A stretch of 64,000 nucleotides of DNA, taken from Pelotomaculum schinkii (GTDB lineage Bacteria; Bacillota; Desulfotomaculia; Desulfotomaculales; Pelotomaculaceae). The position numbers and the translations under genes are program-made. The notes under the pieces were generated by a model. The model was given only the letters and a program-made list of their open reading frames with translations. It searched no databases and had not been told where the DNA came from. Positions 1 through 64,000 of this stretch are shown in pieces (position 1 is the first letter of the stretch; each line of letters begins with the position of its first letter). The stretch lies in the NCBI RefSeq assembly GCF_004369205.1, contig NZ_QFGA01000001.1, positions 1,178,001-1,242,000 on the forward strand, in the 5' to 3' direction.

Positions 1-393
1 ATCCTGGTCTGCTTCTTTCCGATTGCTTTAAGCCTGCTGGGGGGGCTGGCGGCTGTTGACAGGGAGTACCTCGAGCTCTTCAGGTCGATGAAAGCCACCC
101 GGCTGGATATTTTCCGGATGGTCAAGCTGCCTCTGGCGCTGCCCTCCTTCTTCTCCGGGCTGAAGATAGCCGCGTCTTACAGCGTCATGGGTGCGGTCAT
201 TGGCGAGTGGTTGGGCGCCAAGGAGGGATTGGGCATGTACATGACCATTGCCCAGCGCTCGTTCCAGGTAGACCGCGTGTTCGCGGCCATCCTTACCATC
301 ACCGTTTTAAGCGCGGCCCTCTTTGCGCTGGTAGTCCTTATTGAAAGACTGGTCATTCCCTGGAACAGGTTAACAGAATGGAGGGATTTGTAA
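1..393 (+). CDS. ABC transporter permease, thiamine-precursor type (3' part)
   Basis: Only the C-terminal ~130 residues are present; the frame is open to base 1, so the gene begins outside the window. The sequence (VDREYLELFRSMKATR, then KLPLALPSFFSGLKIAASYS) matches the EAA-loop region of SsuC/ThiX-type inner-membrane permeases, where the cytoplasmic loop contacts the ATPase; two hydrophobic segments follow. The next two genes encode an NMT1/THI5-like lipoprotein and an ATPase, and a thiamine pyrophosphokinase follows, so import of a thiamine precursor (for example hydroxymethylpyrimidine) is the likely role. The stop codon overlaps the next start (TAATG), indicating translational coupling. 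Family is certain; substrate is inferred from context. Confidence 0.85.
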   Translation: MLVCFFPIALSLLGGLAAVDREYLELFRSMKATRLDIFRMVKLPLALPSFFSGLKIAASYSVMGAVIGEWLGAKEGLGMYMTIAQRSFQVDRVFAAILTITVLSAALFALVVLIERLVIPWNRLTEWRDL

Positions 394-1379
394 TGAAAAA
401 GATAGTTCTGGCAGTCGCTTTATTAACACTCTTGCTGGCTGCAGGCTGCGGCGGGAACAAGTCGCAGGAGGAAAAACCTCTCAAAAAGGTTTCGGTAATC
501 CTGGACTGGACTCCAAACACCAACCATACCGGAGTCTACGTAGCTCAAAAACAAGGGTTTTATGAAGAAGAAGGACTGGACGTGGATATAGTACAGCCCA
601 GTGAAGGCGGAGCGGCCCAGTTGGTCGCGTCGGGGCAGGGCGATTTCGGCTTCAGCTACCAGGAAGAGGTAACCATAGCCAGGACCAAGGACATCCCCGT
701 CAAGGCGCTGGCGGCTGTTATTCAGCACAACACCTCCGGCTTTGCATCGCCAGCGGGAAAAGGGCTCAAGAGCCCCAAGGACTTTGAGGGCAAGAAGTAT
801 GGGGGCTGGGGTTCTCCAGCCGAGGAAGCCATGCTGAAGGCCCTCATGAACCAGGATCAAGCCGACTTTAATAAAGTTGAGATAATCAACATCGGCTCGG
901 CGGACTTTCTCACCAGCGTCAGCAAAGATATTGATTTCGCCTGGATTTTCAAGGGTTGGGACGGTATTCAGTCAGAGCTCAAAGGCGTGCCCCTTAATTT
1001 CATATACTTGAGGGACTACAACGCCGCCCTCGACTTTTACACTCCGGTCTTGATTGCCAGCGAAGATACGGTCAAGAACAACCCGGAACTGGTGGCCGCT
1101 TTCATGAAAGCAACCGCGAGGGGCTATGACTACTGTATCAAGTACCCGGAAAAAGCCGGGCAGGTACTGCTTGACTGTGTCCCCGAGTTAAACAAGGAGC
1201 TGGTCATGGCCAGCCAGCAGTACCTGTCCAAGGAGTACCAGGCAGACGCCTCCCGCTGGGGTGAGATGTCCGGCGAGCGCTGGAAAAAATACGCCGACTG
1301 GATGTATTCCCAGGCTCTGATTGAAAAGCCCCTCGACTATCAAGAGGCCTACACCAACCAATTCCTGCCGAAGGAGTAG
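393..1379 (+). CDS. NMT1/THI5-like substrate-binding lipoprotein (ThiY-type)
   Basis: A 328-aa periplasmic-type binding protein. It starts with a lipoprotein signal (MKKIVLAVALLTLLLAAGCG) whose lipobox Cys follows LLAAG. The mature part has the NMT1/THI5 pattern VSVILDWTPNTNHTGVYVAQ, with a GFYEEEGLDV segment and a later DFGFSYQEE, as in proteins binding pyrimidine precursors of thiamine. I place the start at the ATG at 393 rather than the in-frame ATG at 378, because GGAGGG lies a proper distance before 393 and this start overlaps the permease stop. It delivers ligand to the permease/ATPase pair encoded around it. The exact ligand is inferred from the neighbouring thiamine pyrophosphokinase gene. 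Confidence 0.88.
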   Translation: MKKIVLAVALLTLLLAAGCGGNKSQEEKPLKKVSVILDWTPNTNHTGVYVAQKQGFYEEEGLDVDIVQPSEGGAAQLVASGQGDFGFSYQEEVTIARTKDIPVKALAAVIQHNTSGFASPAGKGLKSPKDFEGKKYGGWGSPAEEAMLKALMNQDQADFNKVEIINIGSADFLTSVSKDIDFAWIFKGWDGIQSELKGVPLNFIYLRDYNAALDFYTPVLIASEDTVKNNPELVAAFMKATARGYDYCIKYPEKAGQVLLDCVPELNKELVMASQQYLSKEYQADASRWGEMSGERWKKYADWMYSQALIEKPLDYQEAYTNQFLPKE

Positions 1380-1383
1380 CGCC

Positions 1384-2124
1384 TTGCCTAAAGTCGTTGC
1401 TGAAGGAATAAAAAAGAACCTGGGGGGCGTTTTAACCCTCCAGGAAATTAATATCGAAGTAGAAGATCACGCAATCGCCGGCGTCCTGGGCCCGAGCGGC
1501 TGCGGTAAAAGCACACTCTTTAATATTATCGCGGGACTAATGAGGCCCGACCGGGGGAATGTTTACATAGGAGGGGCGGCTGTTACGGGGAACGCCGGCC
1601 TGGCCAGCTATATGCGCCAGAAGGACCTCCTGCTCCCCAACCTTAACGTCCTGGACAACGTCAGCATTCCCCTGGTCTTAAAGGGCATGCCCAAAAAAAA
1701 GGCCCGCCTGGAAGCTGAGCAGCACCTCAGTACATTCGGGCTGCAGGGCTTTGAGCACTATTATCCCGGCCAGCTTTCCGGCGGTATGCGGCAACGGGCG
1801 GCGCTTTTGCGGACCTACCTTTTTTCCAGCGGCATCTGGCTTTTGGATGAGCCGTTTGCATCGCTTGACGCCATCACCAAGAGGAAGATGCATACCTGGC
1901 TGATCCAGGTATTGGACCAATTTCAGCCAACAGTGCTGTTTATCACCCATGATGTGGACGAAGCTCTTTATCTCTGCGACAAAGTCTATGTGCTTTCGGA
2001 GCGCCCGACCGTGGTCAAGTTGGAAGTTGAGATACCCTTTTCCAGGCCGCACCACAGCCATACCATTGTTGACCCGGCCTACGGGCCGGTGCGTGACGCC
2101 ATCATGGATGCCCTGTCCATCTAA
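1384..2124 (+). CDS. ABC transporter ATP-binding protein (thiamine-precursor uptake)
   Basis: A 246-aa ATPase of the SsuB/TauB/ThiZ group. Visible motifs are Walker A GPSGCGKST, the signature LSGGMRQR, Walker B IWLLDEPFA and the switch histidine in FITHDVDEA. I choose the TTG at 1384 as start: AAGGAG stands 7-8 bases upstream, overlapping the end of the preceding gene, and the product begins PKVVAEGIKKNLGG, as family members do. Upstream in-frame ATGs lie inside the lipoprotein gene and lack ribosome sites. It energises the permease encoded at 1-393. Confidence 0.88.
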   Translation: MPKVVAEGIKKNLGGVLTLQEINIEVEDHAIAGVLGPSGCGKSTLFNIIAGLMRPDRGNVYIGGAAVTGNAGLASYMRQKDLLLPNLNVLDNVSIPLVLKGMPKKKARLEAEQHLSTFGLQGFEHYYPGQLSGGMRQRAALLRTYLFSSGIWLLDEPFASLDAITKRKMHTWLIQVLDQFQPTVLFITHDVDEALYLCDKVYVLSERPTVVKLEVEIPFSRPHHSHTIVDPAYGPVRDAIMDALSI

Positions 2125-2170
2125 ACAGCGACAGTGGGACGGTTCTATCTTTTATTCCGGAGGTTTCCAG

Positions 2171-2812
2171 TTGAAATATCTGATCATGACCAATGGTGAA
2201 TATGGGGTACCGGACTGGTACCGCAGGCAGTCCGGCAACTTTGACCGGATTATCTGTGTCGACGGCGCCGCCGGACCGGCCAGGGCTCTCGGCATTAAAC
2301 CGGACTGGCTGGTCGGCGATATGGACTCCATTAAACCAGCGGACCGCACCTACATGGAACAGGCCGGTGTCCTGTTCAAGACCTTCCCCAGACATAAAGA
2401 CTACACCGACACCCAGTTAGCCCTGACGCTGGCTGCTGAGGAAGGCGCCGGCAAGCTGGTGATCTGGGGCGGAACCGGCTCACGGCTGGACCATACGCTT
2501 TCCAATATCTGCAGCGCCTCTTCCTTTCTCAAGCAGAATATCGAAGTGGTATTTGACTCACCCGCAGTCACGATTTACTTGATCAACCACCGCCTGAGGC
2601 TGCCTGCCGCAGTGGGTGACACCGTGTCGCTGCTCGTACTGGGTGACAGGGCTACCGGGATAACACTGCAGGGATTCGAGTATCCCTTACAGGACACACT
2701 CCTGGAAGGCCGGTGGCAGTGGGCGGTTTCCAACGTGGTTACGGAACACAGCCCTGTTGTGGAAATTGATTCCGGTAATTTGGCGGTCTTTCACTACAAG
2801 GCGCAGGTATAA
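2171..2812 (+). CDS. thiN: Thiamine pyrophosphokinase
   Basis: A 213-aa cytoplasmic enzyme that converts thiamine and ATP to thiamine diphosphate and AMP. Family hallmarks are visible: RIICVDGAAGPARALGI, then DWLVGDMDSI, then HKDYTDTQLAL, then WGGTGSRLDHTLSNI. The C-terminal half is the B1-binding domain. The TTG start at 2171 is preceded by GGAGG with good spacing; upstream in-frame ATGs lie in the ATPase gene. thiN more often sits near rpe/rsgA in Firmicutes; here it follows the transporter by about 45 bp, suggesting one salvage operon that imports a precursor and activates it. A TPP riboswitch, if present, would be upstream of the window. Confidence 0.9.
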   Translation: MKYLIMTNGEYGVPDWYRRQSGNFDRIICVDGAAGPARALGIKPDWLVGDMDSIKPADRTYMEQAGVLFKTFPRHKDYTDTQLALTLAAEEGAGKLVIWGGTGSRLDHTLSNICSASSFLKQNIEVVFDSPAVTIYLINHRLRLPAAVGDTVSLLVLGDRATGITLQGFEYPLQDTLLEGRWQWAVSNVVTEHSPVVEIDSGNLAVFHYKAQV

Positions 2813-2835
2813 GCAGCCTCCCTTTCAGGCCTTTG

Positions 2836-3834
2836 TTAGTTACACTTACCTTGGGTTGACACGGGGTTCTCTTCCGGCAATATCTTATATTTCTCATTGA
2901 TCCTGATGAACCAGGCGGCAGACTGGCCTTGAAACAAAAAAGCCAGCGAGACCATAAAGGCGGCAGTAACACCAAAAGCTGTGGCAGCCAGACCGATGGA
3001 AATCGCCAGGTTGCGCAATACGGTCCCAAAAACGAGCGTAAGCGCATCTTCTCTGCAGAAATACCAACGGCCTATTTTAACAGCCATGAGGTAATTCAAA
3101 AAATAAAAAACCATCCAAACTATGATTGCGATAAACAGCAAGCCGGGCTGGGAAACAATCATTTGGGCATTGGTGCTTATTCCGGTAAACATCATGTAAA
3201 CCATTCCCCAGGCAGTAGTAGCCGGAAGCAAGGGTTTAACAGATTTATTGAATTCTTCCCGGGTATATTTTTTTAACAGCAAGGAATATGTTGCGAAACC
3301 CATGACCAAAGGCAAGAATATGACCATGGCCACCGTTTTAAGTACGGCAACAATATCAATGTAGATGTAGCTGCCGACCATTACCAGCAGGTACCACGGC
3401 ACTGCGATTGAGCCCAGGACCAGGCTTATCACTGTAAGCTTAATAGCGGCGGGTATATTTCCCCGTGCAAAATGAGTAAATGCGATCGTCATGTTGGATG
3501 TCGGAAGTAACGAAGCAATTGCCAGTCCGGCAAAAAGCTGCGGGTCTTTCAACAAAAACACGATACCCAGAATGTAAGCAAGAACGGGTACCAGTACAAA
3601 ATTTATAACCGACGCTGCAAGCAGCAATCTGGTATGGTTGAAATTTATAACTTCAGTTACCTTGTACCCAATCATTGTTGGGTAAATCATGAGTATGGTT
3701 ACCAATAACAAATAGTTTTTCAAAACACTTGTATCCATTAATAAGCCAGTGACAAATCCTACCGCCAGCACCAAAGGTATCGTAACGACAATGTTTCGTG
3801 AAGGCAAAAGAAAGAGGTTCATTATTTTGCTCAC
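2836..3834 (-). CDS. Bile acid:sodium symporter (BASS/ArsB-ACR3-like) family transporter
   Basis: A 332-aa integral membrane protein with nine or ten hydrophobic segments and few charged residues outside the loops. The pattern GLAIASLLPTSNMTIAFTH resembles the conserved crossover region of the BASS/ACR3 fold, and a second half-repeat carries FGTVLRNLAISIGLAATAFG. These carriers move organic anions with sodium, or arsenite. No arsenic genes are nearby, so an organic anion is more likely, but the substrate is not readable. It is convergent with thiN (stops about 20 bp apart) and divergent from the acyl-CoA dehydrogenase gene. Confidence 0.75.
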   Translation of the reverse strand: MSKIMNLFLLPSRNIVVTIPLVLAVGFVTGLLMDTSVLKNYLLLVTILMIYPTMIGYKVTEVINFNHTRLLLAASVINFVLVPVLAYILGIVFLLKDPQLFAGLAIASLLPTSNMTIAFTHFARGNIPAAIKLTVISLVLGSIAVPWYLLVMVGSYIYIDIVAVLKTVAMVIFLPLVMGFATYSLLLKKYTREEFNKSVKPLLPATTAWGMVYMMFTGISTNAQMIVSQPGLLFIAIIVWMVFYFLNYLMAVKIGRWYFCREDALTLVFGTVLRNLAISIGLAATAFGVTAAFMVSLAFLFQGQSAAWFIRINEKYKILPEENPVSTQGKCN

Positions 3835-4090
3835 ACCGTTAATTTGAATTTGAATTTAATATTAAGAATTCTTGTGGATTTATCTAATATCCTTCTTAAA
3901 TTTAATAAATCATTCGTATTGTTTAGCAGGTAACGAAACTAACAAGGACCCGAACCATAATAAACGAATTACTAAACTATCTTACGAAAAATGTAAATAG
4001 TTCTGTTCGTATGCTCCAAACCATTCGGGCATATTTTGTTATCTTTATACAAAAATTTCTATGATCTGTATTTAGATAATAATTATCACC

Positions 4091-4120
4091 TAGTTTACAA
4101 TTGCATTTCATGGTAAACTA
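4091..4120. promoter_or_regulatory. Inverted repeat in the divergent 426-bp intergenic region
   Basis: The 3835-4260 region between the BASS transporter and the acyl-CoA dehydrogenase operon is AT-rich and has no gene. It contains a perfect 8-bp inverted repeat, TAGTTTAC, 14 bases, GTAAACTA, about 140 bp before the acyl-CoA dehydrogenase start. This spacing suits a dimeric regulator. A TTGACT lies at 4158-4163 without a convincing -10 partner. Function is inference. Confidence 0.35.
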
Positions 4121-4260
4121 AATTTTGTCGGAAATAGTACAAAAAAGCCAAACTGTATTGACTTCTGAGTTAGAGCATCAGCATGGAAACATTTGTTTGC
4201 AGTTGGGAACCAGGTTATATGCTAAGATATTAGGTAAAGGATAATTGGGAGGAAAATATC

Positions 4261-5400
4261 ATGGACTTTGCTTTATCACCCAAGCATGAAATGATGAAGT
4301 CAATGTTCAGGGAATTTGCTGAAAAAGAAGTTGCGCCAGTAGCCGCTGAGTTGGATGAAAAGTCCGAATTTTCCTGGGATTTATTCAGAAAAATGGGGCA
4401 ACTCGGGATGTTTGGCATACCCTATCCCCAGGAATACGGCGGAGCCGGAGCGGACTATCTCACCTTCGTATTGGCTTGCGAGGAAATTGGCCGCGCTTGC
4501 ACTTCCTCGGCTATGCTTTTAAATGGTCAGAACTCCATAAATAGCGGACCAATTTATAGACACGGCACAGAAGAGCAAAAAAAGAAATACCTGGTCCCTA
4601 TTATTACCGGTAAAGCCCTGGGAGCCTTTTGCCTGACAGAAGCCGATGCGGGCACAGACGCGTCCAACCAGCAGACGACAGCTGTACTGGATGGCTCTGA
4701 ATGGGTCATTGACGGAACCAAAATGTTCATAACCAATGCTGGTTTAGCGGATATATATATTATCATGGCCATGACCGATACCGGCAATAACTCAAAAGGC
4801 ATCAGCGCTTTTGTTGTGGAAAAAGATACACCCGGACTTTCCTTCGGGAAAAAAGAAAACAAAATGGGTGTAAGGGCTTCCCATACGGCAGAAGTAATCC
4901 TGCAAGACTGCCGGATTCCCAGGGAAAACCTGCTCGGCAAGGAAGGAGAGGGCTTTAAGATTGCGATGCAAAACCTGGACAGCGGCAGGATAGGCGTAGG
5001 GGCCATATCTTTGGGTATCGCGCAGGCTGCTCTTGATGAGTCAACTAAATATGCCAAAGAGCGCCAGCAGTTCGGGCGACCTATTGGCGCAAATCAGGCT
5101 ATCCAGTGGATGATTGCCGATATGGCAACCGAGCTTGAAGCCGCAAGATATCTTGTTTACAGGGCGGCATGGCTGAGAGATCAGAAAAAAGCCCACTCCA
5201 AAGAAGCTTCCATGGCCAAGCTTTTTGCTTCGGAATTGGCCATGCGGGCAAGCGTCAAAGCCGTACAGATCCATGGCGGTTATGGATATATGAAAGAATA
5301 CAAAGTAGAGCGCCTGATGCGGGATGCCAAAGTTTGTGAAATCTTTGAAGGAACATCCGAGGTCCAGCGCATGCTTATCTCCCGCGCTGCCTTGACATAG
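4261..5400 (+). CDS. Acyl-CoA dehydrogenase (short-chain, Bcd-like)
   Basis: A 379-aa FAD enzyme that oxidises an acyl-CoA at C2-C3, or reduces an enoyl-CoA, with EtfAB as partner. Family signatures are ALGAFCLTEADAGTDAS (FAD/substrate region), RQQFGRPIGANQAIQW, AVQIHGGYGYMKEYKVER and, near the C-terminus, CEIFEGTSEVQR, which carries the usual catalytic Glu. Length is normal. GGGAGG precedes the ATG at 4261. It leads a three-gene operon with etfB and etfA, the layout of butyryl-CoA dehydrogenase complexes; preference for C4 or for a branched substrate cannot be told from sequence alone. Confidence 0.92.
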   Translation: MDFALSPKHEMMKSMFREFAEKEVAPVAAELDEKSEFSWDLFRKMGQLGMFGIPYPQEYGGAGADYLTFVLACEEIGRACTSSAMLLNGQNSINSGPIYRHGTEEQKKKYLVPIITGKALGAFCLTEADAGTDASNQQTTAVLDGSEWVIDGTKMFITNAGLADIYIIMAMTDTGNNSKGISAFVVEKDTPGLSFGKKENKMGVRASHTAEVILQDCRIPRENLLGKEGEGFKIAMQNLDSGRIGVGAISLGIAQAALDESTKYAKERQQFGRPIGANQAIQWMIADMATELEAARYLVYRAAWLRDQKKAHSKEASMAKLFASELAMRASVKAVQIHGGYGYMKEYKVERLMRDAKVCEIFEGTSEVQRMLISRAALT

Positions 5401-5412
5401 GGAAGGGTGCAC

Positions 5413-6201
5413 ATGCAAATAATCGTTTGCCTAAAACAGGTGCCCAACACCAATGAAGTTAAATTTGATACCAAAACGGGAACTCTCGTCAGGGATGGAG
5501 TTGCCAGTATCATTAACCCCGACGACAAGAATGCCCTTGAGGAAGCAATAAGGCTCAAAGAGCTGAAAGGGGGAACCGTTACCGTCATCTCCATGGGACC
5601 ACCCCAGGCCGAATATGCTTTAAGAGAAGCACTGGCAATGGGAGCAGATGAGGCTATTCTATTATCTGACTGGGCTTTTGCGGGCGCAGATACCTGGGCC
5701 ACATCCCTGACTTTGGCTCATGCTATCAAGAAGATTGGTCGCTACGATCTGATCTTTTGCGGTAAACAGGCTATCGACGGAGACACTGCTCAGGTAGGCC
5801 CGGAACTGGCTGAGCATTTGGACCTGCCCCAGGTTACTTATGTGAAGAAAATAATTTATATAGATAACGATAAAGCTGTCGTAGAAAGAGCGCTGGAAGA
5901 CGGCTACGAGGTTATCGAGGTAACCTTGCCTGCGGTTTTAACCGCTGTTAAGGAATTAAACATTCCACGTTATCCCACAACCTCAGGGATTATGGACGCT
6001 TTTAACGTCAAAAAAGTATCGGTCTGGGGAATAGCTCAGCTTGCATCTGCAGCCGGGCTTGTAGGCTTAAACGCTTCGCCGACGCAGGTTAAGAGGACCT
6101 TCAGTCCTGCGGTAAAAGGTAATGGGGAATTGTTAACAGGCAGCGTTAAAGAAACTGTGCAAACTCTGCTAAAAGAACTTCAGGAAAAACACGTGTTATA
6201 G
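5413..6201 (+). CDS. etfB: Electron transfer flavoprotein beta subunit
   Basis: A 262-aa EtfB. It opens with QIIVCLKQVPNTNEVKFD and contains DLIFCGKQAIDGDTAQVGP, the conserved AMP/FAD-binding region, and later LPAVLTAVKELNIPRYPT. I take the ATG at 5413 rather than the GTG at 5407, because the GGAAGG at 5401-5406 abuts the GTG but is well placed for the ATG. It forms a heterodimer with the product of the next gene and passes electrons to or from the acyl-CoA dehydrogenase encoded upstream. In bifurcating Etf, the beta subunit binds the FAD at which NADH is oxidised; whether this one bifurcates is not proven here. Confidence 0.93.
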   Translation: MQIIVCLKQVPNTNEVKFDTKTGTLVRDGVASIINPDDKNALEEAIRLKELKGGTVTVISMGPPQAEYALREALAMGADEAILLSDWAFAGADTWATSLTLAHAIKKIGRYDLIFCGKQAIDGDTAQVGPELAEHLDLPQVTYVKKIIYIDNDKAVVERALEDGYEVIEVTLPAVLTAVKELNIPRYPTTSGIMDAFNVKKVSVWGIAQLASAAGLVGLNASPTQVKRTFSPAVKGNGELLTGSVKETVQTLLKELQEKHVL

Positions 6202-6213
6202 AGAGGCAAAATT

Positions 6214-7443
6214 ATGGCTGTAATAATAGAAATAACACAATGTACCGGCTGCGCCGCCTGTCAGGCCGGTTGCACCTTTGGAGCCATAGAAATAGACGGA
6301 GGAATTGCCGTAATTACGGATAAATGTATCTGTTGCGGCGCCTGCGTGGAAGAATGTCCGGTACAGGCTATTAGGCTGGAAAATGAAGATAATCTCATTA
6401 CACCTGCTAAAGAAAAATTCCCCCTGGAAGCCTACCAGGGAGTCTGGGTGTTTGCCGAACTGCGTCATGGGGCGATAATGAATATTGCCCTTGAACTGTT
6501 AGGCGAAGGCAGAAAGCTGGCGGATACTCTTGGCGTGGAGTTAGGCGCTGTTTTAATCGGCGATAAAGTCGAACCGCTTGCCCAAGATCTGTTTGCTTAT
6601 GGCGCTGACGTCGTTTATCTGGTTGAAAATGCAGAACTTGAAAATTACAGGACGGAAAGTTACTGTGCTGCCATGGAAAAGTTGATCAAAACCTACAAAC
6701 CGGAAATTCTCCTGATCGGGGCTACGAATATCGGCCGGGATTTAGGCCCTAGATTAGCCGGGAGAGTCCATACCGGGCTTACCGCGGACTGCACCGTACT
6801 GGATATCGACACTGAAAAGCGGCTTTTAAACCAGACCCGGCCTGCCTTTGGCGGTAACATTATGGCAACCATCATTTGCCCCGACACCAGACCTCAGATG
6901 GCTACCGTCAGACCGGGCGTAATGAAAAAAGCTACTCCGGATTTTAACCGGACCGGGAAAATAGTAAAAGCCTTTTATCCACCTGATATTAAAGTCCGTA
7001 CTATTGTCAGAGATATTGTAAAGGAAGCCAGAAAAATTGTGAACCTGGAAGAAGCTCAAATCATTATTTCCGGCGGACGTGGTGTTGGGGGACCTGAAGG
7101 CTTTAAGCTTTTAGAGCAAGTAGCTGACAGTATAGGCGCAACCGTAGGCGCCTCGCGCGGCGCCGTTGATTCAGGGTGGATTCCCTCCAATCATCAAGTA
7201 GGTCAGACAGGTAAAACAGTACATCCCAAGCTCTATCTTGCTTGCGGAATCTCCGGAGCTATCCAGCATTTAGCCGGGATGCAGCACTCCTCTGTCATCG
7301 TGGCAATTAATAAAAATCCCAATGCCCCGATATTCAAAATTGCTGATTATGGTATTGTGGGTGACCTTTTCAAGGTCCTGCCTGCATTGCTGGATACGCT
7401 AAAAGAAATAAATAACGGCAGCAACCCGTCCAGCGCAATATAG
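6214..7443 (+). CDS. etfA: Electron transfer flavoprotein alpha subunit with N-terminal two-cluster ferredoxin domain
   Basis: A 409-aa EtfA, longer than the usual ~330 residues because of an N-terminal ferredoxin domain. Residues 1-60 carry two 4Fe-4S motifs, CTGCAACQAGC and CICCGACVEEC, each followed by a Cys-Pro or equivalent turn. The rest is classical: the alpha/beta domain, then the FAD domain with ISGGRGVGGPEGF, GASRGAVDSGW and HPKLYLACGISGAIQH. The extra clusters suggest that ferredoxin, or a membrane or soluble iron-sulfur partner, feeds this Etf. It ends the acyl-CoA dehydrogenase operon (13 bp after etfB) and is followed by a terminator. Confidence 0.93.
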   Translation: MAVIIEITQCTGCAACQAGCTFGAIEIDGGIAVITDKCICCGACVEECPVQAIRLENEDNLITPAKEKFPLEAYQGVWVFAELRHGAIMNIALELLGEGRKLADTLGVELGAVLIGDKVEPLAQDLFAYGADVVYLVENAELENYRTESYCAAMEKLIKTYKPEILLIGATNIGRDLGPRLAGRVHTGLTADCTVLDIDTEKRLLNQTRPAFGGNIMATIICPDTRPQMATVRPGVMKKATPDFNRTGKIVKAFYPPDIKVRTIVRDIVKEARKIVNLEEAQIIISGGRGVGGPEGFKLLEQVADSIGATVGASRGAVDSGWIPSNHQVGQTGKTVHPKLYLACGISGAIQHLAGMQHSSVIVAINKNPNAPIFKIADYGIVGDLFKVLPALLDTLKEINNGSNPSSAI

Positions 7444-7532
7444 ACTATGAGTTTAATGCTGTATAGCCGGTTTGATAAACACCTGACGGCAAAACAAAGA
7501 GCCCCGAAGAAAGGTTTTAGTCTTTAAAGTAA

Positions 7533-7560
7533 AAGAAACCTCCCGTGAGGTTTCTTATTG
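7533..7560 (+). terminator. Rho-independent terminator after etfA
   Basis: Perfect stem AAGAAACCTC / GAGGTTTCTT with a CCGT loop, followed by ATTGTTTAG. It lies 90 bp after the etfA stop and 80 bp before the convergent operon at 7641, and its near-symmetric A/T flanks could serve both directions. Confidence 0.8.
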
Positions 7561-7640
7561 TTTAGTATATAAACACATGATTACCGATAATGGCGCTTGA
7601 ATACCTCGTTAAAGGCTGCATACGTCATGATTGAACCTCT

Positions 7641-7847
7641 TTATTTATCTTCCAGAGTTTGTTCCAATTCCAGCATCTTACCACCGGCAAGCTCTTCGGG
7701 GACATAGATAAGTCCACAGCGGGGGCATCTTGGCAGGTCAGTTTTAAAGTTGTTGTCCAGGTAAGTTACTTCGACTTTGCCAATTTCCAACGGAACTTTG
7801 CATTTGAAGCAGATTACCTGCTTTTCTTCTTTTTTGCCGGATGTCAC
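7641..7847 (-). CDS. Small CxxC redox protein, DVU_1557-like
   Basis: A 68-aa protein with two zinc-ribbon-like knuckles, VICFKCKVPL and LPRCPRCGLIYV, giving four Cys that could hold zinc or an iron centre. It resembles the small protein called DVU_1557 family redox protein, which accompanies molybdenum hydroxylases of the xanthine dehydrogenase/aldehyde oxidoreductase class in sulfate reducers. The GTG start at 7847 overlaps the stop of the upstream gene (GTGA), so translation is coupled. It is the last gene of the aldehyde oxidoreductase operon. Role inferred: accessory or electron-transfer protein for that enzyme. Confidence 0.65.
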   Translation of the reverse strand: MTSGKKEEKQVICFKCKVPLEIGKVEVTYLDNNFKTDLPRCPRCGLIYVPEELAGGKMLELEQTLEDK

Positions 7848-10156
7848 TGAGCCGCCACTTCCTCCCTGACCTGTATCCTGTGGCTGTAAGCATTATAGAT
7901 GATATATCCGTCGCGCTCCGGGAGGTATTCCACCCAGTAGGTAACAAGGGACGGCTTGAGATGCGCAATCAGGTGACCGGCCTTTTGATCCAGCAGCTTC
8001 TGACCGGTTCCTTCAGCGTGCGCAATTACCTGCTTGATGTCATCGTCCAGGATCATCCTTTTTTCCAGTACATCTCTGACCTGAGATGAGATATTGAGTG
8101 TTATCGCTTCGCAGTCTTTTCTCCCGGCTATGCTCTCACCCCACACTTCTTTTAGGAACCGGTTCTTCAAGCTGACCCTTTCGTCACGCCGCTGGGTCAG
8201 GTTTGGGCCCCGGCGCAGAGCGCTCTCCCTGCTTGAATCCCCGAAAATCAAGTCCAGCAGGTGCCAGGTCGCCTTGTTCCCTGAGGCGAGGTTATCCCGG
8301 CAATTGGAACAGTAGGTCACATAGTCATGGGGGCTCTCCTCTACTCTGCGCTTTACCATCCTGGCTGCCAGATCAGCATTGACAAACGAGACCAAACCTC
8401 CAAAACCGCAACACTCGGTAAGCCGGCGGCTGTAGTGCAGCTCTTCAACCTGACAGCCAAGCTGTTCCAGGATCCGGCGCACGCTTTCTTGCATTTCTTG
8501 CTCTTCCCTGGCCGTACACGGGTCATGGACAGCCACTACCAGCGCTTTGCTTGACGCTGCCCTGTCCGGCAGCCCTTCTCTGGCAAAAACATCCCACAAC
8601 GAGAGTATAGTTACCTGCGGCAGGTGCTCCTTAAAGATCTTGTAACAGGTGGGGCAAGCCAGGATCAATATGGGTTTGCCCATTTCCTGCCAGAGAGCAA
8701 GATACTGGTTTAGCGCCTCGCGGAACAGTTCCCTTCGGCCGGCCCAGAGAGCAGGCGCTCCACAGCAGCGCAGCATCAGCCCTACCCCACCCTCAAGTTT
8801 ACCGGACAGGTAGGCGTAGCTCTGCATCACCTGCTCCGGCATTGAAGCGCTCAGCTGGCAGCCTGGGAAAAAAAGATATTGACTGGCTGGCTTACCAGGC
8901 TGGTGCCTGACCAAGGCAAAGCTGTCGCTGTTGCTGAATACCATATCCCGTACCGGGAAGTCATGGATCGTTAGGGGCATATAGCCCTTATCCACCATCT
9001 GTTGGCGTGCGGATAGACAGATCGCGTCCATACCGATCTCTTCAGGACAGATTTGGCCGCAAAGGCCGCACAGGGTACAGCCGTTGATCAACTTGGTGGC
9101 CGACCGCAGTCCAAATCCCGGTTGAATAATGATATTCTTGCAGATCTCTCTGATATAGTTCTTCGGGTAATTTTCAAAGCGCTCCAGCAAATCGCAGGCC
9201 TTGACGCATTCCAGACAGTTGCAGGGGAAACACCTGGCGGCCTCCGCCATCGCCTCCGTTCGGCTGTAATTCCTTCCAGAGGCCGGCTGCACGACGGAGA
9301 GAGGCTGATATTGTCCAGTGCTGGTGTAAAGACAGGTTGCGGAGACGCCCTCGCTTTCGCGCCCGCTGGTCAGTGACACCTTCTTGATGTAGCGGTCGAT
9401 AGAAAGGACGGCCCGGTAACCATCCGCCAGCGAGGTGCTCGGCGAGTCGGGTCCGGTAGAACGCCGCAAGCTTCCCCCGGCAAAAACCCCCTCCCTTTCG
9501 GTCGCAAAGGTGACCGGAGCGGAACTAATCTTCAGACTGCCTGTCTGCGGTTCCCCTATACCCAGATAAACCGCCGGAAACTCACTGCAGAGCTCATCCA
9601 GCGAGACCTTGGTCCCAACCTCGTGATTGAGCCGCACCGCTATTCCGGCCTTGGCAATAAGCGCCGTCTCTTCCAGGATCACCTCGGGAGGCAGTAATGC
9701 AGCGGGATATTTCCAGAGACGTCCTCCCAAACGCTCCCTGGCCTCAAAAAGCGCTACTTCATAGCCTTTTTTAGACAATTCCATTGCTGCGGCCATTCCG
9801 CTCAACCCCCCGCCAACCACGGCCACCCGTATCTTTTTTCTAACAAAGAAGGGGTTTTTCTTGACGCGCTTATGCCCTAATTCCACACAGGCCCGCTCCA
9901 GAGCGTTAATGGCCAGCGCTTCACCCGCTTCCTTTCTCCTGCAGGCTTCCTGGCAGGGATGGTCGCAGATCCGGCTGATAATATCGGGGAAGATTACCTT
10001 TTTAGTGTAGATCTCCAGGGCGCCGTCGAAGTCCCCCCTGCTGATTGCAGTCACCAGCCCCCTGGCATCCACATGGAGCGGGCAATGAGCCGCGCATAAC
10101 GGAAGGTCATCCTGCACGCACCGGTCACCGATCCGGCGCATCTCATCATGGTCCAT
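7844..10156 (-). CDS. FAD-dependent oxidoreductase with dicluster ferredoxin and CCG domains (aldehyde oxidoreductase partner)
   Basis: A 770-aa multidomain flavoprotein. Residues ~10-100 form a GltB-small-subunit-like iron-sulfur domain (CAAHCPLHVDARG, ICDHPCQEACRR); ~110-170 a Rossmann FAD site (VAVVGGGLSGMAAAMELSKK); ~320-400 ferredoxin-like clusters (CFPCNCLECVKACDLL, CTLCGLCGQICPEE); ~430-640 an HdrB/GlpC-like CCG pair (FFPGCQLS, LRCCGAPALW, then HDPCTAREE and ECCGFGG). The last ~100 residues form a small separate domain. This matches the pyridine nucleotide-disulfide oxidoreductase/dicluster-binding proteins linked to molybdenum hydroxylases in anaerobes. It probably takes electrons from the aldehyde oxidoreductase encoded upstream and passes them to NAD(P), ferredoxin or a thiol/quinone pool. 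The acceptor is unknown. Confidence 0.82.
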   Translation of the reverse strand: MDHDEMRRIGDRCVQDDLPLCAAHCPLHVDARGLVTAISRGDFDGALEIYTKKVIFPDIISRICDHPCQEACRRKEAGEALAINALERACVELGHKRVKKNPFFVRKKIRVAVVGGGLSGMAAAMELSKKGYEVALFEARERLGGRLWKYPAALLPPEVILEETALIAKAGIAVRLNHEVGTKVSLDELCSEFPAVYLGIGEPQTGSLKISSAPVTFATEREGVFAGGSLRRSTGPDSPSTSLADGYRAVLSIDRYIKKVSLTSGRESEGVSATCLYTSTGQYQPLSVVQPASGRNYSRTEAMAEAARCFPCNCLECVKACDLLERFENYPKNYIREICKNIIIQPGFGLRSATKLINGCTLCGLCGQICPEEIGMDAICLSARQQMVDKGYMPLTIHDFPVRDMVFSNSDSFALVRHQPGKPASQYLFFPGCQLSASMPEQVMQSYAYLSGKLEGGVGLMLRCCGAPALWAGRRELFREALNQYLALWQEMGKPILILACPTCYKIFKEHLPQVTILSLWDVFAREGLPDRAASSKALVVAVHDPCTAREEQEMQESVRRILEQLGCQVEELHYSRRLTECCGFGGLVSFVNADLAARMVKRRVEESPHDYVTYCSNCRDNLASGNKATWHLLDLIFGDSSRESALRRGPNLTQRRDERVSLKNRFLKEVWGESIAGRKDCEAITLNISSQVRDVLEKRMILDDDIKQVIAHAEGTGQKLLDQKAGHLIAHLKPSLVTYWVEYLPERDGYIIYNAYSHRIQVREEVAAQ

Positions 10157-10396
10157 TTCCGCTCTCCCTCACTCTTTCAGAATGACAAAAGTGGTTTAAT
10201 ATTTGAACGCCAGCAAGTAATGGATTTCCTGAGCCGACCGCTATCAAAGGATCTGTTCCAGGATTTCTACCGCATCCAGGACATATTTTGTGCAGCTGTT
10301 CGGCATCTCTAGCCTCTGACATCATTTCCGGGGTGATTATATCACGCTTCATCAGCTCCCGGCAAACGGTTGTTTTGTTCCGTCCGGGCAATTAGC

Positions 10397-10432
10397 TAAG
10401 GATGCGCCTGGCGAAAGGAAGACGCATCCTTA
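10397..10432. other. Stem-loop in the 291-bp gap within the aldehyde oxidoreductase operon
   Basis: A 10-bp stem, TAAGGATGCG / CGCATCCTTA, with a 16-base loop, lies just after the aldehyde oxidoreductase stop codon. Its T-tract (TCTTTTTG) faces the plus strand, so for the operon transcript it is more likely an mRNA 3'-protecting or attenuating hairpin than a full terminator. The rest of the gap (10157-10396) has no convincing gene. Confidence 0.5.
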
Positions 10433-10447
10433 TCTTTTTGCAAACGA

Positions 10448-13183
10448 CTACTTGTTGAGAGCCTTCAATCCTTCCAAAACCTTCTCCGGGAGAGCAGGCA
10501 GTCTGGTGATCCGCACGCCGCAGGCATCATATATAGCATTGATGATTGAAGCGTGCGGCGAGGTGAGCGGCAGTTCGCCGCAGCCGGCGGCGCCGTAGGC
10601 GCTGCAGGAACGCGGGGTTTCGGTATAGACCAGTTCCAGCGCATCCGGAACATCCTTGATGAAAGGTAAGCCGCAGTCTTTCATGGAAGTGTGCTTCTTG
10701 ATATCTTCGAAATCCTCGCTGAGAGCCAGGCCGATTCCCTGCGCCAGGCCGCCGAGAAGCTGACCGTCCACTGCCAGCTTGTTGACGACCTTGCCTACGT
10801 CGGCGGCCATCGTCATTTTTAAAACCCTGGTCTTGCCCGTTTTGACATCCACTTCAACTTCAGAGAGGAAAGCCCCGTACATGTAGGTCGCAACCGGGTT
10901 GAACTGGCCGGTCTTGGGGTCGATGACGCTGCAAAGGTCACCGGTAGAGTATTTCCCCAAATACTTGGTGGGAATCTTCTCAGCCACCATCTCCGCATAG
11001 GTGCGGAAGCTGCCGTCCGGCTTGCGCATCGCGTTTAGCAGCTGCTCACAGGCATTGTGAATGGCGTTGCCGGTCACAAGCTGGCTTCTGCTGGCAGCCG
11101 AAGGACCGCTGTTGGGACAGGTAGCGGTATCGTTCATGACCAGTCTGATCTGCTCAGGCTTGATCCCCAGCGGGCGCAGGGACTCATGGGCGCTGGCCAG
11201 TGTTCCGATGTCGCCGCCCTGGCCCTGGTCCTCCCAGGTGTTGAAGATCGAGACGGTCCCGTCGGCGTTGAGTTCGGCGGCCGCTTCTGAGACATCGTTG
11301 GAGTCCCTGCCGGAGTTGTACGTTCCGATCGTAATACCCACGCCCCGCTTCTTATCCGCGGTTGACTCTTGTCTGGCCCTCTCCAGGGCAGCTTTATACT
11401 TGGGCCGAAGCAGGTCAAGGAGTCCCGGGAAGGGATGGCAGTCAAGCTCGTTGCCGCTGGGAGTGGTGGAGCCCGGCCGGTAAACATTCTTATAGCGGAA
11501 CTCCAGCCGGTCCATACCGATCTTTTCAGCCAGCTCGTCCATCAGCACCTCGCTGGCAAACTGGCTCTGGGGCGAGCCGTAGCCCCGGAAGGCTGAACCA
11601 AAGGCATGGTTGGTAAAGGTACAGCGACCAACCGCCCTGATGCTCGGAATATGATATCCTGCCGCAATATTACGGCAGCCTTTAACGGTAAGCAAATCCC
11701 CGAACTCTGAGTAGGCGCCGTGATCGACTATGAAGTCATGTTCCATTGCCAAAAGCTTACCTTCCTTATCGGCTGCGAGCTTGAGATTGATGAAGAAAGG
11801 AGAGCGTTTGCCGGTGTAAGTAATATGCTGGTAATAATTGTATTTCATAAACGCCGGCCTGCCGGTAGCCATTGTTACCACTGCCAGAATGGCTTCCATA
11901 GTCGGACTCAACTTGTAGCCGAAGGTGCCGCCCATCGGATTCTGCACCATCCTGAGCTTGTCGGGCTCAATACCCAGACCTTCATAGAGCATCCTGTGAC
12001 AGCTGTAGAGACTGAGCGACTTGGAATAAACTGTAACCCTTCCCTCGTCGTCAATATTAGCGAAAGCCACATCGGGTTCAATGGTCAGGTGGGGCTGCCG
12101 CTGAATATAAAAGCTGTCCTCCACCACATAGGGAGCGGATGCCATAATAGGAGCAGTGTCCGGGCCCTTGATAACCGGCTGTTCGAAGAAAACATTCGGG
12201 GTTCCCGGGTGGATTTCTATAGCGTCATCGGCAGCCGCATCAAGGGCGTTCATGTAAGCAGGCAGTTCCTCAAGCTCGACCTTCACCTTGTCCGCGGCCG
12301 CCCGGGCGTGCGCCTCGGTATCGGCGCAGACAGCGGCAATGGCGTCACCGAACTGGAATATCTTCTCATCACAGAGGATCGGGCGGTCGTAACCGTCGTT
12401 TTTGCTCCAGGGATAAAGCACGTAACCGAAAATCCGGTTTTTTCCTTTGACGTCCTTGTGCGTCAGGACCTTGACCACACCGGGCATCTTCTCGGCTTCG
12501 GATGTGTCAATGGAGAGTATCCTGGCATGAGAAACCTTTGCCTGGGCCAGCGCCACATGCAGTGTGTCCGGCGGCAGCTTGAGTCCCAGGTCGTCGCCGT
12601 AATCGCAGTTGCCGGTAACCTTGTCGACTGCAGAGGGACGGGGATAAGCAGTGCCGATTATTCTACCGTCTTCCGGCATCTTAAATTTCAATTCGTCAAT
12701 ACTCATCTCGCCCCGCAGCACCTTGGCGGCAGCCATTACTGCATCCACCAGCGGTTTGTAGCCGGTGCAACGGCAGGCATTGCGGTGCTGCTGGAACCAA
12801 TCCCGCACCTCTTCCCTGGTGGGGTTGAGGTTGGTATCGAGGAGTCCCTTGGCTGAAACAATGAAACCGGGGCTGCAAAAACCACACTGGGCTCCACCGT
12901 AAGCGATCCAGGCTACCTGCAGAGCGTGGAGGTTAATCGGTGTGCCGATTCCCTCGATGGTGGTGATTTTAGCTTCCGCCGGAACCCTCTTCATTTTGTA
13001 GACACAGGATCTGATCACCTTGCCGTCCATGATCACCGAACATGCCCCGCATTCACCTTTGCCGCACCCGACCTTCGTTCCGAGCAGCATCAGCTGTCTG
13101 TGCAACACATCGGACAACAGATCGTCGGGTTCAACCAGAACTGTTCTTGGGATCCCATTGACATTGATAATTCTTGTCTCCAT
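10448..13183 (-). CDS. Molybdenum-dependent aldehyde oxidoreductase (xanthine oxidase family, Mop-like)
   Basis: A 911-aa single-chain enzyme that oxidises an aldehyde (or hydroxylates a heterocycle) to the acid with water as oxygen donor. Residues 1-160 hold two 2Fe-2S clusters: VGCGKGECGACSV plus IRSC, then GGAQCGFCSPGF and NACRCTGY. The rest is the molybdopterin-cytosine-dinucleotide part, with GGTFGYK, AFRGYGSPQSQFA and, near the end, GAAGCGELPLTSPHASI with the catalytic Glu. No FAD domain is fused, as in Desulfovibrio aldehyde oxidoreductase. The start at 13183 has AAAGGAG 9-10 bases upstream; a longer in-frame ORF to 13267 lacks support. A sigma-54 promoter precedes it and a divergent activator gene faces it. 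Aldehyde versus heterocycle use cannot be settled from sequence. Confidence 0.88.
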   Translation of the reverse strand: METRIINVNGIPRTVLVEPDDLLSDVLHRQLMLLGTKVGCGKGECGACSVIMDGKVIRSCVYKMKRVPAEAKITTIEGIGTPINLHALQVAWIAYGGAQCGFCSPGFIVSAKGLLDTNLNPTREEVRDWFQQHRNACRCTGYKPLVDAVMAAAKVLRGEMSIDELKFKMPEDGRIIGTAYPRPSAVDKVTGNCDYGDDLGLKLPPDTLHVALAQAKVSHARILSIDTSEAEKMPGVVKVLTHKDVKGKNRIFGYVLYPWSKNDGYDRPILCDEKIFQFGDAIAAVCADTEAHARAAADKVKVELEELPAYMNALDAAADDAIEIHPGTPNVFFEQPVIKGPDTAPIMASAPYVVEDSFYIQRQPHLTIEPDVAFANIDDEGRVTVYSKSLSLYSCHRMLYEGLGIEPDKLRMVQNPMGGTFGYKLSPTMEAILAVVTMATGRPAFMKYNYYQHITYTGKRSPFFINLKLAADKEGKLLAMEHDFIVDHGAYSEFGDLLTVKGCRNIAAGYHIPSIRAVGRCTFTNHAFGSAFRGYGSPQSQFASEVLMDELAEKIGMDRLEFRYKNVYRPGSTTPSGNELDCHPFPGLLDLLRPKYKAALERARQESTADKKRGVGITIGTYNSGRDSNDVSEAAAELNADGTVSIFNTWEDQGQGGDIGTLASAHESLRPLGIKPEQIRLVMNDTATCPNSGPSAASRSQLVTGNAIHNACEQLLNAMRKPDGSFRTYAEMVAEKIPTKYLGKYSTGDLCSVIDPKTGQFNPVATYMYGAFLSEVEVDVKTGKTRVLKMTMAADVGKVVNKLAVDGQLLGGLAQGIGLALSEDFEDIKKHTSMKDCGLPFIKDVPDALELVYTETPRSCSAYGAAGCGELPLTSPHASIINAIYDACGVRITRLPALPEKVLEGLKALNK

Positions 13184-13323
13184 TTCTTCAACTCCTTTAT
13201 ATGTTATTTTTCTATGACCAAGGCGGACCGGACTAAGGTTATCCGCGCGCCTTTGGTTGCCAGCCATAGAAATGACTCTGATGATACCGTGTCAGCTGAA
13301 GGGGCAGCTTACTATAATTAAGC

Positions 13324-13338
13324 GCAAAAAGTATGCCA
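13324..13338 (-). promoter_or_regulatory. Sigma-54 (-24/-12) promoter for the aldehyde oxidoreductase operon
   Basis: Read on the minus strand the sequence is TGGCATACTTTTTGC: a GG and a GC exactly 10 bases apart, as in the consensus TGGCAC-N5-TTGC. It lies about 140 bp before the aldehyde oxidoreductase start and points at it. The divergent neighbour is an enhancer-binding protein, which supports the call. Confidence 0.75.
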
Positions 13339-13453
13339 GCTAATCAAAATTAATAAACCCGCGCCAGACAATCCGGCAAGGCGTAAAAAATGCCCGTCCC
13401 TGCTGGAGGGGCAGACAAACCAATCGTTATTGGATAGACTTGCAAATAGAAAA

Positions 13454-13515
13454 CAGTCATGTTGACTGGATACTTTCGAACCAAACAATAAGATTGTTTT
13501 GGATAGTTTATATCC
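13454..13515. promoter_or_regulatory. Cluster of three inverted repeats, candidate enhancer sites for the sigma-54 activator
   Basis: Three palindromes stand in a row: CAGTCA-TGT-TGACTG (13454-13468, perfect), AAACAAT-AAG-ATTGTTT (13483-13499, perfect) and GGATA-GTTTA-TATCC (13501-13515). They lie 115-190 bp upstream of the sigma-54 promoter, the normal place for an upstream activating sequence, and also before the activator gene itself. The palindromes do not share one core, so which (if any) is the operator is open. Confidence 0.45.
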
Positions 13516-13682
13516 AATCAAAGAGGGATATTGGTTTTGATGAAGAATATATCTTATTATGTCGAATTTCATTATATAACTCAGTATCTCCATCTGGCAC
13601 TAAACGCATATGCTGCTTAAATATGGCAATAAGAAGTATTAAAACACTACTTATAACGTCCGGGAAGGAGGTTATCTGCCAT

Positions 13683-15725
13683 ATGCCCCCAATCAATTAC
13701 TCTTCAACGGAGCAGCAATTAATGCTCCTGTCCAATTTACACTCTTATTTGTCCGATGTGCGCCACAACTGGGAATATTTTATAAAGCACGGAAAAATAG
13801 ATCGATGCTATGGGCTCAGGAACGAGGTCCTGCGCTCTTGGGAACGTACGGCTGCAAAAAACATCAACCCGTATGAACCAATTGACGCCGCTCTTATACC
13901 TGAACCCAGCTTAAAAAAAAGGATACTCGAAAACGAAGAGCTGATAGCAGTCGCTTCACCTTTTTTGGAAGCGTTTACAGCAACTGCAGTCGGCCCCGAA
14001 TTTAGAATCGATCTTACAGACAAAGACGCTGTTATTCTGAAACAATTTGGGCACAAAAAAAACTTTAAAAATAAAGGCAGGTTCGTTATAGGTTCCTTTT
14101 GCAGCGAAGAAAGCATCGGAACAAATGCTATTGGACTTGCTGTCGTTCTCAAACAGCCTGTTCAGCTTATAGGACCTGAACACTTTAATGCGAATCTTTG
14201 CTACCGGACCTGTGCAACCAGTCCAATTTTCGACGGAAAGGGTGTTCTTGCAGGTTTTATTAATTTAGCCGGAAATTATGAAACAGCCCACATTCACACT
14301 TTAGGCATAAGTATGGCTTTAGCAAGAGGTATCGAATTAGAATTAAAGCAAAAACGTTTACTTAATGAAAAAGAAACAACAGCAAGTTATCTTAAAAAAA
14401 TAGTTGACACCATACATGAAGGTGTTATTGCAACCGATAATAACGGGATAATTCAAATATTTAATCATGCTTCATCAACCATCCTGGGGATACCCGTAGA
14501 AAAGGCTTTAAGAAAAAACATTCGCGAAGTATTTGATACAAATTCTACAATAATGGGGAAAATAGATAATCATAAAAGAATTATAGATAAAAAGATGTCA
14601 TTTTTCTACCAGAATAAGCGCAGGACTGTGAAAGGCAGCTCTTTCCCGCTAGAAGGCAAAGAAAATACTAACGGGGGGGCTTTGACCGTTTTTCAGGAAG
14701 ATGACATCTTTCAACCAAAGAGAAACGCAACCGGTTTTAATGCCCATTTTACCTTTGATGATATTAAAGGCAAAAGCAAGAAATTCCTGGCCACTATCCA
14801 GCTAGCTAAAAAGGCTGCAGTAATACCATCAAATATTTTGCTTTACGGAGAAAGCGGAACGGGCAAAGAGCTTTTCGCACAGGCTATTCATAACGCCAGC
14901 AACTTTAGCAAAGGTCTGTTTGTCGGCATCAATTGTTCCGCAATTCCTGAAGATTTAATTGAAAGCGAGCTCTTCGGGTATGAGGGCGGCGCTTTCACCG
15001 GTTCAAGAAAGGAAGGACGAATAGGAAAATTTCAATGGGCGGACGGAGGTACTCTTTTCCTGGATGAGATTAACTCCATGCCATTATCAATGCAGCCCAA
15101 ATTGCTGAGGGTTTTACAGAACCTAAGCTTTACCAGAATTGGCGGCAACACTGAAATACCGTTTAACGCAAGAATAATCGCAGCTTCTAATACCGAACTC
15201 TGGAATGAAGTCAAGGAGAAAAGATTCCGCGAAGACCTTTTTTATCGTTTGGATGTTGTTTCCATAGAGATCCCTCCTTTAAGGGAACTTGATGATATTG
15301 ACGAACTAATTTCCTATTATTGCATAAAAACCACCAATCGTCTGAATTTCAACTTTAAGGTTTCTGACAAGGCTAAAGAAATTTTACTCCAATACTCTTG
15401 GCCGGGAAACACCCGTGAACTCAAGAACGTAATAGAACGCTGTGCGGTAATTGCCTTCAGCCGGAACAGCGACTGCATTGATGAAGAAGATTTACTCAGT
15501 TACAGGGGGATCCGTAATTTCCTTGAAGGGCAAAACACGACCAGTAAAATTGATGAAAGCTTTGAACCCTCCAAGCTGGATTCCCTGGAGAAAAAACATA
15601 TTCAACAAACGCTGTCGCAGATGAAGGGCAACATTACAAAAACAGCAGAACGCCTGGGTATAACCCGAAAGACATTATATTACAAAATTAAGAAATACAA
15701 TTTAAATCCTAAATCCGGGAACTGA
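13683..15725 (+). CDS. Sigma-54-dependent transcriptional activator, AcoR-like (GAF-PAS-AAA-Fis)
   Basis: A 680-aa enhancer-binding protein. The N-terminus (VLRSWERTAAKNINPYEP) and the following GAF-like region resemble AcoR-type sensors of small metabolites. A PAS domain begins near residue 240 (EGVIATDNNGIIQIFNHASS). The AAA+ domain has Walker A GESGTGKE (~388), the sigma-54 contact loop as GGAFTGS (Ser in place of the final Ala), and LFLDEINSM. A Fis-type HTH ends it (ITKTAERLGITRKTLYYKIK). I choose the ATG at 13683, with AAGGAGG 11 bases upstream; the longer in-frame ORF back to 13440 would run through the inverted repeats. It is divergent from the aldehyde oxidoreductase operon, its likely target; the signal may be the aldehyde or a related alcohol. 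Confidence 0.88.
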   Translation: MPPINYSSTEQQLMLLSNLHSYLSDVRHNWEYFIKHGKIDRCYGLRNEVLRSWERTAAKNINPYEPIDAALIPEPSLKKRILENEELIAVASPFLEAFTATAVGPEFRIDLTDKDAVILKQFGHKKNFKNKGRFVIGSFCSEESIGTNAIGLAVVLKQPVQLIGPEHFNANLCYRTCATSPIFDGKGVLAGFINLAGNYETAHIHTLGISMALARGIELELKQKRLLNEKETTASYLKKIVDTIHEGVIATDNNGIIQIFNHASSTILGIPVEKALRKNIREVFDTNSTIMGKIDNHKRIIDKKMSFFYQNKRRTVKGSSFPLEGKENTNGGALTVFQEDDIFQPKRNATGFNAHFTFDDIKGKSKKFLATIQLAKKAAVIPSNILLYGESGTGKELFAQAIHNASNFSKGLFVGINCSAIPEDLIESELFGYEGGAFTGSRKEGRIGKFQWADGGTLFLDEINSMPLSMQPKLLRVLQNLSFTRIGGNTEIPFNARIIAASNTELWNEVKEKRFREDLFYRLDVVSIEIPPLRELDDIDELISYYCIKTTNRLNFNFKVSDKAKEILLQYSWPGNTRELKNVIERCAVIAFSRNSDCIDEEDLLSYRGIRNFLEGQNTTSKIDESFEPSKLDSLEKKHIQQTLSQMKGNITKTAERLGITRKTLYYKIKKYNLNPKSGN

Positions 15726-15823
15726 TTGCATCAGTACTTGACGGTATGCAAGGGCCTATAAACCTTTACTTCTAGGACCACGAGGCACAGCGTCAAAACG
15801 TGTAAAATTAAAACTGCAAATGT

Positions 15824-15860
15824 AAGGAGCACGTTGATTGTCACCTCAACGTGCTCCTTT
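15824..15860. terminator. Strong hairpin terminator between the activator and carB
   Basis: A perfect 14-bp stem, AAGGAGCACGTTGA / TCAACGTGCTCCTT, with an 8-base loop, stands between the convergent activator and carB genes. The T-tract is short on both sides, so it may act in both directions. Confidence 0.7.
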
Positions 15861-15885
15861 GGATCATACCCGGCATGGATAATTT

Positions 15886-18800
15886 TTATAGGGTTATATC
15901 CGCATGATATTCCTGCAATGATTTTGCATTGGCTTTCTGAAGAGTATTTTCTTTATATGCCGCGATCCCTTTGGCGCTGGCTAAGGCTGCCGCCAGGGTG
16001 GTGATATACGGAACGTTATATTTTATCGCTGTCTTGCGGATATATGAGTCATCATGCTGGCTGCGTTTTCCGGACGGGGTGTTGATCACCAGGTGAATTT
16101 CATTATTGGTAATACCATCGACGATATTGGGTCGCCCTTCAAATATTTTTTTAATTTCTTCGGATACAATCCCATTTTCCTTCAGGAAATGGTGGGTACC
16201 TTGTGTCGCTTTAATATGAAAGCCCAGCTTGATAAATTCCCTGGCTGTTTCCAGTACTGCCGGTTTATCCGGATCGGGAACGCTGATCAGAACGGTCCCG
16301 GATACGGGAAGGGGCGTTTTGGTGGCTTCTTGAGCTTTATAATAGGCCAGACCAAATGAGTCGGCAATTCCCAATACTTCACCGGTGGAACGCATTTCCG
16401 GTCCCAGCACCGGGTCAACTTCCTGGAACATATTAAACGGAAAGACCGCTTCTTTTACCCCAAAATGCGGGATTTTTCTTGAAACCAGTCTGCTGACAGT
16501 GGTCTGCTTACCGGTTTCTGCCGCCAATATGATTTCTGTGGCAATGCGGGCCATCGAGACATTACAGACTTTTGACACCAGGGGCACGGTCCGTGAAGCT
16601 CTCGGATTGGCTTCCAGGACATATACCTTGTCGCCGGCGATGGCGTACTGTATATTCATCAGACCGACCACGTTCAGTTCTCCGGCAATCTTTTTGGTAT
16701 ACTGCACAATGGTTTCAATATGCCTGCCTTCTATACGAATCGGCGGAATCACACAGGCTGAGTCTCCGGAGTGTATGCCTGCCAATTCAATGTGCTCCAT
16801 TACCGCCGGCACGAAAGCGTCGGCGCCGTCTGCAATGGCGTCCGCTTCCGCTTCAATGGCGTTCTTCAGGAATCTATCGATCAGGATCGGTCTTTCCGGA
16901 GTGACCCCGACTGCAGCGGCCAGGTACTGACGGAGCATTTCCTCATCGTAAACAACTTCCATCCCGCGTCCGCCCAAAACATAGGAAGGCCGTACCATCA
17001 GAGGATAACCAATCCGGTTGGCGATTGCCAGAGCTTCCTCAATATTTACCGCCATGCCTGATTCCGGCATGGGGATATCAAGTTTCTCCATAATCTGGCG
17101 GAACCGGTCGCGATCTTCGGCCAGGTCGATCGTCTCAGGCGTTGTGCCGAGGATCTTCACTCCGGCTTTAGCCAGTTCTCCAGCTATATTTAAGGGAGTT
17201 TGTCCTCCGAACTGAACGATTACCCCCAGCGGCTTTTCCTTTTCATATATACTTAAGACATCTTCCACGGTCAGTGGTTCAAAGTACAGCTTATCCGAAG
17301 TGTCATAGTCGGTGGAAACTGTTTCCGGGTTGCAGTTGACAATAACTGTCTCATAGCCCAAATCGCGCAGGGCAAAGGCTGTATGCACACAGCAATAGTC
17401 AAACTCAATTCCCTGACCGATCCGGTTCGGACCTCCGCCCAGGATCATCACTTTCCGCCGGTCGCTCGATGTGGTCTGATCCGGGGCGTTGTAAGTGGAG
17501 AAATAGTAGGCTGCGTTTTCAACACCGCTTACCGGTACAGCCTCCCATCCTTCAACTATCCCCAGAGCAGTCCTGCGCCGGCGAATTTCTGTCTCCGGAA
17601 GATTTAACAGCATCGATAAATAACGGTCGGCAAAGCCGTCCTTTTTAGCCTGAACCAGCAGTTCATCCGGTAAATGCCCCTGCTTGTATTTCAGGATTTC
17701 TTCTTCCAGCATAACAAGCTCTTTCATTTGCTGGATAAACCATGGCTTGATGTGGGTCAGCCGGAAAAGCTGTTCGATACCGGCGCCTTTGCGCAACGCC
17801 TCATACATGATAAACTGGCGTTCACTCGACGGCTCTGCCAAAAGGGACAGCAATTCTTCCAGGGAACGGCGGTTATAATCCCTGGCGAAACCCAGCCCGT
17901 AACGATTGGTTTCCAGTGACCTGATTGCTTTTTGAAAGGCTTCTTTATAGTTTTTACCGATGCTCATCACTTCGCCGACTGCCCGCATCTGTGTTCCCAG
18001 CCTGTCTATGGAACCGGGAAACTTTTCAAAGGCCCAGCGGGCAAACTTGATGACCACATAATCACCCGAAGGCGTGTATTTATCCAGGGTACCATCCCGC
18101 CAGTAGGGAATTTCGTCAAGAGTCAAACCGGCTGCCAGCATGGCCGAGATCAAAGCGATAGGAAAGCCGGTGGCCTTGGATGCTAAAGCGGAGGAACGGG
18201 AAGTACGGGGATTTATTTCAATAATGACCACCCGGCCGGTCTTGGGGTCGTGGGCGAACTGAATATTGGTGCCGCCAACTACTTCTATGGCTTCCACAAC
18301 GTCATAGGAGTATTTTTGCAGCCTTTGCTGCAGTTCGGGACTGATCGTCAGCATCGGGGCCGCGCAAAAGGAATCACCGGTATGTACACCCATGGCATCA
18401 ATGTTTTCAATAAAACAAACTGTAATCATCTGGTTTTTGGCGTCCCGGACGACTTCCAGCTCCAATTCTTCCCAACCCAATACCGATTCTTCGACCAGGA
18501 TTTGTCCCACCAGACTGGCGGCAATGCCGCGAGTAGCGACAGTCCTTAACTCTTCAACATTATAAACCAGGCCGCCGCCGGTGCCCCCCATGGTGTAGGC
18601 GGGGCGGATAACCACCGGATAGCCAAGCTCAGCCGCAATTTTTTCCGCTTCCTCAACACTATAGGCCGGTTTGCTGCGGGGCATCTCAATACCCAGCCGG
18701 TTCATCGTTTTTTTAAAGGCGATACGGTCTTCACCACGTTCAATAGCGTCAACCTGCACACCGATTACTTTGACTCCGTACTTTTCTAAAACACCTTTTT

Positions 18801-19110
18801 TATATAGTTCCGAACACAAATTTAAACCTGACTGCCCGCCTAAGTTGGGCAAGAGGGCATCCGGCCGTTCTTTGGCTATAATGTCAGTCAGGCTTTTTAC
18901 ATTGAGAGGTTCTATGTAGGTTACATCCGCGATTCCCGGGTCCGTCATAATTGTGGCCGGATTGGAATTGACCAGGACAATCCGGTAACCCAGTTTTCGC
19001 AGTGCTTTGCAGGCCTGGGTCCCGGAGTAGTCAAATTCACAAGCTTGTCCAATTACAATCGGGCCAGAACCAATAATGAGGATTTTGTTAATGTCACTCC
19101 GTTGTGGCAT
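15886..19110 (-). CDS. carB: Carbamoyl-phosphate synthase large subunit
   Basis: A full-length 1074-aa enzyme that makes carbamoyl phosphate from ammonia (from the small subunit), bicarbonate and two ATP, for arginine and pyrimidine synthesis. The two homologous ATP-grasp halves are visible: ILIIGSGPIVIGQACEFDYS at the start and VMILGGGPNRIGQGIEFDYC in the middle, with EINPRTSRSSALASKATG and EANPRASRTVPLVSKV. The C-terminal MGS-like allosteric domain ends with ITNNEIHLVINTP and LHADITL-like residues. AGGAGG precedes the ATG. No carA is within the window on either side; the upstream neighbour is cinA, 45 bp away. Confidence 0.96.
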   Translation of the reverse strand: MPQRSDINKILIIGSGPIVIGQACEFDYSGTQACKALRKLGYRIVLVNSNPATIMTDPGIADVTYIEPLNVKSLTDIIAKERPDALLPNLGGQSGLNLCSELYKKGVLEKYGVKVIGVQVDAIERGEDRIAFKKTMNRLGIEMPRSKPAYSVEEAEKIAAELGYPVVIRPAYTMGGTGGGLVYNVEELRTVATRGIAASLVGQILVEESVLGWEELELEVVRDAKNQMITVCFIENIDAMGVHTGDSFCAAPMLTISPELQQRLQKYSYDVVEAIEVVGGTNIQFAHDPKTGRVVIIEINPRTSRSSALASKATGFPIALISAMLAAGLTLDEIPYWRDGTLDKYTPSGDYVVIKFARWAFEKFPGSIDRLGTQMRAVGEVMSIGKNYKEAFQKAIRSLETNRYGLGFARDYNRRSLEELLSLLAEPSSERQFIMYEALRKGAGIEQLFRLTHIKPWFIQQMKELVMLEEEILKYKQGHLPDELLVQAKKDGFADRYLSMLLNLPETEIRRRRTALGIVEGWEAVPVSGVENAAYYFSTYNAPDQTTSSDRRKVMILGGGPNRIGQGIEFDYCCVHTAFALRDLGYETVIVNCNPETVSTDYDTSDKLYFEPLTVEDVLSIYEKEKPLGVIVQFGGQTPLNIAGELAKAGVKILGTTPETIDLAEDRDRFRQIMEKLDIPMPESGMAVNIEEALAIANRIGYPLMVRPSYVLGGRGMEVVYDEEMLRQYLAAAVGVTPERPILIDRFLKNAIEAEADAIADGADAFVPAVMEHIELAGIHSGDSACVIPPIRIEGRHIETIVQYTKKIAGELNVVGLMNIQYAIAGDKVYVLEANPRASRTVPLVSKVCNVSMARIATEIILAAETGKQTTVSRLVSRKIPHFGVKEAVFPFNMFQEVDPVLGPEMRSTGEVLGIADSFGLAYYKAQEATKTPLPVSGTVLISVPDPDKPAVLETAREFIKLGFHIKATQGTHHFLKENGIVSEEIKKIFEGRPNIVDGITNNEIHLVINTPSGKRSQHDDSYIRKTAIKYNVPYITTLAAALASAKGIAAYKENTLQKANAKSLQEYHADITL

Positions 19111-19155
19111 GGTTACCTCCTGTTGATAATTATGGAATTCTTCTGATGCGCTAAA

Positions 19156-20388
19156 TTAACCGATCTCCTGCAAAACCTGCCACAGCCTTACCAAAGCTGT
19201 TTCAGCCCCGCGGCGGGCAACCTCGCTCTTGTTATCCCAGAGCAGGCTTTCCTTCACAAGGATTTCATGACCCAGATCAATGCCTACTGTCATCATGTTT
19301 TTGTTGTTTACCAGGGCTTCCTGCTGGCTTGGTCCCAGAACGGCAATACCGATGCCGCTGCCGGTCAGGCGGCGTATGGCCCGGGCAAGCTGTTCCGCAG
19401 CTTTTGCTTCTGTAGTGCCCTGGGGCCGGGACAATCCTTCCGACAAGCCCTTTAGACCCGGCGTCTTACTGAGGACCACGCCACCGGCAAATACCCGGGC
19501 TGAAAATGGGTCGACCGATAACATGTGTGTCAGCAGTCCTCCGCTGCACTCCTCCTCCACCACCGCCACACTCTTGCCCCTGCGGGCGAGTTCCCGGCCG
19601 ATCACACCCGGCAGGGTATCCCTGTCCGCGCCGAAAATATACTGGCCGATACGCTGCCGCAGAATGTTTTCCATGGCGGCAATATCCCGCCGGGCTCTCA
19701 GCTCATCCTCAGCTTTGGCGGTGATACTAAGATCAATATAACTTCCTTTCACACAGGTGAATACGGTCGGATATGAGCTTTTAAACAAGTCTCCCAGGGA
19801 TTGGGCCAGAAACGATTCGCCGATGCCGCATAGTTTCAGCACACGGGAGTAGATAATGCCCATTTCCTCAGGGAAGCGAGACTTCAAGTACGGGACCACC
19901 TGCTCGTCAAGCATACAATTGAATTCGAAAGGCGGTCCCGGCAGCAGAAAGAAGATCTTGCCCTGATGTTCCAGGACTATTCCCGGGGCAACACCGACAC
20001 GGTTATCCAGGGCTTTACCACCCACGGGTATGAGCGCCTGTTTCATGTTAACCTCCGGCATGGTGATACCGCGCGCCAGGTAAATCCGCCGCACTATGTT
20101 CAGGGCGGTTTCATCCTGGACAAGCGGTATTTGTAGGGCTTCACTCAAGGCCTCGCGGCTTACGTCATCCTCTGTCGGCCCCAACCCGCCCCCTACAAAA
20201 ATCAGGTCGGCCCTGGCGGCAGCCTGGCGTATGGCCTGCGCACAACGATCCCGGTTATCCCCCACAGTTAACTGGTGGTATGAATCAATTCCCATGGAAG
20301 CAAGGGTTTGCTGGATATACTGGCCGTTGATATTTAAGATCTGCCCCAGCAGCAGCTCTGTCCCGCTAAAAATGACTTCGGCAATCAT
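19156..20388 (-). CDS. cinA: CinA family protein with an altered C-terminal deamidase domain
   Basis: A 410-aa protein. The N-terminal MoaB/MogA-like domain is well kept: AEVIFSGTELLLGQILN, FVGGGLGPTEDDVSREAL and FLLPGPPFEFNCM; in CinA proteins this part has ADP-ribose/NMN pyrophosphatase-type activity. The C-terminal NMN deamidase (PncC) domain normally carries AESCTGG, and later GIAGPGGG with KPVG; here these read VEEECSGG and GIAVLGPSQQEALVNN. So the Ser before the Cys is a Glu, and the glycine-rich loop is lost. Deamidase activity is doubtful. GAAGGAG precedes the ATG. It lies between tetR and carB, same strand. Confidence 0.87.
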   Translation of the reverse strand: MIAEVIFSGTELLLGQILNINGQYIQQTLASMGIDSYHQLTVGDNRDRCAQAIRQAAARADLIFVGGGLGPTEDDVSREALSEALQIPLVQDETALNIVRRIYLARGITMPEVNMKQALIPVGGKALDNRVGVAPGIVLEHQGKIFFLLPGPPFEFNCMLDEQVVPYLKSRFPEEMGIIYSRVLKLCGIGESFLAQSLGDLFKSSYPTVFTCVKGSYIDLSITAKAEDELRARRDIAAMENILRQRIGQYIFGADRDTLPGVIGRELARRGKSVAVVEEECSGGLLTHMLSVDPFSARVFAGGVVLSKTPGLKGLSEGLSRPQGTTEAKAAEQLARAIRRLTGSGIGIAVLGPSQQEALVNNKNMMTVGIDLGHEILVKESLLWDNKSEVARRGAETALVRLWQVLQEIG

Positions 20389-20442
20389 CTGTCTATCACT
20401 CCTTCCTGCGTCCGGCCTGCTCCTTATAAGCTGCGGTCGCTT

Positions 20443-21024
20443 TCAATGATTCAGCTCTGTTTTTTCCATTGTAATACCATTTAAAAAAAGATCAAACAGG
20501 GACCGGATGGTTTCTTCCGGGGAAAGGTTGTTTTCCATAATGAAGTTGGGGTTTACCACGGCCCGGATGCAAGCCAGGAGAGCAGCGGTAAAGATTTTGG
20601 GGTTTACCTTGCGAAAACAGTCCTGCCCGTCACCCGCCAAAAGCTCTTCGAAGATCTGCTGGATTTTTTCCGCCCTGAACTGTTCAACCCTCTCCCAAAG
20701 CTGAGGAAAATGTTTTTGCACATCGTGCAGCGCCAGCGGCTGAATCTGCCTGATATTCCGAAGGACCACCCCGATTGCCCCGGTGATTTTGTCAACGGGA
20801 TGTTCTGATGCTTCCACAGCCATCCTGGTATCTTTCTCGATACCGTGCATTAAATCCTCCATTACGGCAACGATTATTTCTTCTTTGCTCCTGAAATAAC
20901 GGTAAATGGTCCTCTTGCTGATACCGGTGCGGGTCGCCAGGTCATCCACCGTAACTCTGGAAAAACCCTGTACCGAAGCCAGTTCTCTTAAGGCAGCTGT
21001 TATCCTTTGACGATAGTCTATCAG
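20443..21024 (-). CDS. TetR family regulator of the adjacent efflux operon
   Basis: About 193 aa. The HTH reads VTVDDLATRTGISKRTIYRYFRSKEE across its recognition helix (only part quoted here as ISKRTIYRYFRSKEE), typical of TetR. An ATG at 20949 would cut into the HTH; the frame is open 25 codons further to a CTG at 21024, right after an in-frame TAG, with TAGGGGGTG as ribosome site. Most likely this is a CTG start. The C-terminal ligand domain resembles CecR/YbiH-type regulators. It follows the ABC permease gene on the same strand by about 55 bp, so it is probably cotranscribed and represses the HlyD-ATPase-ATPase-permease operon. Confidence 0.8.
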   Translation of the reverse strand: MIDYRQRITAALRELASVQGFSRVTVDDLATRTGISKRTIYRYFRSKEEIIVAVMEDLMHGIEKDTRMAVEASEHPVDKITGAIGVVLRNIRQIQPLALHDVQKHFPQLWERVEQFRAEKIQQIFEELLAGDGQDCFRKVNPKIFTAALLACIRAVVNPNFIMENNLSPEETIRSLFDLFLNGITMEKTELNH

Positions 21025-21078
21025 CTACACCCCCTATTGGTCTGGGGAAACAGTCCCCTTGTCATTTCCATTGTCATT

Positions 21079-22188
21079 TTACGCTACCTTCTTCTTGAAC
21101 TTGAGGATGGCCAGGGTCATCATGATTATTGAAAAAACGAGCAGCGCGGCTACCTGGGATACCAAATAGGAAAAACCGATGCCCTTCAGGACAATGCCCC
21201 TGATGATCGTCAGATAATAGGTCAGCGGGATCAGGTTGCCTATATATTGAATAATCTTCGGCATGGCTTCCCTTGGGAACATGAAGCCTGACAGCATGAT
21301 GCTGGGCAACAGGACCATGAAAGACATCTGAGTGGCCTGCATCTGGGTTTTGGCTATATTGGAGATATAAATACCCATCCCCAGGGAGGCGGTGATAAAG
21401 AAGAGGGTTAAAAGATACAGCTGCAGCAGGCTGCCCCGGATGGGGACCTGGAACAACAGTACTCCCACCAACAGAGCCACGGTGATTTGCACATAGCCCA
21501 GCGCGATGTAGGGGACGACCTTGCCCAGCATCAGCTCATAAGAACGCATGGGCGTGACCATCAACTGCTCCAGGGTGCCACGCTCACGCTCCCGGACAAT
21601 CCCCATCGAGGTCAGCATCACCATGGTCATGGTTACGATAATTCCCAGTATGGCGGGGACCATGTAATAGGCCGTGACGCCGTCCGGATTGTACCAGGGA
21701 CGCACCCTGATATCGTACGGCAGGCTTTGGATATGCGCCTTTTGCACCAGGATATTTTGCGACTTCAAAAGGCCGATGGAGTTGGCTATGGACAGGGCGG
21801 AATTAGCCACCATATTGTCCGAGGCGTCAACGATGACCTGCACCTGGGCGGACTCGCCGCTCCTTAAGTTCTGCGCAAAATCGGCCGGAAAGATAATACC
21901 GGCTTTGGCGGCGCCGCTGTCAATCAATTTGGTTAAGTCACTGTAGCCCGTGGCGGCGTAATTTATGTCGAAATACCCGGAGGCGCTGAAGGAATCCAGC
22001 AGGTCCCGGCTTTCCGCCGATAGGGACTGGTCAAAAACAGCTGTTGGTATATGCTTGACGTCGGTCTGGATGGCGTAGCCAAAAAGGATTAATTGGAACA
22101 GGGGCAGCATAAACGTGATACCCAGGGTCAACCGGTCCCGCATCAGCTGCAGAAACTCTTTTTTTATGACAGCCAGGATTCTGCCCAC
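21079..22188 (-). CDS. ABC-2 type transporter permease (YbhS/YbhR-like)
   Basis: A 369-aa membrane protein. One membrane segment near the N-terminus (LGITFMLPLFQLILFGYAI) is followed by a large outside domain (HIPTAVFDQSLSAESRDLL) and then five segments, with the ABC-2 signature MVMLTSMGIVRERERGTLEQ. I set the start at the GTG at 22188, one base after the stop of the preceding ATPase gene, with GAGAGGTG upstream. It is the channel for the two ATPases encoded before it. Only one permease gene is present, where the Escherichia coli ybh operon has two, so a homodimer is likely. Confidence 0.88.
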   Translation of the reverse strand: MGRILAVIKKEFLQLMRDRLTLGITFMLPLFQLILFGYAIQTDVKHIPTAVFDQSLSAESRDLLDSFSASGYFDINYAATGYSDLTKLIDSGAAKAGIIFPADFAQNLRSGESAQVQVIVDASDNMVANSALSIANSIGLLKSQNILVQKAHIQSLPYDIRVRPWYNPDGVTAYYMVPAILGIIVTMTMVMLTSMGIVRERERGTLEQLMVTPMRSYELMLGKVVPYIALGYVQITVALLVGVLLFQVPIRGSLLQLYLLTLFFITASLGMGIYISNIAKTQMQATQMSFMVLLPSIMLSGFMFPREAMPKIIQYIGNLIPLTYYLTIIRGIVLKGIGFSYLVSQVAALLVFSIIMMTLAILKFKKKVA

Positions 22189-22189
22189 C

Positions 22190-23107
22190 TTACGACACCT
22201 CTCTTCTTTTCTGTTTGGCCAGTGATACAAACACATCCTCCAGGGATGGCTCAATCACGCTGGCGGTGGCTCCCGTAAACTGGTTGAAGTCTTCCAGTTG
22301 GGCCTGCGATTCAAGCAGCACGTGCAAGAGCGGGCCGTGGATGGAACACTCCCTGACATAAGGAAGGTTTTCAATAGCGCTGATTCGCTGCATGGCGTCG
22401 GGCAGGTCGACCTCAACCATACAACCCTCGATGACGTTGTGCTTGAGGTTTTCCGGCGTGTCGTTGGCTATCAGTGTCCCTTCGGAGATGAAGGCAATAT
22501 TATAACAGCGCTCGGCCTCGTCCATGAAGTGGGTTGTAACCATCACCGTGACTCCTTCAGCAGCTATACGCTGGATAATTTGAAAAAACATGCGCCTGCT
22601 GGTAGGACTGAGCCCGCTGGTGGGTTCGTCCAGAAATAAAATGGCGGGCCGGGATAAAATCGCGCACCCCAGGGCCAGGCGCTGCTTATACCCTCCGCTC
22701 AAATTTGCCACCAGTTCGTCTTCCCTGCCCTCCAGGAGGGACATGGCCACCATTTCAGATATTCTCTGTTTGCGTTCCTTATGGGGAATGCTGTACATCC
22801 CCGCGTAAAAATCCAGGTTTTCGTAAATTGTTAAATCTTCGTAAAGGCTGAATTTTTGGGACATGTAACCGATCCGGCGCTTGATTTTTTCGGATTCACG
22901 GGCCAGATCGTAACCCAGTACGGTACCGGAACCTGTTGTTGGCTCCAGCAGGCCGCACAACATGCGGATGGTCGTGGTTTTGCCGGAGCCGTTTGGTCCA
23001 AGAAAGCCGTAGATTTCGCCCGGCTTGATCTTGATGCTGAGGTTGTTGACGGCGGTAAAAGAACCGAATTTCTTGGTCAGCTCGTGGGTGGTTACCACGT
23101 ACTCCAC
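22190..23107 (-). CDS. ABC transporter ATP-binding protein (second ATPase of efflux system)
   Basis: A 305-aa ATPase with FLGPNGSGKTTTIRML (Walker A), LSGGYKQRLALGCAIL (signature), ILFLDEPTSGLSP (Walker B) and VTTHFMDEAERC (switch His). The C-terminal tail carries IEPSLEDVFVSLAKQK, usual in drug-efflux ATPases. GTG start at 23107 directly after the stop of the other ATPase gene, preceded by GAGGTGG. With the preceding gene it corresponds to the two halves of the fused YbhF-type ATPase. Confidence 0.9.
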   Translation of the reverse strand: MEYVVTTHELTKKFGSFTAVNNLSIKIKPGEIYGFLGPNGSGKTTTIRMLCGLLEPTTGSGTVLGYDLARESEKIKRRIGYMSQKFSLYEDLTIYENLDFYAGMYSIPHKERKQRISEMVAMSLLEGREDELVANLSGGYKQRLALGCAILSRPAILFLDEPTSGLSPTSRRMFFQIIQRIAAEGVTVMVTTHFMDEAERCYNIAFISEGTLIANDTPENLKHNVIEGCMVEVDLPDAMQRISAIENLPYVRECSIHGPLLHVLLESQAQLEDFNQFTGATASVIEPSLEDVFVSLAKQKRREVS

Positions 23108-24013
23108 TTAAACCACCTCTTTTTCCGCGAGCAGGACGAAAACGTCCTCAATTGAGGGCGGCACTTCCCTGACCTGAACAACGCCGGCATTCATCCCGGC
23201 TATTTTCGCCAGGACTGCAGCTTGCGGTGTGTCCTTGTCCACCAGGACATGGAACTTGCCCCCGTAAAAATAGGCGTCTCTGACTAAATCCAGTCCATTT
23301 AAGAAACCCAGGTCACGGGTTTCAGCCTTGATTTCCAGTACCTTGTAAGGAAACCGGCGTTTGATGCTGCCCGGCGTATCGACAGCGGCAATTTTGCCCC
23401 GGTCCATAAAGGCGACCTTTTGGCAAAGTTCCGCCTCGTCCATGTAAGCAGTCGACACCAGGATGGTCATGCCTTCCCGGTTTAAATTATACAGGACCCG
23501 CCAGAAGTCCTTACGGGATTCGGGGTCAACCCCGTAGGTGGGTTCGTCGAGAATGAGCATGCCCGGCCTGGACACCAGGGCGCAGGTCAGGGCCAGCTTC
23601 TGCTTCATACCTCCGGAAAGGTTATCCGCCAACCGTGTTTTAAATTTGATCAGGTTGGTCATTTCCAATATCTCGTCGGCCCGGCTCTGGATGGTCCGGC
23701 GGTCCAAATTGTACATGGCGCCGAAAAAATTGATGTTTTCCATCACGGTCAGGTCACCGTACAGGCTGAACCGCTGGGGCATATAGCCGTAGGATTCGAC
23801 CGCCTTGCGGGCATCCTTGCCGTCCATATCGAGCAGTTTAATTTGTCCGCTGGTGGGGGTAATAAGGTTGCAGAGCATGCGCATGAGGGTCGTTTTGCCG
23901 GCCCCGTCCGGTCCGACCAGGCCGAAAATCTCTCCCCTCTCTATTTTGATGGAAACCTGGTCAACCGCCGTCAAAGCGCCGAAGACCTTGGTCAAATCCG
24001 TTGTCTCAATCAC
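23108..24013 (-). CDS. ABC transporter ATP-binding protein (first ATPase of efflux system)
   Basis: A 301-aa ATPase: VGPDGAGKTTLMRMLC, LSGGMKQKLALTCAL, MLILDEPTYGVDPES and VSTAYMDEAELC. The last has Ala in place of the usual switch-loop His, so this site may hydrolyse ATP poorly, as in many asymmetric exporters. I place the start at the GTG at 24013, eight bases after GGAGG; a GTG at 24022 overlaps the ribosome site. It is adjacent (0 bp) to the second ATPase gene. A 247-bp gap (24023-24269) separates it from the HlyD gene. Confidence 0.88.
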   Translation of the reverse strand: MIETTDLTKVFGALTAVDQVSIKIERGEIFGLVGPDGAGKTTLMRMLCNLITPTSGQIKLLDMDGKDARKAVESYGYMPQRFSLYGDLTVMENINFFGAMYNLDRRTIQSRADEILEMTNLIKFKTRLADNLSGGMKQKLALTCALVSRPGMLILDEPTYGVDPESRKDFWRVLYNLNREGMTILVSTAYMDEAELCQKVAFMDRGKIAAVDTPGSIKRRFPYKVLEIKAETRDLGFLNGLDLVRDAYFYGGKFHVLVDKDTPQAAVLAKIAGMNAGVVQVREVPPSIEDVFVLLAEKEVV

Positions 24014-24132
24014 TCTGACCACCTCCCCTGAAAAAACTGTTCAAATCGCCAAAGCGCTACCCCCAAAATGCAGGGTCGGATTCATTCGCCCAAATGTACC
24101 ATTAGCCCACACAAGCCCGCCGCAAGCGTCAT

Positions 24133-24150
24133 GCACGATTGAAATCGCAC
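24133..24150. repeat. Palindromic motif, copy 1
   Basis: On the minus strand this reads GTGCGATTTCAATCGTGC, 15 of 18 bases identical to an intergenic motif at 36604-36621. Both are near-palindromes around CGATT-NN-AATCG. It sits in the 247-bp gap between the HlyD and first ATPase genes, where I see no gene. It may be a dispersed repeat or an operator; two copies are weak evidence. Confidence 0.3.
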
Positions 24151-24269
24151 CTGCATCACCTGGCGTTTTTCATAAAAGATGACTGCTATTATTTTTTACG
24201 CCTTACGGCCTACAACTATTTTCAAGCCTTTTCGGGAACAAATTTTGTGATAAGCAAAACAAAAGTACC

Positions 24270-25244
24270 CTATTGAATAATGACATCCGCGGGCATGCCG
24301 GGCTTCAAGGCGCCAGCCTGATTGTCAACCCTGATCTTTACTGCGTACACAACATTGGTACGCTCTTTTTTGGTTTGAATCGTCTTGGGGGTAAATTCAC
24401 CCTTGCCGGCGATTTCCTCCACTGTACCGGTGTACTCCACGCTGCTGCCGCTGACCGTGAAGGTTACAGACTGCCCGAGCTTGACCTGGGGCAGGTCATC
24501 GGTTGGTATATAGACTCTTATCCACATGTCGTTCAAGTTGGCCGCGGTAGCCACCGCAGAACCTGCCTGGACGTATTCGCCCTGCTCAAAATTTTTACTG
24601 AGGATAACCCCGTCTATGGGACAGATAATTTTGGTATCTTCCAGCAGTACTTCCGACGCTTTTAAGACAGCGGCGCTCTGTTCGACACCGGCCTGAGCCG
24701 CCGCAATCTGGTCGGTCCTGCTGCCGGAGCGCAGCAGGCTAAGCTTGGCATTGGCCGATTCCAGCTGGTTGGCAGCCTGCTTGTAAGCAGTGTCCGCCTT
24801 TTCCAGCTCGGCATCCGAGATCGCCATCCCCTGGTGGAGCTCCACCGCCCGGTTATAGTCTTTGCCGGCCTTCTCGTAGTTGGTCTCGGCAATGCTGACC
24901 GCTATTTCCGCATCGCGGAGTTCCTGCTGTCTGGCACCCGAAAGAAGGTCGTCCAGCTGGGCCTGGGCCTGGATTACCCCCAGAGCGTCCCTTTCTCTCT
25001 GTGCAACGAGGTCATTGCGCAGCAAGCTCCCGACGAGCTGCCCCTTCTTGACCGGGTCACCTTCCTTCACCGTAAAATCCTGCAGGGTACCCGGCAACTT
25101 GGCGGTCAACTGTACCTGGGTGGCTTCAATGGTACCCGTAGCCTGCAGACCAGCCTGCGGCGCCTGGTTATACCACCGGTAGCCCCAGTATCCGCCGGCC
25201 CCCAAGAGCAGCGCCAGGATGATGATTGGGATTTTCCTTTTCAT
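24270..25244 (-). CDS. HlyD/YbhG-like membrane fusion protein
   Basis: A 324-aa secretion accessory protein. One N-terminal membrane anchor (IPIIILALLLGAGGYWGYRW) is followed by a lipoyl half-motif (ATGTIEATQVQLTAKLPGTL), an Ala/Gln/Glu-rich coiled-coil hairpin (~residues 80-190, AEIAVSIAETNYEKAGKDY-like), then the second lipoyl half (ICPIDGVILSKNFEQGEYV) and a beta-barrel. It links the ABC-2 permease to the outside. GAGGGAAAAGC precedes the ATG. It is the first gene of the tetR-controlled efflux operon. Confidence 0.88.
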   Translation of the reverse strand: MKRKIPIIILALLLGAGGYWGYRWYNQAPQAGLQATGTIEATQVQLTAKLPGTLQDFTVKEGDPVKKGQLVGSLLRNDLVAQRERDALGVIQAQAQLDDLLSGARQQELRDAEIAVSIAETNYEKAGKDYNRAVELHQGMAISDAELEKADTAYKQAANQLESANAKLSLLRSGSRTDQIAAAQAGVEQSAAVLKASEVLLEDTKIICPIDGVILSKNFEQGEYVQAGSAVATAANLNDMWIRVYIPTDDLPQVKLGQSVTFTVSGSSVEYTGTVEEIAGKGEFTPKTIQTKKERTNVVYAVKIRVDNQAGALKPGMPADVIIQ

Positions 25245-25568
25245 GCTTTTCCCTCGCTTCGCAAATTAGCTAGTTGGTAAATAGTAGGTAAACCATTGGC
25301 ACTTTGTTAGTTTACTTATTGCCAATATACCACCAGTCCTACAGTATTACAACAAAAAAATTCCGGAGATAAACATATTTTGCAAATTGCGCTATGCGGT
25401 AAGCTGAAAAAGGGAACCCGGGTCTTTGACACTTGCGCTAATATAGAAATCTCTACAAGCCTTGAAAACAGGGCTTTTTTTATTAAAAAAATGTCAAATT
25501 CTCTCCAATTCTTAGTGAGTAATTTTGCGTAATGTGTTATAATGTAAGGGATTGGAGGAGATTCTACT

Positions 25569-27281
25569 ATGCGACTTAGTATATCCAAGTCTAAAAATGC
25601 TACTTCGCTTTATGTCATACAATCTGTTTATGAGAACGGTAAGCGTTCCACAAAAGTTGTTGAAAAGTTAGGAACGCTTGCTGAATTACAGCAAAATCTA
25701 AATGGGCGCGACCCTATTGAATGGGCTAAATCATACATAGAAGAGCTTAACAAAAAAGAGAAAGAGCTATTGCGTGAAGTCATCGTTAAATATTCGCCAT
25801 CCAAAGTGATTTCCAAAGATCAACAACTCTTCTTCAATGGCGGTTATCTTTTTCTCCAGCAGATCTATCACGAACTCAATCTTCATAAGGTTTGCACGGA
25901 GATATCAAAAAAATATAAGTTCTCGTTTGATCTGGATGCTATACTGTCACGGCTCCTTTACGGACGAATCCTTTTTCCTTCTTCCAAACTCGCTACCTAT
26001 AATCATTCCTCAAAGTTCATTGAACAAACGAACTTTGAATTGCAGCATGTGTATAGAGCACTTGAAGTCATTTCCAAAGAAATGGACTTCATTGAGTCTT
26101 CTCTTTATAGCAACAGCCTCAAAATTTCAAAGAGAAACACGGGTATTCTCTATTATGACTGTACCAATTATTTCTTTGAAATCGAACAAGAAGACGGCCT
26201 TAAACAGTATGGCGCTTCAAAAGAACATCGACCAAACCCTATCATCCAAATGGGTCTGTTCATGGATGGAGACGGCATTCCTCTTGCTTTTAGTCTCAAC
26301 AGCGGCAACACGAATGAACAGATTACGCTTAAACCCTTAGAGCAAAAAATACTTTCTGATTTCAAACTTTCCAAATTTGTTGTCTGTACCGATGCAGGTC
26401 TGGCTTCTGAAAAGAACAGAAGGTTCAACAACGAAGGCGAACGCGCATTTATCACGACCCAATCGATTAAAAAACTAAAAAAGCATTTAAAGGAATGGTC
26501 TCTTGATTCAAAAGGCTGGCATCTTGCAGATCATGATAAAACTTATGATATCACCCAGCTTGACGAGGAAACTTATAAAGACAAATGCTTCTTTAAAGAA
26601 CGCTGGATTAAAGAAAACGGCCTGGAACAAAAACTTATTGTAACTTACTCCATCAAGTACAAAAATTATCAACGTCAAATTCGCAATTCACAAATCGAAC
26701 GTGCTCAGAAACTACTCGATTCGAATCCAACTAAAATTTCAAAAAGCAATCAGAACGACTATGAACGTTTTATTAAAAAACCCAGCTGTACGTCTGATGG
26801 TGAAATAGCTGACAATGAACTCTATGCCTTAAATAACGAAACCATCGTTGCTGAAGAAGCCTATGACGGATTTTATGCCGTTTGTACGAACCTAGAAGGT
26901 AGTGCTCAGGAAATCATCCAGATTAACCAGCGACGTTGGGAGATTGAAGAATGTTTCCGGATCATGAAAAGCGAGTTTAAAGCCCGGCCGGTGTACTTAA
27001 GTCGCGAAGATAGAATTAAAGCACATTTTACTACCTGCTTTATGTCCCTTATCCTTTATCGGTTATTGGAAAAGAAACTAGGGAATAAGTTTACATGCAG
27101 TGAAGTCATCAACGGATTGAGAGAAATGAATTTCTATGAGATCAAGGGCGAGGGATATATACCGACCTACACAAGAACTGATTTTACAGATGAGCTGCAT
27201 GAATCTTTTGGCTTTCGAACAGATTACGAGATTATTAAGAAAACACAGATGAAAAAAATTTTGACCACTACTAAGAAATAA
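25569..27281 (+). CDS. IS1634 family transposase
   Basis: A 570-aa DDE transposase that appears intact. Catalytic-region motifs are ILYYDCTNYFFE (first Asp), FVVCTDAGLASEKN (second Asp) and RRWEIEECFRIMKSEF (Glu, in the YREK-like helix of the IS4 group). An N-terminal region, SLYVIQSVYENGKRSTKVVE, is typical of IS1634 proteins. GGAGGAG precedes the ATG. No frameshift or internal stop is seen, so the element may be active. Confidence 0.92.
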   Translation: MRLSISKSKNATSLYVIQSVYENGKRSTKVVEKLGTLAELQQNLNGRDPIEWAKSYIEELNKKEKELLREVIVKYSPSKVISKDQQLFFNGGYLFLQQIYHELNLHKVCTEISKKYKFSFDLDAILSRLLYGRILFPSSKLATYNHSSKFIEQTNFELQHVYRALEVISKEMDFIESSLYSNSLKISKRNTGILYYDCTNYFFEIEQEDGLKQYGASKEHRPNPIIQMGLFMDGDGIPLAFSLNSGNTNEQITLKPLEQKILSDFKLSKFVVCTDAGLASEKNRRFNNEGERAFITTQSIKKLKKHLKEWSLDSKGWHLADHDKTYDITQLDEETYKDKCFFKERWIKENGLEQKLIVTYSIKYKNYQRQIRNSQIERAQKLLDSNPTKISKSNQNDYERFIKKPSCTSDGEIADNELYALNNETIVAEEAYDGFYAVCTNLEGSAQEIIQINQRRWEIEECFRIMKSEFKARPVYLSREDRIKAHFTTCFMSLILYRLLEKKLGNKFTCSEVINGLREMNFYEIKGEGYIPTYTRTDFTDELHESFGFRTDYEIIKKTQMKKILTTTKK

Positions 27282-27308
27282 AAAAATTACTCACTTTTTT
27301 AAAATACA

Positions 27309-27360
27309 AAAAAGCTTGAACACCTTGCAAACACAGGGCTTTCAAGCTTTTTATATTTTT
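27309..27360 (+). terminator. Terminator after the IS1634 transposase
   Basis: Stem AAAAAGCTTGAA (27309-27320) / TTCAAGCTTTTT (27341-27352), then TATATTTTT. It lies inside the right end of the element. Confidence 0.75.
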
Positions 27361-27398
27361 TAACTGTCAAAGATGAGATTGTACATCATTTTCAAGTG

Positions 27399-27749
27399 TT
27401 AAGCAAGAACAATTATTAAATCATAATTACCACCCTTGCCATATCTTAAAGCAATAGCCAACCGTAACCTTAAATCTATTCCGTACAATGGAGGTTTTAA
27501 ACAGCAACGGGTGTGCCAGCAGCATCTCCTCCGGGTCGTGACTTCCTGGATCCTGTTACAGGCGTCTTCCACAGTCTTTTCATCACTGTGGGTAAGCAGT
27601 ATGGCGAATTCATCCCCGCCGATGCGGGAGACAATGTCACCCTTGCGGAAAGAACGCCCGATAACACCGGAAGCCGCCACCAAAAACCCGTCTCCCGCGT
27701 CGTGTCCCAGGGTGTCACTGATAAACTTTAATAAGAGAAGGCAGAGCAC
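27399..27749 (-). pseudogene. Remnant of a GGDEF (diguanylate cyclase) domain
   Basis: The minus strand encodes an unmistakable GGDEF core: FISDTLGHDAGDGFLVAASG, then FRKGDIVSRIGGDEFAILLT. Before it, the sequence expected upstream of the substrate site is lost or shifted (LCLLLLKFIS where D-x-DGLK is usual). After about 35 further residues the frame degenerates (TTRRRCCWHTRCC). So only ~60 residues of a ~160-residue domain survive. No promoter or partner domain is seen. It abuts the right end of the IS1634 element, consistent with decay after insertion or deletion. Confidence 0.75.
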
Positions 27750-27893
27750 AATCGCCCCGCCTCTACCAATTAATCCGTGGCTAGCATGGGGTCGTATCCC
27801 TACGTTGCCCCGGTATTCCGATAAATTAGATGATTATCCCATTTACACAAAATGGTGTTCACAAACAAGGCATGGATTTGCAGCATGTTAAAA

Positions 27894-28358
27894 CTAAATA
27901 CCATTTTTCAAACAATAGTCACTTGCCAAATGCGCAACTAATGAACGAAACAGAATCCCCTCAGTATCAAATTCGTGCTGCGAAACACCACGAGCGAGTT
28001 CAAGTTCAAGAAACAGTTTCTGACTATTCGACCACATATATTCGGTATGCTTCTCAAAAACAACATAGATAAAATCATCACCCATAATGTCATCACTATA
28101 ATAATAGCTACTCTTTTCATTCTGAATTATTTGAAATGCAAGAAGCAGCATATTATCAGGCTTTACTTGCAAATCTTCATTGAGAATACAGTGGCTTGCA
28201 TTATATATGGCAGTTTGCCTTGCGTAACCAGGAAGTTCGTTTGGCGCAATTTCTTTTATGTCAGCTTTCGCCTCAAGCATTTCGACCAATTCAGATATTG
28301 ATTTAGGCCCAATTGGTATGAGGTGCTTGAACATCCGCACTTGCTCATTATAGTTCAC
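27894..28358 (-). CDS. Hypothetical protein, 154 aa
   Basis: I do not recognise this protein. It is 154 aa, acidic, without signal peptide or membrane segments, and predicted mostly helical (for example SISELVEMLEAKADIKEIA and SNSQKLFLELELARGVSQ). The GTG start at 28358 overlaps the stop of the upstream gene (GTGA) and has AGGAG seven bases before it, which supports real translation coupled to that gene. AT-rich island context; no domain can be named. Confidence 0.6.
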   Translation of the reverse strand: MNYNEQVRMFKHLIPIGPKSISELVEMLEAKADIKEIAPNELPGYARQTAIYNASHCILNEDLQVKPDNMLLLAFQIIQNEKSSYYYSDDIMGDDFIYVVFEKHTEYMWSNSQKLFLELELARGVSQHEFDTEGILFRSLVAHLASDYCLKNGI

Positions 28359-28939
28359 AATGCCACTCCTTGACTAATTAATTGGACCGGTAGACTAATA
28401 CCTGGGGCTGAAAGCCACCCAACTGGTGCGGGAGATATTCGATATCCTATTAAACCATCAATTTTTACCCTTGCTGTCGTTTCATTTACTGGAATATTAA
28501 CAACACCGATTCTTACTGTTCCTACGCTACTTGCGGGTACTTTTAAAGCCGTCCAACCAAATCTTCCATATACTATGGGAGATAAAAGACTACCATTGTC
28601 GACAGTGCATGAAGAGAATCTCCATTCGTTAAATATATCACTGCCCGCCCAGTTAAGAAATACTTCACATCTCTGCGTATTTCCATCTCGTACAACACCG
28701 GGCCTAACCACAGTAACGCCTCTAGTAGAGTTATCGTCAATTGTGCCTTCCGCGTCCGGTATAATAACTCCCTCAGTCGAGGTGTCGCCAATTGCATCAT
28801 CTTCGTTCACAGTAATCGGGACTGAAATAGTGAACGGCTCTTGTGCATCAATGGTAATGTCTGCCTGTGCAGAGGAGGGTCCAACGACTATAAGGCACAA
28901 TAGAACTATCACTAAAAGACTATAAACACGTTTCAACAA
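28355..28939 (-). CDS. Hypothetical secreted protein, 194 aa
   Basis: A TTG start at 28939 gives a clear signal peptide (LKRVYSLLVIVLLCLIVVG, cleavage near SSAQA). The mature part is rich in Thr, Val and Asp and looks like beta-sheet; it has two Cys (QRCEVFLNW and FSSCTVD) that could pair outside the cell. GGGAG lies upstream at a rather long distance. No known domain is recognised. It is followed with overlap by the 154-aa protein, so the two probably work together. Confidence 0.6.
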   Translation of the reverse strand: MLKRVYSLLVIVLLCLIVVGPSSAQADITIDAQEPFTISVPITVNEDDAIGDTSTEGVIIPDAEGTIDDNSTRGVTVVRPGVVRDGNTQRCEVFLNWAGSDIFNEWRFSSCTVDNGSLLSPIVYGRFGWTALKVPASSVGTVRIGVVNIPVNETTARVKIDGLIGYRISPAPVGWLSAPGISLPVQLISQGVAL

Positions 28940-28959
28940 ATCGTGTACACTCCCTTAAT

Positions 28960-29916
28960 TTATTCATCTTGTATATATAGATTTATATTTTCTTCTCTTA
29001 AATTATATTTTCTTTCATTCTTTACATCTTTTGAGAGCATTTCATAAATATATATTGTATCATTATTTTTCCATGCAGAATATATTAAAAACTCCAATTC
29101 ATCTTTCTTACTTTCAGGAGGAATAATAGTATATTCTTTATCTAACTCGAAATTATATAAAATTAAACCTTGTGGAGTATTACCTGTTGAAAATAAAATA
29201 TTATTGCCATTATCGGATGCTTTGAAAATATAAGTTGTACCAAGGTTTTTAACGTTAACTCTTTTTAAAATATTTCCATTGCTGTTTATTACCGTAAGAA
29301 TATTTTTTTTAAGAAGTTCATCATAACAATTACATGAAAAATTATCGCCAATAAAATCAACTGAGGTAACATATTTGTAGGGCAAATTTATAATACTGTA
29401 AGAATTATTTAAAAGATCTATATAAATAAGACTTTTATTTTCATTAATGTCCTCTCTTAAAATTAACATTTTGTTATCCTTATAAGTTGCCCAATGAAGA
29501 AACCCATTGAGAGTATAAGATAATTTCTTAAATAAATCAAATGACTGATTGGTATTAATATCATAAACCACGACTTTCCCTTTATCTAAATTACTCTTAT
29601 TTTCATTTCGATAACTTCTAATTGCTAAATATAAATAATTGGCATCTTCCGAAAGAAAAATATCAATAGGTGAAACATTTTTTAGTTCTTCATTCAACTC
29701 AATTTCCCCAACAGTATTATCATCTTTAATTAATAGATTTCTTCCATTTTTATAGATTTTACCATTATTACTAATTGTATATAAATTATTTATGTCTTGA
29801 TCATTATTTAAAAAATTATTTGTTTTAGCTGTATCTTTATTGCAAAAATAATTATTTATAAAAATAAGAAACAAAAAAATAATTATTAAAAACAAGAATA
29901 CTAATAATCTTTTCAC
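28960..29916 (-). CDS. Hypothetical membrane-anchored protein, 318 aa (WD/propeller-like)
   Basis: A GTG start at 29916 with GGAGG six bases upstream. The N-terminus is one membrane segment (LLVFLFLIIIFLFLIFINNY); the rest is extracytoplasmic. It has repeated patterns such as LFLSEDANYLYLAIRSYRN, LNGFLHWATYKDNKMLILRE, TSVDFIGDNFSCNCYDE and FKASDNGNNILFSTGNTPQ, which read like blades of a beta-propeller. Very AT-rich and Asn/Lys-rich, unlike core genes of this window, which suggests transfer. A perfect palindrome lies just before it. Function unknown. Confidence 0.6.
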   Translation of the reverse strand: MKRLLVFLFLIIIFLFLIFINNYFCNKDTAKTNNFLNNDQDINNLYTISNNGKIYKNGRNLLIKDDNTVGEIELNEELKNVSPIDIFLSEDANYLYLAIRSYRNENKSNLDKGKVVVYDINTNQSFDLFKKLSYTLNGFLHWATYKDNKMLILREDINENKSLIYIDLLNNSYSIINLPYKYVTSVDFIGDNFSCNCYDELLKKNILTVINSNGNILKRVNVKNLGTTYIFKASDNGNNILFSTGNTPQGLILYNFELDKEYTIIPPESKKDELEFLIYSAWKNNDTIYIYEMLSKDVKNERKYNLREENINLYIQDE

Positions 29917-29940
29917 AAAAGAACCTCCAAAATAATTTCG

Positions 29941-29959
29941 GTTAAACTATTTGTTTAAC
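29941..29959. promoter_or_regulatory. Perfect palindrome GTTAAAC-N5-GTTTAAC, candidate operator
   Basis: A 7-5-7 perfect inverted repeat lies 25 bp upstream of the membrane-anchored propeller-like gene, close to where a ribosome site and promoter should be. It may be a repressor site or an RNA hairpin in the leader. Confidence 0.4.
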
Positions 29960-30057
29960 TTTATCCCTCCAAATTGAATAATATGTATAATAACTCATTT
30001 TTCCATCGCTTAATCCATCCTTACCAATTATCTGCCGAGTAAATAAATAAGGTTACC

Positions 30058-30097
30058 ATAATCCCCGCCCTGTCTGCAAGGTGGGGATTATTATTTT
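30058..30097 (+). terminator. Hairpin terminator in an otherwise empty intergenic region
   Basis: Stem ATAATCCCC (30058-30066) / GGGGATTAT (30083-30091), extended by imperfect pairing, then TATTTTA. It lies between the propeller-like gene and a broken gene at 30234. The remainder of 29960-30233 shows no gene. Confidence 0.55.
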
Positions 30098-30233
30098 ACG
30101 CTCACTGAGAAACTTAATTTATATAATCTGATGCGGTCCCATCAACCGTAGTTATATTAGCCTGAAAATTGGCGTTACAAACGAAAGGACCTGAGTAACG
30201 ACAAAAGAAACTATACTTATTGTGGATTCCAGT

Positions 30234-30605
30234 CTAAATCTTTTGGGTAAATAAACCACTATGAAAATTATTATTCCCGATTTCAAATGAATAACCTATT
30301 GATATCTTTCGTAAACTCTTATTTGTTAGAGTAATACTTTTATTATTAATTTTATTAATTCTTTCAAAGGAGTAAACTAACTTTTCGCCTGGTCTCAATG
30401 AAACTGATACAGGTTGGTTGCTACTATAATAATATGGTTCAGGCCAATTCTTTGGATAAACTATGTTAAGTGATAAATTATCTAAAGTGTATTCACTATT
30501 ATTTAACAGGGTAAATTCAACAACAATTTTTTGTTCATTATTTTTTTCTAGCTTGCTGGTTATTTCTGCTTGGATAATATTTAACTTAGATCCGGTAAGT
30601 AAAGC
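30234..30605 (-). pseudogene. C-terminal fragment of an unknown gene, truncated near the IS3 element
   Basis: A minus-strand frame open from 30605 to a TAG at 30234-30236 encodes ~123 residues without a start codon or ribosome site. It reads like an extracellular beta-sandwich: KIVVEFTLLNNSEYTLDNLS, LNIVYPKNWPEP and VSVSLRPGEKLVYSF. An in-frame TAG stands at 30606-30608, about 50 bp from the IS3 left end. So the 5' part has been lost, probably together with insertion. Very AT-rich like its neighbours. No family name can be given. Confidence 0.6.
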
Positions 30606-30711
30606 CTAAAAAACCAGTCAAAATGCAGCTTGAGGCTGATATTTTCTGCAAAAAATATAATGCTCCCAAGAGGTGAGACACAGGATAATAAAAATAAGTT
30701 ACAATGGGAGC

Positions 30712-31023
30712 ATGAAAAAGCGTAATCAGTATTCAGCCGAGTTTAAAGCCAAGGTAGTCCTGGAAGTTCTCCGGGAAGAAGCCACTGTCAATGAGATAGC
30801 GTCTAAATATGGCATTCATCCTGTGATGGTCAATCGCTGGAAGCAGGAATTTGTAGACCGAGCTTCGGAGGTGTTCAAGAAAGGCCCCTCAGAAGCCGAA
30901 AAGGCTCTTGAAAAAGAGCAACAACATGTGGCAGAACTGGAGCGTAAAGTTGGTCAGTTAACATATGAAGTTGACTGGCTTAAAAAAAAATCTGACGAAA
31001 TCCTCAACCGTAAACGACCGTAA
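30712..31023 (+). CDS. IS3 family transposase orfA (helix-turn-helix)
   Basis: A 103-aa DNA-binding subunit: RNQYSAEFKAKVVLEVLRE, then the HTH ASKYGIHPVMVNRWKQEF, then a leucine-zipper-like coiled coil (ELERKVGQLTYEVDWLKKK). The ATG at 30712 follows GGGAG closely; an in-frame GTG at 30673 is possible. A run of nine A at 30982-30990 lies in the overlap with orfB. Confidence 0.88.
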   Translation: MKKRNQYSAEFKAKVVLEVLREEATVNEIASKYGIHPVMVNRWKQEFVDRASEVFKKGPSEAEKALEKEQQHVAELERKVGQLTYEVDWLKKKSDEILNRKRP

Positions 31024-31861
31024 GGCCTTTGTTGAGCTTAGCCATAAAAATATCACGGTAAAGCGTCAGGCTGAGTTGCTGGGGCTCAATCGGAGTAGCG
31101 CATATAGGAAACCTCCCGTCAGGACAATTAGTGATGAGGAGTTATTAATCATGCGGTTGATTGATAAAATTCATACAGATGAACCGACCTGGGGCTACCG
31201 TACCATCACGGCCATTCTCAGAAGAGAACATAAACTTGTGATTAACAAAAAACGAGTTCGCCGAATTATGCGTGATATGGGTATTTATACGTTGTATCCC
31301 AAGCCCAATCTGAGCAAACGCTACCATGCTCAATATATCCGCCCCTATCTGCTGCGCAACCTTAAAATCATCAGGCCAAACCAGGTCTGGGGTGTGGATA
31401 TAACGTATTTGCGCATGAAGAAAGGGTTCATGTATCTGTTTGTCATCATCGACTGGTATAGCCGCTATATTGTAGATTACGAGCTGTCAAGTACATTGGA
31501 TAAATCCTTTGTCCTGAGATGTCTAAAGCGTGCTCTAAGTTGCCAGAAGCCAGAAATTATCAATTCTGACCAGGGCAGCCATTTTACTAATCCAGACTAC
31601 ATCAAGTTGTTGGAAGATAATGGAGTAAAGATCTCTATGGATGGCAAGGGCCAATGTCTGGATAATGCCAGAACGGAACGATTCTTCCGCACCTTGAAAT
31701 ATGAACGAATCTACATAAGTGAGTACGAAACACCTCGAGAGTTGAGAATTATGCTGAATGACTACATGAAGACTTACAACACCCGCCGGCCTCATTCTTC
31801 GCTGGGTGGCGCCAGCCCAGTATCCTATTACCTCAAAAGCAAGCTCAATGAAGCTGCTTGA
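30965..31861 (+). CDS. IS3 family transposase orfB (integrase catalytic domain)
   Basis: A 299-residue frame with the HTH_21 region (KRQAELLGLNRSSAYR, WGYRTITAILRRE) and the rve catalytic core: VWGVDITYLRMKKGFMYLFV (Asp), IINSDQGSHFTN (Asp) and CLDNARTERFFRTLK (Glu). It appears complete. Relative to orfA it is in the +1 frame, not the -1 frame usual for IS3 elements; the A9 tract in the overlap could allow slippage, or it may be translated on its own. Confidence 0.88.
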   Translation: MKLTGLKKNLTKSSTVNDRKAFVELSHKNITVKRQAELLGLNRSSAYRKPPVRTISDEELLIMRLIDKIHTDEPTWGYRTITAILRREHKLVINKKRVRRIMRDMGIYTLYPKPNLSKRYHAQYIRPYLLRNLKIIRPNQVWGVDITYLRMKKGFMYLFVIIDWYSRYIVDYELSSTLDKSFVLRCLKRALSCQKPEIINSDQGSHFTNPDYIKLLEDNGVKISMDGKGQCLDNARTERFFRTLKYERIYISEYETPRELRIMLNDYMKTYNTRRPHSSLGGASPVSYYLKSKLNEAA

Positions 31862-32022
31862 TACATATCAACATGGGAAGGAGAAAACTTAATTTTTTAT
31901 ATCTGTGTTCTTGACACGGGGGGCATTATAAAATTTGACAAAAAAGAGGAACACCACTCCTAATCGGTGAATTGGTAAAGCGACCAAACAATACCATACC
32001 GAAGGAAGGTGTCCTCACAATT

Positions 32023-33479
32023 ATGGTATCACGGTTTCTTACCAATAATCAATTAGAATCACTCAGCCGCCAACAAAAACGCGACTTGAAACATCAATAC
32101 GAAAAATCAATTAAATTGTTGCAGAGGGCAACCGGCGAAGCCGATCTACCCGTTATCTTTGACAATACTACGGTTACCGGTTTCGGCAACTTTGGGTTAC
32201 TTGAATCGTTAAAGAAATCGGTTGACTTCACGGGAATCGTCAACAAACACTTACGGTTCACCGACATCACAACAGTACTTACAGTGCCGCCGAACTTGTT
32301 GATACCATGGTTGACTGTGCCGCTCTTGGACTTCTACGTTTCGACCATATGAATCAGCTTAAATTCGACCCTGGATATCAGAAGATCAAAGGGATAGACC
32401 GGGTTCCCGATGAGCGAACATTGCGGTACTTGATCTCTAAACTCAACCTCGAAGATATTGAAAAGCTCAAAAAAGTTAACCAGGCCATGTTATCAATGAA
32501 AGCCAATATGGATGGCCCCAGAGAAATCTGGATTGACACTGACGACACCGTAATTACTGTTTTTGGAGCACAGCAGGGTTCCGAGGTTGGCTACAACCCA
32601 CGCTATCACGGCCGCAGTTCATACAAAGCAAAAGTGGCCTTTGTATCCGGTAGTTGTGAGCTGCTAAACGCTGGTCGGTATGGCGGTAAAACCTCCAGCA
32701 ACGGCGATTTCTTTGAGTTTTTCCAGGAAACTCTGTCATTAGTTGGACACAATACTGTAGCCAAAGGCGTCAGAATGGATAAAGGCTTCTTTGACCAAAA
32801 GAACTTCGCCTATTTAGAGGACAACTGCATCGAATACGTTTGTAAAGCCCGGCTAAATTCAAACATATGGAAAGTAATCAAATACCTTAACAGCCAGAAT
32901 AATTCCTGGCAGGAACTTGACAACACATATGCGGTGAATGAAATCACCGTACCGCTTCAAAGCTGGGAACGGGCCAGAAGATTTGTTTTCATTAGAGAGA
33001 AAGTTAAAACAACCTCCAAAGGTAACCAAGACACTATTGCATTTACTGACTTATATGATTACGAAGCCATCGTGACAAATATGGAAGATCTCTCACCTGA
33101 GGAGATCTGGCACTGGTACAATAAGCGCTGTAACGTGGAAAACAAAATCGATGAGTTGAAAACAGGCGTAGGTATCGAGCAAACCAGCCAAAACGAAATA
33201 CTAAGGAACATGGCCTTCATGTGGATAAAGATATTGTCTTACAATCTCCTGAACTGGTTTAGGTTGGCACTGTTACCGGCTGACGCATCCAGCTACGAGA
33301 TCCTAACCATAAGAAGGTTAATTCTCAATATACCAGGCAATGTTGTTGGCAATGGCCGCTACCGTCATGTAAGGCTGGCAGCCAATCAGTGGTTGCAGCA
33401 GGTTGTAGATAACATTAAATACAGGCTAAAGGAATTCATATGTCAAAGAGCATGGTTACTTGTCTCACCATCTGGATGA
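32023..33479 (+). pseudogene. IS1380 family transposase with a frameshift
   Basis: Two overlapping frames make one transposase. The first (from the ATG at 32023, ribosome site GGAAGGTG) encodes SRFLTNNQLESLSRQQKRDL and ends at 32352; the second is open from about 32265 and continues TYSAAELVDTMVDCAALGLL to 33479. The shift equals a one-base deletion around 32260-32280. Catalytic residues remain: IWIDTDDTVITVFG, VRMDKGFFD and KRCNVENKIDELKTG. So the element was recently functional. Its terminal repeats could not be fixed; its left end must be close to or cut by the IS3 right end at 31925. Confidence 0.8.
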
Positions 33480-33514
33480 TAGCACCAAAGCTAAATAATA
33501 GTGATATTTTTACT

Positions 33515-33536
33515 GCCGGAATGGTCCGGCTTGTTT
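33515..33536 (+). terminator. Terminator after the IS1380-like transposase
   Basis: Stem GCCGGA / TCCGGC with an ATGG loop, then TTGTTTG. The following stretch to 34032 (about 500 bp, AT-rich) has no gene I can support; a short open stretch near 33690-33830 may be another gene remnant. Confidence 0.6.
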
Positions 33537-34032
33537 GATGCACCCTTTTCAAAAGCACTATAAGCTCAACTCTTTACTATGGGAAAATCAATGCTATTTG
33601 ATTCAATAATTACCAGGAATAATGTGAGCCTACTTCCTTTTATTAGGTGATTGCTTCACCGCAAACAAAAAAACAGGAGTTACTTACCGAATCCAAGTTG
33701 AAAATACCTTGAGAAAGTATCTTACAATAACAGATTGTGCTTTACAGGATTTAATTAAAGAGTTCATTTCCTGTCTGCCAGCGTTTTTAAAGAGCCGGCT
33801 CCAACTTTCGTCCTGCGCAAGTTGAGTTAATAAGAATATCGGAAACAATTTCTCTACTCCAATTTGATATTTTATAAGAATTTGAGCTTACCCCATTAAA
33901 CTTATTTTACATTTCATTTATGGGCAGTTGCTACTTTGGCGTATTTAATGAAAAGTTTGAATTGTTTTTATTCGTTTAATAAGGTGAGAAAATAGCAATA
34001 GGCAATACCATTAATTTTCCCATGTAGGATTT

Positions 34033-34479
34033 TCATTGTAAGTTTGGAGGTAGTTGGTAATCTTTTACATGCTCGAAATTTAAGACCTCCACTTTTCTAG
34101 GATTTACTTTTATTGTAATAATATCTTCTCCAACAACTATATGAGCTCCTTTATAAGGCTTTACTTTAACTTTTAGTTCAAAATCCAATGAACGATATCC
34201 TTGTACTCTTTCGGCACTTATAATATCTACGTACAAGGGATCGGTGACTACTGTGGAACCATAATGTTGTTTAATAGCCTTATCTATATACGGATTTAAA
34301 GTTGATAAAAAAATATCCTGATAGAGCTCTTCATTAGGAAATTCATTTGATTCATTATCTGTTATTGCTTTTTTTGAAGAAGTTCCATCTATATCATTTA
34401 CTTGAGTTTGCTTATTACTGCACCCTATCAAAACAAGTGCGAGAATAAAAAATAATAGAAAAAGGTTTTTTAGTTTCAT
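34033..34479 (-). CDS. DUF3888-like lipoprotein
   Basis: A 148-aa lipoprotein. It begins MKLKNLFLLFFILALVLIGC, with the lipobox ending in Cys, followed by a polar linker. The folded part has EELYQDIFLSTLNPYIDKAI and DPLYVDIISAERV, a pattern I recall from DUF3888 proteins of spore-forming Firmicutes, whose role is unknown. I prefer the ATG at 34479 over the in-frame ATG at 34500 because the signal sequence then starts normally. AT-rich island gene. Confidence 0.65.
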   Translation of the reverse strand: MKLKNLFLLFFILALVLIGCSNKQTQVNDIDGTSSKKAITDNESNEFPNEELYQDIFLSTLNPYIDKAIKQHYGSTVVTDPLYVDIISAERVQGYRSLDFELKVKVKPYKGAHIVVGEDIITIKVNPRKVEVLNFEHVKDYQLPPNLQ

Positions 34480-34572
34480 ATCAGTTTGTTTCAACCCCAA
34501 ACACTATTTTTTTGATATGTCTATCTCCAAAGATTATTTATAAGGCTGCTGGTTAACGATTACGTTGGATAA

Positions 34573-34797
34573 TTAAAAATCCGTCCAAATAGCATTTCCT
34601 TTATCATCATAAGTCTTTTCGCCTGCATAAATAATTTTCCCAGTTTTTTCATCAATATCAACACGTGCAAAATTACCTCTAGGTGATAATCCTATTACTT
34701 CAATTATTAAATATTTTTCTCCTGGCTTATCATAATAATATGCATATTCTAGGTTAAAATGATATCCAATAGCCCAGTCCTTGCCGGGTTCTAAGTG
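34573..34797 (-). pseudogene. C-terminal fragment of an unknown protein
   Basis: A minus-strand frame of 74 residues ends at a TAA (34573-34575) and is blocked upstream by a TGA (34798-34800). It reads KDWAIGYHFNLEYAYYYDKP, then KYLIIEVIGLSPRGNFARVD and DIDEKTGKIIYAGEKTYDDK: clearly protein-like (a PepSY-like beta-hairpin is possible) but with no start. The 20-odd bases just upstream include TCTGCCCCCC, which resembles an IS end, so an insertion scar is likely. Confidence 0.5.
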
Positions 34798-35083
34798 TCA
34801 TATCTCTGCCCCCCATCAAACGAATAGTATTATGTATTTTGCTAAATAGAGCTGGGTTTGCCTTTAACGCCGATAGTTTGTTATTATAAATTAGACGCGT
34901 GAAGAAGGTAAAAGGTTGCATTAATTACATAATTTTGTTAGTTATTCACTGCGTTCTAATACATGTAAAATTCGCCTCTCGGGGGAACTAGATAAACATT
35001 TAACACAGCCTAATAATTAAACGAAAAAAAGGCTTGTTAAAGGAATCGCTGTTCTTATCTTGTATGAACAACAACGTCCGTAA

Positions 35084-35127
35084 AAAAATAGCCGGGCGAT
35101 AGATTATAATATCACCCGGCTATTTTT
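35084..35127. terminator. Bidirectional terminator at the right edge of the AT-rich island
   Basis: Stem AAAAATAGCCGGG (35084-35096) / CCCGGCTATTTTT (35115-35127) with an 18-base loop. A/T tracts on both sides allow both directions; it ends the old yellow enzyme gene transcript (minus strand). The stretch 34800-35083 shows no gene. Confidence 0.75.
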
Positions 35128-35271
35128 ATTGTATAACGAAAACCACCAAACCACCATGGCTTCCCCTCAGATTTAAACTATGTACTTTGACATTAGCTAC
35201 CGAAAATAATATCCTGTCCGGCCTCACCCAACGCTAACCTCCTTCAAGCAGCCGGGTTTGCCGGTTATTGT

Positions 35272-36363
35272 TTATCTGCCGTTTTGATCATTACAGCGAA
35301 TACCTTTTGGATTAAAGCAGCCGTTGCAGGAGGCGCAGGCCGCCTTGGCCTGTCCGTTTATAAACCTTTTCACCAAATCCGGCTCTTGAATAAAAGGCCT
35401 GCATAAAGCCACCATATCGGCGATCCCTGTATCTAGAACCGATTCCATAACTGCCAGGGAGCGCAGCCCCCCCACCAAAATGACCGGACACGTTACCTCA
35501 GCTTTAATTTTTCCGGCGGCGGCGGCAAAATAGGCTTCCTTTTCCGGAGCATTGATCCCGGGCCAGGCAAATCCTTTTTTGGATTCTTTGATCCCGCCGC
35601 TTACCTCTATGGCCGCAACACCCAAACTATCCAGTAACTTAGCCGTATAGATTGCATCCTCAAGAGTCAGATACCCGGCTTCTGCAAAGCCGTCGGTTGT
35701 GTTGAGCTTGGCCAGCACGGGATAAGCTTCACCGGTCAATTTTTTGCCGCGGATGATGATCTCCCTGAGAATGCGGGTCCGGTTTTCGATGCTGCCGCCC
35801 CATTGGTCCTCCCGCCTATTGGTATAAGGTGAAATAAACTCCGACAGCAAATAGCCGTGCGCGATATGGACCTGTACCCCGTCGCACCCGGCTTTTTTGG
35901 CCCTCAGCATGGCGGCGGCGTAACAGTCGATCAGTTCCCGGATTTCCCCGTCAGTCAAAGCGCGGGGCGTCAAACTGGTGCTTTTGTCGGTGACCGCAGA
36001 AGGAGCGACGGGAACCAAACCCTCCGCCGGCACGTTAACCTGCCGGCCGGCGTGTGATATCTGTAGAACCAGCTTGGAACCGTGTTGATGCGCAATATCA
36101 GCTAACCTGCGGTAACCCTCGATAAATTGATCATCATAAATGGCATTTTGCCCGGGGGCAACCCGTCCCAGGGGATGCTGCACATAAGCATGGGCGGTGA
36201 TTATCAAACCCACCTCGTTTTCAGCAAGGGTCCTGTACAGCTTTATTTCTGAATCTGATATGGTTCCGTCCGGGTTACCCATAAAATCATTGGTAGCAGA
36301 ACGAACAAAGCGGTTTTTGATAACCATTGAACCGAGTGTAACAGGCTGAAAAAGAGTGCTCAT
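35272..36363 (-). CDS. NADH:flavin oxidoreductase, old yellow enzyme family
   Basis: A 363-aa FMN enzyme that reduces activated double bonds. Visible are TLGSMVIKNRFVRSATNDFM at the start (FMN binding), LQISHAGRQ, the substrate-binding VQVHIAHGYLLSEFISPYTN with its His residue, YGG-like WGGSIENRTRILREII, and VGGLRS near the end. The C-terminal tail CASCNGCFNPKGIRC resembles the 4Fe-4S motif of 2-enoate reductases, but the FAD/NADH domain that follows in those is absent, so this is a short form possibly with a cluster. GAAAGGA precedes the ATG. Single gene. Confidence 0.88.
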   Translation of the reverse strand: MSTLFQPVTLGSMVIKNRFVRSATNDFMGNPDGTISDSEIKLYRTLAENEVGLIITAHAYVQHPLGRVAPGQNAIYDDQFIEGYRRLADIAHQHGSKLVLQISHAGRQVNVPAEGLVPVAPSAVTDKSTSLTPRALTDGEIRELIDCYAAAMLRAKKAGCDGVQVHIAHGYLLSEFISPYTNRREDQWGGSIENRTRILREIIIRGKKLTGEAYPVLAKLNTTDGFAEAGYLTLEDAIYTAKLLDSLGVAAIEVSGGIKESKKGFAWPGINAPEKEAYFAAAAGKIKAEVTCPVILVGGLRSLAVMESVLDTGIADMVALCRPFIQEPDLVKRFINGQAKAACASCNGCFNPKGIRCNDQNGR

Positions 36364-36603
36364 AGTTTAATCCTTTCATATTTTTGTTTAGTTTCAAGAT
36401 AATTTTACTTATTTACTTTAAAACAGGCTATTTTCTAATAACTGGTGAAGTATTCTTTGCCTCGAAAAAGTTTTTGACTTCCATACAAGTACATTGCTAT
36501 TTATATAATTTTATCAATAAATGCTATTAATGCAAGTACATACTTTAATTAGACAAACATGCCACTAACGCAACGGCAGTAAATGTGAAGATAAGCAATG
36601 TGG

Positions 36604-36621
36604 GTGCGATTGGAATCGTAC
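36604..36621. repeat. Palindromic motif, copy 2
   Basis: GTGCGATTGGAATCGTAC, a near-palindrome matching 15 of 18 bases of the motif at 24133-24150. It lies in the 336-bp gap 36364-36699 between the old yellow enzyme and MFS genes, where nothing else is evident. Confidence 0.3.
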
Positions 36622-36699
36622 ACGGCGCGTTAGCACTGAACTTATTCGAAGCTAATATGCATTTTTTCCATATTCACAATGCTCGCAGCAAACCTCTGA

Positions 36700-37986
36700 T
36701 TACTCCTGCGATCGCAGTTTTTCATCATATATGGGCAGGATGATTTTCCTCAAAGCAGGAAGCCCGCTGCTAAATAGCAACGCGCCGCCAACGCTGGCGA
36801 TTCCTCCAATCAGGACGGTGTTGGGAGCGCCGAGCCAACTGGCCATGGTCCCGGCAAATAGGCTGCCGAAGGGTACCACCCCCATAAAAGCAGCAGCGTA
36901 CAGGCTCATTACCCGCCCCCGCTTGTCATCATCTACAATGGTCTGGACCACGGTATTGCACGAGGCCATCTGCACCATCATGCCGAAACCGGTAAACAAA
37001 AGCAGGCACAGGGAAAACAAGAAGCTGCGGGACTGTGAAAAAAAGATTAGGCCTGTGCCGAAAAGCCCTGCCGCGAACGGTATATTTTTTTCCAATCCCC
37101 TGATATTCTTCCTTGAAGCCAAATAAACGGCGCCGGTCAGGGCTCCCATGCCGGAGGCGCCCATCATAAAACCAAGGGTGTGCGGCCCGCCGTGCAGAAT
37201 TTCACTGGCAAATACCGGCATCAGCACGGTATAAGGCATACCGGTAAAGCTGACTAAAGCCAGCAGCATTAAGATATAACGGATGGGGGCAAAACCCCGG
37301 ACATAGGCCAGACCATCCTTAAAATGCTTAAATATATTATCCTTTGCCCCCTCAGTTTTCCTGGGCTTAACCCTCATCGCCAACAGGGCGGCGAGCACGG
37401 CAAGATAGCTGATGCCGTTAATTAAAAAGCACAGCCCCTCCCCCATAGCCGCAATCAGCACCCCGGCTACGGACGGCCCGATCAGTCTGGCCCCGTTGAA
37501 CATGGAGGAGTTTAAAGCAATGGCGTTGCCCAGGTCATTTCTGTCTTCCACAATCTCCGTGACAAAAGCCTGCCGGGCAGGGGCGTCCAGGGCGTTAACC
37601 AGTCCCAGAAAAATGCTTAACGGAATAATATGCCATACCAAAATATTATCGGTTAAAACCAGCAGGGCTAAAATAAAAGCCTGGAGCATGGCCAGGGCCT
37701 GGGTAATAAGGAGAATGCGGTGGCGATTCCCACGGTCAACCAGCACACCGGCAAAAGGCGAAATCAGAAAGGTCGGGACATTTCCTGCGAAACCTACCAA
37801 ACCCAGCATTAAGGCCGAACCGGTCAAACGGTACACCAGCCAGCTCATGGCGATATTCTGGATCCAGGTGCCGATCAGAGATATGCACTGTCCACTGAAG
37901 AAAAGGCGGTAATTGCGGTAATGAAAAGAGCGTAGGATAAATCTAAGACCGGATTGTTTGTTGTTGCTGGACTGCTCTGGCTTCAT
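36700..37986 (-). CDS. MFS exporter (MFS_3/EntS-like)
   Basis: A 428-aa membrane protein with about 11-12 segments. Typical features of the EntS-like branch are RNYRLFFSGQCISLIGTWIQ, NVPTFLISPFAGVLVDRGNR and NALDAPARQAFVTEIV, then RGRVMSLYAAAFMGVVPFGS in the second half. Such proteins export siderophores or drugs; no biosynthesis genes are nearby, so the substrate is unknown. GGAG lies 11 bases before the ATG. Monocistronic. The 340-bp gap to the phosphate transporter (37987-38326) shows no gene. Confidence 0.87.
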   Translation of the reverse strand: MKPEQSSNNKQSGLRFILRSFHYRNYRLFFSGQCISLIGTWIQNIAMSWLVYRLTGSALMLGLVGFAGNVPTFLISPFAGVLVDRGNRHRILLITQALAMLQAFILALLVLTDNILVWHIIPLSIFLGLVNALDAPARQAFVTEIVEDRNDLGNAIALNSSMFNGARLIGPSVAGVLIAAMGEGLCFLINGISYLAVLAALLAMRVKPRKTEGAKDNIFKHFKDGLAYVRGFAPIRYILMLLALVSFTGMPYTVLMPVFASEILHGGPHTLGFMMGASGMGALTGAVYLASRKNIRGLEKNIPFAAGLFGTGLIFFSQSRSFLFSLCLLLFTGFGMMVQMASCNTVVQTIVDDDKRGRVMSLYAAAFMGVVPFGSLFAGTMASWLGAPNTVLIGGIASVGGALLFSSGLPALRKIILPIYDEKLRSQE

Positions 37987-38326
37987 TGCATAACAGCTCC
38001 GGTATACAGGAAATTAGAAATACTTGGTCCGTTAAATTCATCATACCACCATTTCTCGCCAGGGTATACAGTTACGTCGGGCCTTCACAAGAACAACCGG
38101 GTTGACAAATCGCCGGATTTAGTTTCAAACTGGAAAAAATTTTACTAAACGAAGCACAATTTATAAGAATAAATCTTACAATGGAAATAAGTTTGCCGGC
38201 CAAACATGAACGATTGTTTTTTTTCCCAACTGCTCTACTAAAAAATTACTTTGAGTTTACTCTGAAAAAGATGTAAATTAAGAGATATCAAACTATTCCC
38301 AAACTTAAGACGAGGGTTATCCGCCT

Positions 38327-39370
38327 ATGACTGCTGAGATTTACATTCTGCTGGTGGTCGTGGTCGCAGCGGCATTGCTTTTTGCTCTCACCAACGGGTT
38401 GCATGACGCCAGCTCGATTGTGGCTACCTTTATTGCCTGCGGCGCCGCTTCTCCCGGCCAGGCCGTCGTGCTGGCGGCGGTTTTCGGCTTCAGCGGCGCA
38501 ATGCTGGGCGGCAGTTCTGTGGCCAATACCTTCACCAATATTGTCAGCGTTTCCATGAGTAATTCACTGCTGACTATAATATTGGCAGCCGTACTGGCGG
38601 CAGTAGCCTGGAATTTAATCACCTGGTATTTCGGGATTCCCTCCAGTTCAACCCATGCCCTGGTTGGCGGCGTTATCGGAGCGGTGTGGGCTTCAAACGG
38701 CTTTCATCAGGTATTATGGGGCTGGAGCCAACTGTTCGGGGAAACGCATGAATTGACCGGGATGATGAGGATTTTTGCCGCTCTGCTCATTTCACCGCCA
38801 CTGGGCTTCATCCTGGCCTACTTACTTCAAAAGCTGCTGAGTCTGGCCTTGAGAAACGCCAGGAACACTGTCAACCGCTGGCTAAAAAGGTTGCAGTGGG
38901 TAATGGCGGCGGTGCTGGCTTTCAGCTTCGGCGCCAACGATACCCAAAAAATAATGGGATTGATCACCCTGGCTTTAATCGCTTCGGGAAACCTGCAGCA
39001 GCAAGCGGTACCCCTTTGGGTCAGGCTGAGCGGCGCCCTGGTGATGTTTTGCGGTACTGTTCTCGGGGGTTGGTCGATTATGAGAACTCTGGGCGAACGC
39101 ATTTTTGACATTCGTCCCATCCACAGTCTCAACTCACAGGTTTCCTCTGGAGCAGCCATCTTAATGGCAACCTATCTTGGGGCGCCTGTCTCCACCACCC
39201 ATGTGATGGCCAGCAGCATCCTCGGAGCGGGGGCAGGGGACGAACACCGTATGGTCAACTGGAATATTGGGAAGGAAATGATCGTGGCGTGGTTTGTCAC
39301 CATTCCTTCCGCGGTGCTGGTAGCCGCGTTAATATACTACCCGGTCTATTGGTTAGCCGGTAAACCATAA
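38327..39370 (+). CDS. pit: Inorganic phosphate transporter, PiT family
   Basis: A 347-aa membrane transporter of low-affinity phosphate (cation-coupled). Both signature repeats are present: FALTNGLHDASSIVATFIAC in the first half, and AFSFGANDTQKIMGLITLAL in the second, each with the GxND/NGxHD core, plus GIPSSSTHALVGGVIGAVWA and GAPVSTTHVMASSILGAG. Start ATG at 38327 with GAGG upstream. It forms a two-gene operon with the DUF47 gene 13 bp downstream, the usual partner of PiT. Confidence 0.93.
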   Translation: MTAEIYILLVVVVAAALLFALTNGLHDASSIVATFIACGAASPGQAVVLAAVFGFSGAMLGGSSVANTFTNIVSVSMSNSLLTIILAAVLAAVAWNLITWYFGIPSSSTHALVGGVIGAVWASNGFHQVLWGWSQLFGETHELTGMMRIFAALLISPPLGFILAYLLQKLLSLALRNARNTVNRWLKRLQWVMAAVLAFSFGANDTQKIMGLITLALIASGNLQQQAVPLWVRLSGALVMFCGTVLGGWSIMRTLGERIFDIRPIHSLNSQVSSGAAILMATYLGAPVSTTHVMASSILGAGAGDEHRMVNWNIGKEMIVAWFVTIPSAVLVAALIYYPVYWLAGKP

Positions 39371-39383
39371 AGGAGAGTTAGCC

Positions 39384-40007
39384 ATGGGAATAAATATATT
39401 TAATAAAGTTTTCCCTCAGAAGTGGGATTTTGTCGGCATGCTGCGCACCCAGGCGGAATTAACAGCACAGGGGGTGCAGACCCTGCTTGACTGGCTGTTG
39501 GAGCCTTCAGCTGAAAATTATGATTTACTGCTCCAGCTGGCCGCGCAAGCAGACACTGTCCGCATGGAGATGGAGGAAAAATTGTATGAAGCCTTCGTCA
39601 CCCCTTTTGACCGGCAGGAACTCTATTATATTTCGGTCCAAATGGACCGCATCGTTGAGTACGCCAAATCCACCCTGCTGTCCATTGTCGAATACAAGGT
39701 GGAGCCACGCAAATACTTTATTAAAATGACGGAGGCGCTGAGTGAGGGTACAACTATATTTGCCGGGGCTATGATCTCAATCCTCGATAACAAACCCATC
39801 GAGTCACAGACCCGCATCCAGGAGATAAGGAAAGCCCATGCGGAGATGGAAGACTATTACCGCAAGGGCATGTCGGAACTTTTTCAAACTGCCGATGCCA
39901 TGGAAGCCTTGAAGCACCATGAAATATACAGCCAAATGCAGGATGCGGCCTTTTACCTGGGCAGTACTGTGGACATCTTTCACCGTATCGTTGTCCGGAT
40001 AGGCTAG
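39384..40007 (+). CDS. DUF47 family (PhoU-like) protein
   Basis: A 207-aa all-helical cytoplasmic protein related to PhoU; conserved-looking parts are QADTVRMEMEEKLYEAFVTP and DRQELYYISVQMDRIVEYAK, where acidic triads may bind metals. DUF47 proteins are nearly always cotranscribed with PiT and are thought to control it. GGAGAG precedes the ATG. Confidence 0.92.
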   Translation: MGINIFNKVFPQKWDFVGMLRTQAELTAQGVQTLLDWLLEPSAENYDLLLQLAAQADTVRMEMEEKLYEAFVTPFDRQELYYISVQMDRIVEYAKSTLLSIVEYKVEPRKYFIKMTEALSEGTTIFAGAMISILDNKPIESQTRIQEIRKAHAEMEDYYRKGMSELFQTADAMEALKHHEIYSQMQDAAFYLGSTVDIFHRIVVRIG

Positions 40008-40063
40008 AACAAAGCTTTTTGCCCGGTCATCCGCAGCGGTTGGCATACAGCTAATGGGTACGT

Positions 40064-40534
40064 TTAAAATATCTTGCCCTTACTGCCCTCGTAAATCTTT
40101 TCCTCCCCGGTCACGGCAAAGGACAGCCATACCAGTATGGACACACCGGCGACATTGATAAAGTAATGAAGTGTTTGGTTGAAGCCGTTCTGCATCTCAA
40201 AAGCTCCCGACCTGATCAAAGCCTCGGTGGCCAGAACAAGCAGGCCGCTGAAGAGCAGCACCAGCAGCATTTTGTAAAAAGAGTTGCGCTGCATCCAATT
40301 CATCAGCAAAATCCCGCCACCCGCTCCCCCAACCAGCACAAACAAAGGGACACCGGCAATAGCGGGCGCACTTTTCGTGAAATGGTAATAACCCAGCTGG
40401 ATAAAGGTAAAATTCATGGCAAAGAGCAGCAGGATTGAAACAATCGCCACTGGCCAGAGCAGCCTAAGCCTGTTAAAAGGGACCAGGATAAAAACCAGCA
40501 GCCACATCACAACAGCCCAAATCAGGTATTCCAT
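40064..40534 (-). CDS. Hypothetical integral membrane protein, 156 aa
   Basis: A 156-aa protein with five hydrophobic segments (YLIWAVVMWLLVFILVPFN, VAIVSILLLFAMNFTFIQL, IAGVPLFVLVGGAGGGILLM, MLLVLLFSGLLVLATEALI and FINVAGVSILVWLSFAVTG). It resembles small CBO0543-like or spore-former membrane proteins of unknown function, but I cannot name it. GGAGG precedes the ATG. It is convergent with the DUF47 gene. Confidence 0.65.
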   Translation of the reverse strand: MEYLIWAVVMWLLVFILVPFNRLRLLWPVAIVSILLLFAMNFTFIQLGYYHFTKSAPAIAGVPLFVLVGGAGGGILLMNWMQRNSFYKMLLVLLFSGLLVLATEALIRSGAFEMQNGFNQTLHYFINVAGVSILVWLSFAVTGEEKIYEGSKGKIF

Positions 40535-40777
40535 GACTACCTCCGGGTGTTTTTATTACTATTCTCTTTATTTGCCCCTCCTTCTATGCAAAATTATTTA
40601 TCATCATATTAAAAGCGCTGCGATGTAAAAGGATCGGCTACGTTTCTGTAATAAATTTTTAACCTTTACGAAATAAATTCTTAAAAAAAATATGATATTC
40701 TCGCTCTAACGTAGGTAAAATTCATTCCTGCAATATGTTCGCACAGATTAACTGAAAAAGAAATTGGGGGGACAAGA

Positions 40778-41350
40778 ATGGAATTAAAAGGAACGAATAC
40801 CGAAAGGAACCTGCTGACTGCTTTCGCAGGCGAATCACAGGCCAGAAACCGCTATACTTTCTTTGCTTCCAAGGCCAAAAAGGAGGGCTATGAGCAAATC
40901 GCGGCCATTTTCCTGGAGACCGCCGCCAACGAAAAGGAACACGCGGAGCGCTTGTTTAAATTCCTTACCGGCGGCGAGGTGGAAATTACCGCCGCATTCC
41001 CCGCGGGTATCATCGGGACAACCCAGGATAACCTGGAGGGGGCTGCCGCAGGAGAAAAGTATGAGCACACTGTTATGTATCCCGAGTTCGCTAAAACAGC
41101 TGAGGCGGAGGGTTTTGCCGAGATCGCCGCAGTATTTAGCGCTATCGCCAGGGCGGAAGTAGCACATGAAAAACGTTACTTGAAACTTCTGCAGAACATT
41201 AAAGAAGGAAAGGTATTCCACCGCGATGAAAAAGTGCTGTGGAAATGCGCCAACTGCGGTTATATGCACGAAGGTACGGACGCTCCCAACGTTTGCCCGG
41301 CCTGCGACCACCCCCAGAGCTATTATGAGCTCTGGAGCCAGAACTATTAA
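40778..41350 (+). CDS. rbr: Rubrerythrin
   Basis: A 190-aa di-iron peroxidase of anaerobes that reduces hydrogen peroxide with electrons from rubredoxin. The diiron helices show [20 protein letters not shown] and [14 protein letters not shown], repeated as [20 protein letters not shown] and [14 protein letters not shown]. The C-terminal rubredoxin-like knuckles are [12 protein letters not shown] and [16 protein letters not shown] precedes the ATG. Single gene, terminated by a strong hairpin. The upstream 243 bp are AT-rich; no clear PerR box was found by eye. Confidence 0.95.
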
Positions 41351-41356
41351 ATGCCC

Positions 41357-41400
41357 GCCGGCCCCGGTTTGCCTTAACAGGTGAATCCGGGGCCGGCCTG
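41357..41400 (+). terminator. Terminator after rubrerythrin
   Basis: Stem GCCGGCCCCGG (41357-41367) / CCGGGGCCGGC (41387-41397), 19-base loop, followed by CTGTTTAC. Confidence 0.75.
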
Positions 41401-41546
41401 TTTACCGGAAGGACCATTGACTTCACAATACAAGCCGGCTAATATAATTAAAAAGCAATCCATTTGTTTCAGCTCATCAAAAATGGCTCATAAGAGGTTG
41501 CTGGTTTGGCCATCAATTATTATATTTTTATATGGGAGATGTGGAA

Positions 41547-42281
41547 GTGCTGCAGGTAGTCCTCTTTGATCTGGATGGAACCCTATTACCAATGGACCAC
41601 AGGAAGTTCATGAACGAATACTTAAAAGAGCTGTCCCTCTTCGTACGTCCGGTAATCGAACCTGACGCCTTTAAACAGGCTCTGATGGCAAGTACCTCGG
41701 CTATGGCCGCCAATAACAGCCTGGTATTTACCAACGAAGAGGTTTTTTGGAAAGATTTTGAGAATCATCTGGGAGAAAGGCTACCGTCTATCCGGCCCTT
41801 GCTTGAATTGTTTTACGCTGAAAAGTTCCGGCAATTGTCCTACGTAGCCCACCCATGCCAGGAAGCCCGCATATTGGTAAAAGCAGCCATGGAGCGCAAT
41901 TTGCGTATTGCGCTGGCTACCAATCCTCTATTCCCGCTGACCGCTATACTAAGCCGGATGTCCTGGGCAGGTGTGGATGACTTTCCGTGGAATTTAATTA
42001 CCAGCTATGAAGTCATGCACTTTTGCAAACCACATCCCGGGTACTACCGTGAAATTGCCGCACACCTTGGTGTGCGGCCTGAGGAATGCCTGATGGTAGG
42101 CAACAATGTGGATGAGGACTTGGTTGCTGGAACCCTTGGCATGAAGACCTACCTGGTAACTGATTGCCTGCTGGGAGACCCTGCAGGCATTTGCCGGGCG
42201 GACTGGCACGGATCAATACAGCGCCTGGCCTGGTTGTGGGAGAATCAGGGCTTTCCCGGGGAATCAAGAGTAAAGCTTTAA
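41547..42281 (+). CDS. HAD family hydrolase
   Basis: A 244-aa phosphatase-type protein. HAD motif I is VVLFDLDGTLLPMD, motif II lies in RIALATNPLFPL, motif III Lys in FCKPHPGYYREIA and motif IV in CLMVGNNVDEDLVAG. The cap is helical (C1 type). I choose the GTG at 41547 over the in-frame ATG at 41532, since GGGAG at 41534-41538 then has the right spacing; the ATG overlaps this ribosome site. Substrate unknown. Convergent with the next gene. Confidence 0.88.
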   Translation: MLQVVLFDLDGTLLPMDHRKFMNEYLKELSLFVRPVIEPDAFKQALMASTSAMAANNSLVFTNEEVFWKDFENHLGERLPSIRPLLELFYAEKFRQLSYVAHPCQEARILVKAAMERNLRIALATNPLFPLTAILSRMSWAGVDDFPWNLITSYEVMHFCKPHPGYYREIAAHLGVRPEECLMVGNNVDEDLVAGTLGMKTYLVTDCLLGDPAGICRADWHGSIQRLAWLWENQGFPGESRVKL

Positions 42282-42333
42282 AAAATTATCCTGCAATGAG
42301 CCTTTAGTCAAAAGCCATGTCCTGGAGGTTTAT

Positions 42334-42762
42334 TTAAGACAATAGTGATTTCAGTAATCCCCTAAAATAAGGTTTTGTTAAAGTTTCAACATTTAATGGT
42401 GATTTGGAGACCACTTGTTTCCAAATACCGTCCCTGTCTCTTATAAAAAATATGTTCCCTTTTTTTGTTTTCATTTCTATTTTTCCAGTTGATCCCACAA
42501 CTACCCTTTTTTTGGGTATGAATTCGATTTCATCTTCTCCTGCTTTTAATTTGAATCTCTTTGAATAATAAGAGCCTAATCTTTTTCTTTCATAAGAAGT
42601 TAATATTATTTTTTCTTCAATTAAGTCTGACAGCCAATCTTCCAGTCGATCATAAAATGATTTTATCTCCACTGGACATTGTTCATTGATATCACTTGTT
42701 TGCGCTTCCTGGTCCTCCTGCAATTGTTTCTTGTTCCTCAAAAGAGCAGCCAGATCACTCAT
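42334..42762 (-). CDS. Hypothetical protein, 142 aa
   Basis: Not recognised. A Lys/Glu-rich cytoplasmic protein with an N-terminal helical half (LAALLRNKKQLQEDQEAQTS, YDRLEDWLSDLIEEKIILTS) and a C-terminal beta-rich half (DEIEFIPKKRVVVGSTGKIE, NIFFIRDRDGIWKQVVSK). GAGGAGG precedes the ATG, so it is probably real. AT-rich. No neighbour suggests a function. Confidence 0.6.
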   Translation of the reverse strand: MSDLAALLRNKKQLQEDQEAQTSDINEQCPVEIKSFYDRLEDWLSDLIEEKIILTSYERKRLGSYYSKRFKLKAGEDEIEFIPKKRVVVGSTGKIEMKTKKGNIFFIRDRDGIWKQVVSKSPLNVETLTKPYFRGLLKSLLS

Positions 42763-42950
42763 TATGATTAACCTCCTCTCAGGAATATTATATATGAATT
42801 TTCACATTATTAACAAAAATTCCTACATTTATTTTTCAAAATATTACGACACATTTCGATTTAATTCTTAGGCCTGGCTTATCCCAATCTTATACCCATA
42901 GTTCAATGAATGACGAAATGCTCTTTCATGTAATGCCTTTTTCATAGAAG

Positions 42951-42996
42951 GGTATACCTGACAATAAAAAGAGCCGGCGTTTAGCGCAGCCGGCTC
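42951..42996 (-). terminator. Terminator of the SLH-domain gene
   Basis: Stem GAGCCGGC / GCCGGCTC (42971-42978, 42989-42996) followed, on the minus strand, by TTTTTATTGT. Confidence 0.8.
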
Positions 42997-43048
42997 CGGT
43001 TTGCTCCGGTGATAAAGGGCTTATCTCCGTTTACGTCTGTATTATTTG

Positions 43049-43927
43049 CTATTGTTCCGTATCAGACTCTGTTTCTTGCTCCGTATCCTGGATAACTTCC
43101 GTCTGGTTAATAACCCTTTCCGCAATTACCGCCATTTCAGCCCTGGTAATGGCGCTGTTGGGGTTAAACTTCCCTTCCGGTGAGCCGACAATGATCCCTT
43201 CTTGATAAAGAGCCATGATATAACCCAGGTCCTCCGGCGAAATCAGGCTGCCGTCAGCAAAAGGTATGTCCTCCGTATCGACAGGGGTCAGTTCCAGCGC
43301 TTTGGCAAGCTCAACAGCTACCAGAGCCCGGTCGGCCTGCACCTGGGATTGGAACCGGTTAATATTAACAACTCCTTTGTACACTGCTTCCCGCACTGAT
43401 TCCCGGGCCCAATCGGGGACATCTTCCAGATTGAGGTCCTCAATGGTTAACTGGTTATCTTCCTGCCAGGTATTTTTGTTAGCCATTCTCATCACCAGGA
43501 CCGTTATTTCAGCCTGGGTAATTGAATCCTCGGGCCGGAACGTCCCGTCTTCATAGCCCTCAAATACCCCGATAGCTTTCATTTTCTTGATACTTTCCGC
43601 GGCCCAGTGCCCATTGATATCAGGAATGTCCTCTTCCACTTCCCCCTGGGCCTGGTAGGCGTCCAGCTTTTGCTTGAACTCCTTCAACTGCTGTCCCTGA
43701 TAGGACTTGTGCTCCTGGCCTGTTACCTTGCTTTCACCGTTACTTTTACCGTTACTTTCGCTGTCGGCCTGTACCGTGCTATCACCCTGCGTGCTATCAC
43801 TCTGAACAGCAGCCTTTGTGTTACCGGCGTTGTCCTTCTCCCCGTCCTGGTTTTTCGCCATGGCGGCTCCGGCCGATAGCATCAACATCATTGACAGCGC
43901 AACAACTACAGACAGTACTTTCCTCAC
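43049..43927 (-). CDS. S-layer homology (SLH) domain protein
   Basis: A 292-aa exported protein. The signal peptide (RKVLSVVVALSMMLMLSAGA, cleavage after AMA) is followed by a Gln/Ser/Lys-rich linker and then three SLH repeats: DINGHWAAESIKKMKAIGVF with GTFRPEDSITQAEITVLVMR; VPDWARESVREAVYKGVVN; and YIMALYQEGIIVGSPEGKFN with SAITRAEMAVIAERVIN. SLH triplets hold proteins to secondary cell-wall polymer. No enzymatic domain is attached, so it may act as a wall-bound structural protein. GTG start with AGGAGGAG upstream; single gene with its own terminator. Confidence 0.88.
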   Translation of the reverse strand: MRKVLSVVVALSMMLMLSAGAAMAKNQDGEKDNAGNTKAAVQSDSTQGDSTVQADSESNGKSNGESKVTGQEHKSYQGQQLKEFKQKLDAYQAQGEVEEDIPDINGHWAAESIKKMKAIGVFEGYEDGTFRPEDSITQAEITVLVMRMANKNTWQEDNQLTIEDLNLEDVPDWARESVREAVYKGVVNINRFQSQVQADRALVAVELAKALELTPVDTEDIPFADGSLISPEDLGYIMALYQEGIIVGSPEGKFNPNSAITRAEMAVIAERVINQTEVIQDTEQETESDTEQ

Positions 43928-44046
43928 TTGGTTGTCTCCTCCTTTGTGGTTTTACCAAATATATACGAATGCTCCAATCCTTTAGGGGGGTATATCAGCT
44001 GGTAAAAAGAAATAAGACAGAGGAACGTCCCCTGTCTTTCGCCTGT

Positions 44047-44340
44047 CTATCCGTTAAGGCGCTCTATTTCATCCTGCAGCTTTTCAATCCGTTCCAGCAG
44101 ATCCATGATGATGGCCGCAGCGTGTACATTTACACCAAGGCTGCAGCGCAGCCGCATCAGCTTCCGCACGCGAGTGGCCTGGCAGGACTGGATATGGTTC
44201 TCCCTTATTTCCACGATACCCAGTTCAGCCAGCCTTTCTGCTATCTCCGGGTGGATTTCCAGGCTGCTTATATCGACCCATTCCCCCTCCGGGCCTGTGG
44301 AAAGAGAGTGATGGTAAACCTGGAGATAATATTTCTTCAC
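44047..44340 (-). CDS. cbpM: Chaperone modulator CbpM-like protein
   Basis: A 97-aa protein of the CbpM/MerR-like type: WVDISSLEIHPEIAERLAEL, GIVEIRENHIQSCQATRVRK and a C-terminal coiled coil LERIEKLQDEIERL. CbpM binds the J domain of CbpA/DnaJ and limits its action on DnaK. The start is probably the GTG at 44340, eight bases after AAGGGGTG; a GTG at 44349 overlaps the dnaJ stop (GTGA) but is too near the ribosome site. It is the third gene of dnaK-dnaJ-cbpM. Confidence 0.85.
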   Translation of the reverse strand: MKKYYLQVYHHSLSTGPEGEWVDISSLEIHPEIAERLAELGIVEIRENHIQSCQATRVRKLMRLRCSLGVNVHAAAIIMDLLERIEKLQDEIERLNG

Positions 44341-44345
44341 AGTGT

Positions 44346-45329
44346 TCACACCCCTTTCCTCAACGCGGCCAGTTGCCGGTACAGCTTTTCTTCTTCCGCC
44401 GTCAGTCGCTCAGGGATATCTATTTTTATAATTACATACTCGTCGCCCCGCCCGCCTTTATGCGGTAAACCTTTACCCCGCAGCCGCAGCCGCCTGCCGG
44501 CGCGGGAGCCTGCAGGCACTTTCATCAACACTGCTCCGTCCAGGGTCGGGACCGAGACCTGGTCTCCCAGCGCCGCCTGTTCGGGCCGCAGCGTAACCTC
44601 GGTCTCCAGATCGCTTCCCCGGACTTTGTAGAGTGGGTGTGGGAGGATGCGCACCTTCAAGTAAAGATCTCCCCTGGTTCCCCCGTTGAGACCTTCCCCA
44701 CCCTGGCCTTTTAATCGAATCCGGCTGCCGTCGGCAACTCCCGGCGGGATTTTCACAGCCAGTGTTTTAGTACTTGAGGTCACCCCCGTCCCGCCACAAC
44801 GAGGGCAGAAAGACTGCCCGTCATGCCCCTGGCCGCCGCAGGCTTGACATATTTCCCGCGTGGACAGCTGCAGTGATTTTTGTCCGCCCCGGTAGGCTTC
44901 CTCAAGGGTGAGTTCAACCTCGCTTTCCGCATCCTGTCCTTGTACCGGACCGCGCCTGGCGGTTCTGGCGCCGCGCCCAAAACCGCCGCCGAAGATTGCC
45001 TCGAAAAAGTCGCTGAAACCGCTCGCTCCAGCATCTCCCCCGGTGTAAAAATGAAAGCCCTCCGTATCCGGCGGGGGCTGAAAATCATCGCCTGCCCGCC
45101 AATTAGCCCCCAGGCGGTCGTATTTTTCCCGTTTTTCTTTATCGCTCAGGACCTCATAGGCTTCGTTAATCTTTTTAATTTTTTCCTCGGCCGTTTCCTT
45201 GTCCCTGCCGGTATGCAGGTCGGGGTGCCATTTACGGGCAAGCTTGCGGTAGGCGGACTTAATCTCCTTCTCCGTGGCAGTGCGGCTGACGCCTAATATT
45301 TCATAATAGTCCTGGAAAGAAACGCTCAC
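44346..45329 (-). CDS. DnaJ/CbpA-like cochaperone with two zinc-knuckle repeats
   Basis: A 327-aa J-domain protein. The J domain (residues 5-70) has YYEILGVSRTATEKEIKSAY and the HPD motif in RKWHPDLHTG. A Gly/Phe-rich linker follows (TGGDAGASGFSDFFEAIFGG). The zinc region has only two CxxCxGxG units (CQACGGQG and CPRCGGTG) where DnaJ has four, so it lies between DnaJ and the zinc-free CbpA. The two C-terminal beta domains are complete (IPPGVADGSRIRLKGQGGEG, VPTLDGAVLMKVPAGSRAGR). GTG start with a weak ribosome site. It stimulates DnaK ATP hydrolysis. Confidence 0.9.
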   Translation of the reverse strand: MSVSFQDYYEILGVSRTATEKEIKSAYRKLARKWHPDLHTGRDKETAEEKIKKINEAYEVLSDKEKREKYDRLGANWRAGDDFQPPPDTEGFHFYTGGDAGASGFSDFFEAIFGGGFGRGARTARRGPVQGQDAESEVELTLEEAYRGGQKSLQLSTREICQACGGQGHDGQSFCPRCGGTGVTSSTKTLAVKIPPGVADGSRIRLKGQGGEGLNGGTRGDLYLKVRILPHPLYKVRGSDLETEVTLRPEQAALGDQVSVPTLDGAVLMKVPAGSRAGRRLRLRGKGLPHKGGRGDEYVIIKIDIPERLTAEEEKLYRQLAALRKGV

Positions 45330-45363
45330 TCAACTTTCACCGTCCTTTCGCAACCCTGACTGG

Positions 45364-45394
45364 TAGACCGGCAGCCGGACCGGCTGCCGGTCTA
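45364..45394. other. 31-bp near-perfect palindrome between dnaK and dnaJ
   Basis: TAGACCGGCAGCCGG, one A, then CCGGCTGCCGGTCTA: 15-base arms fully complementary. In RNA this is a very stable GC-rich hairpin without a T-tract. It probably controls the dnaK:dnaJ ratio by attenuation or by protecting the dnaK message end. Confidence 0.7.
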
Positions 45395-45487
45395 TCGTAG
45401 GGCGTAAATCGCAGGGCGTTGTGTTTTCAGCTTCACCCACATTTTTGAGGCTGTTTTCCGCTCTTGGTGAAGGTAAATTCAGTTTGT

Positions 45488-47377
45488 TTATTTCTCCTCA
45501 AACTCGGCGTCGATGGCATCGTCAGCGGCACGATTGCCGGGGTTGCCTGCCGGCTCAGTTCCGGTTGTCCCGGCGCCTTCCCGGTAGGCGGACTGAGAGA
45601 CCGTGTAGGACGCCTGCTGCAGTTCGTCCTTGAGTGCGCGGACCTGTTCGATGGACGCGTTTTCCTTGATCGCAGCTTTTAAATCTGCCAGGAGCTGTTC
45701 AATGCGCGCTTTTTCATGTACGGGGACCTTTTCACCCAGGTCTTTAAGCTGCCGTTCCACCTGGTAGGCCAGAGAGTCGGCCTCGTTGCGGGCCTCGATT
45801 TCCTGCTTGCGCTGTTTGTCCTCGGCGGCATGCATTTCGGCCTCGCGCACCATGCGGTCGATTTCTCCCTTGTCCAGGCTGGTGGAACCACTGATGGTGA
45901 TAGTTTGCTCCTTGCCCGTGCCCTTATCCCTGGCGCTTACTTTCAAAATACCGTTGGCGTCAATATCGAAGGTTACCTCGATTTGCGGTACACCCCGGGG
46001 AGCCATGGGAATGCCATCCAGCTTAAACTGTCCCAGGGAGCGGTTGTCACGGGCCATTTCCCGCTCTCCCTGCAGCACGTTGATGTCGACGGCAGGCTGG
46101 TTGTCCTCAGCGGTCGAGAATACCTGGCTGCGCCGCACCGGGATGGTGGTGTTGCGCTCAATAAGCTTGGACATTACCCCACCCAGGGTCTCCAAACCCA
46201 GGGAAAGGGGAGTAACATCAAGCAGCAGGACGTCTTTGACTTCGCCGGCCAGGACACCTCCCTGGATTGCGGCCCCAATCGCGACCACCTCGTCAGGGTT
46301 GACTCCCTGGTGCGGATCCTTGCCTCCCGTCAGGCTGCGCACCATTTTCTGCACCGCCGGAATGCGGGTGGAGCCACCCACCAGGATTACCTCATCAATA
46401 TCCTTTTCGGTCAGTTTGGCATCAGAGAGGGCGGCCAACACCGGCCCACGGCAGCGCTCAACCAGGCGCCGCGTGAGGTCATCAAACTTGGCCCGGGTCA
46501 ACTTCATCTCCAGGTGTTTCGGACCGTTGGCGTTGGCTGTGATAAACGGCAGGTTAATCTGGGTTTCCATGGTTGTGGAAAGCTCCATCTTGGCTTTTTC
46601 TGCAGCTTCGGTCAGCCTCTGCAGGGCCTGCTTATCCCGGCGCAGGTCAATCCCGTTATCCTTCATAAACTCACCGGCGATCCAGTCCACAACCGCCTTG
46701 TCAAAATTATCACCACCCAGGTGGGTGTCTCCATTGGTGGATTTGACTTCAAAGACCCCATCGCCGACTTCCAGGATCGAGACGTCGAAGGTCCCCCCGC
46801 CCAAGTCGAACACCAGGATCGTTTCGTTGGCCTTTTTATCAAGGCCATAAGCCAGGGCTGCCGCCGTTGGTTCATTGATGATGCGCAGCACGTTCAGGCC
46901 GGCGATTTTACCTGCGTCCTTGGTGGCGTTGCGCTGGGCGTCATTAAAATAGGCCGGTACGGTGATCACCGCGTCTGTTACCTTTTCGCCAAGGTACTTG
47001 GAAGCGTCATCCACCAGCTTGCGTAAGACAAGCGCCGATATTTCCTCCGGCGCCATCAGTTTGCCTCTAACATCAAAGCGGACTGCATCATTAGGTCCGG
47101 CGGCTACTTTGTACGGTACCAGTTTGCGCTCGTCAGCCACCTCAGTGTAACGGCGGCCGATAAATCTTTTGATCGAATACAACGTGTTTTCCGGATTCAA
47201 AACTGACTGTCGTCTGGCCACCTGGCCGGCCAGCCTTTCTCCGTCCTCTTTGAAAGCAACCACGGAAGGCGTGGTGCGTGCGCCCTCGGTGTTAACAATA
47301 ACAGTGGGCTTACCGCCTTCCATCACCGCTATGACCGAGTTGGTAGTGCCGAGGTCGATGCCTACTGTTTTACTCAT
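45488..47377 (-). CDS. dnaK: Molecular chaperone DnaK (Hsp70)
   Basis: A 629-aa Hsp70. The ATPase domain shows [60 protein letters not shown] and [17 protein letters not shown]; the linker is [18 protein letters not shown] and the lid ends in a short [10 protein letters not shown] tail with an EFEEK C-terminus. GGAGG is nine bases before the ATG at 47377; the in-frame ORF beyond it is a ribosome-site artefact. No grpE or hrcA and no CIRCE element is visible beside it, so it may be a second, CbpA/CbpM-type chaperone set. A sigma-A promoter is visible upstream. Confidence 0.95.
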
Positions 47378-47462
47378 TCCATTATACCTCCTCAAGGCGT
47401 TATAAATATTACCGCAGAATTCCTAAAAAATATTTTTGAGATTAGAACCTGCTCCTGGTAAT

Positions 47463-47490
47463 ATTATACGTCAAGAATAGTCAAAGTCAA
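47463..47490 (-). promoter_or_regulatory. Sigma-A promoter for dnaK
   Basis: On the minus strand TTGACT (47490-47485), a 16-base spacer and a perfect TATAAT (47468-47463), about 85 bp before the dnaK start. A second TTGACT overlaps the spacer, so three TTGAC units occur in tandem. No CIRCE repeat is present here. Confidence 0.75.
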
Positions 47491-47583
47491 TCACCATGCA
47501 AAAAAAAATTTCGCTATTATTTTGTATGACATCCGGGCTGGTAAAAGTTGCGGGTTCAGCGAACAGCCTTTCCACAAAGGCTA

Positions 47584-47763
47584 TCAGTTTTGTTTGCAGC
47601 CGGCAGCGGCCAGCCCAACAGCGTTTATTCCGGTACCGCCGCCCAGGTCAAGGACCTTACTGCCCTTCAGCGGGTCCAACCACTCCGGTATATAGCCGGA
47701 GTGGTCGAGGGCCACCTTTTGCATGAACTTGTCATAAAAAGGCGCCATCAGTTCAAACAGCAT
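47584..47763 (-). pseudogene. Truncated SAM-dependent methyltransferase
   Basis: A 59-residue frame whose ATG overlaps the end of the transketolase gene. It reads [40 protein letters not shown] and GGTGINAVGLAAAGCKQN, then stops. This is the N-terminus of a class I methyltransferase up to just past motif I (VLDLGGGTG). The remaining ~150 residues are missing; the sequence beyond leads into the dnaK promoter. It is probably a deletion remnant, still coupled to transketolase translation. Confidence 0.7.
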
Positions 47764-49777
47764 TTTTACACGCCTGTACCGCCTTTAAAGTCTTCTCAAC
47801 GATATTTTCCACGGTGAACCCAAATTTATCAAAAAGTGTGCCGGCAGGGGATGATGCTCCAAAATGGTCGATACTGATAATCTCGCCGCTATCTCCGGTA
47901 TAACGCTGCCAACCCTGGCTGCTGCCGGCCTCCACTGCCACCCGTGCTTTTATTTGTGGCGGCAAGACCTCCCGGCGGTAGTCCTCCGGCTGTCTCTCAA
48001 ACAACTCCCAGCTCGGCATACTGACCACGCGGGCTGCAACACCGCTTTCCTGTAGTCTTTCCGCAGCCTGCAGGGCCAGGTGGACTTCAGAACCGCTGGC
48101 CATGATAATGGTGTCCGGACTGCCGCTGCCTATCTGATTGAGAGTATAGGCGCCGCGGTATAGCCCGTCTGCCGCGGCAAACTTCTGCCGGTCCAGCACC
48201 GGCAGGTTCTGGCGTGATAAAACCAGGACCACCGGCCCGTTTATCGTCAAAGCCACGCGCCAGGCTTCGCTTGTTTCGTTGGCGTCAGCCGGACGAATGA
48301 CAGTCAGGCCAGGGATTACCCTGAGCGAGGCCAGGTGTTCTACGGGCTGGTGGGTGGGGCCGTCTTCGCCGACCCCGATGCTGTCGTGGGTAAAGACATA
48401 AATGACCTTCAACCCCATCATGCCCGACAGGCGGATAGGCGGGCGCATGTAGTCGGAGAAAACCAGAAAAGTAGCCCCGTAGGGGATTAAACCGCCGTGC
48501 AGCGCCATCCCGTTGAGGATCGAACCCATGCCATGCTCGCGGACACCAAAATGAAGGTTCCGTCCCTGGTAGTAACCGGCGGCAAAGTCACCGGCGCCTT
48601 TGATGTACGTTTTATTAGAGGGCGCCAGGTCGGCCGACCCGCCCAGCAGGTTGGGCAGGCTGCCCCAAACCGCATTGAGAAAGGCGCCCGATGCCGCCCG
48701 GGTAGCTATTCCTTTTTCGCCGGGCTGGAAAACGGGGATAGCGCTGTCCCACCCATCCGGCATGCGACCGCTCAGCCACTGCCGCCATTCCTTCGCCAGT
48801 TCTGGGAAAGCCCTGCTGTAGGAGTCAAACAGGTCCAGCCATTTGGCCTCGCGGGACCTGCCTTGCTCCAATGCCTGGCGGAAATGGCCCAGGACCTGGT
48901 CCGGGACATGAAATGCGGGAGCCGAAGGCCAGCTTAAGTTTTCTTTGGTCAACCTTAATTCATCGGAACCCAGCGGCTCACCGTGCGCGGCGGATTTACC
49001 CTGCTTGTTGGGGCTGCCGAAACCTATATGGGTACGCACCATGATCAGCGAGGGTTTCTCCTTCTCTGCCAACGCCGTTTCAAGGGCGGTCTCCAGGGCG
49101 GCGGTATCGTTCCCGTCCTCTACCCGCAAAACCTGCCAGCCGTAAGCTTCAAAGCGGCCGGACCGGTCCTCGGTAAAGGCCAGTTCGGTATCCCCTTCGA
49201 TGGAAATATGGTTGTCGTCATACAGGCAGATCAGGCGTCCCAGCTTGAGGTGACCGGCCAGCGAGGCCGACTCGTGGGTGACCCCCTCCATCAGGTCACC
49301 GTCACCGGCAATCACATAAGTGTAGTGGTCAACAATATCAAAACCAGTCCGGTTGAAGTGGGCAGCCAGAAAGCGCTCGGCTATGGCCATACCGACCGCG
49401 TTGGACAGGCCCTGGCCTAAAGGCCCGGTAGTCACCTCAACTCCGGGGGTATGTCCATACTCGGGGTGGCCCGGTGTCCTGCTGCCCCACTGGCGAAAAT
49501 CCATCAATTCTTCCAAAGTAAGATCATAACCTGTTAAATGCAGCAGGCTGTAAAGCAGCGCCGACCCGTGCCCGGCCGACAGAACAAAGCGGTCCCGGTC
49601 CGGCCAGGAAGGATTGGCCGGGTTGTGACGCAAAAACTTGGTCCACAACACATAGGCCATAGGGGCGGCGCCCATGGGCATGCCGGGGTGTCCTGATTTC
49701 GCCTTTTCGACAGCTTCCGCTGCCAGTATACGGATCGTGTTGATACAGAGTTGGTCCAGTTGGTTCGTATTATTCAT
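47753..49777 (-). CDS. tkt: Transketolase
   Basis: A 674-aa full-length thiamine diphosphate enzyme of the pentose phosphate pathway. Motifs: [40 protein letters not shown], the TPP motif region [40 protein letters not shown] and [20 protein letters not shown]. The start is the ATG at 49777, with GAGGATG upstream; the in-frame ORF to 49927 is AT-rich leader without support. TPP use links it loosely to the thiamine genes at 1-2.8 kb. It is followed by the methyltransferase remnant. Confidence 0.95.
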
Positions 49778-49976
49778 GAAACATCCTCGCTCTTTTTCTA
49801 CAAAAAATTTATTTTGCGTTAAGTTCTTTTCAACCTTAAAGATATAGTTCCTGCTTGGATAGAAATAATTCCAAGAAAATTGTCCAATAAAACCAAAATA
49901 TTTTATGTTATCAATTCGCACCCACATTTTTTGGGGTTTCGCTTCTTATGTTGGACACTATTTTCATAGCAGTAAA

Positions 49977-50142
49977 AAATTTCTCAAGCACTGATTGATT
50001 AACAGTGCTTTGAGAAATTTTAGACAAGCTAAAAAACAATGGCAATGGCTTTATATCGAAGTCCTTGCCGTTGCCATTCCAAATTCTTTCCAATAACAAT
50101 CATTAAGGTTAATACCGGTGCACAATCCACCGGTATTAACCT
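49977..50142. terminator. Three consecutive hairpins between the GRE operon end and tkt
   Basis: Three stems stand in a row in the 377-bp gap. First, AAATTTCTCAAGCACTG / CAGTGCTTTGAGAAATTT (49977-50020, one bulge), T-rich on both sides. Second, AATGGCAATGGC / GCCGTTGCCATT (50038-50078). Third, AGGTTAATACCGG / CCGGTATTAACCT (50106-50142, 13 perfect pairs). The third lies right after the PreA-like gene stop (minus strand) and the first before tkt. Together they surely end the long operon; the number is unusual. Confidence 0.65.
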
Positions 50143-50154
50143 CATGTTCTTAGT

Positions 50155-51426
50155 CTATTTACACCATTGCTCCGGTAAGCCTCTGCCGTTCCAAACCAAG
50201 TCGCCGGTATCCTTCAATACCATTGTGACAGCATTTTGGGGGCAATGACCCTGGCACCAGGCACAACCCATGCAATGTTCGTTATATACAGGACCATTTT
50301 CTTTATCAACATGCACAGCACCGTAAGCGCATAGTTTTTCACAGGTGCCGCAGCGTTTGCACTTATCTAAGTCAAACTTAGGAACAACGGGTGATGGATA
50401 TTGCATCGGGGCTTCTTCTTTCGGCCAATCCCTGATGTAAGAGAAGTCATCAACGCAGAGCCTGGTGAATTCTTCCACCGATTTATAGCCTTTGCGGTCC
50501 ATAAATGCGCTCATGCCTTCAATACAATCCTTCAGCACGCCCACGCCGCGGGAATAAACCGCCGAGCACAGTCCGGCGACGCTGCAGCCGCCCATCATGT
50601 AGCGGACGCAGTCATCATACGTGAAGATACCACCGATCCCGATCACGGGAATTTTGGTAGTAGCGGTAATCTCAAGAACCTTGGCCAGGGAGAACAGCTG
50701 CCAGGCCCGGCCCATCAGGCCGCCGCTGGAATAAGGGCCACCGTAGAACGTGCCTGTTTCATGGTCGATCCAGGTTCCGTAGAAGGCGTTGTTTGCGGAA
50801 ATACCGGCTGCTCCGGCTCTCTCCACAGCCAGTGCTAGTGCTGCCGTATTAACGCACTGCGGGGTCATTTTGAAAACAATCGGGACCTTCACGGCGTCCA
50901 CACAGGCTTTGGTAACGGTATAGGCAGTGTCGGGATCGAGGGCCAGGGGGGCGCCTACATCTTTATGTGCTTCCACCGCTCCGAAGGTAGCATGGGGGCC
51001 GCCGGTGTCCAGTTCGATTACTTTAGCGCCCATGGCCTCCTGGTCTTTACACAGGGAGGTCCAGGATTCTAAATCAAGCCCGATCCCGGATACGCTGGCG
51101 ATAAAAAGGACGTCGTTATCATTGCACACCTTTAAGGTCGCGGGGCCTTCTGTTTCCATGTACTTTTCATAAGGCATATTGTGGAACATCTGGCTACAGA
51201 CCCAGCTGTCCCTTAATTCCGGTCCAAAATGTTTTAGTGAATAAAAATACGGCCTGGGCCAGCGGTGCGGTCCGTCAATTTTATGCACTGTCTTTCCTAC
51301 CAGCCAGCCGATACCCTGGTCAATGACCCGTTTGGCTAAATAGGCGCTGCCGCCAAAGTCACATGAAGTGACCCCCACCGGATTTTTTATTTCCACACCT
51401 AAAAAATTTGTACGTAAATTTGCCAT
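50155..51426 (-). CDS. PreA-like FMN/4Fe-4S oxidoreductase (dihydropyrimidine/dihydroorotate dehydrogenase family)
   Basis: A 423-aa enzyme: an FMN TIM barrel (residues ~1-320) plus a C-terminal two-cluster ferredoxin (CKRCGTCEKLCAYGA, CMGCAWCQGHCPQNA). The start LRTNFLGVEIKNPVGVTSCD and the FMN phosphate site VIGIGGIFTYDDCVRYMMGG are typical of the PreA/DHODB group. The usual NLSCPH segment reads LDTGGPHAT here, so residues that bind or protonate the pyrimidine ring are changed. No PreT partner is encoded; the FAD/NAD protein of the same operon might serve. The ATG at 51426 has AGGAGA nine bases upstream. Last gene of the GRE operon; likely reduces (or oxidises) a ring or enone in the pathway. 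Substrate unknown. Confidence 0.82.
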   Translation of the reverse strand: MANLRTNFLGVEIKNPVGVTSCDFGGSAYLAKRVIDQGIGWLVGKTVHKIDGPHRWPRPYFYSLKHFGPELRDSWVCSQMFHNMPYEKYMETEGPATLKVCNDNDVLFIASVSGIGLDLESWTSLCKDQEAMGAKVIELDTGGPHATFGAVEAHKDVGAPLALDPDTAYTVTKACVDAVKVPIVFKMTPQCVNTAALALAVERAGAAGISANNAFYGTWIDHETGTFYGGPYSSGGLMGRAWQLFSLAKVLEITATTKIPVIGIGGIFTYDDCVRYMMGGCSVAGLCSAVYSRGVGVLKDCIEGMSAFMDRKGYKSVEEFTRLCVDDFSYIRDWPKEEAPMQYPSPVVPKFDLDKCKRCGTCEKLCAYGAVHVDKENGPVYNEHCMGCAWCQGHCPQNAVTMVLKDTGDLVWNGRGLPEQWCK

Positions 51427-51496
51427 GTTATACATTCTCCTATCATTTTTTTATTTAACTAATCAACAATTTGAATTACAATACGGCCTTATGCGG

Positions 51497-51721
51497 TTAA
51501 CCCCCATTGAGCGCTTCCAAAAGGTAAACCTTGTCCCCTTCGTTTAAGACTTTGTCAACAGTGACATGCCGCCCGTTCAGGAACAAACCAAAGACATTCC
51601 TCGGAACACCCAATTTGTCCAGGACCATTCCGATAGTTGCACCCTGGGGTACCTCTACTTTAAAAGTCTGGCCATGCCTTGCGCCTGGTATAAAAAAGGA
51701 TATCTCACCATAAACCTTCAT
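51497..51721 (-). CDS. ThiS/MoaD-like sulfur-carrier protein
   Basis: A 74-aa ubiquitin-fold protein: KVEVPQGATIGMVLDKLGVP, then FLNGRHVTVDKVLNEGDKVY, ending in the functional Gly-Gly (LLEALNGG). Such carriers donate sulfur after C-terminal adenylation; next to a tungsten AOR the likely role is dithiolene formation for the pterin cofactor, as MoaD-like genes accompany aor operons elsewhere. The start may be the ATG at 51721 or a TTG four codons upstream that is better spaced from GGAGGGG. No E1-type enzyme gene is in the window. Confidence 0.78.
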   Translation of the reverse strand: MKVYGEISFFIPGARHGQTFKVEVPQGATIGMVLDKLGVPRNVFGLFLNGRHVTVDKVLNEGDKVYLLEALNGG

Positions 51722-51836
51722 TTCAACTAGCAATATTTTCGCCCCTCCCTTCAATTTAGGCTTGATCAACCCCAGGAGCTTACAGGATATTCTCTAATAC
51801 CTTGGGCAGGCCACGGCCGTTTCCAAAATAATTTTC

Positions 51837-52745
51837 CTACATCATTCGCCCGATTGTTGTTTTAAACCCGTACCGGGCAAATATATCCCTTGCCTTGATC
51901 ACTTCCTCCTTACTTATTGCCCCAATTTCGGTATAAGGTGATGTTATGCCAAGGAATTCATATTTACTTGAGCCTAGTGAATGCAAGGGAACTATATCCA
52001 CCCATTCAGCGTTAATTGTCGTTAAAAACTCCGCTGTTGCTATTAAGTTGTCACGGGAGTTGTTAAAGCCGGGTACCAATGGTACCGATATTCTTGTTTT
52101 ACATTTATCCGCTATTAATTTGGCGTTCTCCAGAATTTTTTTATTTGATACCCCGGTCCATTCCCTGTGTTTTACCGGATCCATGTGCTTTATATCCAAA
52201 AGGACCATATCCGTATACTCAAGGACATCCTCAAGAACTTCCCATTTTGCATAGCCTGTTGTATCAAGGACTGTGGAAATCCCTTTTTCTTTGCTTATTT
52301 TTAGTAACTCTTTGGTAAAAACAGGTTGGTATAAAGGTTCACCTCCGCTTATGGTTAAACCGCCATCCGAACCATAGAAAGGTTTGTCCTTTTCAACCTC
52401 CTCGATGACTTCATCAACTGTCACTATCCTACCCACCTGCTTGAAGGCGGAATAAGGGCATGCTTCCACACATTTCATGCAATATGTGCATTTTTGGCGG
52501 TCAATTTTATGGTCCGTATTCGTGCTGATGGCTCCTGCCGGACAGGCATCAACACAAGCTCCAAAGTCTTTACATCTTTTAGGAATAAAATATAGCTGAG
52601 GTAAGGGTTCCTGAGTTTCGGGGTTGGCGCACCACCTGCAGCTCAAAAAACACCCCTTGATAAAAACTGTTGTTCTGATACCTGGACCGTCGTGTGTTTC
52701 AAACTTTTTGATGTCAGCAATTATACCGGTGTTTTTTGTCATCAT
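51837..52745 (-). CDS. Glycyl radical enzyme activating enzyme (radical SAM)
   Basis: A 302-aa activase that makes the glycyl radical on its partner with S-adenosylmethionine. The radical SAM cluster motif is KGCFLSCRWCANPE (CxxxCxxC), preceded by THDGPGIRTTVFI. An inserted ferredoxin domain follows (CVDACPAGA, CTYCMKCVEACPYSA), as in activases of GREs other than pyruvate formate-lyase. The SAM-binding GLTISGGEPLYQP is clear. It lies five genes after the GRE in the same operon, with no second GRE in the window, so the GRE at 58585-61053 is its target. Confidence 0.93.
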   Translation of the reverse strand: MMTKNTGIIADIKKFETHDGPGIRTTVFIKGCFLSCRWCANPETQEPLPQLYFIPKRCKDFGACVDACPAGAISTNTDHKIDRQKCTYCMKCVEACPYSAFKQVGRIVTVDEVIEEVEKDKPFYGSDGGLTISGGEPLYQPVFTKELLKISKEKGISTVLDTTGYAKWEVLEDVLEYTDMVLLDIKHMDPVKHREWTGVSNKKILENAKLIADKCKTRISVPLVPGFNNSRDNLIATAEFLTTINAEWVDIVPLHSLGSSKYEFLGITSPYTEIGAISKEEVIKARDIFARYGFKTTIGRMM

Positions 52746-52790
52746 GTTATACCCCTTATTCTCATTAACCCTTACCGCTTATTCAGCTAT

Positions 52791-53420
52791 TTACTTGGCC
52801 GCCAGACTTACTTGCTGGCTACTTGCCGGAACAGGCTTTTTTGTAATCCAGGGCTTACCCATCCAATACACTTCGCGTCCAAAAATTTCGTTAACAACAG
52901 AACCGACTACCTGCCATACACAAGCGAGGATCACCAGGGGCAGGTCCCAACCGGCAATAGCCCAGAAAAGCTTTGTACCGGTCAAGAAATATAGGGAGGC
53001 AAAGACAAAGAATACATCTGTTACAAGCATAAATAAGGAACCGACGGTATTTTTCAACATAAAACAAGGAGTCCAACCTAACATTAGCAGGGCCATAACC
53101 CCAAACACAATACCGTCCACCACGGCGGTCGAACCTTGTATAATTTTTAGTGCTATGAGGAGGTGTTCCAGACAGCCGTACCACATAAAGGCGCTAAAGG
53201 TTAAAAAGATGTTGCCGGTCAATACAATGCCATTTCTCATGTTCATGATCCCGGCGACGGTTTGTACAATCGCACCACAAAAACCCAGAGCAACCAAAAT
53301 CATACCGGCACTATGGGGAGCCATACCAGTAGCGACAGGCCACAAACATGCCAGGTAAAACGCTAACACTGCTTCGCCAGAGGGAGTAGGGTTTGCAAAT
53401 GGTGGTCTATTGTCACTCAT
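52791..53420 (-). CDS. GPR1/FUN34/SatP-like acetate (monocarboxylate) transporter
   Basis: A 209-aa membrane protein with six hydrophobic segments. The N-terminal NPTPSGEAVLAFYLACLWP corresponds to the NPxPxGL signature of the AceTr/SatP family, and WYGCLEHLLIALKI and TGTKLFWAIAGWDLPLVILA fit segments 3 and 6. The family moves acetate or succinate, often with protons, as hexamers. Within this operon it may import a short acid substrate or export the acid product. GAGGAGG precedes the ATG. Confidence 0.75.
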   Translation of the reverse strand: MSDNRPPFANPTPSGEAVLAFYLACLWPVATGMAPHSAGMILVALGFCGAIVQTVAGIMNMRNGIVLTGNIFLTFSAFMWYGCLEHLLIALKIIQGSTAVVDGIVFGVMALLMLGWTPCFMLKNTVGSLFMLVTDVFFVFASLYFLTGTKLFWAIAGWDLPLVILACVWQVVGSVVNEIFGREVYWMGKPWITKKPVPASSQQVSLAAK

Positions 53421-53439
53421 TTTTTTAGCCTCCTCGTTT

Positions 53440-54702
53440 TTATTTTAGGTTCATATACCGGCCAATTACGCGATAGTGCCAGGGGTAGCAGGAATTAATC
53501 AACGTTACCTTTTGCCACTGAGCCCTAAGCTCAGCTAAATCATCCTTTCTCCACATAGACCCGAATAAAATTCCCATGTCTTTGGCGAACCTGCCGACAG
53601 CGTGGGCGCCGGCTAACTTGCCTTTATTAAGGATTAACCTGCAGTAATCATTGCCGAATTCTCTCTCTATCACTTCAACATCTGTTTGATCCGCTATACC
53701 GGTTAACGTTTTTCCGATAGATACAGAATCCGTGTTAAAATAATGCGCTCTCGTAATACTCCAGGCTCCCGGGTAAACACTGGGTATCCCGGCACAGTTT
53801 TTAGCGATAACTTTACCTTGCTCCAGGGCGTTATGCCTTAGTTGGATAAGGACTCTTTCCCCCGTAATGGCGTCCGTCGTTTCAGCGCAATCACCACAGG
53901 CGTAAATATCCCGGACGGTTGTCATCATCCTCTCATTGACCTTGATACCCCGTGTCAGCCCGATTTCCGTCCCTGCCTGCCTGGCCAGCCCTGTTGATGG
54001 CGCCACACCTATGGCCAGCACGACAGTATCACACTGAATTTCCCTTTTGTCTGTCGTGACGCTATCCACCTTACTGTCACCATTGATGCTGAGAAGTCTT
54101 TCGTTGGTTAACACGTGAATACCGTTTTCAGTCAGGCCTTTTTCCAGCTTTTTGGCTGCATATTCATCAAATGTCCGCGGCATGATCCAGCCGGCCAATT
54201 CAAGCAAATATACTTCAAAACCCTTTTCTTTCAAGGCCTCGCTTGCTTCAATACCAATAAGACCGGAGCCAACGACAACGGCAGCTTTACCGTTACGGGC
54301 GTAAAGGGCGTCAGCGTCAGCAAGGACCTTGCAGCCATACACTCCTTCTTTTTCAATGCCTTTGATAGGCGGCATTACCAGATCGCCGCCGGCGGCAATT
54401 ACTAAGTTGTCGTACGTCAGTTCACTGCCGCGGTCTAAATATACCTTTTTTTGTTCAGAGTCAATCTCCTTAGCCTCTTGTACGATAAGATCAATATTGT
54501 TGCTTTTATAGTCATCGAAATTATTTAAAAACACATTCTGCCTTGGTATCTTACCGCCGACATAATAAGGAAGTGCGCCGGGTTCGTATTCAGGACAGTT
54601 TTCCCGGGTGACGATTGTTATTTTAGCATTCCGGTCATAATTTCTAATGCCGAAAGCCGCAGCATTGCCGCCAATCCCGTTTCCTATAATAACTGTATGC
54701 AA
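53440..54702 (-). CDS. FAD/NAD(P)-dependent oxidoreductase (AorC-like)
   Basis: A 420-aa two-dinucleotide-domain flavoprotein of the rubredoxin reductase/NADH oxidase type. FAD site: HTVIIGNGIGGNAAAFGIRN; NAD site: KAAVVVGSGLIGIEASEALK; second FAD motif: DIYACGDCAETTD. The Cys near position 37 (ENCPEYEPGALPYY) sits where CoA-disulfide reductases have their redox Cys. The TTG at 54702 is the start: GGAGG is eight bases upstream and the FAD motif then begins at residue 3. It follows the AOR gene, the position of aorC in AorABC-type operons, so it probably passes electrons from the ferredoxin subunit to NAD+. It could alternatively serve the PreA-like protein. Confidence 0.85.
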   Translation of the reverse strand: MHTVIIGNGIGGNAAAFGIRNYDRNAKITIVTRENCPEYEPGALPYYVGGKIPRQNVFLNNFDDYKSNNIDLIVQEAKEIDSEQKKVYLDRGSELTYDNLVIAAGGDLVMPPIKGIEKEGVYGCKVLADADALYARNGKAAVVVGSGLIGIEASEALKEKGFEVYLLELAGWIMPRTFDEYAAKKLEKGLTENGIHVLTNERLLSINGDSKVDSVTTDKREIQCDTVVLAIGVAPSTGLARQAGTEIGLTRGIKVNERMMTTVRDIYACGDCAETTDAITGERVLIQLRHNALEQGKVIAKNCAGIPSVYPGAWSITRAHYFNTDSVSIGKTLTGIADQTDVEVIEREFGNDYCRLILNKGKLAGAHAVGRFAKDMGILFGSMWRKDDLAELRAQWQKVTLINSCYPWHYRVIGRYMNLK

Positions 54703-54837
54703 TATTACACCTCCTTTGGCTGAAATGTAGCCTTGCATACCGGCAGCCTGTTCCTTTCGCCCTGCAAAGACCTTTAATTGCACAGTGACCAATCAAAAAG
54801 CTCAGGCTGCCGACAGTAAGGCTCAATAATCAATTAA

Positions 54838-56832
54838 TTATTGATTATTGATTCTGCTTAGGTATTCCCTGTACAGCTTGCGGCCGCTTTCCATGTCGGG
54901 GATGATTTCCTCAATACCAAGTTCGGTCGCTTTTTCCGGGGTAATAAAACCTTCTTCATCCCAGCCATGATATTTGTAGTATTCTGATTGCGCCCAGGCC
55001 CACTCTGCCCGGTCAATTTTCATGCCTTTATACGGGCCGTCTACGACTCCCTCGTCAAAGAACCTGTCGATATGAGTATCGTCCTGGCGGGCGCTTCCGG
55101 CGCGGTTCCAGTTGGCTCTTTCAATGTTGATTACACGCTCCGCAGCCAGGAAGATCTCCTCATCAGTCATATCAAACCCGGTCGCTTCGCGGAACAGCGG
55201 GGTATAAGCGCGCCAGTCACCGGCGCCGCCCCAGGAACCGATGGCCTGACAGCAGCAGCCGACCAGGTCGGCGACGCACTTGTTCTTTTCAGACCAGTAA
55301 ACCAGCTTGGGTTTAGTGGTCAGAGTATAAAGCTCTTTTGGGAAGTCCTTCCAGAACTCCTCATTTAATTCAGGTCCCAAAGCGTCCAAAACCAACTCTT
55401 TACGGCTCATGGCGCAGCCCTGGAACTCCAGGCAGGAGTAGTTTTTCAGGTGGTCCGAACCCCTGGTGGACATCGCATAGCCCAGGCTAAAGCCCATGGC
55501 AATCCTCGGGTCGACGCTGATGTGCTCCAGTCCGCGGCAGTGAGGTACTATTTTATCAGTTCCACGTCCGATAATTTCAGCTATGCGGATATTGCCTTCA
55601 GCCAGCAGGTTTCCAAAACCCTCCCTGTACGCTATCATTTCGAGCACTTTTTTCGAGGTCTCCATGTCGGCCCATTTAAATTCAATGCCGCCGGTATCTT
55701 CTTTAGTAAGCAGGCCTTTCTCAAAAGCCTCCATTGACCAGGAAAGCGCAGCTCCCGCTGAGATGCTGTCCAAGCCCAGGTCATTTACCATGCCGCACAT
55801 TATATTGACTTCATCAACATCAGTGGAATCAATTCTAGGCCCCAGGTTGCAGGCGCTCTCCATTTCCGGCCCGCCACAGTGGAAACCGGCATATTTTCCT
55901 TCCTTGATGTAGGTGTAGCGGCCGCAGCTAACCGGGCACGACCAGCAGCCTTTTCTCCTGAAGAGGTATTTACTGGCCCACTGGATACCGCCGTATGTTT
56001 CCTCTATGCCGGGCATGTAACCTGTGCTGTGGTTTTTGTGCGCGTTGATACCGATAATATTGCCGGCGTCAAAAAGGTCAAAGGTACCTTCTTCCCGCCG
56101 CCTGATGGCCGACGGGGAATTATGGACGACTTCCCGCAGCTTCCAGGCTTCCTTGGCAAATTTATCAGGATTCCCATAAGTCAGCGGCTTGGTGCCCCTG
56201 ATTGCGATGGCCTTCAAGTTCTTTGAACCCATTACACAACCCATACCGGTACGTCCGCCGGAAGAACTGAAGGTATTGACCACACAGGCGAACCTGACCA
56301 GGTTTTCCCCAGCCGGGCCGATACAGGCAACTTTAACGTCGGGGTCTCCCAACTCCTCAATGAGATGTTTCGTCGCCGCTTTGACTTTTTGTCCCCAGAG
56401 GTGGCTGGCGTCCCTGATTTCAACTTTATCGTCATCGATGAAGATATAGACCGGCTTTGCAGCTTTACCCTTAACCACGATCTGGTCATAGCCGGCATAT
56501 TTCAGGTAGGTGGAGAACTGTCCCCCCATGTTGGTATCACCATGACCATGGACATTAGTTCCTCTATATGAACAGGTCATCGGTGAAAGGGCGCTGACGG
56601 TTGTCCTGCCGGCCAGCGGAGCAAAAGTACCGGTCAGCGGACCCGCCGCGAAGCATAACGGGTTTGCCGGGTCAAGGGGATCCATACCTTCCCAGGTTTC
56701 GTGGTAAACGATATCGGAGTTTAAGCCCCTGCCGCCGATCCACCTGCGTAAATATTCCGGCGTCAATTTTTCTACTTTATATGTCCCTTCAGTAAGGTCA
56801 ACTCTCAGTCTATTACCTGCCCAACCATGCAT
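54838..56832 (-). CDS. aor: Tungsten-dependent aldehyde ferredoxin oxidoreductase
   Basis: A 664-aa AOR family enzyme that oxidises aldehydes to acids (or reduces acids at low potential) at a tungsten bis-pterin site. The pterin-binding GGRGLNSDIVYHETWEG and AAGPLTGTFAPLAGRTTVSA are at the N-terminus; the 4Fe-4S ligands are CWSCPVSCGRY (CxxCxxxC) plus a later Cys in VADLVGCCCQAIG. Length is a little above archaeal AOR, as in bacterial AorB. AGGAGG precedes the ATG. The neighbouring ferredoxin and FAD proteins make it an AorABC-like complex. Substrate is inferred to be the aldehyde made by the GRE pathway. Confidence 0.93.
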   Translation of the reverse strand: MHGWAGNRLRVDLTEGTYKVEKLTPEYLRRWIGGRGLNSDIVYHETWEGMDPLDPANPLCFAAGPLTGTFAPLAGRTTVSALSPMTCSYRGTNVHGHGDTNMGGQFSTYLKYAGYDQIVVKGKAAKPVYIFIDDDKVEIRDASHLWGQKVKAATKHLIEELGDPDVKVACIGPAGENLVRFACVVNTFSSSGGRTGMGCVMGSKNLKAIAIRGTKPLTYGNPDKFAKEAWKLREVVHNSPSAIRRREEGTFDLFDAGNIIGINAHKNHSTGYMPGIEETYGGIQWASKYLFRRKGCWSCPVSCGRYTYIKEGKYAGFHCGGPEMESACNLGPRIDSTDVDEVNIMCGMVNDLGLDSISAGAALSWSMEAFEKGLLTKEDTGGIEFKWADMETSKKVLEMIAYREGFGNLLAEGNIRIAEIIGRGTDKIVPHCRGLEHISVDPRIAMGFSLGYAMSTRGSDHLKNYSCLEFQGCAMSRKELVLDALGPELNEEFWKDFPKELYTLTTKPKLVYWSEKNKCVADLVGCCCQAIGSWGGAGDWRAYTPLFREATGFDMTDEEIFLAAERVINIERANWNRAGSARQDDTHIDRFFDEGVVDGPYKGMKIDRAEWAWAQSEYYKYHGWDEEGFITPEKATELGIEEIIPDMESGRKLYREYLSRINNQ

Positions 56833-56894
56833 ACCTGTTTCCTCCTTATATTTGTTTATAATACAACCAGTACTCTTTGTTTGAGTGATTATTT

Positions 56895-57434
56895 TTAAGA
56901 AAAACTAAAATTGAACTTGGGTTCGTCGTCGTTCTTGGCTAATTGAGGCTTGTATTCTTCTTTCATTTCCCATGCATGTTTCTTACCCGAAGTTTTGGCG
57001 ACCATATATTTGGGGACATACTGGAGCGCGCCCTGCATTGTGCAGGCCTTAACACACCAGGGCATTTCCTCTCCGGCGCACTTGTCGCAGCTCATCGTCT
57101 TACCATTGTCAGGATTTATAACGGGCGCGCCTGTGGGACAAGCGTAAGAACATGCCCTGCAGCCGATACACGCATCCTCATTGGTAACCACAGCGCCGTT
57201 CTCAGTCCTGTAGCGGGCGCCCATAGGACAAACCTTGATACAGGGCGCTTCTTCGCAAGCCTGGCAGGTTACAGGAATAAAAGTATTGACTTCACGGAAC
57301 TCATTGATACGGACCCTTGAATAATACGGATGAGACTTACTAAAATTCTTCATTGAACACGCCATTTCGCACGAATGGCAGCCTGTGCACATTTCAGGGT
57401 CGATTACGATCACCTTTTCCTTCAAATCCACCAT
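56895..57434 (-). CDS. Four-cluster ferredoxin subunit (AorA-like)
   Basis: A 179-aa protein with 16 Cys in four 4Fe-4S motifs: CTGCHSCEMACSM, CQACEEAPCIKVCPMG, CIGCRACSYACPTG and CDKCAGEEMPWCVKACTM. The pattern matches electron-transfer subunits of the DMSO-reductase type and AorA of bacterial AOR complexes. It has no signal peptide, so acts in the cytoplasm. It stands 60 bp before the AOR gene and should conduct electrons from AOR to the FAD subunit or to ferredoxin. Confidence 0.9.
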   Translation of the reverse strand: MVDLKEKVIVIDPEMCTGCHSCEMACSMKNFSKSHPYYSRVRINEFREVNTFIPVTCQACEEAPCIKVCPMGARYRTENGAVVTNEDACIGCRACSYACPTGAPVINPDNGKTMSCDKCAGEEMPWCVKACTMQGALQYVPKYMVAKTSGKKHAWEMKEEYKPQLAKNDDEPKFNFSFS

Positions 57435-57489
57435 TTAGTTACACCCCTTTTATATATTGATATTTTTACGGACAACCGAATCCATTCGT

Positions 57490-58542
57490 TTACAGACCGA
57501 TTAACCTGGCCGGTACTTCCTTGGCCATGACGTTGATATCCGCTTCGCTTATCCCCTGGGCTAAAAGCGTCTTGATAAACGACTTCCAACCCGGTACAGG
57601 GTTATTTCCCGGTTGCCCGGCGTCGGTGATCAGGACGAGATGGTCCGGCCCTTTTTCTTTAATCAACTCTTTAATCAGGTTGAAGGAATAGTCAAAGGCA
57701 ATAATCCAGTCCTGCATGCCGGGCCAGGGTACACACGAGCACTCGGCAAACTCAAGATAGCCGCCCTTGTCGATCATTTCCCTGGCTTCCTGCGGGGTCA
57801 CAATGGTCAGTTCCTGGGTGACGTGGTCCATCAGCACATCCACGTCCATCCCTTTGGCGTTGATGTAGTCCAGGATAGCGACCTTTTCCTCGTTGGAAAC
57901 ATGACAGCCCGAGAGTGCGCAGCGGTCACCCTTGGAGTTCTTATTGTAATCGGCGAGCAGTTCCAGAATTTTGATCATCTCAGGGGTCAGGGTGGCGCCG
58001 TCCGCTACTTGAATCCCGCCTTCCAAACCCATCGCGTTAACCTGGTGCCTGGCATCTAATGAGGGCAGCCAGACTTCCTTGCACCTTCCATACCCTAGAG
58101 CTACTTCTACCGCTTTAGCGTTCATGCCGCCGACGGTGTTATTTAAGGTAATGCCGCCGTATACCTCAACTGGAGTGAATACCTCGCCTTTGGCCGCTCT
58201 TTCCTTTTGCATCCGCCCCAAAAAATCCTGAATAATGGTTGCGCAGTTGTTGGTCATCGTGTTGTGGTCTTTAAATACCAGCGCTTTCATGCCGGCTTCA
58301 CTCGCTTCGATGCACGTTTCAACCATCGTCGGCCGGCCAGCCAGCCATGCCCCCAGCGGCGCACCGTGGATATGCACATCGATACAGCCTTTCAAGATTT
58401 CATCCACTTTTGCAGGATCAACAGGTGTTCCCGGGTTGAAATACTTGTACGGCCACACCGGACTGGTCCTTTTAGCCAGTTCTTCCTCGGTGATGGCCCT
58501 GCCGTATTTCATTTTTGTCCAATCGTCCAGCGCTTTGTTCAC
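57490..58542 (-). CDS. DUF6282 amidohydrolase-like protein
   Basis: A 350-aa predicted metal-dependent TIM-barrel protein. A metal-binding HxH lies in CIDVHIHGAPLGAW; further candidate ligands are the His in VFKDHNTMTNN, the CHVS segment after CALSG, DHVTQEL and an Asp in LITDAGQPGNN. This fits the DUF6282 group, near the amidohydrolase/PHP superfamily, whose reaction is not known. I prefer the GTG at 58542 (AAGGGAG eight bases upstream) to the ATG at 58560. It directly follows the GRE gene (about 40 bp), so it likely acts on the GRE substrate or product, for example ring opening or deacylation; this is inference. Confidence 0.78.
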   Translation of the reverse strand: MNKALDDWTKMKYGRAITEEELAKRTSPVWPYKYFNPGTPVDPAKVDEILKGCIDVHIHGAPLGAWLAGRPTMVETCIEASEAGMKALVFKDHNTMTNNCATIIQDFLGRMQKERAAKGEVFTPVEVYGGITLNNTVGGMNAKAVEVALGYGRCKEVWLPSLDARHQVNAMGLEGGIQVADGATLTPEMIKILELLADYNKNSKGDRCALSGCHVSNEEKVAILDYINAKGMDVDVLMDHVTQELTIVTPQEAREMIDKGGYLEFAECSCVPWPGMQDWIIAFDYSFNLIKELIKEKGPDHLVLITDAGQPGNNPVPGWKSFIKTLLAQGISEADINVMAKEVPARLIGL

Positions 58543-58584
58543 AACAACGGCTCCCTTCATTTAGTTTGTATGGTTACATAACAT

Positions 58585-61053
58585 TTACAGTCCTTCGTAT
58601 TCGGTCCGCTCAATAACCTGCCTCTGCACATCAGGCCCCAAATCAATGAACCTGGCTGTGAAACCGGCTACCCTGACCATTAAATCCGAGTAGTTTTCCG
58701 GGTGTTTCTGAGCGTCAATCAGCATATTCCGGTCTACAATGTTGTATTGGACTTGATAACCACCCAAGTTGAAGTAAGTGTCGTTAAGCTTAATAAATTT
58801 TTGCGCCCCGATATCCCCTTCTATGGCCGACGGGTTGAATTTCATATTGAAGAGCGTCGACTGCAGCTTATCCGCGTGGACTTTGGTGGCGGACTTGATC
58901 AGGCTGGTCGGCCCGTTCACATCTGTGCCGGGAAAAGCGGAGATGGCTCCGTCAGCCAGGAAATCTCCCGCCAGCCTCCCGTCGGGGCTGGCGCCGCAAG
59001 CCTTGCCGTGCAGCACCTGGGTGGTCACCGATAACGTGCTCGGCCTCCAGGGTTTGCCGACCCAGTTGATAACTTTTTGAGACACTTCCGACCAGATATC
59101 GTACATTTCAACCACGATTTGATCGACATAGTCATCATCGTTGCCGTATTTCGGAGCTTCCTGCAGTTTCTTTCTGAGGAGTTCATAACCCTCAAAGTTA
59201 TTCTTAATGGCTTCCTTCATCTCGTCCATTGTCATAGACTTCTCATCAAACACATATTTTTTAATCGCAGCCAGGCTGTTGCCGACATTAACCAAACCGG
59301 TTGATATGACATAAGCGGGGTCGTTATAACGGCAGCCGCCCTCATAGGCATGCCGGCCCTTTTCAATGCAGTCGTCCAAAAGAGCGGTCATAAAGGGATG
59401 CACCAGCCCGATATCGTTGTGCACAAGCATAATGGCGTTCATGTATTCCTCTTCCCGCCTGACGATCAACTCGCAAACCCTCTTGTACTCCCCGACTATT
59501 TTTTCATAGGAAGCCTTGTTGAGATCAATTTTCAAGTCAACCAGCTTGTCCCCGGTAACCGGGTTGACGCCGCCGTTTAAGACCAGCTCAAATATTTTCG
59601 GGTTGTTGGTGTTGGCTACCGCATACATCGGCATCCGCTTGCCGCAAATCTGCATATCCACACAGCCGCAGGGCGCCCAGTCCCTGGCGTCTTCCAAATT
59701 GGCGCCGGTAACGCTCATAAATCTTTCAGTCGCCAGCTTGTCGTTGAACAAGGCCGGATAGCCTGAACCTGCCTTGATGCAGTCGACCACTTTCATTTTG
59801 AAACTTTCGCTTAAGTCGTCCCTCCACCTTACCGATATGGTCGGCTGCCAGGTCCTTACATTTACTCCCGCCTGCAGCACCAACTTGGAAAGCTTATTGT
59901 CGGCGGGAACGCCATACCTGTCCACACCACCCAAAGTAACGTTCTGGTAGATACTGCCGCCCAGGTAGGATTCTGTGAAGGTTGCGTGAGCCCGCGTAAT
60001 TTCAGTGCATTTTACCCGCATCAGTTCCAATAGTTCCAGAGCTTTTCCCTCAGTAATGCTGCCTTTTGCAAAATCATTCCTAAAGGGCCTGTACATGTAC
60101 TGGTCAAAACGCCCCGGTGAAATACCCCTGCCGTTTATTTCGATGAAAAGACAGACATGGGCAAACCAGAAGGACTGCATCGCCTCGTGGAAGGTGTCCG
60201 CCGGCTTTCCGGGGACTTTTCTGCAGATACGGGCAATTTCCAAGAGTTCCTCTTTGCGTTTTTGCTCCCGGCAAATCCCGGCTAATCTTTCCGCTTCCCC
60301 GGCGTGGTTCTCAGCGAAGTTGATCACGCCTTCCAGGGCCATAATGGTCCCCTTGTAGAAATTGTACCGGTCAAAATCTTCCTTGCTGTTTAAGCTTCCT
60401 ATTGCCTTTATTTTTCCTTTGAGGCGCTCGATAATCGACTCCAGGCCTTCATCTATAACCTTTTGATAATCTACGATGAGCCTGCCTTCCGGCACGTCAA
60501 ACATAAAGCGCAAAAAGACTAATTGCTTTTGCCAGTTCTCCACCTGATCGAAATCATCCATCGTTTCTTTCAGGTATCTCTCTGATAGCGACCGCCAGTC
60601 TTTGCCTTCCCAGAACCTGGCGACTTCCAGGATCTTTTCTTTATCTTCCGGATAAATCCGGTAAATCCCGAGCCTGTCTCCCTTGCGTTCCTGGAGCGTA
60701 CCCTTGATGTACCTTTCTTCTTCCCTTTTGACGTTTTTAAAGCCCTCCAGCATCCAGGCTTCATATTCAGGGTATACCTGGACCCCCCTGAAATAGCGCG
60801 ACATGCTTCCCACCAGCAACTCATCATCCCAGATCTTGGGTGTCAGATTGGAAAGCACGTGCTTCAACGCTCCCCCTGCCCTTAGATACATGGGCTCGGT
60901 CCAGTGTCCTTTGATATAATCCGTGTACAGTACGGCTCTTTCTGAATCGATAAAAGGCTCATTGTCCAGAAGTTCCCGGTAACGCCTGTTGACTCTTTCA
61001 GTGGAAGGGCTCCCTTTGATTTCTCTATCCACAATTTGCTTAGCCACAGCCAT
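58585..61053 (-). CDS. Glycyl radical enzyme (pyruvate formate-lyase family), unassigned substrate
   Basis: An 822-aa GRE. The glycyl radical loop near the C-terminus is VRVAGFTARF with Gly797. The thiyl region is DWAPCGCVDMQICGKRM: Cys464 fits the catalytic Cys, but the residue two places on is Asp466 where most GRE eliminases/decarboxylases have Glu, and a second Cys (462) precedes it. The N-terminal PFL-like domain and the region HEAMQSFWFAHVCLFIEING are normal. It is not pyruvate formate-lyase (no Cys-Cys pair) and matches none of the subtypes I know (glycerol, choline, hydroxyproline, isethionate, hydroxyphenylacetate). First gene of the operon, behind a sigma-54 promoter, with AAAGGAGG upstream. 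Its activase is encoded five genes on. Confidence 0.9.
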   Translation of the reverse strand: MAVAKQIVDREIKGSPSTERVNRRYRELLDNEPFIDSERAVLYTDYIKGHWTEPMYLRAGGALKHVLSNLTPKIWDDELLVGSMSRYFRGVQVYPEYEAWMLEGFKNVKREEERYIKGTLQERKGDRLGIYRIYPEDKEKILEVARFWEGKDWRSLSERYLKETMDDFDQVENWQKQLVFLRFMFDVPEGRLIVDYQKVIDEGLESIIERLKGKIKAIGSLNSKEDFDRYNFYKGTIMALEGVINFAENHAGEAERLAGICREQKRKEELLEIARICRKVPGKPADTFHEAMQSFWFAHVCLFIEINGRGISPGRFDQYMYRPFRNDFAKGSITEGKALELLELMRVKCTEITRAHATFTESYLGGSIYQNVTLGGVDRYGVPADNKLSKLVLQAGVNVRTWQPTISVRWRDDLSESFKMKVVDCIKAGSGYPALFNDKLATERFMSVTGANLEDARDWAPCGCVDMQICGKRMPMYAVANTNNPKIFELVLNGGVNPVTGDKLVDLKIDLNKASYEKIVGEYKRVCELIVRREEEYMNAIMLVHNDIGLVHPFMTALLDDCIEKGRHAYEGGCRYNDPAYVISTGLVNVGNSLAAIKKYVFDEKSMTMDEMKEAIKNNFEGYELLRKKLQEAPKYGNDDDYVDQIVVEMYDIWSEVSQKVINWVGKPWRPSTLSVTTQVLHGKACGASPDGRLAGDFLADGAISAFPGTDVNGPTSLIKSATKVHADKLQSTLFNMKFNPSAIEGDIGAQKFIKLNDTYFNLGGYQVQYNIVDRNMLIDAQKHPENYSDLMVRVAGFTARFIDLGPDVQRQVIERTEYEGL

Positions 61054-61089
61054 TAATTTGCCTACCTCCTTTCTTATATCTTAATTAGA

Positions 61090-61104
61090 GCAAGATGCAT
61101 ACCA
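61090..61104 (-). promoter_or_regulatory. Sigma-54 (-24/-12) promoter of the GRE operon
   Basis: Minus-strand sequence TGGTATGCATCTTGC, with GG and GC separated by exactly 10 bases and TTGC at -12. It lies 37 bp before the GRE start codon. An NtrC-family regulator gene is directly upstream, which supports the call. Confidence 0.78.
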
Positions 61105-61153
61105 GATTGATATCCCCGGCAAATTAAGCTTTTAGCGGGTTTTTTATCGGGGG

Positions 61154-61188
61154 AAAAAATAAGACTTACCGTAAAAGCGGTAAGTCTT
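61154..61188 (-). terminator. Terminator of the two-component system genes
   Basis: Perfect 11-bp stem AAGACTTACCG / CGGTAAGTCTT with a 6-base loop, followed on the minus strand by ATTTTTTCCCC. It isolates the regulator genes from the GRE operon. Confidence 0.85.
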
Positions 61189-61190
61189 AA

Positions 61191-61205
61191 CGTAATCTCG
61201 TTACG
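61191..61205. promoter_or_regulatory. Inverted repeat, candidate enhancer site for the response regulator
   Basis: CGTAA-TCTCG-TTACG lies about 90-100 bp upstream of the GRE sigma-54 promoter, the usual place for NtrC-type binding. It is short, and only one copy is seen. Confidence 0.4.
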
Positions 61206-61229
61206 AAATAACAATCTAGCGGGAATTTT

Positions 61230-62684
61230 TCAATGCTTTTCTTTTTTCAGATATCTTAGAGCTCGTGGTGTGGTTTTAAGAATTTCAGCAGCCGTTGGGT
61301 AATGCCCTTTGGCCTCCTTGAGAGACCTCTCAATGATTAATTGGGTGGCTGTTATCTCCATCTGCTTGAAATTTTCCAAAAACCAGGGTAGATCAAACCC
61401 GGAATCAAAATTCATAGCTTCAATAAAATTTGTAAGTTTTCCCTCCATTTCGGCGAACAAGTTTTCAACAGGTTTGACTTGTGGTTCAATCTGAGGCTGC
61501 CGCTCTGTTCCGCTTATAAGTCCTTTTTTTGAAATATTAAGCGGTAAATGCTCAGGAAGGATGACAGTACTGTCGCACACTGCCGCGATTTTCGCGATCA
61601 TATTTGCCAATTCCCTGATATTACCCGGCCAATTGTAGCTTTTGAGAATATTCAACGCCTCCGTACTTAAGGAAGGCACTCTACCGGGAGGGAAATGGCG
61701 CACCATAAAATGTTCGGTCAAGAATAAAATGTCTTCCTTCCTGTCCCTAAGTGGAGGCAAGGTTAAAGTAACCACTTCGAGCCGATAGAACAGGTCCTCC
61801 CTGAAACGTTTCAATCTCATTAATTCTTCCAGATTGGCATTCGTCGCGGCAAGAATACGGACATCAACATGAATTGGTTTTTGGCCGCCAAGCCTTAATA
61901 ATTCGCCCGTTTCCAAAACACGCAAAAGTTTTACCTGAATCGAATTACTGGCGTCGCCAATCTCATCCAGAAAGAGCGTTCCGCGATGGGCCAGCTCAAA
62001 AATTCCTTTTTTCTGATTTGAAGCCCCTGTAAAAGCTCCTTTTTCATAGCCAAAAAGTTCACTTTCCAGTAAATTTTCCGGTAAAGCTCCGCAGTTTACA
62101 GCCAGAAACGGCTTGTCCGCGCGAGAGCTTATGGCGTGAATAAAATGAGCAAGGACATCCTTCCCGGTTCCTGTTTCGCCGCGAATTAGAATAGTAACGT
62201 CCTTTTTGGCCAGTTTTTCCGCAACCAGGAGCAACCGCCGCATTTCTTCACTTGGTCCGGTTACCAGACCGACGGAAGCAAGTACCTGGTTTCCTTGTTC
62301 AAATGTCTCATTTTTCACAGTCGACCGGTTTAGAGCCTGGCTGATAACTGATTCCAATTCGGAAAGATCGCTGAAAGGCTTTTCGATATAATCAAATGCT
62401 CCAAGCTGGATAGCCTCAACAGCTGACTTTACAGTAGAGTAACCTGTCATTATGATCGATTCACAATCCGGCTGGAGTGATTTTAATTCCCGCAGCAAGG
62501 TAATCCCGTCAGTATCAGGAAGTTTGAGGTCAATAATAGCCAGGTGGTAAGATTCCTTAAAAGCTTCTCTGGCCTGCGCCCCGTTTACGGCTACCGTTAC
62601 CTTGTAGTGGTACGGTTCTAAGAGAAACGTAAAAAATTCTCCTATTTCAATTTCATCATCAACAACCAGAATGCGGAAAGTCAT
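61230..62684 (-). CDS. NtrC-family sigma-54 response regulator
   Basis: A 484-aa regulator with receiver (residues 1-120; phosphoacceptor Asp52 in LAIIDLKLPDTDG, Lys in YIEKPF), AAA+ domain (Walker A GETGTGKD ~170, intact GAFTGA loop in GYEKGAFTGASNQ, LFLDEIGDASNS) and a C-terminal Fis-type HTH (YPTAAEILKTTPRALRYLKK). GGAGAG precedes the ATG. It follows the histidine kinase gene by 66 bp and is separated from the GRE operon by a terminator; it very likely activates that operon at its sigma-54 promoter. Confidence 0.92.
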   Translation of the reverse strand: MTFRILVVDDEIEIGEFFTFLLEPYHYKVTVAVNGAQAREAFKESYHLAIIDLKLPDTDGITLLRELKSLQPDCESIIMTGYSTVKSAVEAIQLGAFDYIEKPFSDLSELESVISQALNRSTVKNETFEQGNQVLASVGLVTGPSEEMRRLLLVAEKLAKKDVTILIRGETGTGKDVLAHFIHAISSRADKPFLAVNCGALPENLLESELFGYEKGAFTGASNQKKGIFELAHRGTLFLDEIGDASNSIQVKLLRVLETGELLRLGGQKPIHVDVRILAATNANLEELMRLKRFREDLFYRLEVVTLTLPPLRDRKEDILFLTEHFMVRHFPPGRVPSLSTEALNILKSYNWPGNIRELANMIAKIAAVCDSTVILPEHLPLNISKKGLISGTERQPQIEPQVKPVENLFAEMEGKLTNFIEAMNFDSGFDLPWFLENFKQMEITATQLIIERSLKEAKGHYPTAAEILKTTPRALRYLKKEKH

Positions 62685-62750
62685 AATTATCTCTCCTTGT
62701 TATCTGATTTTTTAACAAGCTAACTACCTAAAAGAGAAAATTAATGCTTT

Positions 62751-64000
62751 TTAAGGCTCTTCTTCAACAGGTATCATCAAGGAAAACTTGCTTCCATGAC
62801 CAATCTCAGTTTCTACGGCTATCTTCCCGCCATGGGCTTCAGCGATATTTTGACTGATTGAAAGGCCTAGTCCCGTCCCCATCACTTTGGTGGTATAAAA
62901 TGGGCTGAATATCTTTTTTAAATGTTCTGATTCAATACCACAACCCGTATCACGTACTTCGATATAAACAAACCGATCTTCAATTCCGGTGGTCAGATAA
63001 ATATTACGGATACCTCTATCTTGAAGCGAGTCCCGGGCATTGATCAGCAGGTTAACCAAAACCTGTTCCAAATGCTGCCTGCTCCCTGTAACTTCAGGAA
63101 GTCCCCGCGCAAAATTTTTTATAATCCTGATATTATTCTTTTCAATTTCATAGGCAACCAGCGCCAGGGCGCCTTCCACAATATCATTCATATTGATTGG
63201 CTCAAACGAATATTTTTCCTGACGTACAAAGGCGCGGAGTTTAAGGATGATATTCTTGCAGCGTTCACCGCATTTTTTTATATTATCCAGAAGTTTTCCC
63301 TTCTCAGGCGGGTGGATTATAGCATCCCGCTCCAAAAGAAGGGTGTTGCCAATAATGGCAGTGAGAGGACTGTTTAATTCATGGGCAATGCCTGAAGCAA
63401 TTTCCCCGATAGCAGCGAGCTTTGCCGATTGAATTAACTGCGCCTCCATGTTTACCCGCTCCGTAACCTCCCTTATTGAAACAACAACTTCGTTTACAAT
63501 GCTATCTTTATTATATATCGGGTATGATGACAGATCCCATATAACACCGTTAGGAAGGTGAATACGCTTGTTGACCGGCTGTCCTTTTTCAAAAGCCTCT
63601 TTCAACAGGCTTTGCACATGATCATATTGTTCAGGGTCAAAATACTCATACCATAACTGTCCTACCTGGGGAATTATATTTCTTGCCCTTCCCAATTCCA
63701 AAACAGCCTTATTAAAGCGTACAATCTGACATCTCCGGTTGATCACGATCAGCATGTCCGTTACAGCCTTAAAGGTTTCTTCCCAGGCCCGTTTACTCAT
63801 ACTTTCTTCAGAGTAAAGCCTCACGTTTTCAATACATAAGGACAACTGGTCAGCAACCTGGCGCAAGAAGACGATCTCCTCTTCTTTATACGAAAAAGGT
63901 TCATGGCTTCCCAAAATTAAAGCCCCAATGGATTCGCCTTTAACAAACAAAGGCATGATAATCTGAGATTTAATATTGAGGTGAGCCAGCACAATATCTT
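62751..64000 (-). CDS. Sensor histidine kinase, GAF-PAS-HisKA-HATPase (5' part outside window)
   Basis: At least 416 aa; the frame is open to the window edge, so the true start lies beyond 64000. It begins within a GAF domain (SQIIMPLFVKGESIGALILG, CIENVRLYSEES), then a PAS domain (AVTDMLIVINRRCQIVRFNK), the dimerisation domain with the phospho-His in EIASGIAHELNSPLTAIIGN, and the ATPase with N box (NLLINARDSL), G1 (DTGCGI) and G2 (GTGLGLSIS). No membrane segment is seen in this part, so it may sense a cytoplasmic compound. It pairs with the NtrC-family regulator downstream. Confidence 0.9.
   Translation of the reverse strand, partial: DIVLAHLNIKSQIIMPLFVKGESIGALILGSHEPFSYKEEEIVFLRQVADQLSLCIENVRLYSEESMSKRAWEETFKAVTDMLIVINRRCQIVRFNKAVLELGRARNIIPQVGQLWYEYFDPEQYDHVQSLLKEAFEKGQPVNKRIHLPNGVIWDLSSYPIYNKDSIVNEVVVSIREVTERVNMEAQLIQSAKLAAIGEIASGIAHELNSPLTAIIGNTLLLERDAIIHPPEKGKLLDNIKKCGERCKNIILKLRAFVRQEKYSFEPINMNDIVEGALALVAYEIEKNNIRIIKNFARGLPEVTGSRQHLEQVLVNLLINARDSLQDRGIRNIYLTTGIEDRFVYIEVRDTGCGIESEHLKKIFSPFYTTKVMGTGLGLSISQNIAEAHGGKIAVETEIGHGSKFSLMIPVEEEP

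Follow-up and report, generated by a model that had tools for sequence, protein, structure and literature searches.

The window analysed here, a 64,000-nucleotide stretch of Pelotomaculum schinkii DNA, encodes a member of a distinct, uncharacterized subfamily of oxygen-sensitive glycyl radical enzymes (GREs), the CVD clade, in which an invariant aspartate takes the place of the usual catalytic glutamate. The translated reading frame contains ...DWAPCGCVDMQICGK... and shows the hallmarks of the GRE superfamily, namely a barrel similar to that of pyruvate formate-lyase (PFL), a C-terminal Gly_radical domain, a thiyl cysteine and a linked activase of the TIGR02494 type. The best solved relative is 1r8w (HMMER, E 3e-144). 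Foldseek matches of the predicted model are GREs of many kinds; the pLDDT of the model lies under 50 at residues 458-480, around the active site, and the model was not used for pocket geometry. Every GRE subfamily assigned so far has accounted for a metabolite, such as trimethylamine, skatole, cresol or H2S formed from isethionate. The CVD clade is sharply bounded, apparently widely transferred, unusual at the proton-transfer position and fixed in its partner genes, and it lends itself to direct tests and is a good target in the search for new routes of anaerobic degradation, be it in digesters, in sediments or in animal guts.

Table 1 Features of the GRE cluster in the window, and members of a second Asp-containing GRE lineage. 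L, G and C numbers are our handles for loci, genomes and contigs.
Feature	Position	Strand	Basis
Sensor histidine kinase, runs off the window	62751..63998	-	ORF; homologue at the same place in L038/L058
Sigma-54 response regulator	61230..62684	-	Pfam; adjoins GRE in L037, L038/L058 too
GRE, CVD clade, 822 aa	58585..61053	-	PF02901 569 bits; PF01228 98 bits
R191	60481..60483	-	Column mapping to IAD Arg226 / HPAD Arg223
R309, private to clade	60127..60129	-	HPAD Ser344 / glycerol dehydratase His281 position
Thiyl loop C462-G-C464-V465-D466-M467-Q468-I469-C470	59644..59670	-	Translation; alignment to solved GREs
C462 codon	59668-59670	-	Translation
C464 codon	59662-59664	-	Translation; on thiyl Cys of solved GREs
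D466, at CxE glutamate site (IAD Glu502, HPAD Glu505)	59656..59658	-	Column mapping
C470 codon	59644-59646	-	Translation
G797, expected glycyl radical site, in RVAGFTARF	58663..58665	-	Gly_radical domain; invariant in clade
DUF6282 amidohydrolase-fold protein, core partner	57490..58560	-	PF19799 132.6 bits
4Fe-4S electron-transfer subunit of AOR module	56895..57434	-	Fer4 families; homologues in L037, L042, L044, L053, L057
Aldehyde ferredoxin oxidoreductase (AOR), 664 aa	54838..56832	-	AFOR_N + AFOR_C; 1aor E 3e-113
FAD/NAD(P)H oxidoreductase, PadH-like	53440..54792	-	Pyr_redox_2; NF045765 239 bits, below cut-off 475
Membrane protein weakly like acetate uptake transporters	52791..53420	-	NF007941/NF038013 E ~1e-5, below cut-offs
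GRE-activating radical SAM enzyme, 302 aa	51837..52745	-	TIGR02494 327 bits, cut-off 174
PreA-like flavoprotein, C-terminal 4Fe-4S domain, core partner	50155..51435	-	PF01180, Fer4; 7m31 E 2e-20; co-occurrence
L095, second Asp GRE lineage	G457:C29:17885-20296
L105, second Asp GRE lineage	G457:C29:14588-16912
L080, second Asp GRE lineage	G406:C51

A sequence-only reading of this DNA had picked out the motif CGCVDMQIC and placed an aspartate at the glutamate position of the Cys-X-Glu (CxE) motif. Both points hold. In HMMER alignments, C464 falls on the thiyl cysteine and D466 on the glutamate of GCVE in 1r8w, 9f3w, 8id1, 5i2a and 9rco, so that no alternative Cys-X-Glu occupies the thiyl site. 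The glutamate expected two residues after the thiyl cysteine of a GRE eliminase is aspartate in 23/23 clade members. The third cysteine of the motif, numbered 469 in that reading, is C470, residue 469 being isoleucine, and the flanking cysteines that it had taken as a distinguishing mark turned out not to be one. C462 is shared with N-methyl-cis-4-hydroxy-L-proline dehydratase (8id1, CGCVE), which has the same WxPCGCV loop including the extra cysteine; that enzyme differs in its Glu at +2, and its family (L027, L031-L035, L078) lies elsewhere in the tree. C470 is replaced by Gly in L046 and by Ser in L053. A PFL-like cysteine pair was ruled out on these grounds.

One genome per species, about 85,000 species in all, was scanned with the peptides PEYE[AT]WM and FWEGKDW, both far from the motif. 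This gave 21 relatives at 68-98% identity, every one with CGCVDM. As C462, C464 and D466 are invariant in 23/23 clade sequences and the scan peptides lie outside the motif, its conservation is not due to chance. The hosts are scattered among sediment, digester and gut bacteria: in the Firmicutes, Pelotomaculum, Thermoanaerobacterales and other Clostridia, including a Clostridium MAG (G402) with three GRE copies; Deltaproteobacteria including Phox-21 and a Syntrophaceae MAG; Coatesbacteria; a Bacteroidetes MAG; and the Eggerthellaceae-type gut MAGs Rubneribacter (two copies), Aveggerthella and Aphodovivens. This patchy spread across several phyla suggests horizontal transfer. The clade is sharply bounded, since no GRE between ~68% and ~40% identity was found in 398 genomes of the window's phylum, in 345 genomes of the phylum of the Syntrophaceae MAG or in 138 genomes of the family of Aveggerthella.

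We found that the residue at thiyl Cys+2 varies considerably in the 59 GREs sampled outside the clade, a set biased towards relatives of the CVD enzyme: E 41, Q 6, D 3, S 3, Y 3, V 2 and T 1, so that Glu is missing in 18/59. The three Asp cases (L095, L105 and L080, with motifs GCLD, GCID and GCVD) form a separate lineage in the tree. The aspartate is thus neither unique to this enzyme, as the sequence-only reading had implied, nor restricted to the CVD clade; the second lineage matches no equivalog model at cut-off, and, in the sequences and literature searched, Asp was not found to be common in any characterized GRE class. No PreA or DUF6282 match was seen beside these genes save for a short ferredoxin-domain match in L112. 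L095 and L105 form a tandem GRE pair; a single activase gene separates the two, and transporter genes flank them. The other non-Glu enzymes read GCVV (L019, L033), GC[IV]Q (L092, L093, L102, L104), GCVY (L097, L098, L100), GCVS (L094, L099) and GCVT (L091), and none of the non-Glu lineages scanned reaches an equivalog cut-off. According to PMC7077986, the CxE glutamate is a conserved feature of GRE eliminases. Indoleacetate decarboxylase (IAD) requires its Glu502, E502Q being inactive, and phenylacetate decarboxylase has Gln at this position (PMC9248008). Loss of CxE alone is therefore not new, and the proposal that leaving CxE implies new chemistry is weakened, whereas its other half, an altered substrate or geometry, is favored by the invariant Asp together with private residues and private gene neighbors. 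The literature searched held no paper on a CxD GRE and no description of a clade related to decarboxylases in which Asp is invariant.

All genes of the cluster lie on the minus strand, in the order histidine kinase, sigma-54 regulator, GRE, DUF6282, 4Fe-4S protein, AOR, FAD/NAD oxidoreductase, acetate-transporter-like protein, activase and PreA-like protein. By tblastn, the activase and the PreA-like gene are linked to the GRE in every relative with the flank assembled, except L039, and DUF6282 is linked to it in most relatives. The Fe4S-AOR-FAD trio occurs in environmental clusters (L037, L042, L044, L053, L057, L120) and was not found in those gut-type clusters for which sufficient sequence was available (L046, L049, L051, L055). 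We take the trio to resemble the Aromatoleum-type AOR complex (AorABC) in make-up, with the difference that here it is linked to a GRE cluster. The acetate-transporter-like membrane protein was found in L037, L057 and L120 too.

The association between the GRE and the PreA-like gene is clear. At a threshold of E <= 1e-60, the PreA-like gene is present in 2/398 and 5/345 genomes of two phyla (743 genomes), which are exactly the seven GRE carriers; a formal probability for this would be misleading because of shared ancestry and physical linkage. In one genome (G143) the GRE and the PreA-like gene were assembled on separate contigs, each close to a contig end. Copy numbers agree as well, with GRE:PreA:DUF6282 at 3:3:3 in G402 and GRE:PreA at 2:2 in G403 and G400. 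Neither PreA nor DUF6282 was found in G399, the genome of L039, or in G406, which is weak evidence as both are MAGs. Genes of a molybdenum hydroxylase of the xanthine dehydrogenase family lie directly downstream of the GRE in L039 (12350-15048). The three loci of G402 (L046, L051, L055) are full paralogous GRE-activase-PreA-DUF6282 clusters, perhaps serving different substrates, and a PreT-like gene stands beside the L051 cluster. In G540, one PreA-like gene (L121, 9661-10953) has no GRE near it and is preceded by a histidine kinase and a sigma-54 regulator of its own.

The PreA-like protein has the dihydroorotate/dihydropyrimidine dehydrogenase fold. It falls short of the PreA model NF006183 (162 bits against 335), and the stretch at its active site reads TGGPHA, differing from dihydropyrimidine dehydrogenase, which has SSPHG or SAPHG in solved chains (Cys in the wild type). 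Its substrate is thus probably different from that of PreA. The DUF6282 protein conserves HxH, H219, H245 and D312. Its model (pLDDT 83) gives 2-pyrone-4,6-dicarboxylate hydrolases and PTE-like lactonases as the best Foldseek matches, and several amidohydrolases tie in VIA-align (Z 18-19.6); a sequence search against solved structures gave no match, and no paper on DUF6282 was found in the literature searched. A distant DUF6282 on a Thermus plasmid adjoins ring-cleavage genes. By analogy, the two partners would fit a reductase plus a ring-opening hydrolase, as in reductive breakdown of pyrimidines or urate (PMC12507026). Like reductive pyrimidine degradation (PreTA plus an amidohydrolase), the cluster combines a PreA-like reductase with an amidohydrolase-fold enzyme and, in L051, a PreT-like gene; the differences are that the hydrolase here is DUF6282 and that a GRE is added. 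The urate pathway itself was rejected as a counterpart, its logic being similar and its enzymes different. Dipicolinate was considered as a substrate and no evidence for it was found. Two published systems were likewise set aside: the limonene GRE is an X-succinate synthase, and the paper on the benzene cluster proposes no GRE.

In a FastTree phylogeny of 791 columns, the CVD clade (support 1.0) is sister to the arylacetate decarboxylase group (node support 0.991), which holds L060 (IAD), L061 (similar to hydroxyphenylacetate decarboxylase, HPAD) and the IAD-like L059 and L077. L060 passes the IAD model (1576 bits, cut-off 1100) and L061 is just under the HPAD model (1118 against 1150). The window GRE passes none of the curated GRE family cut-offs: IAD (NF033718) is its best model, yet it scores only 688 bits against 1100, with 563.9 against 678.2 for TIGR01774 (PFL2/glycerol dehydratase subfamily), and its identity to the nearest decarboxylase-like sequences is only 35-40%. 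The reaction type of a GRE is not fixed by phylogenetic nearness.

Pocket residues were mapped by anchoring on residues named for IAD (PMC9248008) and HPAD (PMC4979209), each placed by its offset from the relative's thiyl Cys and by finding the same residue within a few positions; placement is therefore approximate for sites far from the Cys. Arg226, essential in IAD (PMC9248008), corresponds to R191 and to HPAD Arg223, their roles being taken from the same two papers; among the 59 other GREs, only the six nearest sequences and one more have this arginine. The other IAD residues map as Glu502 to D466, His514 to A478, Trp392 to T360, Phe401 to Y369 and Leu616 to I583, and HPAD Ser344 and Gly345 to R309 and G310; for HPAD Glu637 the alignment gave no reliable position. 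Of the IAD set Arg226, Glu502 and His514, only the arginine is thus kept. The likeness to IAD extends to the GRE fold and an acid at thiyl Cys+2; the difference extends to the new R309 and other gene neighbors. R309, H356, E361, W402, T482, D578 and Q679, among others, never vary within the clade and hardly occur outside it. These clade-private residues suggest a substrate more polar or more acidic than phenyl- or indole-acetate, and together with the invariant D466 and the private neighborhood they make it very probable that substrate or geometry differs from that of characterized GREs.

The reading that we prefer, at a probability of about 0.4, is a GRE subfamily related to the decarboxylases that would cleave its substrate, a polar acid that probably contains a ring, at the carboxylate, within a reductive route to ring opening. 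In its favor are the sister position to IAD and HPAD, IAD as the best curated model, the retention of R191, the acid kept at a position essential in IAD, the linkage of the activase and PreA-like genes, the co-occurrence of PreA, the matching copy numbers, the PreT-like gene and the likeness of DUF6282 to ring-opening lactonases. Against it stand the low identity to decarboxylases, the exchange of His514 and Trp392 for A478 and T360, the lack of PreA and DUF6282 in G399, and gut clusters that have no nearby AOR.

From sequence, conservation, phylogeny and gene linkage we infer the reaction type, the residue roles, the step order and a ring substrate as follows. The radical SAM activase would install the radical on G797, from which it would pass to C464. 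The C464 thiyl radical would activate the substrate, which R191 and R309 would bind through its carboxylate or through other acidic groups, while D466, one methylene shorter than Glu, might take or return a proton and C464-H would give the hydrogen atom back; the reaction would be a decarboxylation or another cleavage next to the carboxylate. The product might then pass to the PreA-like flavoprotein for reduction of a ring or C=C bond, after which the DUF6282 metal hydrolase would open the ring. In syntrophs and sediment organisms, the AOR complex may oxidize an aldehyde product, with electrons passing through its Fe-S and FAD subunits to NAD. More speculatively, the CVD clade might catalyze the first step of an anaerobic pathway not yet described: a glycyl radical, with thiyl chemistry tuned by Asp, would act on a di- or hydroxy-acid that bears a ring, and reduction by a flavin enzyme and opening of the ring by hydrolysis would follow. 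If true, this would be a new GRE reaction common to syntrophs, other sediment anaerobes and gut bacteria.

The main rival, which we regard as unlikely, is an eliminase (a dehydratase or a C-N or C-O lyase) in which Asp would act as the general base or as the acid for the leaving group and an aldehyde would go to AOR. Glycerol and propanediol dehydratases (1r8w, 5i2a) are the best solved matches in sequence and structure and share the fold and the thiyl Cys position, and Asp could in principle replace Glu as the base; however, they read CVE where CVD stands here, His281/Ser282 and Asp447 of glycerol dehydratase are replaced by Arg/Gly and Ala, and the tree groups the clade with the decarboxylases and not with the dehydratases. 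The AOR beside the GRE fits an aldehyde product in the environmental clusters but is not nearby in the gut clusters, and PreA and DUF6282 partners would be unexpected for a simple diol.

An ordinary arylacetate decarboxylase yielding p-cresol, skatole or toluene, with Asp a neutral replacement for Glu, is considerably harder to accept. The sister phylogeny would agree with it, as would R191 and G310, conserved as in HPAD and IAD. Yet the window GRE is far under the IAD cut-off and reaches only 493 bits against 1150 for HPAD (NF033715); the equivalents of IAD His514 and Trp392 are missing, R309, E361 and D578 are private, and a degradation cluster would be unexpected for a terminal product. Compared with HPAD itself, the window GRE has an aromatic residue (Y369) at Phe405, Asp in the column of Glu505 and R309 at Ser344, and no HPAD small subunit was recognized among its neighbors. 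Phenylacetate decarboxylase (PhdB), compared through its published description alone (PMC9248008), shares the absence of the CxE Glu and differs in having Gln, not Asp. Other C-C bond formation or cleavage, similar to X-succinate synthase or PFL with C462 or C464 as the covalent or radical site, is just as improbable: C462 is invariant and a dicarboxylate could be bound by two arginines in the region of the pocket, but C462-Gly-C464 is unlike the adjacent Cys pair of PFL, CGC is present in a dehydratase (8id1), the PFL model TIGR01255 gives 138 bits against 994, and no PFL or Bss accessory subunits were recognized nearby.

Between the window (50155-62684) and the locus of Pelotomaculum UBA10960 (L037), identity is 97-98% for the regulator, the GRE and DUF6282 and 83-88% for the Fe4S, AOR, activase and PreA proteins. 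This mosaic of identities suggests that local recombination has shaped the cluster. The host genome encodes five further GREs, two of which (L002 and L003) are adjacent to each other (G000:C2:536483-541704).
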